Source of the DNA: Treponema sp.
GTDB lineage: Bacteria > Spirochaetota > Spirochaetia > Treponematales > Breznakiellaceae
Length of the DNA stretch: 62,303 nt
NCBI GenBank assembly: GCA_009788065.1
Contig: WQSF01000005.1
Span: 1-62,303 of the forward strand
Direction: 5' to 3'
Part shown: positions 1 through 62,303 of the stretch, piece by piece
Layout: each line of letters starts with the position of its first letter
How positions within the stretch are numbered: position 1 is the stretch's first letter
Program-made: the position numbers and the translations under genes
The notes under the pieces: generated by a model
Databases searched by the model: none
What the model was told of the DNA's origin: nothing
The model's input: only the letters and a program-made list of their open reading frames with translations

Positions 1-120
1 GCGGATATGGCAAAACAGATGGTCGGCTTTGTAAGGGATCAAATCCTGAGTCAGGCAGGAACCGCAATGCTGGCGCAGGCGAATCAGAAAGCAATGTCGG
101 TGCTTTCATTACTCCAATAA
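1..120 (+). CDS. flaB: Flagellin, C-terminal end (partial, FlaB-type)
   Basis: The window opens inside a gene. The first 40 codons read without a stop to TAA at 118-120 and end in [20 protein letters not shown] plus Q. The [11 protein letters not shown]...VLSLL tail is the conserved D0 helix of bacterial flagellins, which packs in the inner core of the filament. In spirochaetes the core filament subunits are called FlaB and the filament lies in the periplasm. The N-terminus is outside the window, so which FlaB copy this is cannot be told. A strong hairpin terminator follows, so this is the end of its transcript. Confidence 0.88.
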
Positions 121-170
121 AGCGGCGTTAGCAACGGAGAGACAGAGTACACTCTGTCCCTCTGTAAAGC

Positions 171-218
171 AGGCTGGACTGATACTTAACATCGCTAAGT
201 GTCAGACCAGCCTTTTTA
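171..218 (+). terminator. Rho-independent terminator after flagellin
   Basis: An 18-base arm at 171-188 pairs with 195-212 with one mismatch and one G-U pair, and T-rich sequence follows at 212-220. It lies 50 bases after the flagellin stop. A smaller hairpin (142-148 with 151-157) lies between stop and terminator. Confidence 0.85.
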
Positions 219-243
219 TTTTAGACAAGTAAAAAAATTATTT

Positions 244-765
244 TTATAAATCCGAAGTATCAAATGTTACCGTTTCAGAAAAATCCGAATCAGTATTTCC
301 TCTGGCTCCGCCAATCGCTTTTACTTTTGCCGTAACAGACGTCGCCATAATTTTACTTTCATTCCTTCCTGATTGATTATCACCGGGTTTATTCCATTCA
401 GGCATCAAAGTTATTTCTACTTTGTTTCTGGCATGAATTTGAACCATGCCGTTAGAAGCAGCAAGATTATTACCGCCGGCTAAAGCGTTGTTGCCGTTAG
501 GAGCAACTGCGGTATTTTCTTTTGTGTTTATCGTCCGGTTGCCGGAACCGCAGTTTTCACTGGTTGTAATAATTTCATAACCCAGCGCGTTCGGCACCGC
601 GTCCCATGTAATGATCATTTGTCTGACATTAATTTCTATTTTTACATTTTTTGGCGTAGCGAGTTTATTTCCTTCGCCTGAGTCTAAAGTTTTACAACTT
701 GTTGTAAAAAATCCGATTACCAGCATTATGCCGATAAGTCCTGTCAACTTGATAAAATTTTTCAT
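244..765 (-). CDS. Lipoprotein with fibronectin-III-like region (paralogue of 3233-3832)
   Basis: This is a 173-residue exported protein. Its signal peptide ends in the lipobox FTTSC, so Cys24 should be lipidated. After the lipobox comes TPKNVKIEI then IITWDAVPNALGYEI (about residues 50-65), which resembles the strand pattern of a fibronectin type III domain, then GCGSxNRxINTKExTA-like text shared with the lipoprotein at 3233-3832. The two are clear paralogues, and their Shine-Dalgarno regions (AAGGAGATATGTATG and CAAGGAGATATGTATG) are almost identical. It is the last gene of the minus-strand cluster, 18 bases after the FecR-domain gene. Function unknown; surface binding or adhesion is only a guess. 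Confidence 0.75.
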   Translation of the reverse strand: MKNFIKLTGLIGIMLVIGFFTTSCKTLDSGEGNKLATPKNVKIEINVRQMIITWDAVPNALGYEIITTSENCGSGNRTINTKENTAVAPNGNNALAGGNNLAASNGMVQIHARNKVEITLMPEWNKPGDNQSGRNESKIMATSVTAKVKAIGGARGNTDSDFSETVTFDTSDL

Positions 766-783
766 ACATATCTCCTTATTGTA

Positions 784-1443
784 TTAATCGCAGCAGCTAC
801 CGCCGCCTCCGCTTGCTCCGCCTCCGCCTGAAGCTCCGCCTCCTCCGCTGCCGCTTGATGAAGTTCCGCCTAGATTACCTCCGGGCGCGGCAGGAAGCGA
901 ACAGCTCGCAGAAGAAGAACCCGCAGGTTTTTTATCCGCTCCAAGAGCGTCTTCCCGTCCTTCATGCACAATCACGGCAGGACCTGAAATCCCTGAAAAT
1001 GAAACTTTTCCTTTTTTTACTTTCATATTAACGGTGTTGAATTCAAAATTTGATCCGCGTACCGAAGATGAAGTGCCTGGACTTTGCACTGTAAAAATTG
1101 ATGACGAATCATCCGGCGCAAGTTCGTTTGATTTAATTATAATTCTTCCTGTTTTCAGATTAATGTTTGCGCTGTCTGATATAGTCAGTTGAGACAATGG
1201 CTGTATGGTAATAGTGGAGTTGTTTACCGCGATAACGGCGGTACTTTTAAAACCGGTTGATATAACCGTATCCAAAGCGACTTCATCGCCTATACCTGCT
1301 CTTGTGTAAGATGAAGAACCGGCAGGTTTTAAATCAACATTACCGGTTAATTCAAGTATAACGCCATGAGCGTTGGAATTTTCTGAATAAATTCCATATA
1401 CGGCAAAATTCATTATAATAATAATAAAAACAAATCTTTTCAT
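784..1443 (-). CDS. Exported FecR-domain protein with Gly-rich tail ending SCCD
   Basis: The protein has 219 residues. A signal peptide (about 1-20) is followed by a FecR-type domain at about 25-150: ELTGNVDLKPAG, a GDEVALDTVISTG turn, and VQSPGTSSSVRGSNFEF. Spirochaetes use this domain in stand-alone periplasmic proteins as well as in sigma-factor regulators. From about residue 170 the chain is Ser/Gly-rich and ends GGGGSCCD. The same SCCD end closes the DUF2318 protein at 4339-4878. No transmembrane helix follows the domain, so it is not a classical inner-membrane anti-sigma factor. A good AGGAG site precedes the ATG. It is 9 bases downstream of the barrel-like gene, hence co-transcribed. 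Confidence 0.75.
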   Translation of the reverse strand: MKRFVFIIIIMNFAVYGIYSENSNAHGVILELTGNVDLKPAGSSSYTRAGIGDEVALDTVISTGFKSTAVIAVNNSTITIQPLSQLTISDSANINLKTGRIIIKSNELAPDDSSSIFTVQSPGTSSSVRGSNFEFNTVNMKVKKGKVSFSGISGPAVIVHEGREDALGADKKPAGSSSASCSLPAAPGGNLGGTSSSGSGGGGASGGGGASGGGGSCCD

Positions 1444-1452
1444 CTTCTTCTC

Positions 1453-2679
1453 CTAATATATAGCGAAAGCTAAAGTAAATTCACATAACCACAGAGGCTT
1501 TGCATTAGGCGCGGCGTTACCCAGAACAGGGAGAAAAACTCCGCCTCCCAGATTAAACTGCAAATCCGAAAACGGGCTCCAAACAAATTTTGCGGCAAAT
1601 TCGGTTCCCAAAGAACGCTTTTTTGTACTCTCTGTCTCTAAAGGATAGGCGGTATAAGATACAAGATCGTGGCGCAAAAAATGCGAAACCGTAAAACTCA
1701 TACCAAACTCAGGAACAAACCGCGCCGTATAACCAAGACTTATCAAAGAAGAACCCGGCATTCTTATTTTAAATATATTCCCGTAAAACTTGTTTGACAA
1801 GGGAATAAAAGCGCTTAAATTGTCCGCTTCGCCTGTAGCAAAACGTCCGGTCAATGAAATGCTGCTGCTGAACTTGACAGGAAGTTTATAAAAAATATTT
1901 ATAATACCCGCAAGAGCGATACCATTTTCCGTATTAACATCCGGTTTAATATTTTGCGATGTTTCAAGACTGCCTCCCAATTCAATATCTATACTTTTAA
2001 TCGGAACAACCGCTTTAAGCGTATAATATTGACTGTGGAATTTTTCTGTCTTTGCATCAGGTTCTGTTTTTGGTAAATCTATTTGAGCTGTCACAACCGC
2101 GTTTAGCTGAAATAAATCAGCGATGGACGGATGCCGCCAATCAAGAGACATAAGCAAGCGCCGTGAAGAAAAATAAGTATCCATAAATTTTTTATGATTA
2201 AAAGGAATGTTGAAAGCGGTTAAATCTCTGTCATTCATTACAATGTAAGATGTTTTCTTATAAAGGAAACCTGTATACCATGCACCTATGCTGAAAGTTC
2301 CTGCCATTGATGTATGCGAGAACTGTAAGCCGTCAAAGAGTCCTGAGGCGATTAGACCTAAGGGATCGCTGTAATTTATGCGTCCGAATCTTAATACCAT
2401 ATTATTGTTTAACCATGTAAATTCTGTACGCAAAAGTTCAGGCACCCATGTAAATTCATTTTTCCATCCAAGAGTTATTCCGACTGACAGATAGATATCG
2501 CAAGAGTCGTTAAAGATGTGTCCAAAGCCCGGTAAAATATTCGCCTGATACTCAAAACTTAATTCACCTTCTCCTTTTTTTTCAACTGCAATATATTGAT
2601 TTGTTAAAAGAGAAAAATCCGCGGCGTTTATGGCAGCTGGCAGAATGATTATTAATGATAATAGTAAATATTTTTTCAT
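1453..2679 (-). CDS. Probable outer-membrane beta-barrel protein
   Basis: The protein has 408 residues with a signal peptide (MKKYLLLSLIIILPAAINA). The rest is made of alternating short hydrophobic/polar strands (for example SISLTGRFATG, RFVPEFGMSFTVSHF, LGTEFAAKFVWS) and ends in an aromatic residue (LAFAIY), which is typical of outer-membrane barrels. It has no recognisable enzyme motif. One base separates it from the upstream 162-residue gene, so the two are almost certainly translationally linked. I infer the barrel from the pattern and do not recognise a named family. Confidence 0.65.
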   Translation of the reverse strand: MKKYLLLSLIIILPAAINAADFSLLTNQYIAVEKKGEGELSFEYQANILPGFGHIFNDSCDIYLSVGITLGWKNEFTWVPELLRTEFTWLNNNMVLRFGRINYSDPLGLIASGLFDGLQFSHTSMAGTFSIGAWYTGFLYKKTSYIVMNDRDLTAFNIPFNHKKFMDTYFSSRRLLMSLDWRHPSIADLFQLNAVVTAQIDLPKTEPDAKTEKFHSQYYTLKAVVPIKSIDIELGGSLETSQNIKPDVNTENGIALAGIINIFYKLPVKFSSSISLTGRFATGEADNLSAFIPLSNKFYGNIFKIRMPGSSLISLGYTARFVPEFGMSFTVSHFLRHDLVSYTAYPLETESTKKRSLGTEFAAKFVWSPFSDLQFNLGGGVFLPVLGNAAPNAKPLWLCEFTLAFAIY

Positions 2680-2680
2680 G

Positions 2681-3169
2681 TTAATCTTCCGTTCCGCTTT
2701 GAGAAATCATTCTTTCGGTAATAAAAAGAAGCTGTCTGCCGCTGACATTCATTGCCGGAGAGGTTCTTCCCTGAATTACTTTTTTAGCGGTCAATTCACG
2801 GTATGAATAATGCGCTGCTAAAGCGGTTGTGTTTTTGGTTATTGAGTACATAACGCCGCCTTTCATACCGAATGAACGCATAACCAATAGAGAAATCGCG
2901 TCCAGTCGCGCGGTATCATCTGCGTCAGCTTTTTTAGGTAGCCATTTTTGTTCTTGCGCATAACGAAAAGCATCCTGTGAATCGAAAGTCGCATACGCAT
3001 CGGAGGCTTCAAGCAGGAAACGCGCAGCCTGTAAATATGTAACCGCATCAGCCGCCAGCAATGTTTCGATTTCTTCCGCTACCGGCAGTCCTGCTGCCGC
3101 TGACTGCGCTTGCAGAAAAGCCGCGGATATAAAGAACAAAAGAACAGCCAAATGACGTTTTAATTTCAT
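2681..3169 (-). CDS. Small exported protein, spirochaetal hypothetical
   Basis: The protein has 162 residues with a signal peptide of about 22 residues (ending LQAQ). The mature part is largely helical: AAGLPVAEEIETLLAADAVTY, RFLLEASD, LDAISLLVMRSFGM, and a basic end ELTAKKVIQGRTSPAMNVSG. The layout loosely recalls S-layer-homology-like repeats, but no canonical motif is present. AAAGGA precedes the ATG. The gene is joined by a 1-base gap to the barrel-like protein downstream, so it may be a periplasmic partner of it. Function not recognised. Confidence 0.6.
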   Translation of the reverse strand: MKLKRHLAVLLFFISAAFLQAQSAAAGLPVAEEIETLLAADAVTYLQAARFLLEASDAYATFDSQDAFRYAQEQKWLPKKADADDTARLDAISLLVMRSFGMKGGVMYSITKNTTALAAHYSYRELTAKKVIQGRTSPAMNVSGRQLLFITERMISQSGTED

Positions 3170-3232
3170 AAGTAAAATCCTTTAAGGTTCCTGTCTGACC
3201 GCGTGAATGTGATCGGACAGGAATAATTCACA

Positions 3233-3832
3233 TTACAAGGCTGATGTATCTTTCGTTGCTTCCGCCGAATAATTAGAATCAGTATATTCAAGATCGTCTA
3301 CTATTCCGCCAAGAGCTTTTACCTTTACTCTAAGCTGTGACGCCATTATTGAGTTATTTTTTGCGCCGGATGTGTTATCTCCGGGCGTATTCCACTCGGG
3401 CATCAAGGTTATTTCAATTTTATTTTTTCCGATTATCTCAACCCTGCCGTTTGCGCCCTTATTTGAGTCCGCTGTCGAGTCCCATATAGTGCTGGTATCG
3501 CCTACTGTAAAAGGACCGTTTCTTTGCGCAATTTCTTCAGTTGTACCGGTGAATGTTAATCCAAACGCGGTTCCTTCTTTGGTATTTATCAAGCGATTGG
3601 CTGAACCGCAGCCTACACTTACCGAATGTATTTCATAACCTGACGCGTTCGCTACCTCATCCCAAGTAATAACCATTATTTCTCTGGTCGGACTTTTGAC
3701 GCTATCAATTTCAATTTTAATATTATTTGGCGCTGTAAGCTGTCCGCCTTCCAAATCGCCGCAGCTTGCCGTAAAAAGTACGATTGCCGGTATCATTACG
3801 ACAATCCTGATCAATTTATATAAATTTTTCAT
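3233..3832 (-). CDS. Lipoprotein with fibronectin-III-like region (paralogue of 244-765)
   Basis: I place the start at the ATG at 3832-3830, because AAGGAG lies just upstream there and a signal peptide begins (MKNLYKLIRI...). Reading further upstream in frame adds only an implausible leader. The 199-residue product has lipobox FTASC (Cys24), then APNNIKIEI, VITWDEVANASGYEI, GCGSANRLINTKEGTAF and IEITLMPEWNTPGDN. All of these have counterparts in the lipoprotein at 244-765. The two copies flank the FecR, barrel and 162-residue genes. Role unknown. Confidence 0.72.
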   Translation of the reverse strand: MKNLYKLIRIVVMIPAIVLFTASCGDLEGGQLTAPNNIKIEIDSVKSPTREIMVITWDEVANASGYEIHSVSVGCGSANRLINTKEGTAFGLTFTGTTEEIAQRNGPFTVGDTSTIWDSTADSNKGANGRVEIIGKNKIEITLMPEWNTPGDNTSGAKNNSIMASQLRVKVKALGGIVDDLEYTDSNYSAEATKDTSAL

Positions 3833-3911
3833 ACATATCTCCTTGATGTATAGAGTTTCTATAATGTGAAATTTTAAACAAAATAATTTTAGGCTTAAAG
3901 CAAGCCCAATT

Positions 3912-4319
3912 CTATGCAATCGGAGGTTTAAAAATAAAGTAAACAATATCTACAGGCGAAAAACAATTTTTAGAATCAATACCTGATATTTCCGATAAAA
4001 CGATGTTATTAAAAACAGATGAACGTAAATCGCCTTGAATATTTCTAAAATTACCGCTCTTTGGCGATGTAAAATGACTTTCGTGAGATCCTTCCTTACT
4101 GCAGCACCCTTTCGTAACCGTCACAGCTATCTGCGAAGAGCAGCAGCTCGATAAATTCATTTCCGCGGCAGCCGCTTCCATTTCCGCATTAGCGCAGCCG
4201 CATGTACAACTGTCTTTGCAGTCAATAATCGGAGCTACAACATAAAATGATACATGAAACATCATAGAAACAAGAGCGGAGAGTGTAACAACTTTATAAA
4301 TGATGCTTCTTCCTGTCAT
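3912..4319 (-). CDS. Small Cys-rich membrane-anchored protein
   Basis: The protein has 135 residues. A hydrophobic N-terminal segment (about 10-32) is followed by a cysteine cluster, DCKDSCTCGCANAE, then SSCCSSQ and KGCCSKEG, and it ends in FIFKPPIA. The arrangement (N-terminal anchor, CC motif, PP near the end) is weakly reminiscent of the HYC_CC_PP proteins found near metal-handling genes in Bacteroidetes, but I would not assign it firmly. It lies 19 bases after the DUF2318 gene, in a cluster with a permease and DUF4418. Metal binding or thiol chemistry on the envelope is an inference from cysteine content and neighbours. Confidence 0.6.
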   Translation of the reverse strand: MTGRSIIYKVVTLSALVSMMFHVSFYVVAPIIDCKDSCTCGCANAEMEAAAAEMNLSSCCSSQIAVTVTKGCCSKEGSHESHFTSPKSGNFRNIQGDLRSSVFNNIVLSEISGIDSKNCFSPVDIVYFIFKPPIA

Positions 4320-4338
4320 GTTTTATCCGCGCACCGCG

Positions 4339-4878
4339 CTAATCGCAGCAGCTTCCTTTTTCTCCCATCGTCTTCATTACCGCAAACATGGCTTTCGCCT
4401 TTAAAAAATATTCTTTTGTAATTGTAAGCGTAGAAGCCGTTACGGTTCTATTTTCCGCTGTAAGCGGCTCGGGATGACACGCGTCGGATGAGAGTTGAAT
4501 TTTATCCATAGTGTACATTCTCTCGGTTCCGCATAAAGAAACAAGTTTGGGACCCGGTATCTGCATAAAATAACCGAGCGCTTTTGGATCGTTGTTTCTT
4601 TGGTAGCAGTAATGGCAGGTATTAAAGGCAGTGCGTATTGAGCCGTCCGGCGCTTTTACGACCATAATTTCGATTTGCATCCCGTCTGCTTCTACAGGAT
4701 AAAAATCGATAAATTCTTTTATATCAGAAATTTGAATAACCAAATCCTTATCGACGGTTTTTGGTTTTTTCTGGTTGAGCGCGTTCTGATCATCAGTACC
4801 GCCCATAGCAAATGCAGATACGCCGCACATAAAAACTAACAAAGCCGCGGAAATTACTGTTAATATTTTACGTCTCAT
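4339..4878 (-). CDS. DUF2318-domain protein (FtrD-like) ending SCCD
   Basis: The protein has 179 residues with a signal peptide of about 24. The DUF2318 signature is visible: KAPDGSIRTAFNTCHYCY (Cys88, Cys91), then SLCGTER (Cys116) and DACHPEPL (Cys134). Family members normally carry a second CxxC pair (CNxCG). Here only one Cys of that pair remains, so the cofactor site may differ. In Campylobacter and Bordetella, DUF2318/FtrD proteins accompany Ftr/P19 iron uptake and MacB-like ABC genes. The C-terminus is GEKGSCCD, the same last four residues as the FecR-domain protein. It sits 23 bases after the DUF4418 gene. A role in metal or electron transfer is inferred. Confidence 0.75.
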   Translation of the reverse strand: MRRKILTVISAALLVFMCGVSAFAMGGTDDQNALNQKKPKTVDKDLVIQISDIKEFIDFYPVEADGMQIEIMVVKAPDGSIRTAFNTCHYCYQRNNDPKALGYFMQIPGPKLVSLCGTERMYTMDKIQLSSDACHPEPLTAENRTVTASTLTITKEYFLKAKAMFAVMKTMGEKGSCCD

Positions 4879-4901
4879 TTGCTGATAATCTCCCTAACCG
4901 G

Positions 4902-5564
4902 TTAAGCTTTCCGCTTTGTATTTTTATACAGTAAAAAAGCGTTAATTACAGATAATATGATTATAAAACAGCTCATCATCAATGTAAATGGGCGGAACTG
5001 CTCCAGACAGGGATGGGAGCCTGACATTGATGAACAAAAACCTTCTGTCATCTTTAGCGGCGTTAAAATGAATAAACAACTAAACATAATAACCGCAAAA
5101 TTTAAGCCTTTCATAATATCTTTTGATTTGTTGAAAAGCAGCATCAATACGCCTGAAATACTGATTGCTCCGGCTAAGCCAAGCAGTGATTTCATTGTCC
5201 AGTAACAGCGCATCGGTCTGTCATTCATCTTCATCATATCAGTACAAGGGTAGAACGAGCCGAGTGAACCGACGATTGTAAACGCTCCCAACGCGATGAA
5301 TATAATCTCCATTACATTTTGTTTTCTTGTTGATTTTTCATGGCTGATTAAAAATAATATAACAGCCAAAACAACCGCAATTCCGCTAATTAGAGATATA
5401 ATCCTTGCTGTTCCTAAATACATTAATGATTCGCCTGCGCGCCATTCTCCATATATTTTTCCGTCTTCGCCGTATGTAAAAAATTGGAAAAACACCGCCG
5501 TGATAAAAAGAGCAAGTACAGCAGCCGTAATGATTACAAACGCCGTAATATTTAATTTTTTCAT
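4902..5564 (-). CDS. DUF4418-type integral membrane protein
   Basis: The protein has 220 residues with about five hydrophobic segments (8-28, 50-73, 85-105, 125-143, 155-170, 193-212). Between the helices lies FYPCTDMMKMNDRPMRCYWT, the PC...MRCxWT pattern that I associate with DUF4418. It is longer than the two DUF4418 proteins at 27499-28295 and adds a second Cys-containing loop (EGFCSSMSGSHPC). It is followed by DUF2318 and preceded by a COG0701 permease. In the window DUF4418 therefore occurs with both DUF2318 and the ABC transporter. Biochemical function unknown. Confidence 0.72.
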   Translation of the reverse strand: MKKLNITAFVIITAAVLALFITAVFFQFFTYGEDGKIYGEWRAGESLMYLGTARIISLISGIAVVLAVILFLISHEKSTRKQNVMEIIFIALGAFTIVGSLGSFYPCTDMMKMNDRPMRCYWTMKSLLGLAGAISISGVLMLLFNKSKDIMKGLNFAVIMFSCLFILTPLKMTEGFCSSMSGSHPCLEQFRPFTLMMSCFIIILSVINAFLLYKNTKRKA

Positions 5565-5662
5565 TGAAAAATTCCTCCATGATTAAAATAATTACTATTA
5601 AAGATTATCATACAAGATTAATGATATCAAGGGACGCTAATTACAATGGCGGAAAAATTAAA

Positions 5663-6565
5663 TTATATATAAACAAATCCCATAAGCACCGCGGAAATAA
5701 TTAAAAAAACAGCATAACCTATCAACATTAAAGGTGTAAACAGCGCGGACATTGCCGCAAGCGGAGCCGGACGCAAAGCAGGACCAACAAGAAAAAACGC
5801 TAACGCGGTGCCTTTACCCAACCCGAGATCAAGCAAAGTTTGTACAAACGGTATGGCGCCTCCTCCGCAGGCGTTCATCGGTATACCTATAATCGCGCCG
5901 GCGAGTATTGATTGTATGCGTCCCATGTAAAGAGCTTCATAAAAAAATCTTTGCGGTACAAAAACGGTTACAGCAGCTCCCAAAAAAATACCGACAAGCA
6001 AGAAAGGCGCAACATATAAAAAACTTTTAAAGCAATTATATAAATACGGCTTAACAGCAAATATTTTCTTTTCTCTATTTTCTATTTTTTCGCCGCCGTC
6101 TTCATATACTTTTATGGTTTTTCTGATCATAAATCTGTCGGGAATAATTAAAGTTAACATTCCGGTTGCAAAACTAAAAACAAAAACTGCGAGAGTGCGT
6201 ACAACCGCGATTTCCAATCCAACACCGCCTGCTGTCATCACAAATAGCTGCGGATTCATCAAAGACGACGCGGCGCAAAACGCGATAAGCGGCGCTACAC
6301 GTACTTTGCTTTTATATAATTCGATAACAATGGGTATTGTCCCGTAAGTGCAAAGCGGCGATACAATACCTATAATGGATGCTGATATTACGGCTTTTAC
6401 AGGCGACTTTGACACCCATTTATAAATTATTTTAGTCCATGAGGCGAATTTAATTAACTCGCCTAAAAATATACCGGCAAGAAAATACGGGAAAAAACCG
6501 CTGAACATTTCCCAGCAAGTAAAAAAGAAAAATTGAATTGCGGCAATAATCCACTGTTTATCCAA
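5663..6565 (-). CDS. COG0701 permease (ArsP/DUF318 family)
   Basis: The protein has 300 residues and is polytopic with roughly eight membrane spans. The family motifs are visible: SPLCTYGTIPI (about residues 68-78), SSLMNPQ (about 100-106) and NACGGGAIPF (about 232-241). The two half-repeats of this family contain such Cys/Gly/Pro boxes. Members include ArsP, an exporter of organoarsenicals, and many of unknown substrate. The neighbours (DUF4418, DUF2318, Cys-rich protein) suggest a metal, metalloid or thiol substrate, but the sequence does not show which. Ten bases separate it from the DUF362 gene upstream. Confidence 0.85.
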   Translation of the reverse strand: MDKQWIIAAIQFFFFTCWEMFSGFFPYFLAGIFLGELIKFASWTKIIYKWVSKSPVKAVISASIIGIVSPLCTYGTIPIVIELYKSKVRVAPLIAFCAASSLMNPQLFVMTAGGVGLEIAVVRTLAVFVFSFATGMLTLIIPDRFMIRKTIKVYEDGGEKIENREKKIFAVKPYLYNCFKSFLYVAPFLLVGIFLGAAVTVFVPQRFFYEALYMGRIQSILAGAIIGIPMNACGGGAIPFVQTLLDLGLGKGTALAFFLVGPALRPAPLAAMSALFTPLMLIGYAVFLIISAVLMGFVYI

Positions 6566-6575
6566 TATTATGCCG

Positions 6576-8141
6576 CTATTTATTAATTATTATGGAAGCT
6601 TCCTCGTATGCCATATAGTTAGTGAAAGCATACGCCGTTATTTTACGGGGACCCTCGGCTATTTCTGACGCATTAATAACTGTTTCTTCGAAATCGCCGT
6701 TTACAATTTTAAAAAATATATCATCAATATATATATCAACTTTAGACGTAGTCGCCGAAACATTAAGGTTAAGTTTCAAGTATCCATCAGCGAATTGCGC
6801 TGATTCAATTTTAACGGCAGGCTTTTCAAGCTGCGCGGCTGATAATCTTGTAGTAGAAATACTGCCGTCAAGACCGGTAGTTATACTTCCGTTAAAATTC
6901 ACACCCGTTCTTAAATCATGAACTTTTTTATTACCAAGCACAGTGATATTTCTCGGATTACCGCGCGCAGCCAATTTCTTGCCGTATTTTGTACCGACTT
7001 CGCCTCTTTCGGTTAAATATTTTAAATGACCGACCTTTTTATAATTTACTTTAATAATATTTGACATAACAACATCAATCGCAAGACCGTCTTTTGAAGC
7101 TAATATACTATTCATTTTCTTAAGAGCGGAAGCGTCACCAGCAGGCGGAAGAGGTCCTTGATCTACGCCTTGCAGAGCGTCCATAACTACGAAATCCGCC
7201 GGCATAACAGAATAATAATCGGCAATCCATTTATGTAAACCATTTGACTCTGTATGAGGTATCCTGAAATTTCGCCCTATATCGCTGGCGGAATTTCCGT
7301 ATATCCTTGGCGGTGTTGCGCCTATTGATATATTTTTTATTGCGCCGGTTGTACCGGCAGTTGTATGAAGCTTAAGCACAGGGATACTGATTAATGCGTT
7401 TGCGTTATACATTTCTTTGGCTACAAAATAATTTCCCTGACCGTCATAACTTTTATAAACCGGAGACGTTTGGTTTCCGTTATAATCAGATTGATTGAAA
7501 GATGTTTTAAAAACAGGGTTAGTTAATTTTATTTTAAGAACGTCTGAAGGAATCGAAGCAGGATTAGGATTCGTCCAGTAAGTACCGCCGACAGCATCAA
7601 GAGTAAGAATTTCATTAACAGCAGAAAGATTTGTTAGGTTGTAACCTACATTTGCATACTGCTGCGAGGTATTACCTTTACCTGAACTTTCCATTACAAT
7701 AATTCTGCCTGAGGAACCGACGATTGCTCTTACATTTTCCGCGACAGCCTGCACAACACGCCAGTCCGTTACTATGCCGTTGGGAGCTGCCTGAGTTGCC
7801 GTATTCAACGCGCCGGCGGGAATTTTAGTTCCGCCGGGCCATGACCAGTTGTAAATTGTAGTAATAATATTTGGTTTTAAAACAACCGTATCTCCTGATT
7901 TTATTATGCCTTGAAGTCCGCCGGCAAGAGCGATTGCTTCATCTACCAATACTTTTATACTTGCGTATGTATGTTGTGTAACATTTGTTACGGTTGTGGA
8001 CTGTACAAGCGAGACTATTGAACTAATACCGTCGTGCGGAAGCCTTGGGGCGTTTAAATCTTCATCTTCTTCTTTATTATTGTCGCATGAAGCAAAAACA
8101 GAAAAAAATATAAGGATCAATCCAAAAATATATTTTTTCAT
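6576..8141 (-). CDS. DUF362-domain lipoprotein
   Basis: The protein has 521 residues. The signal peptide ends in VFASC, so it is a lipoprotein. The DUF362 domain fills most of the chain: GDTVVLKPNIIT, IVMESSG, NALISIPVLKLHTTAGTTGAIKN, FVVMDALQGVDQGP and SKDGLAIDVV. About 100 residues after it form a beta-rich domain. DUF362 proteins often carry ferredoxin Cys clusters, but here I see none, so it should not bind an Fe-S cluster through that route. It lies 30 bases after the CBM9-like gene and 10 bases before the permease. Known roles of DUF362 are few; none can be assigned. Confidence 0.8.
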   Translation of the reverse strand: MKKYIFGLILIFFSVFASCDNNKEEDEDLNAPRLPHDGISSIVSLVQSTTVTNVTQHTYASIKVLVDEAIALAGGLQGIIKSGDTVVLKPNIITTIYNWSWPGGTKIPAGALNTATQAAPNGIVTDWRVVQAVAENVRAIVGSSGRIIVMESSGKGNTSQQYANVGYNLTNLSAVNEILTLDAVGGTYWTNPNPASIPSDVLKIKLTNPVFKTSFNQSDYNGNQTSPVYKSYDGQGNYFVAKEMYNANALISIPVLKLHTTAGTTGAIKNISIGATPPRIYGNSASDIGRNFRIPHTESNGLHKWIADYYSVMPADFVVMDALQGVDQGPLPPAGDASALKKMNSILASKDGLAIDVVMSNIIKVNYKKVGHLKYLTERGEVGTKYGKKLAARGNPRNITVLGNKKVHDLRTGVNFNGSITTGLDGSISTTRLSAAQLEKPAVKIESAQFADGYLKLNLNVSATTSKVDIYIDDIFFKIVNGDFEETVINASEIAEGPRKITAYAFTNYMAYEEASIIINK

Positions 8142-8171
8142 ATTATTCTCCTTGTCATTACATATAAAAAA

Positions 8172-8993
8172 CTATTTTGCCAGATTCAATTTGGCAAATA
8201 CACTCGCGTTCTGATACGCGACATTTTTATTTTCACCGGAAATTGACATACTGCCTATAAAATATTCGCGTTTATTGGATTGACCTGCGTTGCAATAAGC
8301 AACAGCAAAACCCATCGTTTTATTATTAACCAATTTTTCACATTCATAATTTACATCGCCGCTAACAGGATAATTTTTATTAAATACTTTCATTTCGATT
8401 TCCCATATGTATAAATTAGTACCATTCGCGTTGTTTCTATTTCCAATTTTATATTTCATATGATGGTTACGCGCTATATACCCATTTTTAAAATTTGAAT
8501 TGCCGCTCTGACCTGATACATAATCCATCACGTGAACACCATCGTAACTCATGTGATATGCAAACGCATTATTGTTATTTTCGTGCATGCCGCCTTTTCC
8601 GTCTTCGTTAATAAATAACTCCAAACAGTCATCGTTATATATCTCGTTATACGGGTTTGCTATTCTTGTAAGACTTAAATAAGTATCCATAATTTCTACC
8701 AAATAATATAGCCTGTCTTCTGTCCAAACAATCTTGAATCTACCCGAATAAGTTCCCGCGGGAGGAGGCGTCAGCTTTGACTGGCTGGCATTTCCGTCTC
8801 CAAGCCATATTTTGTCAATTGGCTTCCATGCCGCTTTGCTCCACGCCGGATCATCTCCTACGCCGTCAATTACCGGAGCAGACTCGGCAAAGTATGCCGT
8901 GTAATCATTTTGTTCTGAGGTAGTGTCAGGGAGAGAATCGCAGGTTGTCAAACAAATACAAAAAATTAAAACAATTAAAAAAACGGATTTCAT
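8172..8993 (-). CDS. CBM9-like lipoprotein
   Basis: The protein has 273 residues. The signal peptide ends in CLTTC, a spirochaetal-type lipobox. The mature part reads YFAESAPVIDGVGDDPAWS, FKIVWTEDRLYYLVEIMD, NDDCLELFINED and WEIEMKVF. This is the typical order of strands in the carbohydrate-binding module 9-like fold, known from xylanases and from exported cytochrome-related and sensor proteins. It may bind sugar, or use the fold for something else. It is the first gene of the minus-strand cluster; no clear promoter was identified upstream. Confidence 0.75.
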   Translation of the reverse strand: MKSVFLIVLIFCICLTTCDSLPDTTSEQNDYTAYFAESAPVIDGVGDDPAWSKAAWKPIDKIWLGDGNASQSKLTPPPAGTYSGRFKIVWTEDRLYYLVEIMDTYLSLTRIANPYNEIYNDDCLELFINEDGKGGMHENNNNAFAYHMSYDGVHVMDYVSGQSGNSNFKNGYIARNHHMKYKIGNRNNANGTNLYIWEIEMKVFNKNYPVSGDVNYECEKLVNNKTMGFAVAYCNAGQSNKREYFIGSMSISGENKNVAYQNASVFAKLNLAK

Positions 8994-9045
8994 TAGTTAC
9001 ATAGTACAACACAACCTAATACATGACAACATGAAATACCAGATT

Positions 9046-9187
9046 TGGAGCTAAGGGGAATTGCCTTTAACTCCTCAGCCTCCTGCTTCGGAGTTACAGG
9101 CCGCCTCCGTCACCTTTCGGCAGCCTCCATGCTACCTTTTCCTCGCATTCGCTCGGCGGTGACTACGGTTCAATTTCCCTTAGCTCT
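9046..9187. repeat. Hairpin element whose arms copy the 3' end of tRNA-Ala
   Basis: The 18 bases at 9046-9063 (tggagctaaggggaattg) are identical to 9257-9274, the 3' end of tRNA-Ala. The bases 9171-9186 are the inverted copy (15 of 16 pair with 9048-9063). The enclosed 107 bases contain smaller pairings (AACTCC with GGAGTT; GTCACC with GGTGAC). There is no open reading frame of note. It could be a decayed attachment-site structure, a mobile hairpin element or a structured RNA. Confidence 0.6.
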
Positions 9188-9256
9188 CAAGTATTTTATT
9201 AAGTCCTTGCTGTAACATTGTTGTTAATTATTTAGTTAGCTGAGTAATAATTTTAC

Positions 9257-9330
<74 letters not shown>

Positions 9331-9438
9331 GTGTCTTATCACTCTATAAAATTCATAGATTTGTGTCAACCGGATGAAGGTGTTTGCGGCGTTTGTTGTT
9401 AAAACATGGTTTAGTTTCATGGGTAAGGCGGCGGTTTC

Positions 9439-9467
9439 TTGTGTAGAACAACACATGGACATATAAT
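9439..9467 (+). promoter_or_regulatory. Promoter directly abutting the 9474 start
   Basis: TTGTGT (9439-9444), a 17-base spacer, then TATAAT (9462-9467). The ATG at 9474 begins six bases after the -10 box and there is no Shine-Dalgarno sequence, so the transcript should be leaderless or nearly so. Confidence 0.5.
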
Positions 9468-9473
9468 TATTAT

Positions 9474-9872
9474 ATGTGGCATCCAAAAATGGCGGATTTT
9501 GATGGACGCTTGAAAAAGCTTTTCGATGAAGTTGACGCTTATATCGAAGAACTTTACGGTGACAGATACCCGTTAAACCCTGTACGTCCAAAACGGGGAA
9601 CAACTGCTAATCCCGAAGCGGACGGTCTCTTTAACATAGGCGCCAATTTCACACCAGGCTTTACTTCGGAGCTGGGACGCGGCTATTTAATCAATGTTTC
9701 AATATCCACAATGGAAAAAGTTGACGAAAATGTACGCCGTGAAATTTACGAAGCCGCAACTGAAAAAGTTAAAGAACTTCTACTCGTTTATTTTCCTGAA
9801 CGCGAATTGACTGTCCGGCATGACGGTAATTTTTTTAAAATACAGGGAGATTTTAATTTGGGTGATGTTTAA
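9474..9872 (+). CDS. Conserved-looking hypothetical protein, probably leaderless
   Basis: The protein has 132 residues with no signal peptide or membrane segment. It is charged and looks cytosolic: FDGRLKKLFDEVDAYIEELYG, then GANFTPGFTSELGRGYLINVS, and a C-terminal NFFKIQGDFNLGDV. A second ATG in frame at 9489 (MADFDGR) is possible. The ATG at 9474 is favoured because a -10 box ends six bases upstream, leaving no room for a ribosome site. It is convergent with vsr and their ends overlap by 20 bases. I do not recognise the family. Confidence 0.65.
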   Translation: MWHPKMADFDGRLKKLFDEVDAYIEELYGDRYPLNPVRPKRGTTANPEADGLFNIGANFTPGFTSELGRGYLINVSISTMEKVDENVRREIYEAATEKVKELLLVYFPERELTVRHDGNFFKIQGDFNLGDV

Positions 9873-10365
9873 TGTCGTTATGCGAATATTCAGGTTCAAT
9901 TTCAACAGCATATAAATATTTCATCTCTTCTTCAGGATAAAATATTCCATTTTTAATGTTGTAAATCGCTTCTTTAATTTCATTCACACAGCCGGAAAGG
10001 TTGTTTTTAATATCGTTGCCCCAATAACGAAAAATAACCCAGCCCATCCTTTCCAGCTCTTTTTCTACTTTGTTGTCGCGTTCTATATTTCGTTCAATCT
10101 TTTTTACCCAGTAATCATTGTTGGTTTTTATCTCATCTTTTCTGTTTACCCAATTTTTACCATGCCATAATTCGCCGTCGCAAAATATCGCAATCTTATA
10201 TTTAGTAACCGCGATATCCGGCTTACCCGGCAGTTTAAAATAGTTCTTTCTATAACGAACACCTTCACGCCATAACGCCTTGCAAAGTAAAATCTCTATC
10301 GAAGTATTTTTACTTCTTATACGCGACATACATTTATGCCGCTGTTCCGGCGTCAGCGTATCCAT
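9853..10365 (-). CDS. vsr: Very short patch repair (Vsr) endonuclease
   Basis: The protein has 170 residues. It begins MDTLTPEQRHKCMSRIRSKN, followed by SIEILLCKALWREGVRYRKN, LPGKPDIAVTKYKIAIFCDG and ELWHGKNW, which are the standard Vsr motifs including the catalytic Asp in GKPDI. Vsr nicks 5' of T in T:G mismatches that arise by deamination of 5-methylcytosine. It is normally encoded beside a cytosine-C5 methyltransferase; none is present here, so this is an orphan. The C-terminal 30 residues (FYPEEEMKYLYAVEIEPEYS) extend past the usual end. Confidence 0.92.
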   Translation of the reverse strand: MDTLTPEQRHKCMSRIRSKNTSIEILLCKALWREGVRYRKNYFKLPGKPDIAVTKYKIAIFCDGELWHGKNWVNRKDEIKTNNDYWVKKIERNIERDNKVEKELERMGWVIFRYWGNDIKNNLSGCVNEIKEAIYNIKNGIFYPEEEMKYLYAVEIEPEYSHNDIKHHPN

Positions 10366-10366
10366 A

Positions 10367-11122
10367 TTAATTTATAATAAGTTCATTCTCTGTCAGTTCT
10401 GCTCTCCCGTTGTTATTAAATCCTTCCACTTTCATCATTACTTCGTAAAGCCCGCCGGACATATCCAATCCAAGTTTAGCCCATTCTTCAAAATGCCTGG
10501 TTACAGAGATAGTCCCGCTAGATCGTTTTGATGTACGAACGCTTACATATTGAATAAAATCATATCTGCCGGAACCTACGATGGCAGGCTGCTGATACAT
10601 TTCGCGAGTATATACATCATATGTTCCCTCTCCTTCAATTGTGAAAGAACCTTTTTTTGTACCGGAAGAACCGGGATGATAATTGCCCGCATAATTTTCA
10701 ACTATGTAATATTCAACTAACGGATTTCTGGTCCAGCCATAAACGCTTAGATATGAAACTCCCGACTCCCCGGGAAGATATTTGGCGCTGTATTTAATAG
10801 TGAAATTTCCATATGCTGAATGAGGTTGATTTGACCCGCCGTATCTCTTACCGCTTCGAAATAATATATTTCCGCCGCTGCTCCACTCGCATTTAAAAGC
10901 CCCGCCGTCTCCAAGCGTCATTTTCCCGGTAATATTATTATTACTTTTCCAGTATTCATAATCGTAGCCGTCATCATTGGTACCTCTCTCGTTGTAAGTT
11001 AAAACATCGCCGTTGAATTCACTTTTTACCGCTACCGTTTTTCCAGTCCCTTGACAGCCGATTACCGCAAACCCTGTTATTACCGCAAGCAGGATAATCA
11101 ATATTGATTTAAATCTTTTCAT
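10367..11122 (-). CDS. Lipoprotein, hypothetical
   Basis: I place the start at the ATG at 11122-11120, with AAGGAG about 8 bases upstream. A GTG three codons earlier overlaps that ribosome site and is rejected. The product has 251 residues, signal peptide MKRFKSILIILLAVITGFAV and lipobox VIGCQ. The mature part is rich in Gly, Tyr and Ser with beta-type strands (FTIKYSAKYLPG, EYYIVENYAGNY, YDFIQYVSVRTSKRSSG). The YYIVENYAGNYHPG region resembles the substrate-loop text of family 11 xylanases and related jelly rolls, but the catalytic glutamates cannot be confirmed, so I leave it unassigned. One base separates its stop from vsr. Confidence 0.65.
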   Translation of the reverse strand: MKRFKSILIILLAVITGFAVIGCQGTGKTVAVKSEFNGDVLTYNERGTNDDGYDYEYWKSNNNITGKMTLGDGGAFKCEWSSGGNILFRSGKRYGGSNQPHSAYGNFTIKYSAKYLPGESGVSYLSVYGWTRNPLVEYYIVENYAGNYHPGSSGTKKGSFTIEGEGTYDVYTREMYQQPAIVGSGRYDFIQYVSVRTSKRSSGTISVTRHFEEWAKLGLDMSGGLYEVMMKVEGFNNNGRAELTENELIIN

Positions 11123-11202
11123 TGTAAACACTCCTTACATGTTACTAAATTAATATTCGATTACGAATACCATTAATAATATCATGTATAACAGAAAAAT
11201 TC

Positions 11203-12675
11203 CTACTCCCCAATCGTTTCTTCAATAGCTTTTCCCAGAGCGATTTCCATCAATTCAGCAGGGGGTTCGGCGATTCTGCCAAGTCTTTTTAAGTCTTCGA
11301 CAAGGGTGCGGGCGGCGGCGATATCTGCTTTTGCCTGATTGTACACTTCGTCCCATGAAAATTTAACGCGGGCGACTCCCTCGCTGATTGCCTGTTGAGC
11401 GACATCGGCGGCTTCGCGGGCGAAAACATCTGTTTCTTCCATATTTGCGATGATGTTATCAGGATTGATGCCGCCGGCAACATTCTCGCGTTTCGCTGAA
11501 AAATCGGCGATTGAATGAGCGCAACGGATTGCCATACCGTCGGTTATTTTTTTAGCGCGTACCAAAAGCGCGCCTTTTAACAAACCGGGAAAACAGACTG
11601 AGTTGTTCACCTGATTCGGAAAATCGCCCCTGCCGGTTGCTACAATGTAAGCGCCTTCTTCCTTAGCGGCATACGGCCAAATTTCCGGCACCGGATTGGC
11701 GCAGGCAAATACAATCGCCTTATCAGCCATTCCTCGTACCCATTCGCGTTTTACTTTGTCAGGACCAGGACTCGAAAGCGCGATGAGTACGTCGGCGCCT
11801 TTCAACGTTTCGCCGATGTCATTTACCTTGCCGGGATTTGTTTTTTCGCATAACTCCCATTTACGGTAATTGCGTTTATCATTTTTAATATCTTCTCTGC
11901 CGGAATGCAGACTTCCTTTAGTATCAAAAATAGCCATCTTCGCAGGGTCGCCTCCGTCGGCAAGAATCAATCTTGCAACTGTGGTATTGGAAGCGCCTGC
12001 ACCAAGCAGTACGATTTTGGCGCCGCCGATTTTCTTGCCTGCGAGTTTCAACGCGTTAATTAACCCTGCAAGGGTAACGCAGGCAGTACCTTGCGCGTCG
12101 TCATGCCAAACAGGAATATCACAGGCTTCGCGCAGATCGTCTAACACTTTAAAACAGTTAGGCTGGCTTATATCTTCCAGATTTATGGCGCCGAAGCTGT
12201 GTTGAACCATTTTTACGAATTCAATAATTTTATCAGGATCGTTTTTTCCGTCCTTGCCTTTTGAATCGATGCATAAAGCTACAGCGTCTACGCCGCCCAA
12301 GTATTTCATGAGCATTGCCTTTCCTTCCATAACTCCAAGACCGCCTGAAGGCGTGCAATCGCCGTCGCCAAGCACTCTGGTGGAATCAGAAACTACCGCG
12401 ACAAGATTTCCGCGGTTAGACAGAGCGAAGGATGCGTCATTATTATCCCTGATCGTTGTAGAAACTTTGGATACGCCTGGAGTATACCAGACATTAAACC
12501 AATTATGGCTGTATATACCGCATTTTGGTACAGTTTGCATTTTACCGCCGTAAAAGCGGTGCGCTTCGATTGAAAGGTTCTTCAAAAATATCGTTTTAGC
12601 TTTTGCTTTCTGCTCTTCGCTGAAATTAGCGGGAAATAAGCCGTCTAAATTATTAAGCTGCAAATCAAAATTCAT
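11203..12675 (-). CDS. NAD(P)-dependent malic enzyme
   Basis: The protein has 490 residues. It catalyses oxidative decarboxylation of malate to pyruvate and CO2. Motifs: WYTPGVSKV, RGNLVAVVSDSTRVLGDGD, LCIDSKG, NLEDISQPNCF, VWHDDAQGTACVTLAGLINA (metal site), the nucleotide fold IVLLGAGASNTTVARLIL, FACANPVPEIWP and TGRGDFPNQVNNSVCFPG. It is about 100 residues longer than the shortest bacterial malic enzymes. AAGGA lies upstream of the ATG. The Ldh-type dehydrogenase gene lies 11 bases upstream, so the two are probably co-transcribed and work on malate and pyruvate together. Cofactor choice cannot be read with certainty. Confidence 0.92.
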   Translation of the reverse strand: MNFDLQLNNLDGLFPANFSEEQKAKAKTIFLKNLSIEAHRFYGGKMQTVPKCGIYSHNWFNVWYTPGVSKVSTTIRDNNDASFALSNRGNLVAVVSDSTRVLGDGDCTPSGGLGVMEGKAMLMKYLGGVDAVALCIDSKGKDGKNDPDKIIEFVKMVQHSFGAINLEDISQPNCFKVLDDLREACDIPVWHDDAQGTACVTLAGLINALKLAGKKIGGAKIVLLGAGASNTTVARLILADGGDPAKMAIFDTKGSLHSGREDIKNDKRNYRKWELCEKTNPGKVNDIGETLKGADVLIALSSPGPDKVKREWVRGMADKAIVFACANPVPEIWPYAAKEEGAYIVATGRGDFPNQVNNSVCFPGLLKGALLVRAKKITDGMAIRCAHSIADFSAKRENVAGGINPDNIIANMEETDVFAREAADVAQQAISEGVARVKFSWDEVYNQAKADIAAARTLVEDLKRLGRIAEPPAELMEIALGKAIEETIGE

Positions 12676-12686
12676 AATTCTATTCC

Positions 12687-13796
12687 TTAAAAATCAAACT
12701 TATAAGCATCCAACTTGTAAACTTCTTTTAAAGTTTTAATTGTTTTAATCAAGCTGTCGTTTAAAGGCACTCCGGTTTTTTTGCGATCAAGATACGCAAG
12801 GTATTCTTTTTCACCGGCAGTGTAGATCCGCTGTTCACCCGGCGCTTTTTTTGAATCGCGTAATTCACGCAGAATATCGCCGGTTGTTTTCTTGAATTTA
12901 TCAAGTTCGACAAACGCGCTGATGTCAATCGCGATAAAAAAATGTCCAAGATGATAAGGAATTTTTTTACCGCCGGCATCAAAACCGTTAAGAGCTTTTA
13001 AAAATTGTCCCTGCTGAAGCGCGGCGCTCAATATCTCTACAATCGTCGCGTAACCGTAACCTTTGTAACCTGCCGTGTCTTCGCCTAGACCGCCAAGCGG
13101 CGCGAGAGCAGACGTTCCTTTGGTTAGTCCTGTCAGAGCTTTGGAAGGGTCGGTTTCACTGCTGCCGTCATCATTAATCACCCAGCCTTCCGGCATTATT
13201 TTTCCGATTCTTTCGTAATGTTCGATTTTTCCGCGCTGTGAAACAGATGTGGCGCAGTCAAGTATAAAAGGAAAATCTTCGTCGGAAGGCATACCAACTG
13301 TTAAAGGATTAGTGCCGAGCATATTTTCGATTCCAAAAGTGGGTGCGATGGATGGACGCGCGTTTGTACCTGTAATGCCTATCATTCCGGCTTTAACAGC
13401 CATACTCGCGTAATATCCGGCAATACCGTAATGAGTGGAATTGCGCACGACAACCATGCCAAGCCCATGCTGTTTCGCCTTATCAATCGCCATCTCCATC
13501 GATTTTTTTCCGATAACCTGCCCCATACCGTCATGGCCGTCAATCACAGCAGTCGCAAGATGATCTTTCACAATTTCAAATCGGGTAACCGGGTTTTGAA
13601 TGCCGTCATTAATCCTGTCGATATAAATGGGTTTGAACCTTCCCACGCCGTGTGAATCGATACCGCGTTTATCCGATTCGATCAATACATCGGCGCAAAC
13701 CGCAGCGTCTTCCGGCGGGACGCCGACTTTTATAAATACATCCTTCATGAAAGATTCCAATTTTTCAAAACTTTCATATTTTACATTTACCGCCAT
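12687..13796 (-). CDS. Ldh-family (type 2 malate/L-lactate) dehydrogenase
   Basis: The protein has 369 residues. It belongs to the YlbC/ComC/MdlB-type NAD(P)-dependent 2-hydroxyacid dehydrogenases: SDKRGIDSHGVGRF, VIDGHDGMGQV, VVVRNSTHYGIAGYYASMA, GITGTNARPSIAPTFG, MLGTNPLTVGMP, FILDCATSVSQRGKIE and GYKGYGYATIVEILS. The His in NSTHYG is the family's catalytic histidine. The start has an excellent AGGAGG site. Malic enzyme follows 11 bases later, so oxaloacetate/malate is the likely substrate; lactate or ureidoglycolate cannot be excluded. Confidence 0.88.
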   Translation of the reverse strand: MAVNVKYESFEKLESFMKDVFIKVGVPPEDAAVCADVLIESDKRGIDSHGVGRFKPIYIDRINDGIQNPVTRFEIVKDHLATAVIDGHDGMGQVIGKKSMEMAIDKAKQHGLGMVVVRNSTHYGIAGYYASMAVKAGMIGITGTNARPSIAPTFGIENMLGTNPLTVGMPSDEDFPFILDCATSVSQRGKIEHYERIGKIMPEGWVINDDGSSETDPSKALTGLTKGTSALAPLGGLGEDTAGYKGYGYATIVEILSAALQQGQFLKALNGFDAGGKKIPYHLGHFFIAIDISAFVELDKFKKTTGDILRELRDSKKAPGEQRIYTAGEKEYLAYLDRKKTGVPLNDSLIKTIKTLKEVYKLDAYKFDF

Positions 13797-13962
13797 ATAA
13801 AGCCTCCTGTTTTAATATAAGAAACATTTTGCAATTCATCATTTTCTTTTAATTTAATCATTGTATGATTTTAAGTTTCTGTCAATTATATTTTGATATA
13901 ATTTATTATCCGGTAAATCCGCGTATTTTGTTTTCGTATATTAAATTACATGGAGGTACTTT

Positions 13963-15888
13963 ATGTACGAAAAAAATTCAAGTAAGAAAAAATTTGATGT
14001 CGCTCATGTTTTTATTATTTCGATTATTTTACTGTTAATTGGAGGATTAATCGGAATGTTGGTTCATACCAGCGGCGGAAAGGTAAAAATTCATGACATT
14101 AAATTTGTTACCGTAGACGGAGCAGAAATGAGAGCGCTGTTATACGTTCCGAAAAGCGCGACTCTTCTGAATCCCGCTCCGGCAGTCATTTCATGTCATG
14201 GTTATAACAACACATCCGAAGTGCAGGACCTTAACTGTGTGGAACTTTCAAAACGGGGATTTATTGTAATGTCCATTGACGCTTACGGTCATGGTCTCTC
14301 TAATTTCCCTGACGAGCGGATCAATCCTGTAGTCGGCGATATGGGAACCTATGCAGCGCTTCAGTATATCGGAACGCTTCCTTATGCTGACATTGAAAGA
14401 GTCGGTATGGTGGGACATTCGATGGGAGGAACCACAATTCAACTGGGAGCTGTCCGCGCATGGAAAGAACGCGAAAACAATCCTAGTGTTGTAGCGCCTA
14501 CCGCGGTGCTTCCCACTTCGCAATCATTCGCGGTGAATGCCGAGGGTAATTCAATACTCGCTCCCTATCCTGTTAATCTTGGTTCGGTTTTCGGACAGTT
14601 TGACGAATGGGCATTGGGAATGTGGGGAACAGTCAAGGGAAGCGACGCCAACAAAACCGCTGTCGCAAAAGCCGGAATGGGTTTCAATGATTTTAAATAT
14701 GACACCTACTATGAATATATTTCCCAGTCGCCAATTGACAGGGAAAGCGCGGTAAACGCAGCGCGGCGAGGTCAGTTACGTGTCATTTATCAGCCGCCTC
14801 ACACACATCCTGTAATCCATTTTAATTCAAGGGCAGTCGGCAATGTTGTTGATTTTTTTGATATAACATTAGCCGGAGGAAAATTGGCCTCTCAGCCGCA
14901 GCAGAGCTGGTTCGGAAAACAATTAGGAACAGGAATTTCGCTGATTGCTTTTTTCATTTTCATTACATCGTTCGGTTTACTGCTGCTTAAAACAAATTAT
15001 TTTAACGCAATAAAACAGCCGGAGCCTGACGGGCTCACAGCTATTACCGACGGTACAAGCAGAATACGTTATTGGACTATTTACATCATCGGTTTGCTGC
15101 CTGCGCCGCTTTTGTATAACTGGCTGGTCGGTTATCCAATCGATATTGTATCGATGGGACGAACAGTTCCGATTCCGATGCCCGCAAATCCCGTATTTCC
15201 TCTGCCTGCCGTCAATGGAATTTTTGCTTTAAACTTTTTCCTGGGGATAATCATCACGTTCCTGTACCTTGTTGTGTACAACTCATTTGCGGCGAAAGCA
15301 GGCTGCACATTTAATAATACAGGACTAAAACTTTCAGGTAACAAAATATTCCGTTCCACAGTTTTAGCGTTGACAGTTTTCGCGGCAGGTTATTTCCTTC
15401 TCTGCCTGTGCGACAGTTTCTTCAAGACAGATTTCCGCTTCTTCACCTTAAGCATTAAAACCTTAACCGCAGAAAAATGGGCGATCCTCCTGCGTTATCT
15501 GCCAAGTTTCCTATTCCTGTTCCTTGTAACCGGTGTTAGTCAAAATACTTTTACACGAATCAATAATCAGAAAGAATGGGTAAATATGCCGCTTATTATT
15601 TTCTCAAGTTTCGGCGGACTTTTAGTTCTGCACCTGATCGATTATATTTCTTTGAAACATACCGGCGTAAAAGTATTCCAGTTTGTACCATACCCGGAAA
15701 AGACCACCGCGGCTCTCGCCGGCGTACTGCTGTGGGGGCTGCTTTTTATTCTTCCGGTCGCGGCGGCAATTTCGCGCATTTTCTTCAAAGCCACAGGCTC
15801 TGTCTGGACAGGCGCTTTTGTCAATTCGTTAATCGTCACCTTGTTTGCAATATCCAACACGGTTATAGCGGCAAGGGGCGTTATTTAA
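13963..15888 (+). CDS. Alpha/beta hydrolase with polytopic membrane C-terminus
   Basis: The protein has 641 residues. One membrane segment (about 15-34) is followed by an alpha/beta-hydrolase domain: AVISCHGYNNT, a GMVGHSMGGTT nucleophile elbow with Ser153, and a late PPHTHPVIHF histidine. From about 325 on there are some eight hydrophobic helices. Esterase or dienelactone-hydrolase-like activity is expected, but the membrane tail is unusual and its role unknown. A GGAGG site precedes the ATG and a strong terminator follows, so it is probably monocistronic. Confidence 0.8.
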   Translation: MYEKNSSKKKFDVAHVFIISIILLLIGGLIGMLVHTSGGKVKIHDIKFVTVDGAEMRALLYVPKSATLLNPAPAVISCHGYNNTSEVQDLNCVELSKRGFIVMSIDAYGHGLSNFPDERINPVVGDMGTYAALQYIGTLPYADIERVGMVGHSMGGTTIQLGAVRAWKERENNPSVVAPTAVLPTSQSFAVNAEGNSILAPYPVNLGSVFGQFDEWALGMWGTVKGSDANKTAVAKAGMGFNDFKYDTYYEYISQSPIDRESAVNAARRGQLRVIYQPPHTHPVIHFNSRAVGNVVDFFDITLAGGKLASQPQQSWFGKQLGTGISLIAFFIFITSFGLLLLKTNYFNAIKQPEPDGLTAITDGTSRIRYWTIYIIGLLPAPLLYNWLVGYPIDIVSMGRTVPIPMPANPVFPLPAVNGIFALNFFLGIIITFLYLVVYNSFAAKAGCTFNNTGLKLSGNKIFRSTVLALTVFAAGYFLLCLCDSFFKTDFRFFTLSIKTLTAEKWAILLRYLPSFLFLFLVTGVSQNTFTRINNQKEWVNMPLIIFSSFGGLLVLHLIDYISLKHTGVKVFQFVPYPEKTTAALAGVLLWGLLFILPVAAAISRIFFKATGSVWTGAFVNSLIVTLFAISNTVIAARGVI

Positions 15889-15894
15889 AAAAGA

Positions 15895-15931
15895 GGGGAA
15901 GCCTCCTGACTTCAAGGCTTCCCCGTTTTTT
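15895..15931 (+). terminator. Rho-independent terminator
   Basis: A ten-base perfect stem GGGGAAGCCT / AGGCTTCCCC (15895-15904 with 15915-15924), a ten-base loop, and a run of T. It begins seven bases after the hydrolase stop. Confidence 0.93.
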
Positions 15932-16011
15932 CATTTCTTATAACGATGGTTGTTGACAAACTGACTTTTGCGCTAAAGAATTATTTTAGTATCTAAAATC
16001 AGGAGGAGTTT

Positions 16012-17217
16012 ATGGCCATCAGAGAATTAATCGAAAATACAATGAAAAAGGGAGAGGGCGTTTTTCGCTTGAATCCGAATTTTATTCCCCGCCCGTTTGG
16101 TATTGAGGGCAGACGGCTTCGGCTTCATCCAGATGATTACTTTGCCTACGGCCTTGAAAGAGGCTCGATAAAAGAGCGATGGATGGCTTCCACAAACATC
16201 GCGCAGAACGGACCGCTTGCGGGTCCTACCGAAGGACTGAGTTTTGTCGCGGTAGATTACTGCAGTGATGAAAAATTCAGTTTAAAAGAAGCGATTGAAA
16301 TTTTGGGAGCGGAAATTATCGGAAAAGAATTAATGGATAAATATAAAGGCTTTCCGGTATTTTCAAAATTCTATGATTTAAAAACACCTTTATTTCATCA
16401 TCTGCATTTAGACATGGAAGCCGCGGCGAGAGTCGGCAAACTTGGAAAGCCTGAGTGTTATTATTTCCCTCATCAGTTTGCAAGTCACACGGGTGAAATA
16501 AACGCAACCTATTTTGGTTATGACCCCGACACAAAACCGGAAGAAGTTAAACAGCGCCTTCGCGATTATAACAAAGGCGATACGCGCATAACAGAACTTT
16601 CGCGCGCGTGGAGGATCGAACTTGGTTCGGGCTGGTACTCCCCTGCCGGTGTAATTCACGCGCCCGGTTCTGTAATGACATACGAATTAAACTGGAACGG
16701 AGATGTTAACTCGGTACACGAAAATGTCGTGTCAGGCGTTACATATCCGCGCGAATTTATGAACGGCGAATGTCCCGCGGATAAAAAAGACGATATCGAT
16801 TATATTTTCAGTTTGCTTGACTGGGAAAAAAACACAGACCCTCATTATAAAAAACGCTTCGGCAGACCGCCTGTTACAATCGTTAAAAACGCAGACTACG
16901 AAGAAAAATGGATCTCCTACGCGAACGAAGGCTACTTCAGCGCGAAAGAGTTATCTGTAAATCCGGGAAAGAGCGTAACATTAAAAGAACCTGCCGCGTA
17001 CAGCGTAATTTTTATTCAAGGGCACGGCAAGTTCAGCGCGTATCATTGCGAAGCGCCGGGTATGCTGCGTTTCGGACAGCAGAGCGCGGATGAATTCTTT
17101 GTATCTGAAGACGCGGCGAAAAAGGGAATCGTTATTACAAACACAAGCCCTGTTGAACCGCTTGTGTTGATAAAGGGGTTCGGACCGAATAACTTGGAAG
17201 CGCCGAAAAACCTCTAA
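16012..17217 (+). CDS. Cupin-type protein resembling class I mannose-6-phosphate isomerase
   Basis: The protein has 401 residues and no signal peptide. A segment LFHHLHLDMEAA followed by PECYYFPHQF resembles the metal-binding HxH...E/H arrangement of ManA-type cupins, and later stretches (GWYSPAGVIHAPGS, YSVIFIQGHGKF) fit a second cupin barrel. It is likely a metal-dependent sugar or sugar-phosphate isomerase, but the exact ManA signature is not present. A very good AGGAGGAG site precedes the ATG. It is flanked by a terminator upstream and an inverted repeat downstream, so it is transcribed alone. Confidence 0.7.
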   Translation: MAIRELIENTMKKGEGVFRLNPNFIPRPFGIEGRRLRLHPDDYFAYGLERGSIKERWMASTNIAQNGPLAGPTEGLSFVAVDYCSDEKFSLKEAIEILGAEIIGKELMDKYKGFPVFSKFYDLKTPLFHHLHLDMEAAARVGKLGKPECYYFPHQFASHTGEINATYFGYDPDTKPEEVKQRLRDYNKGDTRITELSRAWRIELGSGWYSPAGVIHAPGSVMTYELNWNGDVNSVHENVVSGVTYPREFMNGECPADKKDDIDYIFSLLDWEKNTDPHYKKRFGRPPVTIVKNADYEEKWISYANEGYFSAKELSVNPGKSVTLKEPAAYSVIFIQGHGKFSAYHCEAPGMLRFGQQSADEFFVSEDAAKKGIVITNTSPVEPLVLIKGFGPNNLEAPKNL

Positions 17218-17271
17218 GCATGATGCAGTTATAGAAATAACAAAAAAGCCTTTATTAATTGGAATACGTAC

Positions 17272-17305
17272 CCATAGCGTACCGTTATCCACAAGTACGC
17301 TATGG
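17272..17305. repeat. Perfect 11-base inverted repeat
   Basis: CCATAGCGTAC (17272-17282) pairs perfectly with GTACGCTATGG (17295-17305) around a 12-base loop. No T-run follows on the plus strand, so it is a poor terminator. It lies at the left edge of the odd patch holding the broken lipoprotein, and could be a transposon-end relic, an operator or an RNA hairpin. Confidence 0.55.
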
Positions 17306-17405
17306 AATTTGGGTGGCTGCCATCATTGCCTAACATTCTAGCGCTTGAGGAAGAATACGAAAAAAGATAAAGTGAGTAATTATTGTATAATTAAAAGGAG
17401 CTTAT

Positions 17406-18245
17406 ATGAAAAAGAAAGTGTTTATCAGTGTATGTTTTTTAATTGCGGTGTTTTTTGCTGCTTGTAATGAAAGTGACGACGGCGGCGATGTTGACACCAC
17501 CACAACGGTAAAAAACATTATCATACCCGAAGTAACAACCGACATGACCCAAGCACAAGTGGATAACATCACACACCAACTTATGGGCGAATTCAAAACC
17601 CAAAGTTCGGCTATCGAAGCAAAATTTGTTGACTTGAAAAAAACATTCAGCCCAGGACAACCAGGCTATATATCTTGCGACGAAATGCCTGGGATTCAAC
17701 AAAACATGCGCCGATATTTCGACGGAGAACCAGCGCAAGACCCTGACATGTCTGCCGCCTGGATTGCAGGCACGGCAGCCAGAGACATGAGTTAAGAGAA
17801 ATCCACAATCTTCCAACACCTGGTACGCCTATACCGCGGACTTCATGGGCATACAGCAAGAAAATTCATTGTTGAAGGCGAACTGACTTATTCCCTCAGC
17901 CCACTAATAAACACGATTGTCAACGCCGGTGGTCCACAAATTAATATCGACGAAAAAAATCCAGCCGCGGCTTTTACTGCCACGAGAAAAGCAATTGACG
18001 ACTACGCGCCGGATTACCTCCCCGCGTCAATTATTACCGATCTCCTACAACAACAAGAAGACCTCGGACAATGGGGCGGATTTATTCAAGACGCGTCTCA
18101 CCTCAATTTAAGCGCTTCCCCACGTCGCGTAGCAGGACGAAGCGTAACATCCAACAAAAAAGTTACATTCACAATGCCAGAAGCCGCACCAGAAGAAATT
18201 ACAACCCGAGCACAAGCCCAAGCAAACGCAGGTATTGTTTTGTAA
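17406..18245 (+). pseudogene. Broken lipoprotein gene (internal stop or paired frameshifts)
   Basis: The first 129 codons encode a lipoprotein with lipobox FFAAC and a Thr-rich linker, ending at TAA 17793-17795. In the same frame, coding-like text resumes and continues to TAA 18243-18245 (for example ELTYSLSPLINTIVNAGG, AAFTATRKAIDDYAPDYLP, TSNKKVTFTMPEAAPEE). Between about 17790 and 17865 a second frame reads SSNTWYAYTADFMGIQQENS, which looks more natural than the original frame there. The simplest picture is one gene of about 280 codons with two compensating indels, or sequencing errors. Codon use is unlike the neighbours (many caa and aca codons). Family not recognised. Confidence 0.7.
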
Positions 18246-18256
18246 AACAAATTACA

Positions 18257-18287
18257 ACAAAAAAGACGCCAATCGGCGTCTTTTTTT
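18257..18287. terminator. Bidirectional rho-independent terminator
   Basis: AAAAAGACGCC, a four-base loop (aatc), then GGCGTCTTTTT. A stem flanked by A- and T-runs serves both the plus-strand broken lipoprotein gene and the minus-strand gene ending at 18296. Confidence 0.92.
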
Positions 18288-18295
18288 AACTCTTC

Positions 18296-18868
18296 TTACA
18301 ACTCTTTTAAACGTTGGGTAAGTAAATTCTTCGTAGCCCCCGTTTTCATCTTTGAAACAAAATCGAACAACAAAATCGTTTGCTTGTGATTTAACGTTGC
18401 TTTCTTTGAGCCAGTCTTTCCCATCGACAACTCGAACACAGAATCAACAATTGCTTTCATACGGTCAGAAAAATCGCCCGTTGCATTGTTTTTAACGTTA
18501 CGCAATATTTCTTCCGCCTCTGATATCTTCGACCCAACAACCAAAGATGCAACGAATGGCAAATTTGCACCCGTGCAGCTTAACGGAGATACGCCATAAA
18601 TCAATTTCGACAACACAGGACTGCCAAGCACCGCCGCCTTCAATTTTGCCTCTGATACCTTTGATAATAATTCGAACACGTCTTCGTTGCCGAAAGCGTT
18701 TACGTCCTTGCACATTTTATATTCCCAAACTTCTACCGCCGCGGTGAAATCAAGCCCCGCCAATTCGCGCAGGCGTTCGGATGAAAAACATATCAAGGTA
18801 TGGAAAACTGCTATCGCAGTCAATTTAAAAAGCACAATGAGATGAACAATGTGCGAGCGCTTTAGCAC
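18296..18868 (-). CDS. Hypothetical protein, possibly N-terminally damaged
   Basis: The ORF has 190 codons. The first 30 or so residues (MLKRSHIVHLIVLFKLTAIAV...) look like non-coding sequence read through. More protein-like text begins near SSERLRELAGLDFTAAVEVW and runs through VSEAKLKAAVLGSPVLSKL, ISEAEEILRNVKNN and FDFVSKMKTGATKN. No ribosome site is evident at the listed ATG, so the true start may lie downstream or the gene may have lost its 5' part. A shared terminator separates it from the broken lipoprotein. I do not recognise it; it may be a remnant. Confidence 0.4.
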   Translation of the reverse strand: MLKRSHIVHLIVLFKLTAIAVFHTLICFSSERLRELAGLDFTAAVEVWEYKMCKDVNAFGNEDVFELLSKVSEAKLKAAVLGSPVLSKLIYGVSPLSCTGANLPFVASLVVGSKISEAEEILRNVKNNATGDFSDRMKAIVDSVFELSMGKTGSKKATLNHKQTILLFDFVSKMKTGATKNLLTQRLKEL

Positions 18869-19009
18869 GAGTAGTGCGCCAACAGATCATCACGAACTTT
18901 ATGTTTGAATTCTTTTCATTAGATTACTTGAAAATAAAATTAAGATATTGAAGCCAGGGTTCGTGTTGGTCTGTGTTATTCGTGGTAAATTTTTCTTAAT
19001 TCTTCTTTA

Positions 19010-19894
19010 CTATTTGGTTTTCGTCTTCTCTTCAAAAAATTCCCATGCTTCTTTGTCGGTGTATTTGTTATGCACAATTTTGCCGATGGCGTCCGCCATG
19101 GCGGCGGGGTGATAGCTTTGGAAAATATTTCTGCCCATGTCGAGGCCGCGCGCGCCGCCCTGTATTGATTTGTACGCCATTGTGAGCGCTTCTTTTTCGG
19201 CGAGTTTTTTTCCGCCCGCTACGACAATCGGAACGGGGCAGGCGGCGGCAATATCCTCAAAGCCGTCGCAGTAATATGTCTTAACAATGCTCGCTCCAAG
19301 CTCTGCGACAATGCGTGTCGCAAGTTTAAAATATTGGCTTGTCCTTTCCATATTTTTTCCGACAGCGATAACGCCGAGAGTGGGGATACTGTAACTATTG
19401 CCCGCGTTAATAACTTTGGAAAGATTATTTATACTTAAGAGCTGACCTTTCGCTCCGATGAAAACCTGCACAGCCATACAGTCTGCATTCATGCGTATCG
19501 CGTCTTCTATATCGACAGAAACAATTTCCCGGCTTAAATCTTCATTTATCATCGAAGAACCCGAAGAAACGCGCAGGGCAATTCCCTTTCTGAAATTGGG
19601 TTTAACGCAAGTGCGCAGCGCGCCGCGTGTCGCCATCAACACATCAATATGATCTATTAACTGCGGGATAAGAATATCAAGCCGTTCAAGACCTGATACC
19701 GAACCCATGAAATAACCGTGATCGAAAGCGAACATCACTGTGTTGCCGCTTTTAGGATTGAAAATATTTGTCAGATGTTTTTTCATTCCCCAATCAAGGT
19801 TTGCCGCGCCTTTTACATGGAAATTTCCGTTTGTTTTAAACGGAACATCGGTATAATAATTTTTTTCTATTTTGATTCCTTCTTTATCAGCCAT
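19010..19894 (-). CDS. lsrF: LsrF-type class I aldolase (phospho-AI-2 thiolase)
   Basis: The protein has 294 residues, close to the E. coli LsrF length of 291, and aligns along its whole length by eye: LDWGMKKHL, IFNPKSGNTVMFAFDHGYF, GLERLDI, DVLMATRGALR, QVFIGAKG, VGKNMERTSQYFKLATRIVA, IVKTYYCDGFEDIAAACPVP, VVAGGKKLAEKEALTM and GLDMGRNIFQSYHP. The Lys in IVKTYY matches the Schiff-base lysine. LsrF cleaves 3-hydroxy-5-phosphonooxypentane-2,4-dione with CoA, the last step of AI-2 breakdown. AAAGGAG precedes the ATG. It is divergent from lsrK with 48 bases between. A related sugar-phosphate aldolase role remains possible. Confidence 0.88.
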   Translation of the reverse strand: MADKEGIKIEKNYYTDVPFKTNGNFHVKGAANLDWGMKKHLTNIFNPKSGNTVMFAFDHGYFMGSVSGLERLDILIPQLIDHIDVLMATRGALRTCVKPNFRKGIALRVSSGSSMINEDLSREIVSVDIEDAIRMNADCMAVQVFIGAKGQLLSINNLSKVINAGNSYSIPTLGVIAVGKNMERTSQYFKLATRIVAELGASIVKTYYCDGFEDIAAACPVPIVVAGGKKLAEKEALTMAYKSIQGGARGLDMGRNIFQSYHPAAMADAIGKIVHNKYTDKEAWEFFEEKTKTK

Positions 19895-19906
19895 AAATAA
19901 TCTCCT

Positions 19907-19935
19907 TTACATATTTTATATTAGAATTATATAAT
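19907..19935 (+). promoter_or_regulatory. Promoter for lsrK, start codon just after the -10 box
   Basis: TTACAT (19907-19912), 17 bases, TATAAT (19930-19935). The ATG of lsrK is at 19943, seven bases beyond the -10, with no ribosome site between, so a leaderless transcript is predicted. Confidence 0.45.
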
Positions 19936-19942
19936 AAACAAT

Positions 19943-21517
19943 ATGGATTATTTAATGGCGATTGATGCCGGAACAGGCAGTGTAAGAGCTGTCGTTTTTG
20001 ACGTTCAAGGCAGACAGATAGGATGCGTCCAGAAAGAATGGAAACATTTGGAAGATCCCGCGTATCCCGGCAGTATGAATTTTGACTGGAATGTTAACTG
20101 GAATCTAACTTGTTCATGTATAAAAGAGGTTCTCTCTAATACAGGTATTGACGAAAAGAATATTGCCGCTGTAAGCGCCACTTGTATGAGAGAAGGAATT
20201 GTTTTGTATGATGCGAACGGAGAAGAACTTTGGGCATGCGCGAATGTTGACGCTAGAGCCAAAGACGAAGTCACACAGCTCAAGCAGATAGATCCTAATC
20301 TTGAAAAAGAACTGTATTTAAAATCCGGGCAGGCTTTCGCGCTCGGCGCTTTACCCCGGCTGTTATGGGTAAAAAATAAACTGCCGGATGTTTATAAAAA
20401 AATAGCGCGTGTCGGCATGATCAATGACTGGATCATTTTCCGTCTCTCCGGCGTACTCAAAGTAGAGCCGAGTAACGGTTCGACTACGGGTCTTTTCGAT
20501 TTAAAAACCCGAACATGGGATATTGAGATCGCGCGCCGCTGCGGTATCAGAGACGATATTTTCCCCGATGTAATAGAATGCGGAACTGTCGCGACGAAAA
20601 TTTCCAAAGAGGGAGCGCGTCAAAGCGGCTTGCCGGAAGGCACACCTCTTGTCGCAGGCGGCGGAGACTGTCAGCTTGGCGCAATCGGCGTAGGCGTTAT
20701 CGAAGAAAGCGAAGCGGTCGTATTCGGCGGAAGTTTCTGGCAGTACGAATTTAATACAAATTCCGCTGATTGTTCTCCGAAATGCAATGTACGCGTTAAC
20801 TGTCATGCCGTTAGAAATATATGGCAATATGAAGCGCTCGCTTTCAATCCTGGGCTTGTTATGCGATGGTTCAGAGACGCGTTTTGCGCCGAAGAAAAAC
20901 GTCTTGCTGCCGAACAAAATACAGATCCGTACGCGCTTCTGGACAAAGCGGCTCTTTCAGTTCCCGCAGGCAGTTACGGAATGATCTGCGCTTTCTCAGA
21001 TATAATGAATTTTGTTAACTGGAAACACGCCTCTCCGTCATTTTTAAACTTTGAACTCGATCCGGAAAAATTCAATAAAGCCTGTTTTTATAGAGCGATA
21101 ATGGAAAACACATGCCTTGTCACATTGGGGCATCTTAAACTTGTGCATGAAGCGACAGGAAAAAAACCGGAAAAAATTGTATTCGCGGGAGGCGCCGCAA
21201 AAAGCATCCTTTGGCCTCAAATACTCGCCGATGTTCTTGGAATCCCTGTTGAAGTTCCGGTTGTAAAAGAAGCAACCGCGCTTGGAGCGGCAATAATGGC
21301 AGGTATCGGCATCGGAATGTTTCCAAATATTAAAGACGCCGCCAGCTCAGGAGGCAGCGCGTCTCTGGTGAAAATTGAAAAAGTATTTTCACCTAACAAA
21401 CAGAACCGCGATGTGTATGACAAAGCGTATCAAAATTGGCATGCCGCGTATCAGCCGCTTTTAAAATTAAGCGATGACGGAACGACAAAGCATATGTGGC
21501 GCTCACCCGGTTTATAA
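19943..21517 (+). CDS. lsrK: LsrK-type FGGY kinase (autoinducer-2 kinase)
   Basis: The protein has 524 residues against about 530 for E. coli LsrK. FGGY-kinase ATPase motifs: MAIDAGTGSVRAVVFD at the N-terminus, SATCMREGIVLYD, GMINDWIIFRLSG, VAGGGDCQLGAIGVG, FAGGAAKSILWPQILAD and EATALGAAIMAG. The SATCMREG and GGGDCQLGA boxes match LsrK better than glycerol- or xylulokinase. LsrK phosphorylates the AI-2 signal after import. No lsrACDB transporter, lsrR or lsrG occurs in the window. A cupin and a GH39 enzyme follow in the same direction, so a catabolic sugar role is an alternative. Confidence 0.88.
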   Translation: MDYLMAIDAGTGSVRAVVFDVQGRQIGCVQKEWKHLEDPAYPGSMNFDWNVNWNLTCSCIKEVLSNTGIDEKNIAAVSATCMREGIVLYDANGEELWACANVDARAKDEVTQLKQIDPNLEKELYLKSGQAFALGALPRLLWVKNKLPDVYKKIARVGMINDWIIFRLSGVLKVEPSNGSTTGLFDLKTRTWDIEIARRCGIRDDIFPDVIECGTVATKISKEGARQSGLPEGTPLVAGGGDCQLGAIGVGVIEESEAVVFGGSFWQYEFNTNSADCSPKCNVRVNCHAVRNIWQYEALAFNPGLVMRWFRDAFCAEEKRLAAEQNTDPYALLDKAALSVPAGSYGMICAFSDIMNFVNWKHASPSFLNFELDPEKFNKACFYRAIMENTCLVTLGHLKLVHEATGKKPEKIVFAGGAAKSILWPQILADVLGIPVEVPVVKEATALGAAIMAGIGIGMFPNIKDAASSGGSASLVKIEKVFSPNKQNRDVYDKAYQNWHAAYQPLLKLSDDGTTKHMWRSPGL

Positions 21518-21533
21518 ATATCAGGAGAAAAAA

Positions 21534-21881
21534 ATGCTTATTATCGATGAAAAAGACAAAAAATTTCGTTTCGGAGACTCAGGTCCGAAGTACTTAATGC
21601 AGGGACCGCGTATGAATTTCGCTCTTGTGCAATTCATGCCGGGACAGGATTTCCAGGCGCATTATCATGAAGTGATGGAAGAAAACTTTTTTGTTCTGGA
21701 AGGAACAGTCACTATTTATGTTAACGGAACGCCTCACGAACTCAACGCAGGACAGTTCATTAACATCGAACCGGGAGAAATTCATTATGTTGTCAATAAA
21801 TCATCTTCTATAGTACGCATGACCGCCGCTTTAGCGCCGTTTAAAGACAGCGACAAGGTTGAAACGGAAAATCCGAAATAA
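21534..21881 (+). CDS. Small cupin protein
   Basis: The start is the ATG at 21534, with AGGAG about 7 bases upstream; longer in-frame readings would overlap lsrK. The 115-residue product is a single cupin barrel: FMPGQDFQAHYHEVMEENFF (His-x-His and Glu ligands), VLEGTVTIYVNG, ELNAGQFINIEPGEIHYVVN (third His). All four metal ligands of the classical cupin motif are in place. It lies 16 bases after lsrK and 18 bases before the GH39 gene. It might isomerise a sugar or phospho-AI-2 intermediate, taking the place of LsrG; this is inference. Confidence 0.85.
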   Translation: MLIIDEKDKKFRFGDSGPKYLMQGPRMNFALVQFMPGQDFQAHYHEVMEENFFVLEGTVTIYVNGTPHELNAGQFINIEPGEIHYVVNKSSSIVRMTAALAPFKDSDKVETENPK

Positions 21882-21899
21882 ATTTATATAAAGGAAAAC

Positions 21900-23417
21900 A
21901 TGAAAACACAAAACCATAAAATAAACAGCTCTCAGACGATTGCGTTTAACAACAATGCACTTGTATGCGTAGGAACGGGGCGGATGAATCTTGCGCTCAG
22001 GCTGGAGTACCACGAACAATTAAAAAAAGTTCAAAACGATATTGGCTTTTCGTATATTCGCGGGCACGGACTTTTTTGCGACGATATGGGTATTTATCAG
22101 GCTTACAAGCAGGGCGACGAAGAAAAAATTGAATACAATTTCAGATATATCGATATGGTTTTTGACGATTATCTTTCTCTTGGTTTAAAACCTTTTGTGG
22201 AACTTGGTTTCATGCCAAACAAACTGGCATCGGGAGATCAAACTATTTTCTATTGGAAAGGAAATGTTACGCCTCCTTCCGATTACAATAAATGGTCTGC
22301 TTTGATCGAGGCGACGATTAATCACTGGATTAAACGCTACGGCATTGACGAAACCGCTTCATGGTTTTTTGAAGTTTGGAACGAACCCAACCTTCGCGGT
22401 TTCTGGAAAGACGCGGATATGCAGGAATATTTTAAACTATACGAAGTAACAGGCAAAGCGGTTAAAAAATGCGATTCTCGTCTTCGCGTTGGAGGACCAG
22501 CGATTTGCGGAGTGGATGATGAGCGCTGGTTAAAATGCTTTTTGGAATTTTGCTCAAAAAACAAGGCGCCGCTGGATTTTGTTACACGACATGCCTATGC
22601 CACAGAAATGCCTGAAGCGGACGGGCATTATGTTTATCAGAAATTAAGACCGCCTGAGGATGTTATATCAGAATTAAAAATAAGCCGGAATATAATCGAC
22701 AGTTTTCCTGAATACAAAGGCATAGAAATGCACATAACGGAATTTAACACATCCTATTCACCCATCAATCCGATTCATGACACAAACCTGAACGCCGCAT
22801 ATACAGCGCGTTTATTATGCGACATGGGAGATGTTTGCGCTTCTTATTCATATTGGACATTCGGCGACGTATTCGAAGAATCAGGCATCGCCTATACTCC
22901 GTTTTCGGGATGTTTCGGGCTTTTGGCGAACGGAATGATTCCAAAACCCACATATTGGGCTTTCAAATTTTTTGGAGAAATCGGAACAAACGCGGTCGCA
23001 CGCGGAGAATCTTTTGTAATTACAAAGAACGATACCGGTAACTTAAAAGGCGTCGCGTGGAACCCGGCGGAAGACGCCGGCAGTCAGGATATTATATTAA
23101 ATTTTTCTATCGAGTTGCAAAACGGCGATTATTTACTTATTAAAAAACTGGTTGACGAATCTGTATGCAACCCGCTTAAATCGTGGATCGATATGGGTTC
23201 GCCCGCTTACCCTGCAAAAGATCAACTTGAGCTGCTTCGCGAATGCGCACAGCCTCTGGTTTCCACAGAAAGGCTAAAAATAACAGGCGGCGCTTTTGAA
23301 CTAAAAATGCCGCTGCAGGCGAACGCGCTCTGTTATTTTGAAATAAAACGCATAGAGGTTGAAACCGACAGAGGTTTTAACCCCGAAAAAATTCGCGGCG
23401 CGGTTGGGACGCATTAA
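21900..23417 (+). CDS. GH39-family beta-xylosidase-like glycosidase
   Basis: The protein has 505 residues with no signal peptide, so it is cytoplasmic. The GH39 signature is clear: FSYIRGHGLFCDDM, FVELGFMPN, FEVWNEPNLRGFW (acid/base Glu162), then LRVGGPAICG, FVTRHAY and MHITEFNTSY (nucleophile Glu281). Family members hydrolyse xylo-oligosaccharides or iduronides. AAGGA lies before the ATG. It sits 18 bases after the cupin gene and ends before a 94-base gap leading to htpG. Its link with LsrK is unexpected. Confidence 0.88.
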   Translation: MKTQNHKINSSQTIAFNNNALVCVGTGRMNLALRLEYHEQLKKVQNDIGFSYIRGHGLFCDDMGIYQAYKQGDEEKIEYNFRYIDMVFDDYLSLGLKPFVELGFMPNKLASGDQTIFYWKGNVTPPSDYNKWSALIEATINHWIKRYGIDETASWFFEVWNEPNLRGFWKDADMQEYFKLYEVTGKAVKKCDSRLRVGGPAICGVDDERWLKCFLEFCSKNKAPLDFVTRHAYATEMPEADGHYVYQKLRPPEDVISELKISRNIIDSFPEYKGIEMHITEFNTSYSPINPIHDTNLNAAYTARLLCDMGDVCASYSYWTFGDVFEESGIAYTPFSGCFGLLANGMIPKPTYWAFKFFGEIGTNAVARGESFVITKNDTGNLKGVAWNPAEDAGSQDIILNFSIELQNGDYLLIKKLVDESVCNPLKSWIDMGSPAYPAKDQLELLRECAQPLVSTERLKITGGAFELKMPLQANALCYFEIKRIEVETDRGFNPEKIRGAVGTH

Positions 23418-23511
23418 ACGCGGGTTAAACGGATTAACAAAAAATATGCCTTGAATTTTTTATAATTTTATGTTATCTCAATATAAATACTAATTTATAA
23501 GGAGCCCTTGC

Positions 23512-25449
23512 ATGGCGCAACATCAATTTCAAACCGAAGTAAGCCGGTTGCTGCACCTTATCATCCACTCCCTTTATTCCAACCGGGAGATTTTTCTTCG
23601 GGAACTTGTTTCCAATGCCTCTGACGCTTTGGATAAGTTAAAATATCTTACTGTCGCGGACGAAGCTTACAAATCACTCAATTTTGATCCGCGTATCGAC
23701 ATTTCCTTCGATAAAGAAAGGAAGACATTAACTATAGCCGACAACGGAATCGGCATGAACGAAGCGGATTTGATTGATTCGCTGGGAACCATCGCGCGAT
23801 CCGGCACAAAGGCGTTTTTGGAAAAACTCGCCGAAGACGCAAAAAAAGAATCCAACTTGATCGGACAGTTCGGCGTCGGGTTTTATTCGGCTTTCATGGT
23901 CGCGGATAAAATCGAAGTAATCTCCCGTAAAGCCGCCGAAGACGCGACCTGTAAATGGTCAAGCGACGGAAAAGAAGGATTTGAGATCGAACGTCTTGCC
24001 GAAGGCGATAGCGCATCACGCAGCAGCCAGGGTACAACAGTTATTTTAAATCTGACAGAAGAAGGAACCGAGTATACAAACCGCTGGTCTATCGAAGATA
24101 TAATTAAGCGCTATTCCAACCATGTAGCTTTTCCCATCTATTTAACTTATGACGAAAAAGAATGGGACGATAAAGGCAATGAAAAAGGAAGCGTAACAAA
24201 AACCGACAGGATAAACTCAGGCACCGCTCTTTGGCGGAGATCGAAGAATGAGCTTAAGGAAGAAGACTACAATGAATTCTACAAGCAATTAGGACATGAC
24301 AGCGAAAATCCGTTACACTACATTCACACAAAAGCCGAAGGAACGCTTGAATACTCTACCTTGTTTTACATTCCCAAAAAAGCACCCTTCGATTTATACA
24401 ATGTTGATTACAAACCCGGCGTAAAACTTTATGTAAAACGTGTTTTCATTACTGATGACGACAAAGAATTGATGCCGACATATCTGCGTTTTGTACGCGG
24501 CGTTATCGATTCAGAAGATTTACCGCTCAATGTAAGCCGCGAAATCCTTCAGCAAAATAAAATTCTTTTAAATATTAAAAACGCTTCTGTAAAAAAACTA
24601 CTTTCAGAATTTAAACAAATGGCAGATAACGCGGTTTCGGGCGGAGACGAGCCGAAAGAAAAATGGGAAACTTTTATCGGTCAATTTAACCGTCCGTTAA
24701 AAGAAGGTTTGTATCAGGATTTCGCGAACCGCGAAGCGATTCAGGAGCTTGTTCGTTTTAAAAGCACGACTGTTGACGGCTGGACAAGTTTCGCGGAGTA
24801 CGCAAGCCGCATGAAAAGCGAACAAAAACATATCTACTATATTACAGGCGGCGATGAAAACACCCTGCGTTCTTCTCCGCTTCTGGAAGCGTACCGCGCG
24901 AAAGAAATTGAAGTCCTCATTATGGATGATGATATCGACGATATAATAATTCCAACACTGCACAGTTACCGCAAGGAAATACCCGGCGCGGACGGCAAAT
25001 CCGAAGCTCAAACATGGGAACTTAAAGCCGTTAACCGCTCCGGCGCTGATGAAGAGTTAGGTGAAGCGAAAGACAAGGACGCTGAAAAAGAAGCAAAACC
25101 GGTTATCGAGAAAATTAAAAAAGCTCTCGGCGACCGCGTTAAAGACGTAAAACTTTCCCGGCGCCTGCACGATTCGCCGTCATGCATTGTCGCTGATGAG
25201 AACGACCCGTCGATTCAAATGGCGCAAATGCTGAAAGCAATGGGTCAAACCACAATGCAGGAAGCCAAACCGATTTTGGAAGTAAACGGAGAGCACCCGC
25301 TCGTTTTAAGTCTTAAAGAAATTGACGACGAAGAACGCATCGCGGATGTTTCAGGCGTACTGCTTGATCAGGCGCTTTTGGTTGAAGGATTAAAACTGAA
25401 AGACCCGTCAGACTTTGTTAAGAGATTAAACCGCTTGCTGGTAAAATAA
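23512..25449 (+). CDS. htpG: HtpG, bacterial Hsp90 chaperone
   Basis: The protein has 645 residues, full length. N-terminal ATPase domain: SNREIFLRELVSNASDALDK, ADNGIGMNEADLIDSLGTIA, GQFGVGFYSAFMVADK, GTTVILNLTEEG. Middle domain: GVKLYVKRVFITDDDKELMP, RGVIDSEDLPLNVSREILQ. The C-terminal dimerisation domain is also present. HtpG refolds or holds stressed proteins in the cytosol using ATP. TATAAGGAGC gives a good ribosome site. No CIRCE element is visible upstream. It is monocistronic, followed by palindromic repeats. Confidence 0.97.
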   Translation: MAQHQFQTEVSRLLHLIIHSLYSNREIFLRELVSNASDALDKLKYLTVADEAYKSLNFDPRIDISFDKERKTLTIADNGIGMNEADLIDSLGTIARSGTKAFLEKLAEDAKKESNLIGQFGVGFYSAFMVADKIEVISRKAAEDATCKWSSDGKEGFEIERLAEGDSASRSSQGTTVILNLTEEGTEYTNRWSIEDIIKRYSNHVAFPIYLTYDEKEWDDKGNEKGSVTKTDRINSGTALWRRSKNELKEEDYNEFYKQLGHDSENPLHYIHTKAEGTLEYSTLFYIPKKAPFDLYNVDYKPGVKLYVKRVFITDDDKELMPTYLRFVRGVIDSEDLPLNVSREILQQNKILLNIKNASVKKLLSEFKQMADNAVSGGDEPKEKWETFIGQFNRPLKEGLYQDFANREAIQELVRFKSTTVDGWTSFAEYASRMKSEQKHIYYITGGDENTLRSSPLLEAYRAKEIEVLIMDDDIDDIIIPTLHSYRKEIPGADGKSEAQTWELKAVNRSGADEELGEAKDKDAEKEAKPVIEKIKKALGDRVKDVKLSRRLHDSPSCIVADENDPSIQMAQMLKAMGQTTMQEAKPILEVNGEHPLVLSLKEIDDEERIADVSGVLLDQALLVEGLKLKDPSDFVKRLNRLLVK

Positions 25450-25451
25450 AC

Positions 25452-25579
25452 GGTGACTGACACCTTTGGGTGACACCATTGGGTTGGCGTTTTAATATTT
25501 TGATGATTATTAATAGGTGACTGTCACCTTTTTTACTTTATTACACAGTTTTGTAATAATTTTATAGGTGACTGACACC
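25452..25579. repeat. Cluster of GGTGACTGACACC-type palindromic repeats
   Basis: Near-palindromic 13-mers occur at 25452-25464, 25516-25528 and 25567-25579, with a shortened copy at 25469-25477. The last two are exactly 51 bases apart. On the opposite strand the flanks (aaaacgcca, taataat) match the 51-base tandem repeat at 46564-46678, so both clusters belong to one family in opposite orientation. Confidence 0.85.
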
Positions 25580-25588
25580 ATTTTTACT

Positions 25589-26281
25589 TTAACTTAAAAC
25601 GCCGTTGTCCATTTTGTAGGTTTTGTTACCGTAGGAGAGAGTGTCCAGTTCGTGGGTGACTATCAGGACTGCGGTGCCTTCTTGCGCGATGGAGCTTAAA
25701 AGTTTCATTACTTCGGATGTTGTCTGAGCATCTAAGTCGTTTGTGGGTTCGTCGGCGATGAGGAGCGCTGGTTTATTTATTAACGAGCGGGCAATCGCGA
25801 CGCGGCGCATTTCGCCGCCTGAAAGTTCTTTGGGATACGCGTCAGCCAAATTTTTAATGCCGGTTTTTTCCAGTAATGACAGGGCGCGCTCTACCGCCTC
25901 TTCGCCGCGATTGTACAAAAACCACGGCAGGCAGACATTTTCCAGCGCTGTAAAATTGGAAAGCAGGCTCTGGCCCTGCGGAACATAACCGATTTTTTCG
26001 TTTCTGTATAACGACATTTCTTTATCGTTGTATTGATAAATATCGTCGCCTTTAAATAGTACATTTCCGGCAGTGGGTCTAATAAGTCCCGCGCTCATAT
26101 TGAGAAGAGTGCTTTTTCCGCTGCCGCTTCTTCCGATTATGCTGATAAAATCACCGCAGTTTACAGAAAGGTTCGCGTTATTTACGGCGTTAAAAACACG
26201 CTCGCCGCTCGTCGCGCCGCCGCGTCTGTATTCTTTGGTAACGCCGTGAATTTCTAAAAGGGTTTCGGAATTCCCGCTCAT
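25589..26281 (-). CDS. ABC transporter ATP-binding protein (MacB/LolD type)
   Basis: The protein has 230 residues. Walker A GRSGSGKST, Q-loop YVPQGQSLL, signature LSGGEMRRVAIARS, Walker B ALLIADEPTNDLD (the usual GNLD is NDLD here) and H-loop IVTHE. It pairs with the FtsX/MacB-type permease that overlaps it by one base. Such pairs energise envelope machines rather than simple uptake. In Campylobacter a like pair sits beside DUF2318 and thioredoxins in the P19/Cft iron region. Here DUF4418 genes are linked instead. Confidence 0.92.
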   Translation of the reverse strand: MSGNSETLLEIHGVTKEYRRGGATSGERVFNAVNNANLSVNCGDFISIIGRSGSGKSTLLNMSAGLIRPTAGNVLFKGDDIYQYNDKEMSLYRNEKIGYVPQGQSLLSNFTALENVCLPWFLYNRGEEAVERALSLLEKTGIKNLADAYPKELSGGEMRRVAIARSLINKPALLIADEPTNDLDAQTTSEVMKLLSSIAQEGTAVLIVTHELDTLSYGNKTYKMDNGVLS

Positions 26282-27474
26282 TATTCTCCCTCTCTCATTG
26301 TAAAGTATGTTTCCGCTTTGCTGATTTTTAAAGCTGAATACAAAGACGCAAGCGGCCCCGAAAGGGTAGTTATAACAAGGCTTAATAAAACAAGAGCCAT
26401 GATACTTGTTACCGATGCTTCAAGATACGGCAGTTCAAGACGGACGGAAATAAGATTGGCAAACGGAAAAATAAAAATGCTCGCAAGTAAAATTCCCGCG
26501 GCGCCGCCGGCGATTGAAGCAAGAGCCGATTCACTTAACACGATACCTACAAGACGTTTTTGCGTAGCGCCGACTATTCGTAAAAGGGCGAATTCTTTTT
26601 TACGTTCATGAATGATACCGGAAAAAACCGCCGCAAGGACGACAACTGCCAGCACCCAAAGCGCGACGGAAAAAATCTGAATGTATTTTACAAATCCCGA
26701 CAACGCCGCGGCGATGCGTCCGAATATCCCCTGCGAAACGACTACTTCAACGCCTTCGTTTTCATCCCGGATGTTAAGCGCAATAACAGAAGGGTTCGCC
26801 GCAGGATCGGTTCGCGCAAGAACAGCCGAAATCATGTTATCGTCGATATTTTTCATTCCGGCGTCCGCGACAAGACCGCGCATTGTATTCATTGTCATAA
26901 AAATGGAAGTGTCGAAACCGCTCGCGCTTGGAGAAAGCTGGGCGGCGGCAAAGTATTCACGTCCGAACAATTTAATTGATCCGTTCGCTCTTAAAGTAAT
27001 TCTGCTGCCGACAACAACCTGTCCGTCCGCGACCTTCTCGTTGTATTTTTCCGCGATCCACGGCTGAACGACAAAATCGGTGTCCGGGTCGAAGGCGATA
27101 AGCTGAACAGAAGTATCGCAACATTCGGACTCGGCGAGAGACGCAAAATAAAATTGAGGAGAAACCTGAATAACACCTTCCATCTTCGCGACAGAATCTG
27201 TTAAAGCGGAACTAAAATAAAAATAGTTAGGGTCTCCGCGAAGCAGTAATGTTTGAGCCCTGTCGGCGGCGCCGGCGGGAACAACCATTAAATCCGCGCC
27301 GAAGCGCTTTGTAATGGTAGCAAGACCCTGCTGTAAATTGAAGGCGATAATCGATCCGCCAAAAAGGATAAAAGCCAGAATTGCCGCGACCACAACAAGA
27401 CAGACAGTACGCGCCGGTTTCGCCGCAAGGTTTTTGAGCGACAAAGCTCCCATGTTCAGATTAATTTTTTGCAT
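26281..27474 (-). CDS. FtsX/MacB-type ABC permease
   Basis: The protein has 397 residues. One N-terminal membrane helix (about 19-45), a large extracytoplasmic domain containing LMVVPAGAADRAQTLLLRGD and SECCDTSVQLIAFD, then three C-terminal helices with the FtsX-domain text IIHERKKEFALLRIVGATQKR. The CC pair in the outside domain is notable given the Cys-rich neighbours. Its stop overlaps the ATPase start. It follows the two DUF4418 genes by 24 bases. Substrate unknown. Confidence 0.88.
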   Translation of the reverse strand: MQKINLNMGALSLKNLAAKPARTVCLVVVAAILAFILFGGSIIAFNLQQGLATITKRFGADLMVVPAGAADRAQTLLLRGDPNYFYFSSALTDSVAKMEGVIQVSPQFYFASLAESECCDTSVQLIAFDPDTDFVVQPWIAEKYNEKVADGQVVVGSRITLRANGSIKLFGREYFAAAQLSPSASGFDTSIFMTMNTMRGLVADAGMKNIDDNMISAVLARTDPAANPSVIALNIRDENEGVEVVVSQGIFGRIAAALSGFVKYIQIFSVALWVLAVVVLAAVFSGIIHERKKEFALLRIVGATQKRLVGIVLSESALASIAGGAAGILLASIFIFPFANLISVRLELPYLEASVTSIMALVLLSLVITTLSGPLASLYSALKISKAETYFTMREGE

Positions 27475-27498
27475 CTGTTTTCCTTTCGCCGGAAAAAA

Positions 27499-27894
27499 TT
27501 ATTTTTTTCTAAAGATAAAAATATTAAGCCCGGAATAAATTATAACAAAAATTTCTATAACCGTTAAAGCGGGAATGGCGACAAGACGGCAGTTCATATT
27601 TTTAAGCGCGCAACCGCCGATAATTACATGGGTAACAAGCAGGGCGATAATCCCTGTTAAACATATTGCGATTGAAATGCCAAGCTGTGTTTTAGGATCG
27701 TTATATAGAACAGAGAAGATTCCCAAACCGGCGATTATTATTCCTATGCCGCGCAGGGTTCCTGTCATCCAGTAGCAGGTCGGGTATTCGGAACAACATC
27801 CCGCGCTGCAGGCTTTAAATATAAAATAAGGACCAAAGGCGATCAGCAAACCGGAAACAGCGACTAACGCGCAAAATATAATTGTTCTTTTCAT
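27499..27894 (-). CDS. DUF4418 membrane protein (second copy of tandem pair)
   Basis: The start is the ATG at 27894-27892, which overlaps the upstream stop as ATGA; earlier in-frame starts would run deep into the preceding gene. The 131-residue protein has four membrane helices and the loop FKACSAGCCSEYPTCYWMTG, a denser Cys cluster than its partner, corresponding to the DUF4418 PC...MxCxW pattern. It is translationally coupled to the first copy and followed by the ABC permease. It may be a membrane adaptor or metal-binding subunit of that transporter; function not established. Confidence 0.8.
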   Translation of the reverse strand: MKRTIIFCALVAVSGLLIAFGPYFIFKACSAGCCSEYPTCYWMTGTLRGIGIIIAGLGIFSVLYNDPKTQLGISIAICLTGIIALLVTHVIIGGCALKNMNCRLVAIPALTVIEIFVIIYSGLNIFIFRKK

Positions 27895-28295
27895 GATTTT
27901 GTTTTTTTCTCCAGATAAATCAAATTGAAAACCGCTCCCGCGGCAAGTAAGCCGCAGACAACCATCAGAGCTGGAAAAGTGACTTTTTGGCAAACTGCGC
28001 CCTCATGTTTGCAGAGATCCAAAAATATGTCCTGCGGAAACGAAATAGCGACAATAGCCGACATAAATATCCCGAGAGTTAATCCAAGTTGAATTTTAAC
28101 GTCAGATAAAAGAATAATCGCGACGCCGAGCGCGGCGATTAAAATTCCTACGGCGATTTCGGCGCGTCCGACCCAAAAACAAAACATGAGCCTATCATCT
28201 GCAGGTTCGCAAATTTTAAATATAAATTGCGGACCAAGCGCAATTAATAAGCCGAATAAAACCGCGGCGCCGCCGCTAATAATGTTCTTTTTCAT
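27891..28295 (-). CDS. DUF4418 membrane protein (first copy of tandem pair)
   Basis: The protein has 134 residues with four membrane helices. The loops carry FKICEPADDRLMFCFWVGRAE and DLCKHEGAVCQKV, matching the Cys positions of DUF4418. It is parallel in architecture to the next gene (GLLIALGPQFIFKIC against GLLIAFGPYFIFKAC), so the two arose by tandem duplication. The stop overlaps the next ATG (ATGA). It is preceded by a 39-codon membrane peptide gene 22 bases away. Confidence 0.8.
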   Translation of the reverse strand: MKKNIISGGAAVLFGLLIALGPQFIFKICEPADDRLMFCFWVGRAEIAVGILIAALGVAIILLSDVKIQLGLTLGIFMSAIVAISFPQDIFLDLCKHEGAVCQKVTFPALMVVCGLLAAGAVFNLIYLEKKTKS

Positions 28296-28317
28296 AATCT
28301 TCCTGTGTATTGGTTAA

Positions 28318-28437
28318 TTAATAGGCTTCCGGGTGCCTTTTTTTATCGTAGAAATAATAAATTATTCCGAGAGTACCGCCAATTAAAGCAATAGCAAATG
28401 CAAAGGGCCCTAAAGCAACTAAAGTTTCTTTGTCCAT
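28318..28437 (-). CDS. 39-residue single-span membrane peptide
   Basis: This short gene has a strong ribosome site (GAGGAGAAGTG) directly before its ATG at 28437. The product begins MDKETLVALGPFAFAIALIG, continues GTLGIIYYFYDKKRHPEAY and stops at TAA 28320-28318. It has one membrane helix (about 6-29) with a short basic tail. It is the first gene of the unit that continues with two DUF4418 proteins and the ABC pair, 22 bases upstream of the first DUF4418. Small accessory subunits of this size occur in membrane complexes (CcoQ, KdpF). Not recognised as a named family. Confidence 0.75.
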   Translation of the reverse strand: MDKETLVALGPFAFAIALIGGTLGIIYYFYDKKRHPEAY

Positions 28438-28518
28438 ATCACTTCTCCTCTAAGACTGACACCGAAATAACCCCGCTCGACTAATTATACATTTTTTTAA
28501 ATTGAAAGTATAGTGGTC

Positions 28519-28556
28519 AAAAAAAAAGGCCGGACAGCCCGAAGACCAGCCGGCAT
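28519..28556 (-). terminator. Rho-independent terminator for the 28585 gene
   Basis: The minus strand reads GCCGGCTGGTC, a UUCG-type loop, GGCTGTCCGGC and a run of nine T. One mismatch and some G-U pairs occur within the stem. It lies about 30 bases beyond the stop of the small Cys-rich lipoprotein. Confidence 0.85.
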
Positions 28557-28584
28557 CTTTTTAATACTTAATTAACAGCCAGAG

Positions 28585-28794
28585 TTACAAACAAGCGCAT
28601 TCAGCACCATACGCATAATTATAGCTATTAGCACCAAAACATTGATACACAGAACGATCACAATAACTACCGCCAATAAGTCTATATTCGCACTTGCCGT
28701 CACCGGGGCAATCAGGATTGGCGCAGCTTACTAACACCATTCCTCCAACCAAAATTGCAGCTATAAGAGCTACGATAACAAATTTGTTCTTCAT
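28585..28794 (-). CDS. Small Cys-rich lipoprotein, copy A
   Basis: The protein has 69 residues. The leader (MKNKFVIVALIAAILVGGMV then LVSCANPDC) gives lipobox LVSC with Cys24 lipidated. The first 29 residues are identical to copy B at 29095. After GDGKCE the chains diverge; copy A reads YRLIGGSYCDRSVYQC, then FGANSYNYAYGAECACL. Seven Cys in the mature part suggest disulphides or metal binding. AAGGAG precedes the ATG, with a CTGCGG...CCGCAG hairpin just upstream. It has its own terminator. Function unknown. Confidence 0.78.
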   Translation of the reverse strand: MKNKFVIVALIAAILVGGMVLVSCANPDCPGDGKCEYRLIGGSYCDRSVYQCFGANSYNYAYGAECACL

Positions 28795-28977
28795 AAAAAC
28801 TCCTTAATCTGCGGTCTTTCCCGCAGTCAAATTTTTCCCTTCGTACGAAGGTACACCTCGACGTAGTCATTAAAAAACATCCCAAGCCGTGAGCTTACAC
28901 CTACAGCCCATTCTGCTTAATAATAAACGTGTCCTGAGAATTATATGATTAAATTCAGATATCTGTCAATATGCTCC

Positions 28978-28990
28978 GGTGTCAGTCACC
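28978..28990. repeat. Single GGTGTCAGTCACC palindromic repeat
   Basis: It is identical to the 13-mer at 46615-46627 and is followed by tattaacttattaca, like the flanks of the tandem copies. It is a solitary member of the family seen at 25.5 and 46.6 kb. Confidence 0.8.
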
Positions 28991-29050
28991 TATTAACTTA
29001 TTACAAATTGGCTTAATATGCGACTAAATAATGGAGATTTTCATAAACTA

Positions 29051-29074
29051 CGGGCATGGAGTATCCCATGCCCG
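29051..29074 (-). terminator. Hairpin after Cys-rich lipoprotein B
   Basis: A perfect nine-base stem CGGGCATGG/CCATGCCCG with a six-base loop, 20 bases past the stop. The following T content on the minus strand is weak, so termination is probable but not certain. Confidence 0.55.
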
Positions 29075-29094
29075 AAAATTCTAGTAGCTGTTAG

Positions 29095-29295
29095 CTAGCA
29101 TTTGCACTTGGTTTCTGCGCCTGGCATACAATCAAAAATGCTTAAATCATTGTCCCAATAACACTGTCCACCATTAAGGGGAGTCAACTCACACTTGCCG
29201 TCACCTACACAATCAGGATTGGCGCAGCTCACTAACACCATGCCTCCAACCAAAATTGCAGCTATAAGAGCTACGATAACAAATTTGTTCTTCAT
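29095..29295 (-). CDS. Small Cys-rich lipoprotein, copy B
   Basis: The protein has 66 residues with the same 29-residue start as copy A (leader, LVSC lipobox, then ANPDC). From there VGDGKCELTPLNGGQCYWDN, DLSIFDCMPG and AETKCKC differ in nearly every non-Cys position while keeping the Cys order. AAGGAG precedes the ATG. The conserved export leader with a variable Cys-rich core is like what is seen in secreted toxin, pheromone or defensin-like families, but also follows from simple duplication and drift. Function unknown. Confidence 0.78.
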   Translation of the reverse strand: MKNKFVIVALIAAILVGGMVLVSCANPDCVGDGKCELTPLNGGQCYWDNDLSIFDCMPGAETKCKC

Positions 29296-29713
29296 AAAGA
29301 ACTCCTTTTTTTAGCGGTCGGATAACATCCAATCCCGCCATCTTATGTATACTCCAACGGAGTATAATAAAAGCTCGTTTAAATTAAACGGCATTTTACC
29401 TTTAAATAGTACCATTGTTACGCATTTTAGTCAATAAATAAGAAAATTTAATGCTTAATATAAACGAGGGTATAAATTCGGCAAAAGGCGGCTGGTGGCT
29501 CAAATTATATCTTAATATACTATATTTTTTATTAATTTTCCACAATACAAATTACTATAAAATAATTTAAAATCTAATAATTAATAAATATAAGTAAACC
29601 GCATTTATTTTCTATATCACCATTCATTTTCTGTTTTTTAAGAAAATATATTGACTAATTATTTAAATATAATAATAATTGTTATTGTGGATAGTATCGT
29701 GGAGCAATACCTA
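29296..29713. other. A/T-rich intergenic region between Cys-rich lipoprotein B and the unknown pair
   Basis: No gene is seen here. Near the lipoprotein is an imperfect GCGG...CCGC stem (29313-29340) and a perfect inverted repeat TATACTCC-aac-GGAGTATA (29348-29366), about 55 bases before its ATG. From about 29370 the sequence turns very A/T-rich and leads into a plus-strand promoter at 29651. Confidence 0.5.
29651..29679 (+). promoter_or_regulatory. Promoter for the A/T-rich two-gene cassette
   Basis: TTGACT (29651-29656), a 17-base spacer and AATAAT (29674-29679). It overlaps a TTG that could otherwise be taken as a start codon. The GGAG-supported ATG at 29714 lies 34 bases downstream, which fits this promoter. 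Confidence 0.45.
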
Positions 29714-30493
29714 ATGCCTGCAAAAACCAGCCATTCTTGGATAAATATGTTTCGTCCTCCTTATAGTAAAGAACTTCCTTGTTCTTACAAGGTTAGGGGA
29801 CCTTTTAATAATTTTCAAAAAGATATTGATATTTTATATGATACGTTCATGGAAAGTTATAATATTTATAAAGCCGGCGAAATGCCCATCTCTTCAGAAG
29901 ATGAATTTAAATCTTTTGGCATTCCCGGTCCTTCGCAGTATAAAGCTTTTAACGAACTTTTTGATTTTTTTGAAGATGAAGAATTTGAGTTTTTAAAATA
30001 TAATAGCTTCTATTGCTATGATTTAACTCAAAAGAAAATGCAATTTGAGAGAGGCATACTTGAATTTTTTGAAAAATTATTGGACTTCGATTTTATCGAT
30101 CAGGATAAAAAGGTTATTTTTTCCAGTGGTACATTTTATAAAGGATACCTAAAAATACGTAATAGAATTCTAGATATTTTAAAAACACTTCATACAGAGA
30201 AAGAAATTAAAATTCAAATCTTCACTAATTGCAAGGAAGAAGAAATTAAAGGGTATGATGAATTTATAAAACAAATTAAAGGTACATCTCACTTTGGCTT
30301 GAAAGACAGGATCCCAATTCATTTTATACAGGCTGGCAATGATTATTTTTTTATTGAATTTCCTCACGCGGAAGAAGTAATTGTTAGATTAAATATGTTT
30401 TTAGATCTAAAAGAGATTAAATATAAAACAGGTTTTAATAAAGCCGATGTAGAGCAATATTTTTACAAACTAATTCAACAGGCTTTTAATTAA
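29714..30493 (+). CDS. Unknown protein 1 of A/T-rich pair
   Basis: I place the start at ATG 29714 because GGAG lies 9 bases upstream; an in-frame TTG at 29651 coincides with a -35 box. The 259-residue protein has no signal peptide or membrane helix and is rich in Phe, Lys, Ile and Glu. Features: MPAKTSHSWINMFRPPYSKE, acidic FDFFEDEEFEFLKY, then a beta-alpha stretch KKVIFSSGTFYKGYL...IKIQIFTNCKEEEIKGY and RIPIHFIQAGNDYFFIEFPH. The last part resembles the alternating strands of phospholipase-D-like or Rossmann-type folds, but no HKD or other catalytic motif is seen. One base before the next gene. Function unknown; base composition suggests transfer. Confidence 0.65.
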   Translation: MPAKTSHSWINMFRPPYSKELPCSYKVRGPFNNFQKDIDILYDTFMESYNIYKAGEMPISSEDEFKSFGIPGPSQYKAFNELFDFFEDEEFEFLKYNSFYCYDLTQKKMQFERGILEFFEKLLDFDFIDQDKKVIFSSGTFYKGYLKIRNRILDILKTLHTEKEIKIQIFTNCKEEEIKGYDEFIKQIKGTSHFGLKDRIPIHFIQAGNDYFFIEFPHAEEVIVRLNMFLDLKEIKYKTGFNKADVEQYFYKLIQQAFN

Positions 30494-30494
30494 A

Positions 30495-31082
30495 ATGGAA
30501 AAAACTATTATATTTTTTGAACCACAAAATAATAAATTTTTTATTAAGATTGCGAAAATTTATCGTGATCTCATTATAAAAAATTATACGGATGCGATAA
30601 AAATGTTAAAAAAAGAGGATTCAATAGAAGGAAGTCCCATACATGAAAAATTATTAAAAAATTATTTTAATGATTTAATCTTTCCAGCCTGTGACTTTAA
30701 TGATGCGTTAACATGCGATCGTATAACATGTACCTTCGAAAAATGTCCGGTGTTAACAGGAGATCAGAAAGATCAAGTGATACGATACATAAAAAATGCT
30801 AAAAAAACTCTTTCTTTTCGTTCAAAATCTATTACGGATAATATTATTATAAATAAGATAATAAATAAATGTCTTGTTGCGCTTAATAGTAAAAAAGTGA
30901 AATCTATATCTCATGAACACGGAAAATCTTTTGATTTATATTTAAATGCAATGAATAAAATTAACAATGATAATGAATTTGAAGAATTTGTTTATGTTTC
31001 ATCAAATAAGAATAGCGATTATCCAAAATTCAGAGCCAGAACCACATTACAACCGCTTAATGAATGTGCTCAGTATCAATAG
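30495..31082 (+). CDS. Unknown protein 2 of A/T-rich pair
   Basis: The protein has 195 residues, basic, with no signal peptide. It begins MEKTIIFFEPQNNKFFIKIA and contains a possible metal-binding stretch PACDFNDALTCDRITCTFEKCP (Cys spacing C-x7-C-x4-C-x4-C) and a basic helix YIKNAKKTLSFRSKS. The start has no strong ribosome site, but the gene is one base from the stop of the preceding gene, so coupling is likely. Codons are A/T-ending throughout, unlike both flanks. I do not recognise either protein; a small mobile or defence-type module is one idea, without direct proof. Confidence 0.6.
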   Translation: MEKTIIFFEPQNNKFFIKIAKIYRDLIIKNYTDAIKMLKKEDSIEGSPIHEKLLKNYFNDLIFPACDFNDALTCDRITCTFEKCPVLTGDQKDQVIRYIKNAKKTLSFRSKSITDNIIINKIINKCLVALNSKKVKSISHEHGKSFDLYLNAMNKINNDNEFEEFVYVSSNKNSDYPKFRARTTLQPLNECAQYQ

Positions 31083-31139
31083 GTTTGGATATAACGCCAC
31101 GGTTTCACGCTTGCATGATTTTTATACAAAGCTCTTCAA

Positions 31140-31226
31140 TTACTTCACTATTTCGAAGACTTTCTTCATGTCATCTTGTGGGATTTTTCCTTCAAGATAG
31201 CTTATTATTACTGGAGAATATCGACT
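31140..31226 (-). pseudogene. Possible C-terminal remnant of a lost gene
   Basis: About 28 codons on the minus strand, open between stops, read SRYSPVIISYLEGKIPQDDM then KKVFEIVK and stop. The text is protein-like and typical of a carboxyl end, but there is no start and no room for a gene. It lies between the A/T-rich pair and the ABC genes, so it may mark where something was replaced. Weak evidence. Confidence 0.25.
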
Positions 31227-31280
31227 TTAATGAAAAAATATGATAGTTTGGCAGTGCGGTGTGAAAACGGGGGATTGATT

Positions 31281-32000
31281 ATGGAAACAGTTCTGGAAAT
31301 AGATAATCTGGAAAAAAGTTATGGCGGGTGCGAAGCGTTGCGCGGTGTAGATATGTCGATTTCATCCGGGCAGATTGTGGGCTTGCTGGGTCCTAACGCT
31401 TCCGGGAAAACCACTCTGCTAAAAATTATGGCTGGTTTGCTTCAGCCGACCAAGGGCGCTATTCGCTACCATAATAATACGGCGCCGGGGCCTCAAGCGC
31501 GAAAAACTATCGGTTTTTGTCCCGATACTTTATCATTCCAGCAATGGATGAAAGTACGCGACGCGTTTACTTTTTTCCGCGAAATGTACGACGATTACAA
31601 GCAAGAACGAGCGGACGAACTTATGCGTATTCTGGAACTTCAAAATATTAAAGATAAACAAATTAATAAATTGTCCAAGGGGATGAAGGAACGCCTTGCA
31701 CTTGGGCTTACATTTTCGCGCGAAACCAGACTCTATTTATTAGATGAACCGCTTGACGGAATCGATCCTGTCGGTAAAATGCGCGTAATAGACGCGATAA
31801 TCGCCATGCGGCCGAAAGACGCGTCAACTTTGATCTCTACGCATCTTGTTAAAGATATAGAACGTATATTCGACAGCGTTTATTTTTTATCCAAAGGAAA
31901 GATTGTGTTTTCCGGCGATTGCAACACGTTACGCGAAAATCGCGGTCAAACTGTAGAACAGGCATATTTGGAGGTGTTTCTAAATGAAGGCTCTATTTAA
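31281..32000 (+). CDS. ABC transporter ATP-binding protein (exporter type)
   Basis: I take ATG 31281 as the start (METVLEIDNLEKSYGG), where the domain begins; in-frame starts further upstream add a non-homologous leader. The 239 residues contain Walker A GPNASGKT, Q-loop GFCPDTLSFQQ, signature LSKGMKERLALG, Walker B LYLLDEPLDG and H-loop STH. It is of the YtrB/CcmA class that works with separate permeases. It overlaps the next gene by 17 bases. Substrate unknown; the tiny lipopeptide encoded at the end of the operon is a candidate cargo or partner. Confidence 0.88.
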   Translation: METVLEIDNLEKSYGGCEALRGVDMSISSGQIVGLLGPNASGKTTLLKIMAGLLQPTKGAIRYHNNTAPGPQARKTIGFCPDTLSFQQWMKVRDAFTFFREMYDDYKQERADELMRILELQNIKDKQINKLSKGMKERLALGLTFSRETRLYLLDEPLDGIDPVGKMRVIDAIIAMRPKDASTLISTHLVKDIERIFDSVYFLSKGKIVFSGDCNTLRENRGQTVEQAYLEVFLNEGSI

Positions 32001-32745
32001 ATACGCGTTTTTAGCGGGTGCGCATATCAGATGTCCCGCGTTTATAATAATTTTTATTATGGATATTACATTTATTATACTTGGATCGATATCCGCGGTT
32101 CCGTTGGCGCTTCACATACTGTTTATAACTTTCGGGGGAATCGCGGTAGCCGTCATGCTGGCGGCGAATATCGGAAGCGATTTGGTAATGGCGCGCCGCA
32201 TGTTTGTTTCCGCCGACGCGTATCTGCAGGCGCTGACTCCCGCTCCGCGATGGAAAACGCTTCTTGCGAATGTAATTACAATGCTGGCAGCGGATTTAAT
32301 TACGATGGTTTTTACAGTTGCGTCAATAACATGGATATCATTTAATTTTATCGGCGGTAATATTTGGGAATTGACTATAGAAATGATACGCGCGCAAAGC
32401 GATTATATGTTCTATTCGATCTGCAGCTTTTTCGCGATGATAGCGGTTTATCTTCTTGTTGTAATGATTATCCTGTTTTGCGCGGCAATGAAAAAATCAT
32501 ACTTTTTCAAAATGCCTGCGTCAGGCATTTTAACTTTTTTAGTTGCCTGCGGTTGTTTTTACGCAGTCAGCCTTCTGCAGGTGGTTTTACTACCCATAAG
32601 CGACGTTCAAATTTTTGGCTTAACAGTCGTTCTTACGCCGTTTAGCATTGCGGCATATCCTATATTGATTGTTTTAACTTTTTTGGAAGCCGCCGGATTA
32701 TTCATTATCACATCCAGATTAATAGAAAGGAAGATAAATATATGA
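31984..32745 (+). CDS. ABC-2-like permease partner
   Basis: The protein has 253 residues with about six membrane helices (for example FIIIFIMDITFIILGSI, MLAADLITMVFTVASIT, ILTFLVACGCFYAVSLL, YPILIVLTFLEAAGLFII). It lacks an ATPase domain. Its start lies within the end of the ATP-binding gene and its stop overlaps the next ATG (ATGA), so all three are translationally coupled. No named family is recognised beyond a general exporter permease. Confidence 0.75.
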   Translation: MKALFKYAFLAGAHIRCPAFIIIFIMDITFIILGSISAVPLALHILFITFGGIAVAVMLAANIGSDLVMARRMFVSADAYLQALTPAPRWKTLLANVITMLAADLITMVFTVASITWISFNFIGGNIWELTIEMIRAQSDYMFYSICSFFAMIAVYLLVVMIILFCAAMKKSYFFKMPASGILTFLVACGCFYAVSLLQVVLLPISDVQIFGLTVVLTPFSIAAYPILIVLTFLEAAGLFIITSRLIERKINI

Positions 32746-32822
32746 AAAAGATTTTATTAATTGCTATTGTTTTTATTTCGGTTTTTCTCTCCGGCTGTAT
32801 TGTCGTCAATCTTTGGAATTGA
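32742..32822 (+). CDS. 26-residue lipopeptide precursor
   Basis: The short gene begins at ATG 32742, overlapping the permease stop by four bases (ATGA), with GAAAGGAAG upstream. It encodes MKKILLIAIVFISVFLSGC followed by IVVNLWN and a stop. The text is almost entirely a lipoprotein signal sequence with lipobox LSGC. Cleavage would leave the octapeptide CIVVNLWN, lipidated on Cys19. Entericidin-like lipopeptides and pheromones cut from lipoprotein signals have this scale. Coupling to an ABC exporter makes it unlikely to be chance. Function unknown. Confidence 0.65.
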   Translation: MKKILLIAIVFISVFLSGCIVVNLWN

Positions 32823-32854
32823 CAGCAAAACATATCAATTTATGCTGAGGCGAT

Positions 32855-33259
32855 ATGACAACATTATCAGAGTTTAACGTACGAACCGGCGGCGCGACCG
32901 ACTGGATCAACATCACAAACCAAGTGCAAAAGATTGTTGACGCTTCCGGCGTGAGCGAAGGGATCTGCGCGGTTTTTATTCCGCACACAACAGCGGCGGT
33001 CACGATTAACGAAAACGCAGACCCTGACGTACCGCGCGATGTTAACCTTGCACTAAACTGCATATCCCCCGACCGCCGCGAATTTCAACACAGTGAAGGC
33101 AACTCTGCCGCGCACACCAAAACAAGTCTTGTAGGTCCTTCGATCACGCTGATTGTAACAGGCGGCAAATTGCTTCTCGGCACATGGCAGGGCATTTGGT
33201 TCAACGAATACGACGGACCGCGGACGAGGAAAGTTTGTGTTAGAGTGTTAGGCGAATAG
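32855..33259 (+). CDS. yjbQ: YjbQ family protein (UPF0047)
   Basis: The protein has 134 residues, full length. Family motifs: GICAVFIPHTTAAVTINENADPDV, EGNSAAHTKTSLVGPS, GKLLLGTWQGIWFNEYDGPRTRKV. The conserved His residues line a likely metal site. Some members show thiamine-phosphate-synthase-like activity, but the physiological role is unsettled. GAGG precedes the ATG. It is 32 bases after the lipopeptide gene and in the same direction, perhaps by chance. Confidence 0.93.
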   Translation: MTTLSEFNVRTGGATDWINITNQVQKIVDASGVSEGICAVFIPHTTAAVTINENADPDVPRDVNLALNCISPDRREFQHSEGNSAAHTKTSLVGPSITLIVTGGKLLLGTWQGIWFNEYDGPRTRKVCVRVLGE

Positions 33260-33308
33260 GAATTTTACCAGCTTAAAGCATTACCGCTTCAAGACAATTT
33301 TAACTTCC

Positions 33309-35849
33309 CTACCAAATCTGCGACGGGCCGCGAACAACGCGAAAGCCGTTTACCCATGTGGCTTCACCGGGAACCTGACTGTTGCGCACAACGCTTCGCA
33401 CATTACTGATGGCATTGCTCCATCCGCCGCCGCGTCTTACTCTCTGAGGCGGATTGTTGAATGCGGCTGCCTGCGTGTCTGAAGGGCCTCTGGGATTTAA
33501 AATGCTTAGTGCAGCGGGGCTGACAGGTTTAGAACTTGCATGATCGATAAAATAATATTCGCTCTTGTATGAAGCAAACCAGTCCCAAACCCATTCTGTT
33601 ATGTTTCCGCTCATATCGTAAATGCCAAGAGCGTTAGGAGCTTTTGTTCCAACAGTTTGAGTAGAACCCGCGTCGGCGCCGGTTTTAATCGTGTCGTTAT
33701 ACCATGCGACAACAGTCGCGTCATTGCTTCCCGAATAAGTAAAGTTACCGGGTGTATTGTTTCCTCCCCTTGCCGCGTATTCCCATTCTGCTTCAGTCGG
33801 CAGGCGGTAACCGCGTTTTAACCAATCCGCGGTAACAGCAGCGCTAGTGATTGATTGTACGGCGGGACGCACTCCTCCTGTTCCAGCTAAATTAGCGCTG
33901 TATGTTTCACCGGATATCGTGTAGACCCGGTTTGAACTTGGGGTTGCAAGATTATCATCATCATCCATCATTAAATCTGTCAGCTTGTTGCAATACATAA
34001 CTGCGTCATACCATGATATCCTGTCGACTGGACGGACATCGTTTCTGTAGAATTGACTTGGATTCACGCCCATTACGTCAAAATACGATTTATTAGTATC
34101 CTGCCTGCTGACCTGCGTTATTTCGTATCTGCTTATGTAAAAACCGTCAAGCGTTACGCGGCGTGCCGGGTACGAGTGATACGCGGCAGGGCTTCCCGAA
34201 ACGCCGGAATCTCCAATGATAAAACTTCCGCGCGGAACCCAAATCATGTCGGGCGCGGGCGGCGCCCACCTTGCGTAAAGATTTAAAACACCGGCGCCGA
34301 AACTTGCGCTTGAGGTGCTTGTGTTTGTGTTGTTTAGGGTAACAGTAAAGTCCCACGATTGAGATGAAAGCAATGTGTCTCTAACCGATGTGTTTTGACT
34401 ATTAATTGTGTTTGGAGCGGCATCATTATTATTGCTTGCGTACCAGCCTATAAAAGACCAGCCGCTGGTTCCAGCAGGAAGAGAAGGCATGAATGGTTCT
34501 GTAACAGCGCCGCCGTTCTTCACAAGCTGATCTTTTGGCTTGGCATTAATAAAGATCGTGTTAATTGTAAAATCACCAGGGGTTCCTAAATGGAAGACAA
34601 CAGTGTATGCCTTGTCTCCCCAATGAGCAGTTAGGGTCATGCTGCGTGTTACCACATCTTTATCAAAATTCCACAATGTGTCTGTGTCATTAAACCAGCC
34701 GTCAAATGAATGATCAGCATCAAGCGTTATGGGCGGCGGCATCGTTACCCGCTCGCCGTGCGCAACTAACTGCATAGCAGGAGCCGGAGTTCCGCTTTTT
34801 GCATCGAATGTAACATAGTAGATATTTGCAACCCATCTGGCGTGAAGAATAAAGGCGTCATTCTTTAAAAAACTTCCTTCAAGATCATCAACTTCATTCA
34901 GCCTGCTTGTTGTAAAATCCCATAATACGCCTGCCTCGGTATACCAGCCGGCAAATGTATGTCCGTCTCTTACAAGGGGACCGGGATCAATAATTTTGCC
35001 GCCGCTTGCTCCGCCGAGCCCCGCAAAAATTGTAAAATTGACGCGGGTTAATTCCTGGCCGTTTGGACGGGTTCCGCCGTTTACCTGTAAATGTACAGTA
35101 CGCGTATATGTGCTCCATCTTGCGTATAACGTAATTACGCCGTTAACAGGACCGTTGAGTATGTCATTTTCAAAATCCCATTTATCGTTCATATTGATGC
35201 TGTTATGTTCTGATAAATTCGCTACAGGTGAACCATCCTTTGTAAACCAGCCTATTAAACCGTGTATGCCGTCAGTCGGCAGTACAGGAGGTTCTATAAT
35301 TTTATTACCGGGAACTATTTTTTGATCTTCAACAGTTATGACGCTGCCCTTCTGGTTTTTCGGAAAAGACCCGGAAGGAAAAATATCAATATAATTTGTA
35401 TCGAATTTAACAGTAACAAAATTTTGTTTCCATTCAGCGGTAAGAGTGATAATGCCGTCACCGTCAACATCATCCTGCTCTTTTACCGATCTGTTATCCA
35501 TGTCCCAAACATTGCCGCTCTCGTCGCGCCAGCCGCCGAAACCTAAGGTCACATTGAGATGAGATACCGCGCGGACTCTTGGAACTTTGTTGCCGTATAA
35601 AACTCTAAAAGGATAAGGCTGAGGGTTTCCGCCATTTGAATCAAGATACACAACCGCGAAATTGGCTCCGCTTTTTTCATTGCATTTGCAATTAGAATCA
35701 CCCGTACATTTACATACAGCATCGCCGGTACAAGGACATTTTTTATCATCGATCCACCAATTCTCCATAATAGGGTTTTTACAAGTAACAAAACCGGAAC
35801 AAAACAATATGATCAAACAGAAGATTGTTTTAATATTACAATTTTTCAT
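33309..35849 (-). CDS. Surface lipoprotein: InlB-type repeats plus SUMF1/FGE domain
   Basis: The start is the ATG at 35849 (MKNCNIK), with AGGA 8 bases upstream; an ATG three codons earlier overlaps that site. The 846 residues have lipobox FVTC (Cys23), a Cys-rich linker KCPCTGDAVCKCTGDSNCKC, then about six Listeria-Bacteroides (InlB B) repeats with GY/FxGWF/YxxxG text (GLIGWFTKDGSPV, TFAGWYTEAGVLW, SFDGWFNDTDTLW, SFIGWYASNN). From about 537 there is a SUMF1/formylglycine-generating-enzyme-like domain: MIWVPRGSFIIGD, YRLPTEAEWEYAARGG, GIYDMSGNITEWVWDW, RRGGGWSNA and NGFRVVR at the end. In spirochaetes such C-type-lectin folds act as ligand-binding surface domains rather than enzymes. Probably exposed at the cell surface. 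Confidence 0.88.
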   Translation of the reverse strand: MKNCNIKTIFCLIILFCSGFVTCKNPIMENWWIDDKKCPCTGDAVCKCTGDSNCKCNEKSGANFAVVYLDSNGGNPQPYPFRVLYGNKVPRVRAVSHLNVTLGFGGWRDESGNVWDMDNRSVKEQDDVDGDGIITLTAEWKQNFVTVKFDTNYIDIFPSGSFPKNQKGSVITVEDQKIVPGNKIIEPPVLPTDGIHGLIGWFTKDGSPVANLSEHNSINMNDKWDFENDILNGPVNGVITLYARWSTYTRTVHLQVNGGTRPNGQELTRVNFTIFAGLGGASGGKIIDPGPLVRDGHTFAGWYTEAGVLWDFTTSRLNEVDDLEGSFLKNDAFILHARWVANIYYVTFDAKSGTPAPAMQLVAHGERVTMPPPITLDADHSFDGWFNDTDTLWNFDKDVVTRSMTLTAHWGDKAYTVVFHLGTPGDFTINTIFINAKPKDQLVKNGGAVTEPFMPSLPAGTSGWSFIGWYASNNNDAAPNTINSQNTSVRDTLLSSQSWDFTVTLNNTNTSTSSASFGAGVLNLYARWAPPAPDMIWVPRGSFIIGDSGVSGSPAAYHSYPARRVTLDGFYISRYEITQVSRQDTNKSYFDVMGVNPSQFYRNDVRPVDRISWYDAVMYCNKLTDLMMDDDDNLATPSSNRVYTISGETYSANLAGTGGVRPAVQSITSAAVTADWLKRGYRLPTEAEWEYAARGGNNTPGNFTYSGSNDATVVAWYNDTIKTGADAGSTQTVGTKAPNALGIYDMSGNITEWVWDWFASYKSEYYFIDHASSKPVSPAALSILNPRGPSDTQAAAFNNPPQRVRRGGGWSNAISNVRSVVRNSQVPGEATWVNGFRVVRGPSQIW

Positions 35850-35961
35850 AATATCCATCCTAATAAATTTACATACTCAAATACATTAATACATTATAGT
35901 ATATATATGAAAAAAGTCAAAGAAATTATTAAGAGGATTCAAACTGTCATATAAGGTTTAG

Positions 35962-36969
35962 TTATAATATTTTTATTCCTGCCGCGGTGCATCCTTTAAC
36001 AGTTTCTTCATTCCAGACGGATACCTGCACTTCGCCGATATGCGCTTTTTGAAGCAGGAGCATGCATAACCTCGACTGCCCTATACCGCCGCCCATTGTT
36101 AACGGTAATTTTCCTTCCAGAAGCATTTTATGAAACGGAAGATTTCTGCGGTTGTCGCATCCGGCTTTTGTAAGCTGAGCGTCAAGCGATTGGCTGTCTA
36201 CGCGAATACCCATCGAAGAAATTTCAAAAGCGCATCCTAACACATCGTTCCAGAACATAATATCGCCGTTCAATGTCCAATCGTCATAATCTGGAGCGCG
36301 CCCGTCATGTTTAACTCCTGATTTTAAAATATTACCTATTTGCATAATAAACACTGTTTTATGTTCTTTTAAATAAGCGTTCTCTCTTTCTTTTGGCGTC
36401 ATTTGAGGATACAAATCTTCCAACTGCTGAGTTGTTATAAATTTCACCTCACGCGATAGATCGAAAGTCAGCGCGGGATACGTTTGTTTGATTTTATCGG
36501 CGGTATCGCAGATTGCCCCGACAATCGCTTTTACTGTTTTTTTTAATGTTTCTTCGTTACGCGATTCTTTTTCGATAATTATTTCCCAATCCCATTGATC
36601 AACATAAATGGAATGAAGGTTATCCATCTCTTCATCGCGGCGTATTGCGTTCATGTCGGTGTATATGCCTTCGCCGGCAGGAAAGCCGTAATTAAACAGC
36701 GCCATGCGTTTCCACTTTGCAAGCGAATGAACAATCGCGGCATTGGTTCCCGTTTCTTTAATTTCAAATTGAACCGCGCGTTCAACGCCGTTAAGGTCGT
36801 CGTTTAAACCGCTTTGAGGTTCGACAAAAAGCGGCGCGGAAACACGTTTTAGATTAAGCGCTTTAGATAAATAATCTTCAAAAAGACGTTTAATCACGCC
36901 GATTGCTTTTTGAGTTTCGTACACCGGTAAAACGGGCTGGTAGTTTTCCACTAAAACAAGTTTACTCAT
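35962..36969 (-). CDS. asnA: Aspartate-ammonia ligase (AsnA)
   Basis: The protein has 335 residues, the usual AsnA size. It makes asparagine from aspartate, ammonia and ATP in the cytosol. Motifs: [108 protein letters not shown] and [24 protein letters not shown] lies before the ATG. Monocistronic and divergent from the hypothetical gene at 37032. Confidence 0.97.
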
Positions 36970-36993
36970 ATATCCTCCATGCGAAAAATACTA

Positions 36994-37023
36994 TTGGAAA
37001 ATTATATATTTTTATAGTATAAT
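36994..37023 (+). promoter_or_regulatory. Promoter abutting the 37032 start codon
   Basis: TTGGAA (36994-36999), an 18-base spacer, then a perfect TATAAT (37018-37023). ATG at 37032 follows after eight bases with no ribosome site, again predicting a leaderless mRNA. Confidence 0.55.
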
Positions 37024-37031
37024 TATCTATT

Positions 37032-37535
37032 ATGTATATGGAAGATACAGACAGCGAAATTCCCGCTGTCTCGTTGGAATTGGGCAGCCGGTTCACATGG
37101 TCGAATCCCGATCAGCCGAACCAGAAGGGTTGGGCATTAGATAATAATTTAAGAGCCAAAATTGCAGACGGTACAGTCAGATATTTTATCATCGCGCTTG
37201 ACGCTGAAACAGTCAAAACGGACGGAGGGTTGGGCGGAGTAGAAGTCAGTTTCAACGCGCAAATTCTTGGGTTCCGAATGGATCATCGATCATTCCCCTG
37301 GAACTGGGATATAATTACTCAGACAGGCGGCTATGCAAGTTATAACTTGTTGTTCAGCGGCGGACATGCGACATTAGATTCAGAAATAATTCATTTAAGA
37401 TATGACATTACAACACATCCTGATTACAAAGAATTTAAAAAGGAAATGTCTGACGCTGAATGGGGAGAAATATCAATTCAATACGGTATAGGGATTCGCA
37501 TTCTTCCGTTTATCAACGCATACTTGCAGGGATAG
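37032..37535 (+). CDS. Hypothetical protein, probably leaderless
   Basis: The protein has 167 residues with no signal peptide or membrane helix; it is acidic and aromatic. Text: AVSLELGSRFTWSNPDQPNQ, IADGTVRYFIIALDAETVKT, GFRMDHRSFPWNWDIITQTG and WGEISIQYGIGIRILPFIN. The strand pattern suggests an all-beta fold. A second ATG at 37038 is possible. The strong -10 box directly before it indicates a real, expressed gene. Family not recognised. Confidence 0.6.
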   Translation: MYMEDTDSEIPAVSLELGSRFTWSNPDQPNQKGWALDNNLRAKIADGTVRYFIIALDAETVKTDGGLGGVEVSFNAQILGFRMDHRSFPWNWDIITQTGGYASYNLLFSGGHATLDSEIIHLRYDITTHPDYKEFKKEMSDAEWGEISIQYGIGIRILPFINAYLQG

Positions 37536-37613
37536 TATAAAATTTAAATTTTTTATATTCTGATAATGCCAGCTCTTAGGGCTTAACGCCACTTGAAGAG
37601 CGGAGGAGTTAAT

Positions 37614-38840
37614 ATGTCAGCAATTTCAGAAAACAAACAAGGATTAAAAGTTTTGTTCGCGGGAGCGTTTCTCCAGCTCTTTTTGGGGATTATCTATGTT
37701 TGGAGCGTTTTTAAAAACCCTGTCAGCGCGTACTACGGCTGGACTCCGTCCGATGTCGGGCTTACTGCTTCGTTTATGCTCTGCTTCTTTGTGATTGGGA
37801 TATTGGCAGGCGGAAAAGCGCAGGCAAAAATAAGCCTTCGTATTTTAGTTTTAACCGGTGGATTAATGGTCGCGGCGGGAATGTGCGCGACGGCGCTTAT
37901 TCCGGGCGCTGATACAAATACCGCAGCGCCTGTCTTTTTAATTTATATTTTCTACGGTATCATCGGGGGCTTTGGCGTAGGCGTCGCTTATAATTCAATA
38001 ATTACCGCGGCTCAAAAATGGTTTCCAAAAAACAGAGGGTTCGCGACAGGTATTTCTGTATGCGCGTTCGGTCTTTCTACGGTTATTTTCGCGCCATTGG
38101 TAACAAAACTAAACAACATTTTTGTATCCAACGTTAATTATACATTTTTAATTTTATCCGGGGTATTCGCCGCAGTCGCGCTTTTGTTCTTCAGTTTTAT
38201 AAAAACGCCTGAACAAATTCCAAATGCTTCGGGCGCAAACGCTCCGGTTTTGAAAGGCAGACAATACACAACTCTGGAAATGATCAAGACACCGCGTTTT
38301 TATTTAATCGCGTTATCGTTAATGTTCGGCACATCGGTTTTCTTTATCATCAATCCTGATCTTAAAGACCTGGCGCAAAACAGGGGCATGGGTTCCTTTG
38401 CGACATACCTTGTAATAATACTGGGAATATCCAACGCACTGGGAAGGCTTGGCGCTCCGCTTATGTCTGATAAAATCGGAAGAGAAAGCGCCGACATTAT
38501 TATTCTGGCAGTAACCGCTCTTGGCGCGTTCGGTCTTTGCTTCGCGCAAGGTGTTTTTTTATTCGTTATCATCGCCTTTGTCGCGTTCTGCTACGGCGGT
38601 TATTCGGGATTGTATCCCGTCCTTACATCGGAAAATTTCGGAATTAAAAATATCGGATCAAATTACGGCGCGGTGATGGTCGGCTTTATGCTCTCGGCGC
38701 TTTTATTCCCGATTGTGATTAACAGAATCGAAGATCAAAAAACCAAATTTATGGTGTTAGGAATTCTCGCGGCAACCGGCGCTGTCCTTGTAGTCATCTT
38801 AAAAATTATTAATTCAAAAAGGACAAAGGAAGAGGATTAA
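37614..38840 (+). CDS. MFS transporter, oxalate/formate antiporter (OFA) family
   Basis: The start is the ATG at 37614 with a strong GGAGGAG site. The 408-residue protein has 12 membrane helices. OFA-type text: GAFLQLFLGIIYVWSVFKNP, YGWTPSDVGLTASFMLCFF, GIIGGFGVGVAYNSIITAAQ, KWFPKNRGFATGISVCAFGL and NALGRLGAPLMSDKIGR. The family exchanges small carboxylates. It shares its last base with the iorA start (TAATG), so it is in one operon with iorA, iorB and a CoA ligase, which suggests import or export of an aryl carboxylate. Confidence 0.88.
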   Translation: MSAISENKQGLKVLFAGAFLQLFLGIIYVWSVFKNPVSAYYGWTPSDVGLTASFMLCFFVIGILAGGKAQAKISLRILVLTGGLMVAAGMCATALIPGADTNTAAPVFLIYIFYGIIGGFGVGVAYNSIITAAQKWFPKNRGFATGISVCAFGLSTVIFAPLVTKLNNIFVSNVNYTFLILSGVFAAVALLFFSFIKTPEQIPNASGANAPVLKGRQYTTLEMIKTPRFYLIALSLMFGTSVFFIINPDLKDLAQNRGMGSFATYLVIILGISNALGRLGAPLMSDKIGRESADIIILAVTALGAFGLCFAQGVFLFVIIAFVAFCYGGYSGLYPVLTSENFGIKNIGSNYGAVMVGFMLSALLFPIVINRIEDQKTKFMVLGILAATGAVLVVILKIINSKRTKEED

Positions 38841-40693
38841 TGAAACGCGGGCGCAGCCTATTGATGGGTAATGAAGCTATCGCTTTCGGAGCAATGCGCG
38901 CCGGAGTAAATGTTGTTACAGGATACCCCGGCACTCCTTCGACAGAAATTCTTGAAACTGTCGCCAAACACAATGACGGCAGTATTTATGTGGAATGGTC
39001 TGTCAATGAAAAAACCGCGTTGGAAGTAGCGGCAGGAGCGGCATTTGCAGGCGCCCGCGTAATGGTTACAATGAAGCAAGTCGGTTTGAATATCGCTTCC
39101 GATCCGTTGATGAGTTTGAATTACCTCGGCGTTAAAGGCAGTATGGTCATCGTTGTCGCGGATGATCCCGGACCGATTTCATCGCAGACAGAACAGGATA
39201 CCCGACATTTTTCAAAGTACGCTAAACTTGCGCTCTTCGATCCGTCAACGCCGGAAGAGGCGTATACAATGATCGCGGACGCGTTTGAATATTCGGCACG
39301 ATACGGCGAGCCTGTGCTGTTCCGTCCAAGTACGCGCGTTTGCCACTCCTGCTCCTCAGTTGAGATACTGCCGGATTTAGCTAAAATAAAACCTGCCGGA
39401 TTTGAAAAAGACAAGCAAACAGAAGGACAATGGGTAATTTTTCCAAAACTTACATATGTAAACAAATTAAAAATAGAAGAAAATCTAAAAAGAATGAGTG
39501 ATGAATTTTCCGCTTACGAAAAAAATATTTTAACAGGAAGCGGCAGCAGGGGAATTGCGGCAGGCGGTGTCAGCTATGCTTACGCAAAAGAAGCTCTTCA
39601 TCAGCTAAACACCGGAAACGAAGACTGCAAACTCTTAAAAATTTCCGCGTACCCATTCCCTGATAAACTCGCTTTGCAATTTTTAAAGAACCTGGACGAA
39701 GTTCTTGTTATCGAAGAACTTGATCCTGTAATCGAAGACGAGCTTGTCCGTCTTTGCGGTTTAAACAATCTTAACGTTAAGATACTCGGCAAGAGAAGCG
39801 GCAATATTCAAACCGCGGGTGAGAACTCGCCTGACAGCGCGGCAAAAGCAATCGCGGCTTTCCTCGGCGTCTCTCCTGTTGTTACGCAGGAACCTTCCAG
39901 CTCTCAGATTTCACTGCCTCCATTGCCTGTCCGTCAGCCTGTGTTGTGCGCCGGATGTTCGCACCGCGCGTCCTTCTTCGCTGTAAAAGAAGCGGCGAAA
40001 GGGAAACCTTGTGTTTTTTCAGGCGACATCGGCTGTTACACTCTTGGAAACGCCGCACCTCTCAACATGGTGGATACCTGCGTATGTATGGGAGCGAGCA
40101 TAACCGCGGCTCAGGGTTTGCGGCGGGTTGAATCTGATACAACTCACTTCGCTTTTATCGGCGATTCAACATTTTTTCATTCAGGCATTACGGGAGTGAT
40201 AAACGCTGTTTACAATCAAACCGATATAATTGTCGTTGTACTTGATAACGGCACAACAGCGATGACCGGAAACCAGCCGCACCCCGGCATGGGCATAACG
40301 ATGATGAACAAAACTGTTAATAAGATCAGTATAGAAAAGATTTTAAAAGCAGCAGGAGTATCATCGCTTATAAAAGTAAATCCGTTTAATCAAAAGGCGG
40401 CAAAAACCGCCGTAAAAAAATTGATGTCGCAAACAGGCGTTCGTGTTCTGCTGTTTGAAGCGCCGTGTATATATTTAAAGGCATCAAAAAATAAAAGAAA
40501 GGAAACGGCAAACATTATTGTTTCTAAATGTTCAGGCTGTAAACTCTGCGTTAATAAATTAGGATGCCCTGCCATCAGCATGGAAAACGGCAAAGCTGTT
40601 ATTAACAGCGCTCTTTGTACGGGATGCGGTATATGCGTTCCTTTGTGCCGGACAGGCGCGATTGTAAACCGCTCAATTAAGGGTAAAAAATGA
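38840..40693 (+). CDS. iorA: Indolepyruvate:ferredoxin oxidoreductase, alpha subunit
   Basis: The protein has 617 residues. It oxidatively decarboxylates indolepyruvate and other aryl pyruvates to aryl-acetyl-CoA, reducing ferredoxin. N-terminal domain: LLMGNEAIAFGAMRAGVNVV and TGYPGTPSTEI. The TPP-binding domain contains VLCAGCSHRASFFAVKEAA, SGDIGCYTLG, DTCVCMGAS, FIGDSTFFHSG and DNGTTAMTGNQPHPG. The C-terminal ferredoxin domain has CSGCKLCVNKLGC and CTGCGICVPLC, so two [4Fe-4S] clusters. The beta subunit follows with an ATGA overlap. Confidence 0.95.
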   Translation: MKRGRSLLMGNEAIAFGAMRAGVNVVTGYPGTPSTEILETVAKHNDGSIYVEWSVNEKTALEVAAGAAFAGARVMVTMKQVGLNIASDPLMSLNYLGVKGSMVIVVADDPGPISSQTEQDTRHFSKYAKLALFDPSTPEEAYTMIADAFEYSARYGEPVLFRPSTRVCHSCSSVEILPDLAKIKPAGFEKDKQTEGQWVIFPKLTYVNKLKIEENLKRMSDEFSAYEKNILTGSGSRGIAAGGVSYAYAKEALHQLNTGNEDCKLLKISAYPFPDKLALQFLKNLDEVLVIEELDPVIEDELVRLCGLNNLNVKILGKRSGNIQTAGENSPDSAAKAIAAFLGVSPVVTQEPSSSQISLPPLPVRQPVLCAGCSHRASFFAVKEAAKGKPCVFSGDIGCYTLGNAAPLNMVDTCVCMGASITAAQGLRRVESDTTHFAFIGDSTFFHSGITGVINAVYNQTDIIVVVLDNGTTAMTGNQPHPGMGITMMNKTVNKISIEKILKAAGVSSLIKVNPFNQKAAKTAVKKLMSQTGVRVLLFEAPCIYLKASKNKRKETANIIVSKCSGCKLCVNKLGCPAISMENGKAVINSALCTGCGICVPLCRTGAIVNRSIKGKK

Positions 40694-41268
40694 TCTTCAA
40701 CTTAATGATAGCCGGAGTCGGCGGACAGGGAACAGTGCTAGCGTCAAAGTTGATCTCGGCGGCGGCATTAAAAAAAGGGTATGATGTCCGCACAACAGAA
40801 ACAATCGGTATGGCGCAGAGAGGCGGCAGTGTGTTTGGCCATGTCCGTATAGGAGAAAATATTTTCTCTCCTTTAATTCCGCTTGGAAAAGCAAACGTGA
40901 TTATAGCGTTTGAACCCGCAGAAGCGGTTCGCCAGCTTCCGTATTTATGCAAAGACGGCGCGGTTCTTACAAGCAATAAAATTATTCCGCCTGCCGGAGC
41001 AAACAGATCCGCCGGAAATTATGAATCGCAGGCAATGATCGAATTCCTCGGGAAGAACGTATCAAGGCTTATCGTTCTTGACGGAGAAAGATTAACTGAA
41101 AAAAACGCGAAAACGCTTAACGTCTCCCTGTTGGGAGCGGCAGCGCAAAGCGGTTTATTGCCATTCGACACGGAAATATTTCTCAGCGTGTTTACGGAAA
41201 TACTGCCGTCCAAGTTTTTAACGATGAATATTGAAGCGTATGAATTGGGAAGAGAGCTATGCAAATAA
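40690..41268 (+). CDS. iorB: Indolepyruvate:ferredoxin oxidoreductase, beta subunit
   Basis: The protein has 192 residues. The gamma-type oxidoreductase domain: LMIAGVGGQGTVLASKLISA, RTTETIGMAQRGGSVFGHVR, ADVIIAFEP-like VIIAFEPAEAVR and NVSLLGAAAQSGLLPF. It supplies the CoA-binding part of the IorAB complex. It overlaps iorA by four bases and precedes the CoA ligase by 13 bases. Confidence 0.94.
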   Translation: MIFNLMIAGVGGQGTVLASKLISAAALKKGYDVRTTETIGMAQRGGSVFGHVRIGENIFSPLIPLGKANVIIAFEPAEAVRQLPYLCKDGAVLTSNKIIPPAGANRSAGNYESQAMIEFLGKNVSRLIVLDGERLTEKNAKTLNVSLLGAAAQSGLLPFDTEIFLSVFTEILPSKFLTMNIEAYELGRELCK

Positions 41269-41281
41269 TAAGGGGTAAAAG

Positions 41282-42505
41282 ATGCAGACATTAGATCAAA
41301 TTAAAAGCGCGATTCGACATGCAATGAACAGTGATTTTTACAAGAAACACTTCGCAGGCATCAACATTGAATACATTAAATCCATGGATGATTTTGTAAA
41401 ACTTCCATTCACGGATAAAGAAGATCTGCGAGACGCTTACCCGCTTGGGCTTCAAGCGGTACCGGACGAGGAAATTGTGCGTATTCATTCATCGAGCGGT
41501 ACAACCGGCACTCCCGTAATTATCCCCTACACAAAAAAAGATGTCGAAGACTGGGCTCTCATGTTCAAGCGCTGTTACGAAACCGCAGGCTGCACAAGTC
41601 TCGATCGTATTCACATTACTCCCGGATATGGTTTATGGACAGCGGGTATCGGCTTTCAGGCAGGCGCCGAGCTTTTAGGCGCGTTGGCTATCCCTATGGG
41701 ACCCGGCAACACAGACAAACAAATTAAAATGATGATCGATTTAAAATCGACGGTAATTTGCGCGACCTCATCTTACGCGCTCCTGCTTGCCGAAGAAATT
41801 GAAAAACGCGGAGTGCGCGACAAGATTCATTTAAAGAAAGGCGTAATCGGCTCTGAGCGCTGGGGCGAAAAAATGCGAAAACGAATAGCGGGTGAGCTTG
41901 GCGTTGAACTGTACGACATCTACGGGCTGACAGAAATTTACGGACCCGGCATCGGCATTAATTGCCCGAATCAGGACGCAATGCATATGTGGACTGATTA
42001 CATGTACATCGAGATCATCGATCCGAAAACCGGTGAAATTGTTCCCGACGGCGAAACCGGCGAACTTGTAATTACAACTTTGAAAAAAGAAGGCGCTCCT
42101 TTGATCCGTTACCGCACACACGATCTTACAAAAATCGTTCCCGGTAAATGCGAATGCGGCATGGACTATCCAAGAATCGCGACATTAATCGGTAGATCCG
42201 ACGACATGGTAAAAGTCCGCGGCTCGATAATTTATCCAAGCCGGGTGGACGAACTTCTTGCGACAATCGAAGGCGTTTCAAGCGAATACCAAATCATGAT
42301 CGATCACTTGAACGGCAAAGACATACTCACTCTGTTCTTTGAAACAAATGTGAAAATCGGCGATGCGTCTCACGAACTGGAAAAAACCGTCGAAAATGAG
42401 TTCAAACACGTGATAGGTCTTATGCCCAAAGCCAAAGCGGTCGGCATGGGTGAACTTCCGCGCAGCGAAAAGAAATCAACAAGGGTGTTTGATAACAGGT
42501 ATTGA
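41282..42505 (+). CDS. Phenylacetate-CoA ligase family (PaaK-like)
   Basis: The protein has 407 residues, near the 430 usual for PaaK. AMP-forming motifs: RIHSSSGTTGTPVIIPYTKK (about 62-81), HITPGYGLWTAGIGFQAGAE, YDIYGLTEIYGPGIGINCPN, TGELVITTLKKEGAPLIRYR, GRSDDMVKVRGSIIYPSRVD. It interconverts aryl-acetate and aryl-acetyl-CoA. Placed after iorAB, it probably runs in the direction that conserves ATP from indole- or phenylacetyl-CoA (as an ADP/AMP-linked step) or activates the free acid. The direction is inference. Confidence 0.92.
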   Translation: MQTLDQIKSAIRHAMNSDFYKKHFAGINIEYIKSMDDFVKLPFTDKEDLRDAYPLGLQAVPDEEIVRIHSSSGTTGTPVIIPYTKKDVEDWALMFKRCYETAGCTSLDRIHITPGYGLWTAGIGFQAGAELLGALAIPMGPGNTDKQIKMMIDLKSTVICATSSYALLLAEEIEKRGVRDKIHLKKGVIGSERWGEKMRKRIAGELGVELYDIYGLTEIYGPGIGINCPNQDAMHMWTDYMYIEIIDPKTGEIVPDGETGELVITTLKKEGAPLIRYRTHDLTKIVPGKCECGMDYPRIATLIGRSDDMVKVRGSIIYPSRVDELLATIEGVSSEYQIMIDHLNGKDILTLFFETNVKIGDASHELEKTVENEFKHVIGLMPKAKAVGMGELPRSEKKSTRVFDNRY

Positions 42506-42512
42506 TCCGGAA

Positions 42513-42542
42513 AGTTGAAAGAACAATTTTACATTTTCAACT
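42513..42542. terminator. Weak bidirectional hairpin between convergent genes
   Basis: AGTTGAAA (42513-42520) pairs with TTTCAACT (42535-42542), with A/T-rich flanks. It overlaps the end of the minus-strand gene. Confidence 0.4.
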
Positions 42543-43227
42543 CATGCAATTCCGACGATGATTCTATTCTGCCTCTGTCGTCATAATTAACGGACTTTAC
42601 CATACCGATTCCTTTTACGTACCATGTCGCTCCCTTGTTTACAATCTTTGGGGTTGGCCATCCGGTGGTTACGGTTGTGGTTGTCTGTGTAATTTTATAA
42701 GCTTCGAAAGTTCCCGCAGGGACGGTGACAGTTTCTATACAGGCGCATTCTACATCGGTTATATTAACATCTGCGATAACCTCGCCGATAATCGGAATTT
42801 TAATTGTCATTTTCATCCATGTGTTGTTCATTTTACTTCCAGCTGCTATGTTAGACGGAAGAAAAAGTTTGTCGCCGACAATGTTAAAATTCATGCCTCG
42901 CGCGGCAAAAAAAGAGTCCATTGTGTTTTTAATTTCCAGCTCTACAATGCCGTCTGTAATTTTAATGCTGTATTCGCGTTCGCTTACTTTATTTGAAATT
43001 CTGCGATTTCTATCCAGAACTTGTATACTGTAAACGATTGTCATATTGCTGCCGTCACCGCTCACGTCTTTAATTGTCATAAAACTGTACCCTTCTACCC
43101 TTCCGTTGGAATTAAGATTGGCGATAAGCTGTGTTGTTCCTGTATTTGTCGAGAAAAATACTTCGTTAGAAAAAACACCGGCTGCAACGATTAAGAATAA
43201 AATTAAAACGAATAAAATCTTTTTCAT
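42529..43227 (-). CDS. Exported protein, DUF3108/TapB-like
   Basis: The protein has 232 residues with a signal peptide (about 1-20, ending GVFS). The mature part is all-beta with the text VTVPAGTFEAYKITQ and GATWYVKGIGMVKSVNYDDR, a pattern shared by DUF3108-like and TapB-type periplasmic proteins. GxxGAxG-type enzymatic motifs are absent. A ribosome site (AGGGGTTAG) is present. It lies 17 bases after the stop of the GH13 gene and may be co-transcribed with it. Function unknown. Confidence 0.68.
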   Translation of the reverse strand: MKKILFVLILFLIVAAGVFSNEVFFSTNTGTTQLIANLNSNGRVEGYSFMTIKDVSGDGSNMTIVYSIQVLDRNRRISNKVSEREYSIKITDGIVELEIKNTMDSFFAARGMNFNIVGDKLFLPSNIAAGSKMNNTWMKMTIKIPIIGEVIADVNITDVECACIETVTVPAGTFEAYKITQTTTTVTTGWPTPKIVNKGATWYVKGIGMVKSVNYDDRGRIESSSELHELKM

Positions 43228-43244
43228 ACATCTAACCCCTTATG

Positions 43245-44891
43245 CTAATTATTTTTAACCAACAACCCGTCCCATGGCTGTAAGTTTTGGTTTATATTTT
43301 TATCCGACACGGATATTACACATGCGCCTTTTAAAAGAGCGGCATACTTTTGCGGGATTTTTACAGTATTGGAAGAAAAATTAAGAGCGACTGTAAAAAC
43401 ATCGCCGTCCAATCTGCGTTGATAAATCATAAGCCGGTTATCCGCATAAACTGGAACGAACTCTCCGTGGATAAGGCATTTGCTTTGCTTGCGAAGAACG
43501 ATCATTTTTTTATAGAAACTTAAAACCGATTCCGGATCATTTTTTTGCGATGAATAGTTTATCTGTTTATAGTTACTGTTAATGCCAAGCCACGGACTGC
43601 CTTTCGTAAATCCCGCGTTTTCTCCGCCGTCCCATTGAAAAGGGGTACGAGCATTGTCGCGCGAACTTTCTTTAATCCATTTCCAGCGCAGAAATTTTGG
43701 AATACAGAATTTTTGCATTAGCTTGTTAAGACTGCTGCTTTCTACATCATTCAGTTGATCAAAACCTGTAAAATCAAAATTGGTCATGCCAATTTCCTGC
43801 CCCTGGTATACAAACGGCGTGCCGCGAAGGGTCATTTGAAACATGGCAATCATCTTCGCGCTTGTTTGCAGATATTTTTTATCTTTTTCCGCCGCGCCAA
43901 AGTGAGACACGATTCTCGGCTGGTCGTGGTTTTCAAGATACAACGCACACCAGTCCAGACTCTGCTGCCACTTTGTCATCACTTCCAGCAGTTTGCTTGC
44001 GCGAAATTTTTTGGGGATGTAACGTGCGACACGGCGGTCTATTTCTAAATGATCAAAAAAGAAAACCATGTTTAGTTCTTTCCGGCTTTCATCGCATAAA
44101 AGTTTCGCTTCTTCAAGCCCGACAAAAACAGTTTCTCCAACCGTAAAACAATCATATTTATCCAGTACGTCGCGTCTTAATTCTTTAAGTACCGCGTGAT
44201 TTCCTTCCTGCGATTTGTAGTGTTCCAATCCCTGAACTGAAACGCTTTTTTTACCGTCATCAAGGCTCGTTTTGTAAATAATATTGATAACATCGCAGCG
44301 AAAACCTCCGGCTCCTTTTTCCAGCCAGAAACGAAGGATTTTTTTTACTTCTTCGATTACTTTGGGATTCTTATAATTTAAATCGGGCTGTTTTTTATCG
44401 AACAAATGAAGATAATATTCGCCGCTTTGGGAATCGTATTCCCAAGTTTCGCCCATGAAAAAACCGCGCCAGTTGTTCGGAGGTAGTTTTCGTCCGCGTT
44501 TGTCTTTCTTGCCGGGACGCCAGATATAATAATCCCTGTAGGGGCTTTTTGGATCGCGGCTTTTTTTAAACCATTCGTGCTCATCGGATGTGTGATTAAT
44601 AACAAGATCCATAATAATTTTAATATTACGCTTTTTTGCTTCCGCAAAAAGTTTTTCCATATCCGCCATTTTTCCGAACTTTGGATTTATATCGTAATAA
44701 TCGCTTATATCATATCCGTTATCAGCGTCAGGCGATTTATAAACGGGCGACAGCCAGATTATTCCGGCGCCCAGAGCTTTAATTTCGTCCAGACGGGAAA
44801 TAATACCGGGAATGTCGCCTATTCCGTCATTATTTGAATCTTGAAAACTGCGGGGGTAAATCTGATAAACAATATTGTTTTTCCACCACAT
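43245..44891 (-). CDS. GH13 alpha-glucosidase (oligo-1,6-glucosidase type)
   Basis: I place the start at ATG 44891 (MWWKNNIVYQIYPRSF) with AAGGA 9 bases upstream; a TTG three codons earlier overlaps the site. The 548 residues carry GH13 motifs: DSNNDGIGDIPGI, DLVINHTSDEHEWF, GGFRCDVINII (nucleophile Asp), FTVGETVF (acid Glu), LENHDQPRI (third Asp) and RTPFQWDGGENAGFT. The latter fits oligo-1,6-glucosidase, sucrose isomerase or trehalose-6-phosphate hydrolase. No signal peptide, so it acts in the cytosol on imported short alpha-glucosides. Confidence 0.93.
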   Translation of the reverse strand: MWWKNNIVYQIYPRSFQDSNNDGIGDIPGIISRLDEIKALGAGIIWLSPVYKSPDADNGYDISDYYDINPKFGKMADMEKLFAEAKKRNIKIIMDLVINHTSDEHEWFKKSRDPKSPYRDYYIWRPGKKDKRGRKLPPNNWRGFFMGETWEYDSQSGEYYLHLFDKKQPDLNYKNPKVIEEVKKILRFWLEKGAGGFRCDVINIIYKTSLDDGKKSVSVQGLEHYKSQEGNHAVLKELRRDVLDKYDCFTVGETVFVGLEEAKLLCDESRKELNMVFFFDHLEIDRRVARYIPKKFRASKLLEVMTKWQQSLDWCALYLENHDQPRIVSHFGAAEKDKKYLQTSAKMIAMFQMTLRGTPFVYQGQEIGMTNFDFTGFDQLNDVESSSLNKLMQKFCIPKFLRWKWIKESSRDNARTPFQWDGGENAGFTKGSPWLGINSNYKQINYSSQKNDPESVLSFYKKMIVLRKQSKCLIHGEFVPVYADNRLMIYQRRLDGDVFTVALNFSSNTVKIPQKYAALLKGACVISVSDKNINQNLQPWDGLLVKNN

Positions 44892-44915
44892 ATCACGCAA
44901 TCCTTGTAAAAAAAT

Positions 44916-44943
44916 TTATAATAACAATTAAAAGTTATTATAA
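44916..44943 (-). terminator. A/T-only hairpin with T-run after the epimerase
   Basis: TTATAATAAC (44916-44925) pairs perfectly with GTTATTATAA (44934-44943). On the minus strand it is followed by seven T. It may stop the epimerase transcript just before the GH13 gene. Confidence 0.5.
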
Positions 44944-44956
44944 TAAAATATTTTTA

Positions 44957-46477
44957 TTACATGTCAAGTTCGGAATATTTTTTAGGAAATTTCCATTCTT
45001 TCTCGTTCTTACTGTGCAGCGGATACCAAACCTGCGCGAAGAACGGATCAACTTTAGCGCGTTCGTAGTAATTCCAGCTCTCGCGTTCGCATACCGGACA
45101 CCAATGACCGCCTTCCAGTACAAGTCTCGGACTTGCTTCGAACTCATGTCCAAAAGCGCAGCGGTATTTCAATTTTTCTGTCCAATTGCCGGTCATCATG
45201 TCTTTTGACAAACATTCGCCGCCCCGGAATTTTGACGCTTCTTTCATGTCATTCAAATTTAATTCTGCTTCCGGTTTTTTTTCATCGTAGCCGTGATCGA
45301 TATGCACAACAGTATTCCAATCAGAAAAAGGAACAAATTTATCCATCGGAGGGATCGCCTGATACGCTTCTCTTGAACCCCAAAAAACCGCGATATGATC
45401 TTCCATGTTTTCTTCTACAAAACGTAATGTACCGTTTTCTGATTTTGCCAGTTTATGAAAACGGCTTTTAATTATGCCGCCCATCGCTTTTTGCCCGCCG
45501 GGCAGTTTTGTAAATATTCTTGCCATCGACGCGATGCCGCCGAGTTTTTTAAGATACGCTTCATAAAAATATTCCATGCTGTCGCTTCGGAAGTTTAAAA
45601 TATTGTTGAGCTTATCGGAATCAAGATAATACTGTCCGTGGAAATTGCGGAGCCCGCTCCAGTTAGATTCCATTACATGGGAAAGATTAGTAATACCAAT
45701 CATTCCAAAAAGTTTTTTATATAAATTATACGCGCTTACGCGGCAGCCTTCTCCGCCGCCGATGTTAAAAATGTGTCCCCAAAAATCACCGCCCAAAGTT
45801 CCCTTGCGCTCCTTACTGCAAAGATTTCTCAGCATTGTAGCGGAATCACGATCAGAAGCATATTCTAAAACATTATCAAGTCCCTGGTGAAACATAATCG
45901 GGTCTTCGATATCCGCCATTACCGGTCCAATAATTCCTGTCTGGCGCAGGCTGACCCAACGAAGTCCTGAATCAATCAAATGCCGTTCCGCCGCCGTCTT
46001 GCTTATAGCATAATAATCGAAAACCGCAGGTTTGATTGGATCGCCGACACGTCCCCAATGAATCGGCGGCACACGCTCGCCTGTTTCGGCTACTGTGCCA
46101 ATATTGACAATACGGGTGCTGTCAACCTGATTCAATTCCTTAACAGCCCTGATAATATTCGCGGTTGAACCGTAATTTGTCTGCATTGTAAGTTTGGGTA
46201 CATAATCCGCTTTGGGAGATACAAGAGCGCCGAGATGGAGCACAACGTCAGCATTATGGACGCATGTTTTAATATCGCTATAATTGGTCAGGTCTCCCCA
46301 TACGATGGTTACGCCTGCCATACCTGAATAAGGTTTCAATTTTTTCTTATTTAAATCAGACGGACGCGCGAGTAGAACAAGCTCGACCTCATCTTTATCT
46401 CCCAACAAAGCCTTCAAAGTCGGGAACCCCATTGCGCCGGTAACCCCGCTTAAAAAAATACGCTGTTTTGACATCAT
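44957..46477 (-). CDS. NAD-dependent epimerase/dehydratase with C-terminal zinc-ribbon tail
   Basis: The protein has 506 residues. Extended SDR domain: IFLSGVTGAMGFPTLKAL (Gly-x2-Gly-x2-Gly), VLHLGALVSP, NIGTVAETG, DYYAISKTAAERH (catalytic Tyr-x3-Lys) and SLRQTGIIGP. After about residue 350 it leaves the usual fold, and near the end reads YRCAFGHEFEASPRLVLEGG followed by HWCPVCE, a single Cys, then CPVC, like the treble-clef/zinc-ribbon units (GHxWxA...G..CPxC) seen in DUF4379. Usual members end near 320-350. The tail may bind nucleic acid or protein, or simply a structural zinc. Sugar-nucleotide or lipid substrate unknown. Confidence 0.85.
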   Translation of the reverse strand: MMSKQRIFLSGVTGAMGFPTLKALLGDKDEVELVLLARPSDLNKKKLKPYSGMAGVTIVWGDLTNYSDIKTCVHNADVVLHLGALVSPKADYVPKLTMQTNYGSTANIIRAVKELNQVDSTRIVNIGTVAETGERVPPIHWGRVGDPIKPAVFDYYAISKTAAERHLIDSGLRWVSLRQTGIIGPVMADIEDPIMFHQGLDNVLEYASDRDSATMLRNLCSKERKGTLGGDFWGHIFNIGGGEGCRVSAYNLYKKLFGMIGITNLSHVMESNWSGLRNFHGQYYLDSDKLNNILNFRSDSMEYFYEAYLKKLGGIASMARIFTKLPGGQKAMGGIIKSRFHKLAKSENGTLRFVEENMEDHIAVFWGSREAYQAIPPMDKFVPFSDWNTVVHIDHGYDEKKPEAELNLNDMKEASKFRGGECLSKDMMTGNWTEKLKYRCAFGHEFEASPRLVLEGGHWCPVCERESWNYYERAKVDPFFAQVWYPLHSKNEKEWKFPKKYSELDM

Positions 46478-46563
46478 TTCCTCCTTCGAACATTATACAT
46501 CCTTATAGAAGCATATGCCTAGACACAATAAATGACACTAAAAAGTGGAAAAGGTGTGGATAA

Positions 46564-46678
46564 GGTGACAGTCACCTATTAAATATTTACAAAATGCCAA
46601 AACAACAAACAAATGGTGTCAGTCACCTATTAATAATTTGCAAAACGCCAAAACAATAAACAAATGGTGACAGTCACC
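46564..46678. repeat. 51-base tandem repeat (two full units and a partial)
   Basis: GGTGACAGTCACC, GGTGTCAGTCACC and GGTGACAGTCACC begin at 46564, 46615 and 46666, exactly 51 bases apart. Units one and two agree along their length (tattaa..., caaaa-gccaaaacaa, caaacaaat). The third is only the palindrome. It ends before the outer-membrane protein gene at 46745. Confidence 0.93.
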
Positions 46679-46744
46679 TGTGAAAAAAAATCACTTTTTT
46701 TATTATCGGGCAAGCTTTTCGGCGCCTCCGCGCCATATATAGTT

Positions 46745-48328
46745 ATGAAAAATTATATTTTTTTAGCCGCTGTCATGTTTTGCGCCGCGGCGATCTATGC
46801 TGACAATTTCGGCTGGAGTTTGTTATGGTCAGGTTCCTGGGCGGAGAATACCCAAGAAGTATCTGAAGATCCCGCGCTGGCGGGCGATCTTAACAACCGC
46901 GCGGAAATAAAACTGCTTTTTTATCCGCCGGGTTTGGCGCTTCGAGGACAAGCTCTGGATAAAAGGGCTTTCGACTTTTCGTTAAAACCTCCGCTGGAAG
47001 ATTCTAAAAAACAAGCGACGAACTTTACAGGCGGCTTGTATCACAAACCAACCGGTTCAAGATTTTTATACGGCGCGCTTGACGAATGGGGTCTTCCCGC
47101 AAGGATACGCAATCCGTGGATTCGCTCGCCGCCTTATGTTGAAAATCATAAACCGATAATTGCCGATTCAATAACGACGGTTTCGGGTACAAAAGAAGAT
47201 GAAGCGTATTTATATCTGTCAACGCCGGTATTCAAAATAGCTACGAATACAAAACTTAGGGGGTTTATCTGCGCGCAAACAGAAATTAAAGAATTTACAC
47301 CTGCTCTTTCCGGCGGGCTGGATCTTTCTTTTGGCAAAGGAAAGGGATCAAACCTGCCGTACAGTCTTCTGCTTGAAACGTTCTACACAGGAAAAACTCT
47401 CCCTCAGTCAAAACAAAGTTCGTGGTTTTCAGAATCTCCCGCTCTGCCCGAACGGGAATTTTCCGTGTACGCCGCGGCTGCGATTTTTACAAGCCCGGAT
47501 TTTTCCGTAAGCTCGGATTTCGCGGTATCAGAAACATTCGCTGTAGGCAGAGATTTTTACGCCAATATGGGGGTGTCAATCACACCGCTTCTGCCGTTCG
47601 GACGAAAAGCGCGTCCTTTATTAATCGCGCTAGCGGCGGACGGAGCTGGCGGGCAGTTTGTTTACAGGGACGGCTTGGATCACGGAGAAGGCTTAAGAAC
47701 CGCCGCAAAAATTGAATGGAAAGGCAATTATAACTCTCTATTAAGATTAAATCTGGTACTGCGAAGCCCAAGTTTCGGCGAAAATATTAGCCGCGGCTCA
47801 GCGCAATTTTACTGGCGGCTTCCGGCTTCCGCAGGGAGCTTATTCAAAGGTTCTACGGGAAATAATGTTAACGGTTCCGCCGTAAATAAAAATAATATAT
47901 TCAGGCTGACAAGAATATCGCTGTCTGCGGACAGAAACGCGGCAAATAGATCGAAGGTAAGCGACGGATTCTCAGGAACTGTGGGAATGTCATTCAGTAT
48001 GGCAAAAGCGGGTATAAAAAACCCGTTAAATTTGAGTATTTCGGCTTCAGTTGACGGAATTACCGATTTAAATAACGAAGAAAGGTCGTGGAATTGGGAA
48101 AAGATCGGAGCAAACTGCGAAATTTACTGGTCTATCCTGCGATTTCAACTGAGATCTAAAGTCGGAGTAGCATTTTACGCGGAAAAAGATGAAAAATGGG
48201 ACTTATCGCTGAGCGGAACAATACGTTTCAAGTACGGAAGGCTTGGTTTAAAAGCAGCTTCCCCCGATTTTCCCGAAAAATGGAACTGGACAATTTCATG
48301 GCGGGTAGAAAAAAACGAAAAAAAGTGA
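46745..48328 (+). CDS. Exported protein, probably outer-membrane barrel
   Basis: I place the start at ATG 46745, where a signal peptide begins (MKNYIFLAAVMFCAAAIYA). An in-frame ATG at 46664 lies inside the tandem repeat and is rejected. The 527 residues are all-beta in pattern: RGQALDKRAFDFSLKPP, GLYHKPTGSRFLYGALDEWG, FGRKARPLLIALAADG, TVGMSFSMAKAGIKNPLNLS, GTIRFKYGRLGLKA, ending WNWTISWRVEKNEKK. No ribosome site is evident; the TATATA 4-9 bases upstream may be a -10 box. Family not recognised; a spirochaetal outer-membrane protein is likely. Confidence 0.62.
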   Translation: MKNYIFLAAVMFCAAAIYADNFGWSLLWSGSWAENTQEVSEDPALAGDLNNRAEIKLLFYPPGLALRGQALDKRAFDFSLKPPLEDSKKQATNFTGGLYHKPTGSRFLYGALDEWGLPARIRNPWIRSPPYVENHKPIIADSITTVSGTKEDEAYLYLSTPVFKIATNTKLRGFICAQTEIKEFTPALSGGLDLSFGKGKGSNLPYSLLLETFYTGKTLPQSKQSSWFSESPALPEREFSVYAAAAIFTSPDFSVSSDFAVSETFAVGRDFYANMGVSITPLLPFGRKARPLLIALAADGAGGQFVYRDGLDHGEGLRTAAKIEWKGNYNSLLRLNLVLRSPSFGENISRGSAQFYWRLPASAGSLFKGSTGNNVNGSAVNKNNIFRLTRISLSADRNAANRSKVSDGFSGTVGMSFSMAKAGIKNPLNLSISASVDGITDLNNEERSWNWEKIGANCEIYWSILRFQLRSKVGVAFYAEKDEKWDLSLSGTIRFKYGRLGLKAASPDFPEKWNWTISWRVEKNEKK

Positions 48329-48358
48329 ACTATTTGGCTTATTTTTACGATAATGATA

Positions 48359-48387
48359 TTGTATCTTTATAGTATATATGGTATATA
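48359..48387 (+). promoter_or_regulatory. Promoter for the cheY-cheX operon
   Basis: TTGTAT (48359-48364), 17 bases, TATATA (48382-48387), followed by an AAGGAGGAG ribosome site and ATG at 48409. Confidence 0.5.
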
Positions 48388-48408
48388 AAATATTAAGAAG
48401 GAGGAGTT

Positions 48409-48795
48409 ATGCCTGCAGGTGTTACAATTATGATTGTTGATGACTCGCGTATTATGAGAAACACGGTAAAAGGTGTATTCTCGGGAGTAGAATCCGCATG
48501 TAACTTTATTGAAGCGAAGGACGGAGAAGAAGCTTTAGCGCTGCTGGAAACTCAAACCGTCGATCTGATACTGCTTGACTGGAATATGCCAAGATTATCT
48601 GGAATTGACTTCTTAAAGCAAATCAGGGCTATGGATCAATACAAAGATTTGCCCATCATCATGGTAACCAGTGAGGCTGCCAAGTTTAACGTTATCGAAG
48701 CGTTAAAACACGGAGCCACTGATTATATTACTAAACCGATTAAGCTTGATCTATTCAAGCAAAAATTGGCAAAACTACGCTTATTCAGGATGTAA
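48409..48795 (+). CDS. CheY-like response regulator
   Basis: The protein has 128 residues, a single receiver domain. Acidic pair Asp11-Asp12, phospho-acceptor Asp57 in LLLDWNMPRLSG, Thr87 and Lys109 in TDYITKPIK are all present. No output domain, so it acts by binding, like CheY on the flagellar switch, or passes phosphate in a relay. It is the first gene of a unit with cheX, a lipid-kinase-like gene and a CheA-like kinase. It has an excellent ribosome site. Whether it addresses the motor is not shown. Confidence 0.93.
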   Translation: MPAGVTIMIVDDSRIMRNTVKGVFSGVESACNFIEAKDGEEALALLETQTVDLILLDWNMPRLSGIDFLKQIRAMDQYKDLPIIMVTSEAAKFNVIEALKHGATDYITKPIKLDLFKQKLAKLRLFRM

Positions 48796-48797
48796 AG

Positions 48798-49286
48798 ATG
48801 ACAGTAGAATTACAAAACTACGTAGAGCCGTTTGTAGAAGTAACGGTAAACACATTTAAGGAATTTGTAGGCGTCGAAGTAAGCCCAAGGCATCCTCACT
48901 TTTTGGATCCGGATAAAGCATTTGAATGGGATATTTCGGCAGTAATCGGTCTTTCCGGCGCGGTAAAGGGAGCCGTTATTGTTTCAATGAAGGGCGACCT
49001 TGCGATAAAATTGACCGACTTGCTCACAGGCATGGAACATTCGGAAATTGACGCTGATGTAATCGACGCTATCGGTGAAATCAACAACATCATTGCCGGA
49101 AATATTAAACCCAAAGTACCTAATGGGGACAGAATTGTAATATCTATTCCTACAATTATAAAGGGAAAAGAGCACTCAATCGCATGGCCCAGCAAGCAAA
49201 CGCGCATTCTTTGCATTCCGCACAAAGCGTTTGAAAACGATATTTTTCATTTAATGGTGGCAATTGAACTTGACCCTGAAATTTAA
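48798..49286 (+). CDS. cheX: CheX-type CheY-P phosphatase
   Basis: The protein has 162 residues. Motifs: NYVEPFVEVTVNTFKEFVGV at the start, DISAVIGLSGAVKGAVIVSM, DADVIDAIGEINNIIAGNIK (the ExxN catalytic signature, Glu and Asn both present). CheX removes phosphate from CheY-P. It lies two bases after the CheY gene. It is slightly longer at the C-terminus than classical CheX. Its own neighbour CheY is the probable substrate. Confidence 0.92.
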   Translation: MTVELQNYVEPFVEVTVNTFKEFVGVEVSPRHPHFLDPDKAFEWDISAVIGLSGAVKGAVIVSMKGDLAIKLTDLLTGMEHSEIDADVIDAIGEINNIIAGNIKPKVPNGDRIVISIPTIIKGKEHSIAWPSKQTRILCIPHKAFENDIFHLMVAIELDPEI

Positions 49287-49301
49287 ACAGGAGAGGACAT
49301 A

Positions 49302-50264
49302 ATGAAACATGTTTTTGTGTTCGATCCAAAAGCATTTTACAGCCAGCAATGGAAGATGGATAATATTCTGGATAATATCGGGCAGTTTTTCAGAACTCAG
49401 GAAGCTCCCGATTTTTCCATCCAGTTTTCACGTTACAGAAGAAACGCAATCACTATAATTAACGACGAAGCGGAAAAGGCAAGATCAGAGGATATAATCA
49501 GAATTTACGCGATAGGCGGAGAAGAAATTCTGTTCGACTGCTTGAACGGAGTCGCACACTTTCCGAATATGCAGTTAGCTGCGGTTCCTCACGGCGAATC
49601 ATACGACTTCACTAGAATTTTCGGCGACAAACACATCGAGCATTTCAGGGATATTCCGACTCTTGTTCAAGCGCCAGCGCTTCCGACAGACGCAATCAGA
49701 TGGGGAGTTAATTACGCGCTAAATTCCTGTTACATAGGGATGAACTCCGCAATTGCAAAAAATATTAAAGATCTTAAATCGACTTTAAACAAAGGCAGTT
49801 TTATCGTTTTCTCTAAAATTTCTTCCTTCATAAACCTGATAATCACGGCATTCGACAGAAAAATAGCGGCGCGCGAGTATACGATCACAATTGACGATAA
49901 AGACTACTCGGGAAACTACTGCCTTATCCATGTAGCGAACGGTCCTTATTATGCCGGAAAAAAAACCGGTGTTCATGACGCGACGCCGGATGACGGGATT
50001 TTAGACATCGCTCTCATTAAAGCTTCTCATCCTTTAAAAACATTGAATTCCATGAGAAGATATTCTAAAGGCAAACGTCCAAAAAATTGCGTGTTTGTTC
50101 AAGGAAAAAAAATTACGGTTCATTCAGCGGATCAAATGTGGATTCAACTGGATAATGAATACATACAGGATACCGATATTACCTTAAATGTGGTTAATCA
50201 CGCGATTCAAATGGTTGCGGTAAATGATTTAACTTACCCGATTGCTTCAATTCAGTCTCTCTAA
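49302..50264 (+). CDS. Diacylglycerol/sphingosine-kinase-fold protein with altered nucleotide motif
   Basis: The protein has 320 residues with the fold of the DAGK catalytic family: IIRIYAIGGEEILFDCLNGV, AAVPHGESYDFTRIFG, YIGMNSAIAKNI, IHVANGPYYAGKKTGVHDA, PDDGILDIALIK. In active enzymes the first is GGDGTxNEV and the second PxGTGNDFAR. Here GGEEI (73 on) and PHGESYDFTR replace them, so ATP binding is doubtful. It may be a non-catalytic lipid-binding or regulatory protein. It lies between cheX and a membrane CheA-like kinase with gaps of 15 and 12 bases. Confidence 0.82.
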   Translation: MKHVFVFDPKAFYSQQWKMDNILDNIGQFFRTQEAPDFSIQFSRYRRNAITIINDEAEKARSEDIIRIYAIGGEEILFDCLNGVAHFPNMQLAAVPHGESYDFTRIFGDKHIEHFRDIPTLVQAPALPTDAIRWGVNYALNSCYIGMNSAIAKNIKDLKSTLNKGSFIVFSKISSFINLIITAFDRKIAAREYTITIDDKDYSGNYCLIHVANGPYYAGKKTGVHDATPDDGILDIALIKASHPLKTLNSMRRYSKGKRPKNCVFVQGKKITVHSADQMWIQLDNEYIQDTDITLNVVNHAIQMVAVNDLTYPIASIQSL

Positions 50265-50276
50265 GGAAGGTAATCC

Positions 50277-52526
50277 ATGGCTGTAAAGAAAACAGAAAAT
50301 ACAAGATTAAGAAGTATCGCGAATTTTTCTTCGATTGCGATAATTGTCTTTTTAAGCGCCGCGTATATCATTGAGACATACATTTCCGAAATATATGTTA
50401 ATTACAGCATTGCCGGTCTTGTCATGATTGTTACCCTGCTGATAGTAACCGCAATTATCAGAAATTCGATCAATCACTATAAGATGGCGCTGAATGTTCC
50501 GTTCGTACTGCTGTTGTTCTATACCACGCTCATGATGTTATGCAACTGGCATAACTCGCATTATCTTTTAATCTGTATTTTCCTGTGCGCGATAAGCTGT
50601 ATTTATTCCAATTTTTACAGAACCCTTGTTTTCATAATTATTTCCAATATATTTGTCGCTATTCTGCTGTTAAGAGGAGCGCCGATCAGCGGAAATATGC
50701 CGATGTTCGCAATTTTAATGAACTGGGTAATCTCGCTTTTCTGCAGTATCATTATGCTTCTTTTAACAAGGTCCGCGACCATTGTTCTTAATAAAGCGCT
50801 TGAGCACCAGAACTCATTCATGGATCTTCTCGCGTCAACAGAAAACTTTGTCGCCATGATCGATGAGAAGAACCAGGTCGTATACGCAAGTAAAACCCTT
50901 TCGGAACTCGGCGGCACGTCGGAACCGGTACTGGCACAGGGACGTCCTCTTATCGACCTTTTCCCGGGAAGAAGCTTAAAAATACACGCCGGTAAATTAT
51001 TAAAAGAAAAAGATGATTACGGAGAAGACTGGGAATTTTCGCTGAACGGTCAAAAAAGATATTTTAAAGCCGCGTCTCACAGCCTTCCCGGCGGCGGCGG
51101 TACGCTTATCTCCCTGTATGACATGACCCATCTTGCCGAACGCGATGAGATCGCCGTCATGAAAGACAGCATGAAGATCGGTCTTTTCTTTATGGATAAA
51201 AATTATATTATTCAAGACCACTATTCGCGCTACCTCGAAGAAATGCTTTCTGACACAAAACTATTCGGAAAATTATTTACAGATATTATTTACGATTCTG
51301 TCAGCCAGAACGAACTTGAAGCTATTAAAGATTATTTTGGAATGATTCTTGAACGCACTTACGATCAGGATATGCTTGAGGAAATTAACCCTCTTAACGA
51401 ACTTCACTATGTAAATAAAGAGACAGGCGACAGAAAGGTTTTCCAGTTCGCGTTTGCCACGGTAGAGCGCGGACGCGGAGATGTTTATATTCTGGTAACA
51501 GTTTACGATATAACCACAAGGGTAGAGCTGCAGCAGAGACTCGCCGAAGAAGAAGCAAGACGGCAGGAAGAAATGCAGGCTGTCTTTGAACTTATTCAGG
51601 TTAAACCCGATGTATTTAACGATTTTATGTCGGACATGGAACATGAATTTGACTCTATCGATAAGATATTAAAAAACGAAGCTCTGTCCGCGCACGACGC
51701 ACTTGTAAAAGTTTATCAGTCGATTCACGCAATAAAATCCAACGCGGTAATATTGGGATTAAATGTTTTTGGCAACAAGGTGCATAACCTTGAATCCAAG
51801 ATAAAGAAACTTCGCGAGATGCGCGGAGAAGTTCCCTTTGGAGAAATGCTAAACCTGACAGTGGATATCGAAAAAATCTCAAAAGAAAAAGAAGGTTTCA
51901 GAGACATCATCAACAAACTGCAGTCCTACGCGGAAGATACTAACGAGCCGAAGAAAGACGGCGAGAACGAAAGGCAGAAAGTTCTAATTGACTCGCTTAC
52001 AAAAACCGCTTCCAAAGTCGCGGATGATCTTGAAAAGAAAATCAAATTTATCGCAAGCGATATAGACACAGAAGCGATAGAAAAAGGTCCAAGACGCGAA
52101 ATGAAAGAGATACTCATGCAGCTTATCCGCAACTCCGCCTTACATGGAATTGAATTACCGGCTGAGAGAAAAGCCAAAGGCAAGAATGAAACAGGCATTG
52201 TAAAACTTTCTATTAAGATGGCGCCCGACGGTAAGAGCATTCAGATTAAACTTTCTGATGACGGCAGAGGTCTTGATTATAAAAAGATCGGCGAAAGAGC
52301 CGTTAGCCGCAAACTGATCAAGAAAGAAGACATTGATAACAGAGACTTATTGATGAAAGCGATTTTTTCGCCTGGTTTCAGCACCGCGGAGACGGAAGGC
52401 ATTCACGGCGGAAGAGGAATCGGCTTAAACCTGGTACGCGACCGCTTAAAAGAAATAAAAGGCTCTGTAAAACTTAAATCGGAAGACAACAAGGGAACAT
52501 TGTTCCTAATGGTTATTCCAGTCTGA
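50277..52526 (+). CDS. Membrane PAS-Hpt-HATPase kinase (CheA-like, no CheW domain)
   Basis: The protein has 749 residues. About five or six membrane helices (16-170), two PAS-like regions (about 180-285 and 295-415), a coiled linker (415-435), an Hpt-type domain with HAIKSNAVILGL (His484), then a CheA-like ATPase: LIRNSALHGIELPAERKAKG (N box, about 616-635), LSDDGRGLDYKKIGERAVSR (about 659-678), a FSPGFSTAE lid, and GGRGIGLNLVRDRLKEI. The P5/CheW-like domain is missing, as is a separate P3. So this is a membrane sensor that would phosphorylate its own Hpt, then CheY next door. Overlaps coaW convergently by 21 bases. Confidence 0.87.
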   Translation: MAVKKTENTRLRSIANFSSIAIIVFLSAAYIIETYISEIYVNYSIAGLVMIVTLLIVTAIIRNSINHYKMALNVPFVLLLFYTTLMMLCNWHNSHYLLICIFLCAISCIYSNFYRTLVFIIISNIFVAILLLRGAPISGNMPMFAILMNWVISLFCSIIMLLLTRSATIVLNKALEHQNSFMDLLASTENFVAMIDEKNQVVYASKTLSELGGTSEPVLAQGRPLIDLFPGRSLKIHAGKLLKEKDDYGEDWEFSLNGQKRYFKAASHSLPGGGGTLISLYDMTHLAERDEIAVMKDSMKIGLFFMDKNYIIQDHYSRYLEEMLSDTKLFGKLFTDIIYDSVSQNELEAIKDYFGMILERTYDQDMLEEINPLNELHYVNKETGDRKVFQFAFATVERGRGDVYILVTVYDITTRVELQQRLAEEEARRQEEMQAVFELIQVKPDVFNDFMSDMEHEFDSIDKILKNEALSAHDALVKVYQSIHAIKSNAVILGLNVFGNKVHNLESKIKKLREMRGEVPFGEMLNLTVDIEKISKEKEGFRDIINKLQSYAEDTNEPKKDGENERQKVLIDSLTKTASKVADDLEKKIKFIASDIDTEAIEKGPRREMKEILMQLIRNSALHGIELPAERKAKGKNETGIVKLSIKMAPDGKSIQIKLSDDGRGLDYKKIGERAVSRKLIKKEDIDNRDLLMKAIFSPGFSTAETEGIHGGRGIGLNLVRDRLKEIKGSVKLKSEDNKGTLFLMVIPV

Positions 52527-53324
52527 TAATCCGGCGCCAATCGCTGTCGTATATTCAGCGCAATCAGGATAAAAGAATTCGACTCCGTACAGCGTGGAAA
52601 TGTCTGCAAGAACTTTCTGCCCCAAAGGATTTCTGCTGCCGTTTCCTGTAACAACAATGCGGTTTAAATTTTTAGCTTTCGCGGCAAAAACGGAAAGAAC
52701 ACCGATTACCTGAAACACCATGTTAATAATCGCAAGAGCAATATCGCTGTGGTTTGCCGTATCCAGCATTTTACCGAAATTGGAAGCGGTGTTTTCACCG
52801 TTTAAAAAACTGATGCTTGTATCGGTAATGTCGCCGAGCAGAAGATCAACCTGATTTACTTTTCCGTTTTTCGCAAGTTCCATAATATCCCGGAACTCGG
52901 CGACCGGAAGAAGTTTTTTCGCAAGCCCAAGAATTGTTCCGCCGCCGACGCCGGATCCGCCAAAATGCGTAATGCCTTTATCTCCCGCTTCGATAATTAC
53001 AGTTCCCGTTCCAATATTGGTAATAATAATATTACTCATTTCAGACAGGAACATTCCTCCGATTCCAATCGCCTGAATTTCGTTCACCCTACCTGTGGGA
53101 ATACCGAATATATCTTCTTTAATTTTTGTCGCTCCTGCTCCGGTTATCACGATTCTTTCTATCGCGTTAATTTTAATACCGTTCTCAAGAACAATTTTTC
53201 CAAATGCGCCTGTCGCGGCAGTTACGGCATCCTGCGCTCTTGTTTTAATTTTTTTTATAACTTTTCCGTTTTCAATTGAAACGACTTTTGTTATTGTTGT
53301 TCCTACGTCTATTCCTATTATCAA
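52506..53324 (-). CDS. coaW: Type II pantothenate kinase (CoaW)
   Basis: The protein has 272 residues. An actin/hexokinase-fold kinase: GIDVGTTITKVVSIENGKVI, VITGAGATKI, SNIIITNIGTGTVIIEAGDK, FGGSGVGGGTILGLAKKLL, LLLGDITDTSISFLNGENTA, SNFGKM, IVVTGNGSRNPL. This matches the type II pantothenate kinases of Gram-positives, which catalyse the first step of CoA synthesis and escape CoA feedback. The start has a weak AGGAG. It is convergent with the CheA-like gene and upstream of the HD-GYP gene only by chance. Confidence 0.88.
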   Translation of the reverse strand: MIIGIDVGTTITKVVSIENGKVIKKIKTRAQDAVTAATGAFGKIVLENGIKINAIERIVITGAGATKIKEDIFGIPTGRVNEIQAIGIGGMFLSEMSNIIITNIGTGTVIIEAGDKGITHFGGSGVGGGTILGLAKKLLPVAEFRDIMELAKNGKVNQVDLLLGDITDTSISFLNGENTASNFGKMLDTANHSDIALAIINMVFQVIGVLSVFAAKAKNLNRIVVTGNGSRNPLGQKVLADISTLYGVEFFYPDCAEYTTAIGAGLSDWNNH

Positions 53325-53344
53325 TGTTTACTCCTGTTGAATAA

Positions 53345-54424
53345 TTATTCTTTAAAAGAATCAGCCACCTTTTTAAATATTTCAACCAATGCAGGATCAA
53401 AGTGAGTCCCGCTTCCTTCCAAGATTATACGCACAGCATCTTCGTGAGAATAAGCGCTTTTATACGGACGTACTGAAACAAGAGCGTCGTATACGTCCGC
53501 AATCGCCATTATACGCCCTAAAAGCGGAATATCCGCTCCTTTTAATTTATTAGGATATCCGGTTCCATCCCACCACTCATGATGGCTTGTGGCGAAAATT
53601 TTTGCGTATTTTAAAAAATCACTCTCCTGTGCAAGCACCTCAACTTTCTCCATTATCTGCTTTCCGACATGAGTGTGAATTTTCATGTCTTCGTATTCAT
53701 CGTAATCAAGTTTACCCGGCTTTCTTAAAATGCTGTCGCTGATATATATTTTACCGACATCGTGAAGCTGGCAGGATTGGATAAGAAGCTCTACATCCCA
53801 ATCCTTTGTTTCATCCTGATAAGCGTTGCTCGCGATTACTTCGTTTAAAAGAATTCTAAGTCCTTTCTGCGTACGTTCAATGTGCCTGCCTGTTATATCA
53901 TCGCGGTATTCAACAAGCTCCGCCATTGTTTTTAGAAGAGCGTTTTGAAGCGACAATATGCTCTGTGTTTTTTCATCAACCATTTTTTGAAGATTTTCGT
54001 TAAAATATTTAAGCTCATGCGCCTGCTGTTCAAGCGTTTTTCTCTGATGTTCCAAAAGTAAATGAATTTCTATGCGTTTAAGAAGCAGCGCGGGTTGAAT
54101 CGGCTTTGCTATATAATCCACAGCTCCGAGCGTAAGCGCGGCAAGTTCCGCGTCAGATTCAGTTCTGGCTGTAAGAAAGATAACAGGGATATTAGCGGTC
54201 TCCGGTTTATTTTTTAACATTTTAATCGCCTGATAACCGTCAACATCCGGCATATCGACATCTAAAAGAATTACGTCGGGAATATTATTCTCTAAAAGAT
54301 TAAAAAGTTTTTCCGCTGAAGGCGCGGTAGCGACGGCGTATTTCTGCGATAAAATATTTTTACCTATGCGGAGATTCGCGGGGTTGTCATCCACCATTAT
54401 AATTAAAGCTTTTTCGCCCTGCAT
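53345..54424 (-). CDS. Response regulator with HD-GYP phosphodiesterase domain
   Basis: The protein has 359 residues. REC domain 1-120 with Asp12-Asp13, phospho-Asp55 in LLDVDMPDVDG, and Lys107. A coiled linker (120-165) leads to an HD-GYP domain: RHIERTQKGLRILL, LHDVGKIYI (His221-Asp222), HTHVGKQIM, and HHEWWDGTGYPNKLKG (TGYP at 288-291). These residues bind the metals and cleave cyclic di-GMP to GMP or pGpG. Phosphorylation by the neighbouring FIST-hybrid kinase (41 bases upstream in the transcript) is probable. Confidence 0.93.
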   Translation of the reverse strand: MQGEKALIIMVDDNPANLRIGKNILSQKYAVATAPSAEKLFNLLENNIPDVILLDVDMPDVDGYQAIKMLKNKPETANIPVIFLTARTESDAELAALTLGAVDYIAKPIQPALLLKRIEIHLLLEHQRKTLEQQAHELKYFNENLQKMVDEKTQSILSLQNALLKTMAELVEYRDDITGRHIERTQKGLRILLNEVIASNAYQDETKDWDVELLIQSCQLHDVGKIYISDSILRKPGKLDYDEYEDMKIHTHVGKQIMEKVEVLAQESDFLKYAKIFATSHHEWWDGTGYPNKLKGADIPLLGRIMAIADVYDALVSVRPYKSAYSHEDAVRIILEGSGTHFDPALVEIFKKVADSFKE

Positions 54425-54464
54425 AGTTCATTATACCTTAATAAACCGGGTATGTCCACAAAAC

Positions 54465-57400
54465 CTAAACCTTGTCAAGAAGTATCTTTTTTATTAACTC
54501 AATCGCACTTTCAAATTCGGTTATAAGTATGTCATCGGATATTCGATCAATAATATCACTTATACTTTTATCTTTGGATAGAGCGTTAATTTCATCTAAT
54601 ATGCGATCAATTTTTTCGGCGTTGTTTGATCTTAACGCATCCTCAAGCTGTTTTAGCAGTTCATATAATTTTTCGTTATCGCCAGATATTATAACAGGTT
54701 TACTGTTTGCGTTTCCTTTTTCCGCAAGGAATCTTAATTCCAAAACAACCGTAATATCTTCAACCAGTTCAGAAAGATTTTCCATGAACCTGTCAAAATT
54801 TCCATTAATAAAAGCCCAGTCTTCTTCTTTGCCTGCTTCTTCCAAATACGCGGCTTGCGCTGATAAATCCGCAGCGCCGATGGCTCCCGACGCGCTCTTT
54901 AGCGCGTGAACATGAGTAATAAACAAATTTAAATTATCTTTATTAACGGTGTTTCTGAGAAAATTCAATCTGTCCTGCGCGTCCTTACAGAATTGAGACA
55001 GTACGGAATAATATCCCGCTTCTGTTCCGCCTGTCAGAGTAATTCCTCTATGTACATCTACTCCGTTTATCTCAGGGATACGTGATTTTTTATCATTTTC
55101 TTTTTTTACAACAACAGCCTGTTCTCTTTTTTCTTTCGATATCCATTTGATAATTATTTCATCCAGCGATGTTACATCTATCGGCTTCGCGAGGAAATCA
55201 TCAAAACCTTTTTCTATAAACATTTCGCGGACACCAAAGACAGCATTTGCGGTTAACGCGATTATAGCCATCCTCTTTCCGCTGCCGTGCGCGTTTAAAG
55301 AAGCGTTTTTAATTTTTTCTTCCTTTTCCCAGTCGCGTATAATCGCGGTAGCTTCCACTCCGTCCATCTCCGGCATCATATGATCCATAAAAACAATATC
55401 GTAATCTTTATTTTTTACCATCTCTATCGCTTTCGCTCCGCTTAGGCACGAATCAACTTTTATATGATACGGAGCCAAAAGCCCTTCTGTAACTTTTAAA
55501 TTTGTCGGGATATCATCGACAACAAGCGCGCGCGCATTGGGAAATGAAAAACGGACAATACCGTAAACGGCGGAAGTATCGGAAGATACTTTGCTTTCAT
55601 CTTTGCCGTTTAAAATATTCGCAATCGAAATTGATTGAATCGGCAGAGAAACAAAACGCACATCCGGGATAAGCGCCTCCGTTCCCCATTCAATCATCAG
55701 CGCAAGAGGCGGTTTTATTCCTCCTGAAAACGCGGAAGCCGGTTTCTTCATCGCCTTTTTGATCTTGTCATGAATACCGTAACCGGAAAGTATAAGCGAC
55801 CATTTTTCACTGTAAAGCGCTTTTGTAAAATCTTCGATATTTGTAGCCATTACATAGGGAACGCCCAAGTTTCTTAAAGACCAGCATACTGACTTTGCGT
55901 AGATAACTCTTCCTTCAAAAACCAGCACCTTCTTATTCGCGGCATTATCAACAGCGGCGAAAGGTTCGACAGAGTCAACAATCTGCGGAATAGTAACATT
56001 GAAAGTGCTGCCGCTTCCTTCTTCGCTGTCTACATTGATGTCTCCGTCCATAATTAAACACAGCCGTCTTGTAATCGCAAGACCAAGCCCGGTTCCTTCT
56101 ATATTGCGGTTCCTTTTTAAATCGACCTGAACAAATTCGCCGAAAAGTTTTTTCTGATCTTCGGGTTTTATACCCTTCCCTGTATCGGTAACAGAAAAAT
56201 CCAGCCAAACCTTATTGCCCTTATACTGCCGCATTGTAATTGACAGACTGATATGCCCTCTCTCGGTAAATTTTGCCGCATTGGAAAGCAGATTAATCAA
56301 TATCTGGCGAAGACGCGCTTCGTCACCGTATAATCTGTTCGGTATCTTTCCGTCAATGTTTGTAAAAAAGCGGATTGGTTTATCTTTTAACCGCGTGCGG
56401 ATAATGTTTACAGTATCGTTAATCAAGGAAGAAAGCAGATAATTAACGGGAACAATCTCCATTTTACCGGCTTCAATTTTTGAAAAGTCCAGAATGTCAT
56501 TAATGATCGAAATAAGATTGTTACCGGCTTGTTTGATGTCTTGCGCGTAACCTCTCGCCTCGTCGCCAAGATCGCTCCTTAGAAGAAGCTCCGCCATTCC
56601 TGTGATGGCGTTCATCGGCGTGCGTATTTCGTGGCTCATGCTTGCAAGGAAACTGCTCTTTGTGCGGTTTGCTATTTCCGCTTCTTCACGAAGCTCCACA
56701 AGCCGGTTATTTTGATTTCTGATTTCATCTACAATACTAAAAACATACTCTCCGGTTTTTTCCACATTGTTTTGATAAACAACAAGCATTTTTTCGATAT
56801 CCACTTTGGAAACATTGGACTGCTCGATCATTGCGTCCAGATTCTTGCGGATGGTTTCATAATTTACATGAGATGCATCGTCTGTCTGCGAATCCATGCT
56901 TCTCTTTAAATATGAAATTGTAATATTTAAAAGTTCGCTTCGGCTTACAATATCAAAAACAAGCGATTTAAGTTTATTGTCAGTATAATGAAAAAGGCGT
57001 TTTGCTTTATAAGGATCTGTCATTCCCTGTTCGGGCGGCGTTCCGAAAAATACAGCGGTTAATGTTTGATTATGATGGGTAAAAAGTTCTTCGCCGTATG
57101 TGTTAAAACCAATCATGGGATATTTATTAAACACACTGTTAAACCTATCTATAATTTTACGCCCTTCAAGTTCCAGATAACGTTGAATACAATTAAAAAG
57201 AAGACAACCTTGAATACCGGGCAGAAACTGTTCGGCGCCGGTTATACTGTTTTGCGCATTTGCGATAATATCTCCCTGTTTTAACAGGTACACTTTTGTT
57301 CCGGCTTCGATGTAACAGTAAAACTGAAGCCCCTTGCCGTTTACTACAGCATTGGGACTGCGAAGATAAACGCTGTCTCCTAAAACAAGTCCAAGAGGAT

Positions 57401-58145
57401 TTCGCGCAAAAACTTCCAGCGTTAAATCTTCCACTTTTTTAACACCGACATGTCTTGCGTAAATTTCTGCGGCAGGCTCGCCGTCAATCTCCCAAGCAAT
57501 TCTCTGCATAATTTCTACGCGGTTAATTGTAAAGGATGTATTGGTAGGCGAGTAATGAACATAATGGTTAAAGAAAAAAGGAATCTTCATTCTTAAAATA
57601 ACTGCAACAAGCCCGTCGCTTGAAATTCTGTCGCCTGATGAAACATATGTTTTTGTAAATGTCATTTCGTCCGCGGCGGCGCCGCCGACAAAAGCCATGT
57701 TTAAACCTTTCTCCATGGAGAATTCTTTCATTATCAATTCGCCGAGACATAAACCGTCAAAAAATATTAAACCAAGATATTCGTCGGGATTGATATTCTG
57801 CCCTGCGGTTTTATATCTTAATTCCGCAATGGCAAGATGAGCAGCTAAAATAGGATCTCTTTTGACCCCTTCCTGAAACGAAATATAAGCTTCATCAACT
57901 TCATCGGAGGAAAGAGACATGATTGTAATACCGTTTCTTAACGCGCCCGAACTCGACCAGCCGCCGTGCATTGAAGCGCCGGCGCATACAGCGCCTGAAA
58001 AAGCGCTTGCGATTGCTTTATGTATTTTTTTATCTTCGAATGACGGTGAAAAGAAATAGATCACAGCCCTTATATTGGGCTGTCCTATCCCGTCAATAAT
58101 TTTTTGTATATCCCAGTCCTGTAAAGACGTTACTTTTACAGCCAT
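54465..58145 (-). CDS. FIST-domain hybrid histidine kinase (FIST-HisKA-HATPase-REC-Hpt)
   Basis: The protein has 1226 residues and no membrane helix. FIST_N about 25-205 and FIST_C about 210-370 ([10 protein letters not shown] and GFNTYGEE box). A coiled region 405-495, HisKA with [13 protein letters not shown] (His505), HATPase boxes [11 protein letters not shown] (616-626), [11 protein letters not shown] (653-663), [12 protein letters not shown] degenerate receiver-like segment (about 735-855), a true REC (VVDDIP, phospho-Asp921 in [11 protein letters not shown], Lys987), and Hpt [12 protein letters not shown] (His1080). FIST domains are thought to sense small ligands such as amino acids. 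This gives a complete four-step phosphorelay in one chain, next to an HD-GYP regulator. Confidence 0.93.
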
Positions 58146-58186
58146 GTTATTATACTAACATGAATTGCGGGAATATAGAATAAATA

Positions 58187-60256
58187 TTAAAGTTTTCTTT
58201 TCATGAACAAGTCTACAGCTTTTTGAGGATCTTCAGCGTTAATTATCGCTTCCCGCATATTTTCATCGCTTAATATTGAGCCTACGGCGGCAAGAAACTG
58301 CACATGCATTCCGCAGGCTTGCTTCGGCGAAACAATAAGGACAAAAATCCGGGAAGGCTGTTCGTCCATAGATCCAAAATTAATGCCTGATTTTTTTATG
58401 CCGACAGCAACAGCGGTATAAGCAATTCCGTCTGTTTTTCCGTGCGGTAAAGCAATACCGTGATTCATTCCGGTACTCATTGTGTTTTCTCGTTCAAGCA
58501 CATCCGCCAAAACCTGATTACGATCCAGCAGAGAATCGGAAATTGAGAGCATATCCACCAGCTCTGTTATTATTTCTTCCTTTGTCTCGCCTTTTAAATC
58601 CATTGAAAAACAATCAGGGTCGATAAGCGCAAGAATGTCTTTTGTGGTGCGCGCCTCGGGATCGAGAAGATCTTTTTTCATTTCATCAGGTTCGATGGAA
58701 TTTATCAGTTTTTCGATTGAATGTGAAAGATCGAGTATTACTTCGTATAAATCATTTTTTACAAACGGCATATCTTTTTTTGACGTTGTTATGGTTATTA
58801 TATTTTCTTCTTCGGTAATGAAAAGCGCGACGTCGTCTTTATGGGCTTTAGAAATACCTTCGTCCATGTTCATGGTCTGAACATAGAAACCTTCGTTGCG
58901 CAATTCGTTTAAAAGAGTATCCATAACAAGATCGGCGATTTCTTTCGTACCAAAATCCCATACATCGCTGATACTGTCGTCGTGATTTTCTGCTTTTCTT
59001 GTTCCCTGTTTTTTTATTTTTAGCATTATGCCTAAAAGCGGAGGAGATACAACAATGGTAAGGAAGATCATTAAAATCGCGGCGGAGAAAAGCCTGTTGT
59101 CCAGAACGCCTATCGCAAGCCCGATACCGCAGGATATTAACGCGCCTTCGCCGCGCGGAATCATTCCGGTTCCGATTCTAAGAGCGCCGACGCGGTTAAA
59201 ACCAAGAAGCAGCGCGGGACTGCCGGCGCCGACCACTTTTGAAAGAATTACAGCGAGTGTATAAACAGCGCCGAATATTAAAACAGGCGGCGAAATAATT
59301 TCGCGTACATTAACCATCATGCCCATGACCGCAAAAAACATCGGCACAAAAAATTCATACAATGGACGGATACGTTCCTGTATAACCGCCGCAATATCAG
59401 TTTTAGAAAGCGAGAGCCCCGCGACATACGCGCCGATGATCAGAGCCAATCCCTGTTTCTCAAGAATGCCGGCAAGAATTAAAGCAAACCCAAGAGCGAG
59501 AACAGAAAAATCAAGACTGTTTTTAAAAAATTTAAAAAAGCCTGCAAGCGCTTTTGAACAAAACAATAAAAGAGCCGTAACCCCAAGCCAGATACCAAAA
59601 ACTTTTCCCGCCATTAATAAAATGACCTGAACGGAAAGGCCGCTTGCCGAGTTTCCTCCAAGAATCGAAACAATTCCAAGCACCACAGCCAGTAAAATGA
59701 TCCACAACACGTCGTCGAAAACAGCGGCGGTTAACATTGTAACGCCCTCGGGAGAATCAATTTTTTTCTTTTCAGATAATGTTCTCGCGCTAATACCGAC
59801 AGAAGTTGTTGTGGCTATTACTCCCAGAAACAAACATTTGGGATCTAAAAAAGTGGAATCGAACATGATCGCGCCGCACAGTGTTCCAACAGCGAAGGAA
59901 AGAATGGCGCCTGAGATGCCGATTATACCGCCTGCGACTGAATATTTTAAAAATAAACTTAAATTAGTTTCGAGACCGGAAACAAAAAGCAAGACTATCG
60001 AAGCAACGGTAGCAAATGAATATAATTCAACGCTTACCGCAAGCCCCGAGTTTAACGCTAAAGGAAAAATACCGTGTGGAAAACCCGGCAGCGTAATACC
60101 GCCAAGAGCGTATGGACCAATCAAAACGCCTGCCAGCAATTCGCCCAGCACCGAAGGTATCCCGATCTTCTTTGCAAGTTGTCCAAACATACGGACAGCA
60201 AATAAAATAATGCCAACCTGGAGAACCAGTTCGGCTACAAGTTCAGTAATTTGCAT
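58187..60256 (-). CDS. CPA2-type Na+/H+ antiporter fused to PTS EIIA (Fru/Mtl) domain
   Basis: The protein has 689 residues. About twelve membrane helices (1-395): IPSVLGELLAGVLIGPYALG, FVSGLETNLSLFLK, IGAYVAGLSLSKTDIAAVI, MIPRGEGALISCGIG. A middle soluble part follows (about 420-530), then an EIIA-type domain (about 540-689): GMNHGIALPHGKTDGI (phospho-His605), FVLIVSPKQACGMHVQFLAA. Such fusions couple ion exchange to phosphorylation by the PTS, or to nitrogen-type PTS signalling. Exact ion is not visible. It follows the FIST kinase gene region on the same strand, about 40 bases upstream of it, so one transcript is possible. Confidence 0.9.
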   Translation of the reverse strand: MQITELVAELVLQVGIILFAVRMFGQLAKKIGIPSVLGELLAGVLIGPYALGGITLPGFPHGIFPLALNSGLAVSVELYSFATVASIVLLFVSGLETNLSLFLKYSVAGGIIGISGAILSFAVGTLCGAIMFDSTFLDPKCLFLGVIATTTSVGISARTLSEKKKIDSPEGVTMLTAAVFDDVLWIILLAVVLGIVSILGGNSASGLSVQVILLMAGKVFGIWLGVTALLLFCSKALAGFFKFFKNSLDFSVLALGFALILAGILEKQGLALIIGAYVAGLSLSKTDIAAVIQERIRPLYEFFVPMFFAVMGMMVNVREIISPPVLIFGAVYTLAVILSKVVGAGSPALLLGFNRVGALRIGTGMIPRGEGALISCGIGLAIGVLDNRLFSAAILMIFLTIVVSPPLLGIMLKIKKQGTRKAENHDDSISDVWDFGTKEIADLVMDTLLNELRNEGFYVQTMNMDEGISKAHKDDVALFITEEENIITITTSKKDMPFVKNDLYEVILDLSHSIEKLINSIEPDEMKKDLLDPEARTTKDILALIDPDCFSMDLKGETKEEIITELVDMLSISDSLLDRNQVLADVLERENTMSTGMNHGIALPHGKTDGIAYTAVAVGIKKSGINFGSMDEQPSRIFVLIVSPKQACGMHVQFLAAVGSILSDENMREAIINAEDPQKAVDLFMKRKL

Positions 60257-60354
60257 TTAATAATCTCTATTTATTCTCTGTTAACATTCTACGCTTTTAG
60301 TAAATTAATGTCTAGTAGCCCTTATTTTCTTTAAGGTAAATTATAAAATTAAAC

Positions 60355-60383
60355 TTTATTAATATGAAATAATGTAATATAAT
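60355..60383 (+). promoter_or_regulatory. Promoter for the diguanylate cyclase
   Basis: TTTATT (60355-60360), 17 bases, TATAAT (60378-60383). A GGAGG ribosome site and ATG at 60400 follow. Confidence 0.45.
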
Positions 60384-60399
60384 GTGGAGGGCTTAATAA

Positions 60400-62052
60400 A
60401 TGACAAATAAAAATATATTTTCAATACCCGTCACCAATAAACGCCAAATTTCAATGAGGCGAAGATTTATCCTTTTTTCATTAATTTTATTTTTATTTAT
60501 ATTAATTTCCGGGAGTATTACCTTTGTATTGTTAATGGATCAGGCGCTGCATATAAACGCCGGAAGCGAATTATCAAAAATCGTAGAACTTGAGCGTCTC
60601 AGACTGGAAGCGTCTGTAAATGCGGAAATTGCCATAGTGCTTAAAATGGCGGATTCTCCGTTAATTATGCGATACTTTACGCAACCGGGCATTCCCGAGT
60701 TACAACGACTCGCGTTTGAAGAAATGGCGGCATACAGCCGCGCGATAACAGGTAATTACATTTTTTGGGTGAACGATAAAGATAAAATATTTTATACAAT
60801 TAATAATGAACCGTATAAAGTTGATCCGGATAATCCTGAAAATTACTGGTATAATATGACTCTTTATGAAACAAAATTATATAATTTTAATATAAACCAT
60901 AACCCAAATTTAAATGTAACAAATCTCTGGATTAACGCTCCTGTTTATAACAGCGATATGGTTCCTCTTGGAATAGTGGGAACAGGAATAAATTTATCGG
61001 ACTTTGTGAATAAAACATACGTAAATTATTCGGAAGCAAATGATTTTTATTTCTTTAACGCCGCCGGAGAAATAACAGGAGCGAAAAATATCGATCTTGT
61101 AACAAATAAAACCGGTATAAAAGAAGCCATGGGTGTTATCGGCGAAGAAATTATTGCAAAAATAGATAAACTTAATAACAAGGAGATACTGCTGTTTAGC
61201 ACAAAGCATACGGCAGGAATTACAGCAGTCTGCGCGATACCGGCGTTAAACTGGTATATGGCATCTGTTGATATTTTTACAACAGGAGAAGCTCTCCAAA
61301 CCGGAGTAACATATCTCTTCGCCGGAATGATGCTTTTAATTTTTGCAATTGTTTTTATTGTAGATATTTTTGTAGTAAAATTGCTGGAACCGCTCAGTAA
61401 TATCGTAAAACAAATAACTCAGATATATTCTGACTGGGATTTATCGGATCAGGAAGCAATCGATAAAAACGAAATTGAAACATTGGGCGAATTCCTTACA
61501 ATGACAATTCTCGATCCGCTAACCGGTATTTACAACAGGCGCTTTCTTGACGGCAACCTTAAAAAAATCATTAAATCACATTCCCGAACAAACGGCAAAT
61601 TAAGCATACTAATGATAGATATTGATTTCTTTAAAAAATATAACGACACATACGGTCATGATCAGGGTGACAACTGTCTTAAAAATATTGCGGAAGTTCT
61701 TTCAAAAACAATTATAAGGGAAGAAGATTTTACCGCAAGATACGGCGGCGAAGAATTTGTCGTTGTGCTTCCGAATACCGACGAAAAAGGCGCTTTGCTT
61801 ATCGCTAATAAATTACTTACTAAAGTACGAGAATTAAAAATACCTCACGAAACCAACACCATAACCGGTTTTGTCACAATTTCCATCGGAGGCACAACCG
61901 GTACGGTAAAATATTCGCACATAGACAGCGAATATATTAAATGCGCCGATATTGCGCTATACAAGTCCAAAAATAACGGACGTAATAAATATACATTTGA
62001 ACCGTTTAAAACAGACGATGAACTCGATGTTTATAAAGTTAAGATTTGTTAA
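60400..62052 (+). CDS. Membrane diguanylate cyclase (Cache-like sensor plus GGDEF)
   Basis: The protein has 550 residues. Two membrane helices (about 22-46 and 302-327) flank an extracytoplasmic sensor of the dCache type (about 50-290; text YIFWVNDKDKIFYTI, WINAPVYNSDMVPLGIVGTG). The GGDEF domain begins at DPLTGIYNRRFLDGN (about 372) and has IDIDFFKKYNDTYGHDQGD and the active-site GGEEF at 449-453. The product-inhibition I-site RxxD (Arg440 to Asp443) sits five residues before it. It makes cyclic di-GMP from GTP. Its stop overlaps the stop of the chemoreceptor by four bases. Confidence 0.95.
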   Translation: MTNKNIFSIPVTNKRQISMRRRFILFSLILFLFILISGSITFVLLMDQALHINAGSELSKIVELERLRLEASVNAEIAIVLKMADSPLIMRYFTQPGIPELQRLAFEEMAAYSRAITGNYIFWVNDKDKIFYTINNEPYKVDPDNPENYWYNMTLYETKLYNFNINHNPNLNVTNLWINAPVYNSDMVPLGIVGTGINLSDFVNKTYVNYSEANDFYFFNAAGEITGAKNIDLVTNKTGIKEAMGVIGEEIIAKIDKLNNKEILLFSTKHTAGITAVCAIPALNWYMASVDIFTTGEALQTGVTYLFAGMMLLIFAIVFIVDIFVVKLLEPLSNIVKQITQIYSDWDLSDQEAIDKNEIETLGEFLTMTILDPLTGIYNRRFLDGNLKKIIKSHSRTNGKLSILMIDIDFFKKYNDTYGHDQGDNCLKNIAEVLSKTIIREEDFTARYGGEEFVVVLPNTDEKGALLIANKLLTKVRELKIPHETNTITGFVTISIGGTTGTVKYSHIDSEYIKCADIALYKSKNNGRNKYTFEPFKTDDELDVYKVKIC

Positions 62053-62303
62053 TCTACCTTAAAACGCGAAACTTCACTTCCAAGCGAAGTAATATTTTCG
62101 CGGTTTTTATCGCTCATCTTTTTAACATGCCCTATTACCGAAGTGATTTGATCCGCTCCCGAAGCCATTTCTTTCATGCTTGAGGTTATTTCCTGATTAA
62201 CAGACGCAAGGTTAACGCTTTCATCAATTACTTCTTTTGCGCCGCCAAGCATTTCATCCGAACCGCTTTTTACATGACTGGTAATTTCTGTAATTTTATT
62301 AAT
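62049..62303 (-). CDS. Methyl-accepting chemotaxis protein, C-terminal end (partial)
   Basis: The reading frame is open from the window edge (62303) to TAA at 62051-62049. The 84 visible residues form amphipathic heptads: INKITEITSHVKSGSDEML, GGAKEVIDESVNLASVNQEI, TSSMKEMASGADQITSVIGH and VKKMSDKNRENITSLGSEVS. This is the methylation-region helix near the C-terminus of a chemoreceptor. Rest of the gene lies outside. It has no CheR-docking pentapeptide, and it is convergent with the cyclase gene. Confidence 0.85.
   Translation of the reverse strand: MNKITEITSHVKSGSDEMLGGAKEVIDESVNLASVNQEITSSMKEMASGADQITSVIGHVKKMSDKNRENITSLGSEVSRFKVD

Follow-up and report, generated by a model that had tools for sequence, protein, structure and literature searches.

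The question raised by this locus is what two adjacent A/T-rich genes encode, how they came to lie where they do and what they may do together. They are located in the window, by which we mean the whole 62,303-nucleotide stretch of DNA analyzed here; it is contig 5 of a genome of 2.14 Mb that consists of 98 contigs and is about 70% complete. The first gene, P1 (29714–30493, plus strand), encodes 259 residues from its probable start, and the second, P2 (30495–31082, plus strand), encodes 195 residues. As the sequence-only reading had described, the two open reading frames are one base apart: the stop codon of P1 occupies 30491–30493 and the ATG of P2 begins at 30495. The same reading let the first gene begin at 29651, where a TTG codon would give a protein of 280 residues. 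However, the −35 box of a promoter-like sequence, TTGACT-17-AATAAT (29651–29679, plus strand; −35 at 29651–29656 and −10 at 29674–29679), opens with this very TTG, so that the promoter-like sequence and the beginning of the longer frame overlap. A likelier start of P1 is therefore ATG 29714, which lies nine bases downstream of GGAG (29701–29704, plus strand), the probable ribosome-binding site of the gene. Since most of the first ∼40 residues of P1 align to gaps in its relatives, even this start is not certain. The promoter-like sequence, which had been proposed as a plausible promoter, is the top plus-strand match in the cassette stretch (10 of 12 positions); owing to the abundance of such matches in this A/T-rich DNA (23, compared to 13.2, sd 3.6, in shuffles), it stays plausible only.

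The composition of the pair is clearly different from that of its surroundings. The GC content of 29714–31082 is 0.275, whereas 43 other window pieces of equal length average 0.422 (sd 0.030) and do not fall below 0.338. Third-position GC is 0.23 in P1 and 0.18 in P2, whereas it is 0.43–0.56 in seven nearby genes, which agrees with the A/T-dominated codons noted before. Both predicted reading frames are truly coding, as homologues at 23–36% identity are open in two other genomes. A minus-strand gene remnant, which had been suggested downstream of the pair, found no support: the longest open piece there is 28 residues, it matches no Pfam family and its DNA has no plasmid match. When the 28-residue piece was compared with 113 loci, nothing beyond chance was found except the window's own copies.

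Relatives of the two proteins are rare. P1 occurs in 3 of 390 genomes of the order; among 195 genomes of the family, three P1 matches were accepted of seven listed, including the window genome, and P2 is intact in three and present as one fragment, of six listed. Draws from the phylum (392 genomes) yielded no further accepted P1 or P2. A two-peptide-pattern scan of one genome per species (84,980 species), which distant relatives could escape, returned the same two relatives, Treponema sp. isolate Emb289P3bin141 (locus L009) and Spirochaetaceae bacterium isolate Nl494_bin56 (locus L008). According to PMC7024585, the Emb289 sample comes from the termite Embiratermes neotenicus, and 54 MAGs are placed in the termite cluster Treponema I. 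From this genus-mate, we infer that the window organism comes from a termite gut as well.

Several weaker matches were dropped. The P2 matches in G015 and G019 (E 8.7e-5 and 3.4e-4) lie inside a 481-residue enzyme that is nearly identical in both genomes and is presumably a tryptophanase-type protein. The P1 matches in G025, G021, G351:C42 and G207 (E 0.005–0.04) were removed before counting, and so were those of the phylum searches, in G484 and G466 for P1 and in G639 and G578 for P2. Because the weak matches are partial, lie in other proteins or contain internal stops, they were taken as probable chance matches.

P1 of the window is 32% identical to that of L009 and 36% identical to that of L008, and the latter two share 56% identity. 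For P2, the identity is lower, at 23–27% to the window copy and 42–43% among the others; since L009 holds two P2 copies, this comparison may be between paralogues. P1 is followed by P2 in all three intact loci, with a gap of 1, 1 or 2 bases, so the survey of co-occurrence that had been proposed earlier finds the genes travelling together, in a pairing that, with only three intact loci, rests on few events. As predicted proteins, P1 and P2 are shown by these loci to form two real families that occur together, P1 first, at unrelated chromosomal sites.

To place the window copy, we compared it with the loci of relatives around the resident neighbour of the pair, an ABC transporter ATPase gene (31281–32000, plus strand). 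The permease matched 11 places outside the window; 10 were used, from 9 genomes of the genus, and a partial one at a contig end in G015 was left out. The ABC ATPase is 73–80% identical in all 10 loci, and P1 and P2 are present in none of them. A GntR gene lies directly upstream of the ABC gene in 7 loci; the remaining 3 loci break off there at the contig edge and are uninformative on the site. The window contains no GntR match, and P1–P2 occupies the GntR position. In relative G009, an AAA_14/DUF4143 ATPase gene (L043, 5005–6240, minus strand) adjoins the GntR–ABC genes, so this position accommodates a different gene in at least one further genome.

The relationships among the P1 proteins also depart from those among the HtpG proteins. 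HtpG, compared over about 290 residues, is 84% identical between G000 and G011, 82% between G011 and G355 and 81% between G000 and G355. For P1, the identity is 32% in the comparison inside the genus and 56% in that across genera, where HtpG gives 84% and 82%. Transfer from different sources would give such a discordance, and so would old paralogues that were sorted differently. Taken together, the GntR gene at the site in all seven informative loci and the discordance between P1 and HtpG point to a horizontally moving two-gene module.

The neighbours of the three intact loci differ. GC content in L009 is 0.36 for P1, 0.32–0.33 for P2 and 0.39 for the stretch; in L008, it is 0.42 for P1, which is only mildly low, 0.33 for P2 and 0.48 for the stretch. 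In L009, the A/T-rich DNA extends beyond the pair and includes five small genes that have no Pfam family above the cut-off. Upstream of P1 in L009, at 1857–2298, two small ORFs carry the repeated motif NLERMREDAYYNQAAA and have no Pfam family above the cut-off. In L008, a gene at 7502–8248 (minus strand), convergent with P1–P2, encodes a 248-residue protein with HETSH (HExxH), without a Pfam match above the cut-off or a PADLOC match. No integrase or transposase was noticed among the window ORFs when these were checked by eye, and the repeats near the cassette are only imperfect and mostly A/T-rich, with no target-site repeat identified. P1–P2 thus displays the patchy presence, odd composition, discordant relationship and unrelated sites of a mobile pair, and no transfer element was identified. 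The earlier proposal of a horizontally acquired pair is borne out by the absence of the pair from this site in relatives, its GC content and the HtpG comparison; homology to a housekeeping family, which would have spoken against it, was not found, nor was the pair found at the site in relatives.

Known families gave no lead to function. Pfam, PADLOC and PHROGs were queried with three P1 and four P2 proteins, and NCBIfam with P1 and P2 of the window. No match above the curated cut-offs was obtained in Pfam or NCBIfam, toxin–antitoxin families included, and no PADLOC model matched at E up to 10, consistent with the earlier impression that neither protein has a recognizable family. The PHROGs matches, none better than E 0.009, were all to families of unknown function, and a PDB sequence profile search gave best E values of 0.65 and 1.1 for P1 and nothing for P2. 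DUF7418 (E 0.14), Stomagen (0.038), bPH_7 (0.038), an NCBIfam flavodoxin (2.8) and phrog_19819 (0.0094) were dropped, being under the curated cut-offs where these exist. Searching 72,556 plasmid and 50,697 phage records by tblastn with P1 and P2 of the window, P1 of L009 and P2 of L008 revealed no relative, and five viral-contig scans revealed no P1 or P2 relative. A thin literature search, for proteins without a name, found no mention of the pair. Neither protein family is represented in the libraries searched, whereas mobile two-gene accessory modules are common as a kind.

Two fold readings were examined by sequence. The alternating strands around FSSGTFYKGYL and RIPIHFIQAGND had led to P1 being considered PLD-like or Rossmann-like. 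In contrast to PLDc_2 (PF13091), however, all three P1 proteins lack the HxKxxxxD (HKD) motif, and indeed any HxK; the HKD motif is absent from all four P2 proteins as well. The hhalign probability of P1 against PLDc_2 (26 units) is 0.9%, so the PLD-like reading finds no footing at this level. For P2, a PIN domain (PF01850) was considered because E-x-x-N lies in a strand near the N terminus and D in one near the C terminus. The PIN domain has three to four acidic residues, whereas P2 has only two invariant ones, E9 and D175, and its hhalign probability against 23 PIN domains is 0.1%. The cross-comparisons gave 1.2% for P1 against PIN and 0.6% for P2 against PLDc_2. Three-row controls gave 99.9% for PLD and 100% for PIN; these are within-family comparisons and hence easier. 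The domain sets were those kept after loci with a contig edge or stop were dropped (26 of 30 fetched for PLD and 23 of 30 for PIN). A PLD or PIN relation is without sequence evidence, and a shared fold could lie at lower similarity.

Across the loci, P1 is 238–259 residues and P2 195–209 residues in size. Alignment of P1 with its relatives reveals the conserved blocks PGPSQYxAF, SGxF, RxPIHF, EFPHxE and RLNMFL. P2 contains the conserved blocks FxExxN near the N terminus and DYxxF near the C terminus; E9, N12 and D175 are among its further conserved residues. A four-cysteine stretch had been pointed out in P2: Cys66, Cys74 and Cys79 are indeed invariant, but Cys84 varies among relatives, and the fourth invariant cysteine is Cys191 instead. 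These four conserved residues could hold a structural metal. The basic character ascribed to P2 applies to the window copy (pI 9.0) and to that of L008 (8.5), but not to the two copies of L009 (5.2 and 5.6). The Kyte–Doolittle mean over 19 residues peaks at 1.53, so a strongly hydrophobic stretch is absent; inspection by eye showed no leader, and a catalytic signature was not recognized.

The number of P2 genes varies. L009 carries two, at 3132–3761 and 3808–4404, which are 43% identical. In L008, a frame from 7282, 14 bases past the P2 stop, encodes 14 residues resembling the start of P2 and then a stop. Apparently, this is a second P2 gene broken after 14 codons; the frame alone reaches only E 0.6 with the P2 profile, and what supports this reading is where the frame lies and that it shares 10 of its 14 residues with the second P2 of L009. 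Genome G351 contains, in L026 from position 4474, a 58-residue P2 tail that the P2 profile matches at E 3e-14; immediately before it is a DUF1706-like start, whose match (E 0.00028) falls short of the cut-off. An HNH nuclease gene lies 1.5 kb upstream of this tail, directly after a C5 cytosine methyltransferase gene; the interval from the nuclease gene to the tail contains a gene for a ClpP-like SDH-type protease and a 67-residue ORF. This methyltransferase neighbourhood is a single case and belongs to a broken P2 copy; it lends only indirect support to the defence or toxin-type role suggested earlier.

Around the other copies, PADLOC found no model for seven neighbours, of which five lie upstream of P1 in L009 and two close to P1–P2 in L008. 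Of ten genes around the window copy, three matched: HtpG to TmtA (7e-11), and two ABC ATPases to mad3 (3e-28 and 4e-24), in addition to weaker matches. We read these as ATPase domains that housekeeping genes would share with such models, not as a defence system.

P1–P2 is at present a well-supported but uncharacterized mobile gene pair. Our preferred reading, put forward tentatively and at less than even likelihood, is that of an accessory pair spread horizontally among spirochaetes related to termite-gut Treponema, whose products may form a coupled complex, with conflict with phages or plasmids, that is, defence, as its most likely role. The conflict reading draws on the mobility, the coupling, the P2 duplication and the one decayed copy near restriction–modification-like genes. 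Against it stand the PADLOC searches, which matched neither P1 or P2 nor the seven neighbours in L009 and L008, the absence of copies from the phage, plasmid and viral sequences searched, the lack of a recognized catalytic signature and the small number of intact loci. If both proteins work as one cytoplasmic complex, translational coupling would keep the P1:P2 ratio fixed. P1, being more conserved and having an invariant polar cluster (RxPIHF, EFPHxE and RLN), would be the working or effector core. P2, the partner, which evolves faster and has a second copy in one locus and, it appears, a broken one in another, might recognize the trigger or hold P1 in check. A bolder reading, which we hold doubtful, makes the pair a so far undescribed conflict system of spirochaetes with two components, built from two families with no known relatives: one or two fast-evolving P2 proteins with a cysteine site would set the trigger or target of a conserved P1 effector. 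If the pair is a conflict system at all, two unclassified protein families join that repertoire and the variable P2 gene number offers a handle on specificity.

The nearest rival to the defence reading is a selfish toxin–antitoxin-type, or toxin and immunity, pair, in which P1 would be toxic and the P2 copies would neutralize it, so that addiction would give persistence and defence would be incidental. We regard it as possible, on the doubtful side. P1–P2 shares with type II toxin–antitoxin operons the make-up of two small, coupled genes and a patchy distribution through horizontal spread, and a duplicated, fast-evolving second gene suits a neutralizing partner; the duplication in one locus, however, also sets P1–P2 apart from those operons, as do the absent family match and the size of the proteins, both larger than in most type II pairs. 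P2 was found once on its own, as a tail, and P1 never, which does not discriminate for this reading. The low GC content, the patchy spread and the A/T-rich stretch with small family-less genes around the L009 copy would also suit cargo of a mobile island, such as a phage moron or an integrative element, serving that element in anti-defence or maintenance; but with neither integrase nor transposase noticed in the window, imperfect repeats near the cassette and searches of phage, plasmid and viral collections that returned no relative, this origin appears unlikely. Ordinary metabolic or regulatory accessory genes, exchanged horizontally and unconnected with conflict, would explain why neither P1 nor P2 matches a defence family, and the position of the pair in place of GntR upstream of an ABC transporter makes a regulatory swap conceivable. 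No common neighbours pointing to one pathway were seen among the three intact loci, and we consider such a role improbable.

Some further features of the window were observed on the minus strand. Tandem small lipoprotein-like genes are located at 28585–28794 and 29095–29295 and share a 110-nucleotide stretch that is 94% identical, 501 nucleotides apart. Tandem DUF4418 genes (27499–28295) adjoin genes for an FtsX-type permease and an ABC ATPase. The gene at 9853–10365, which we take to resemble a Vsr-type endonuclease, lies near tRNA-Ala (9257–9330).
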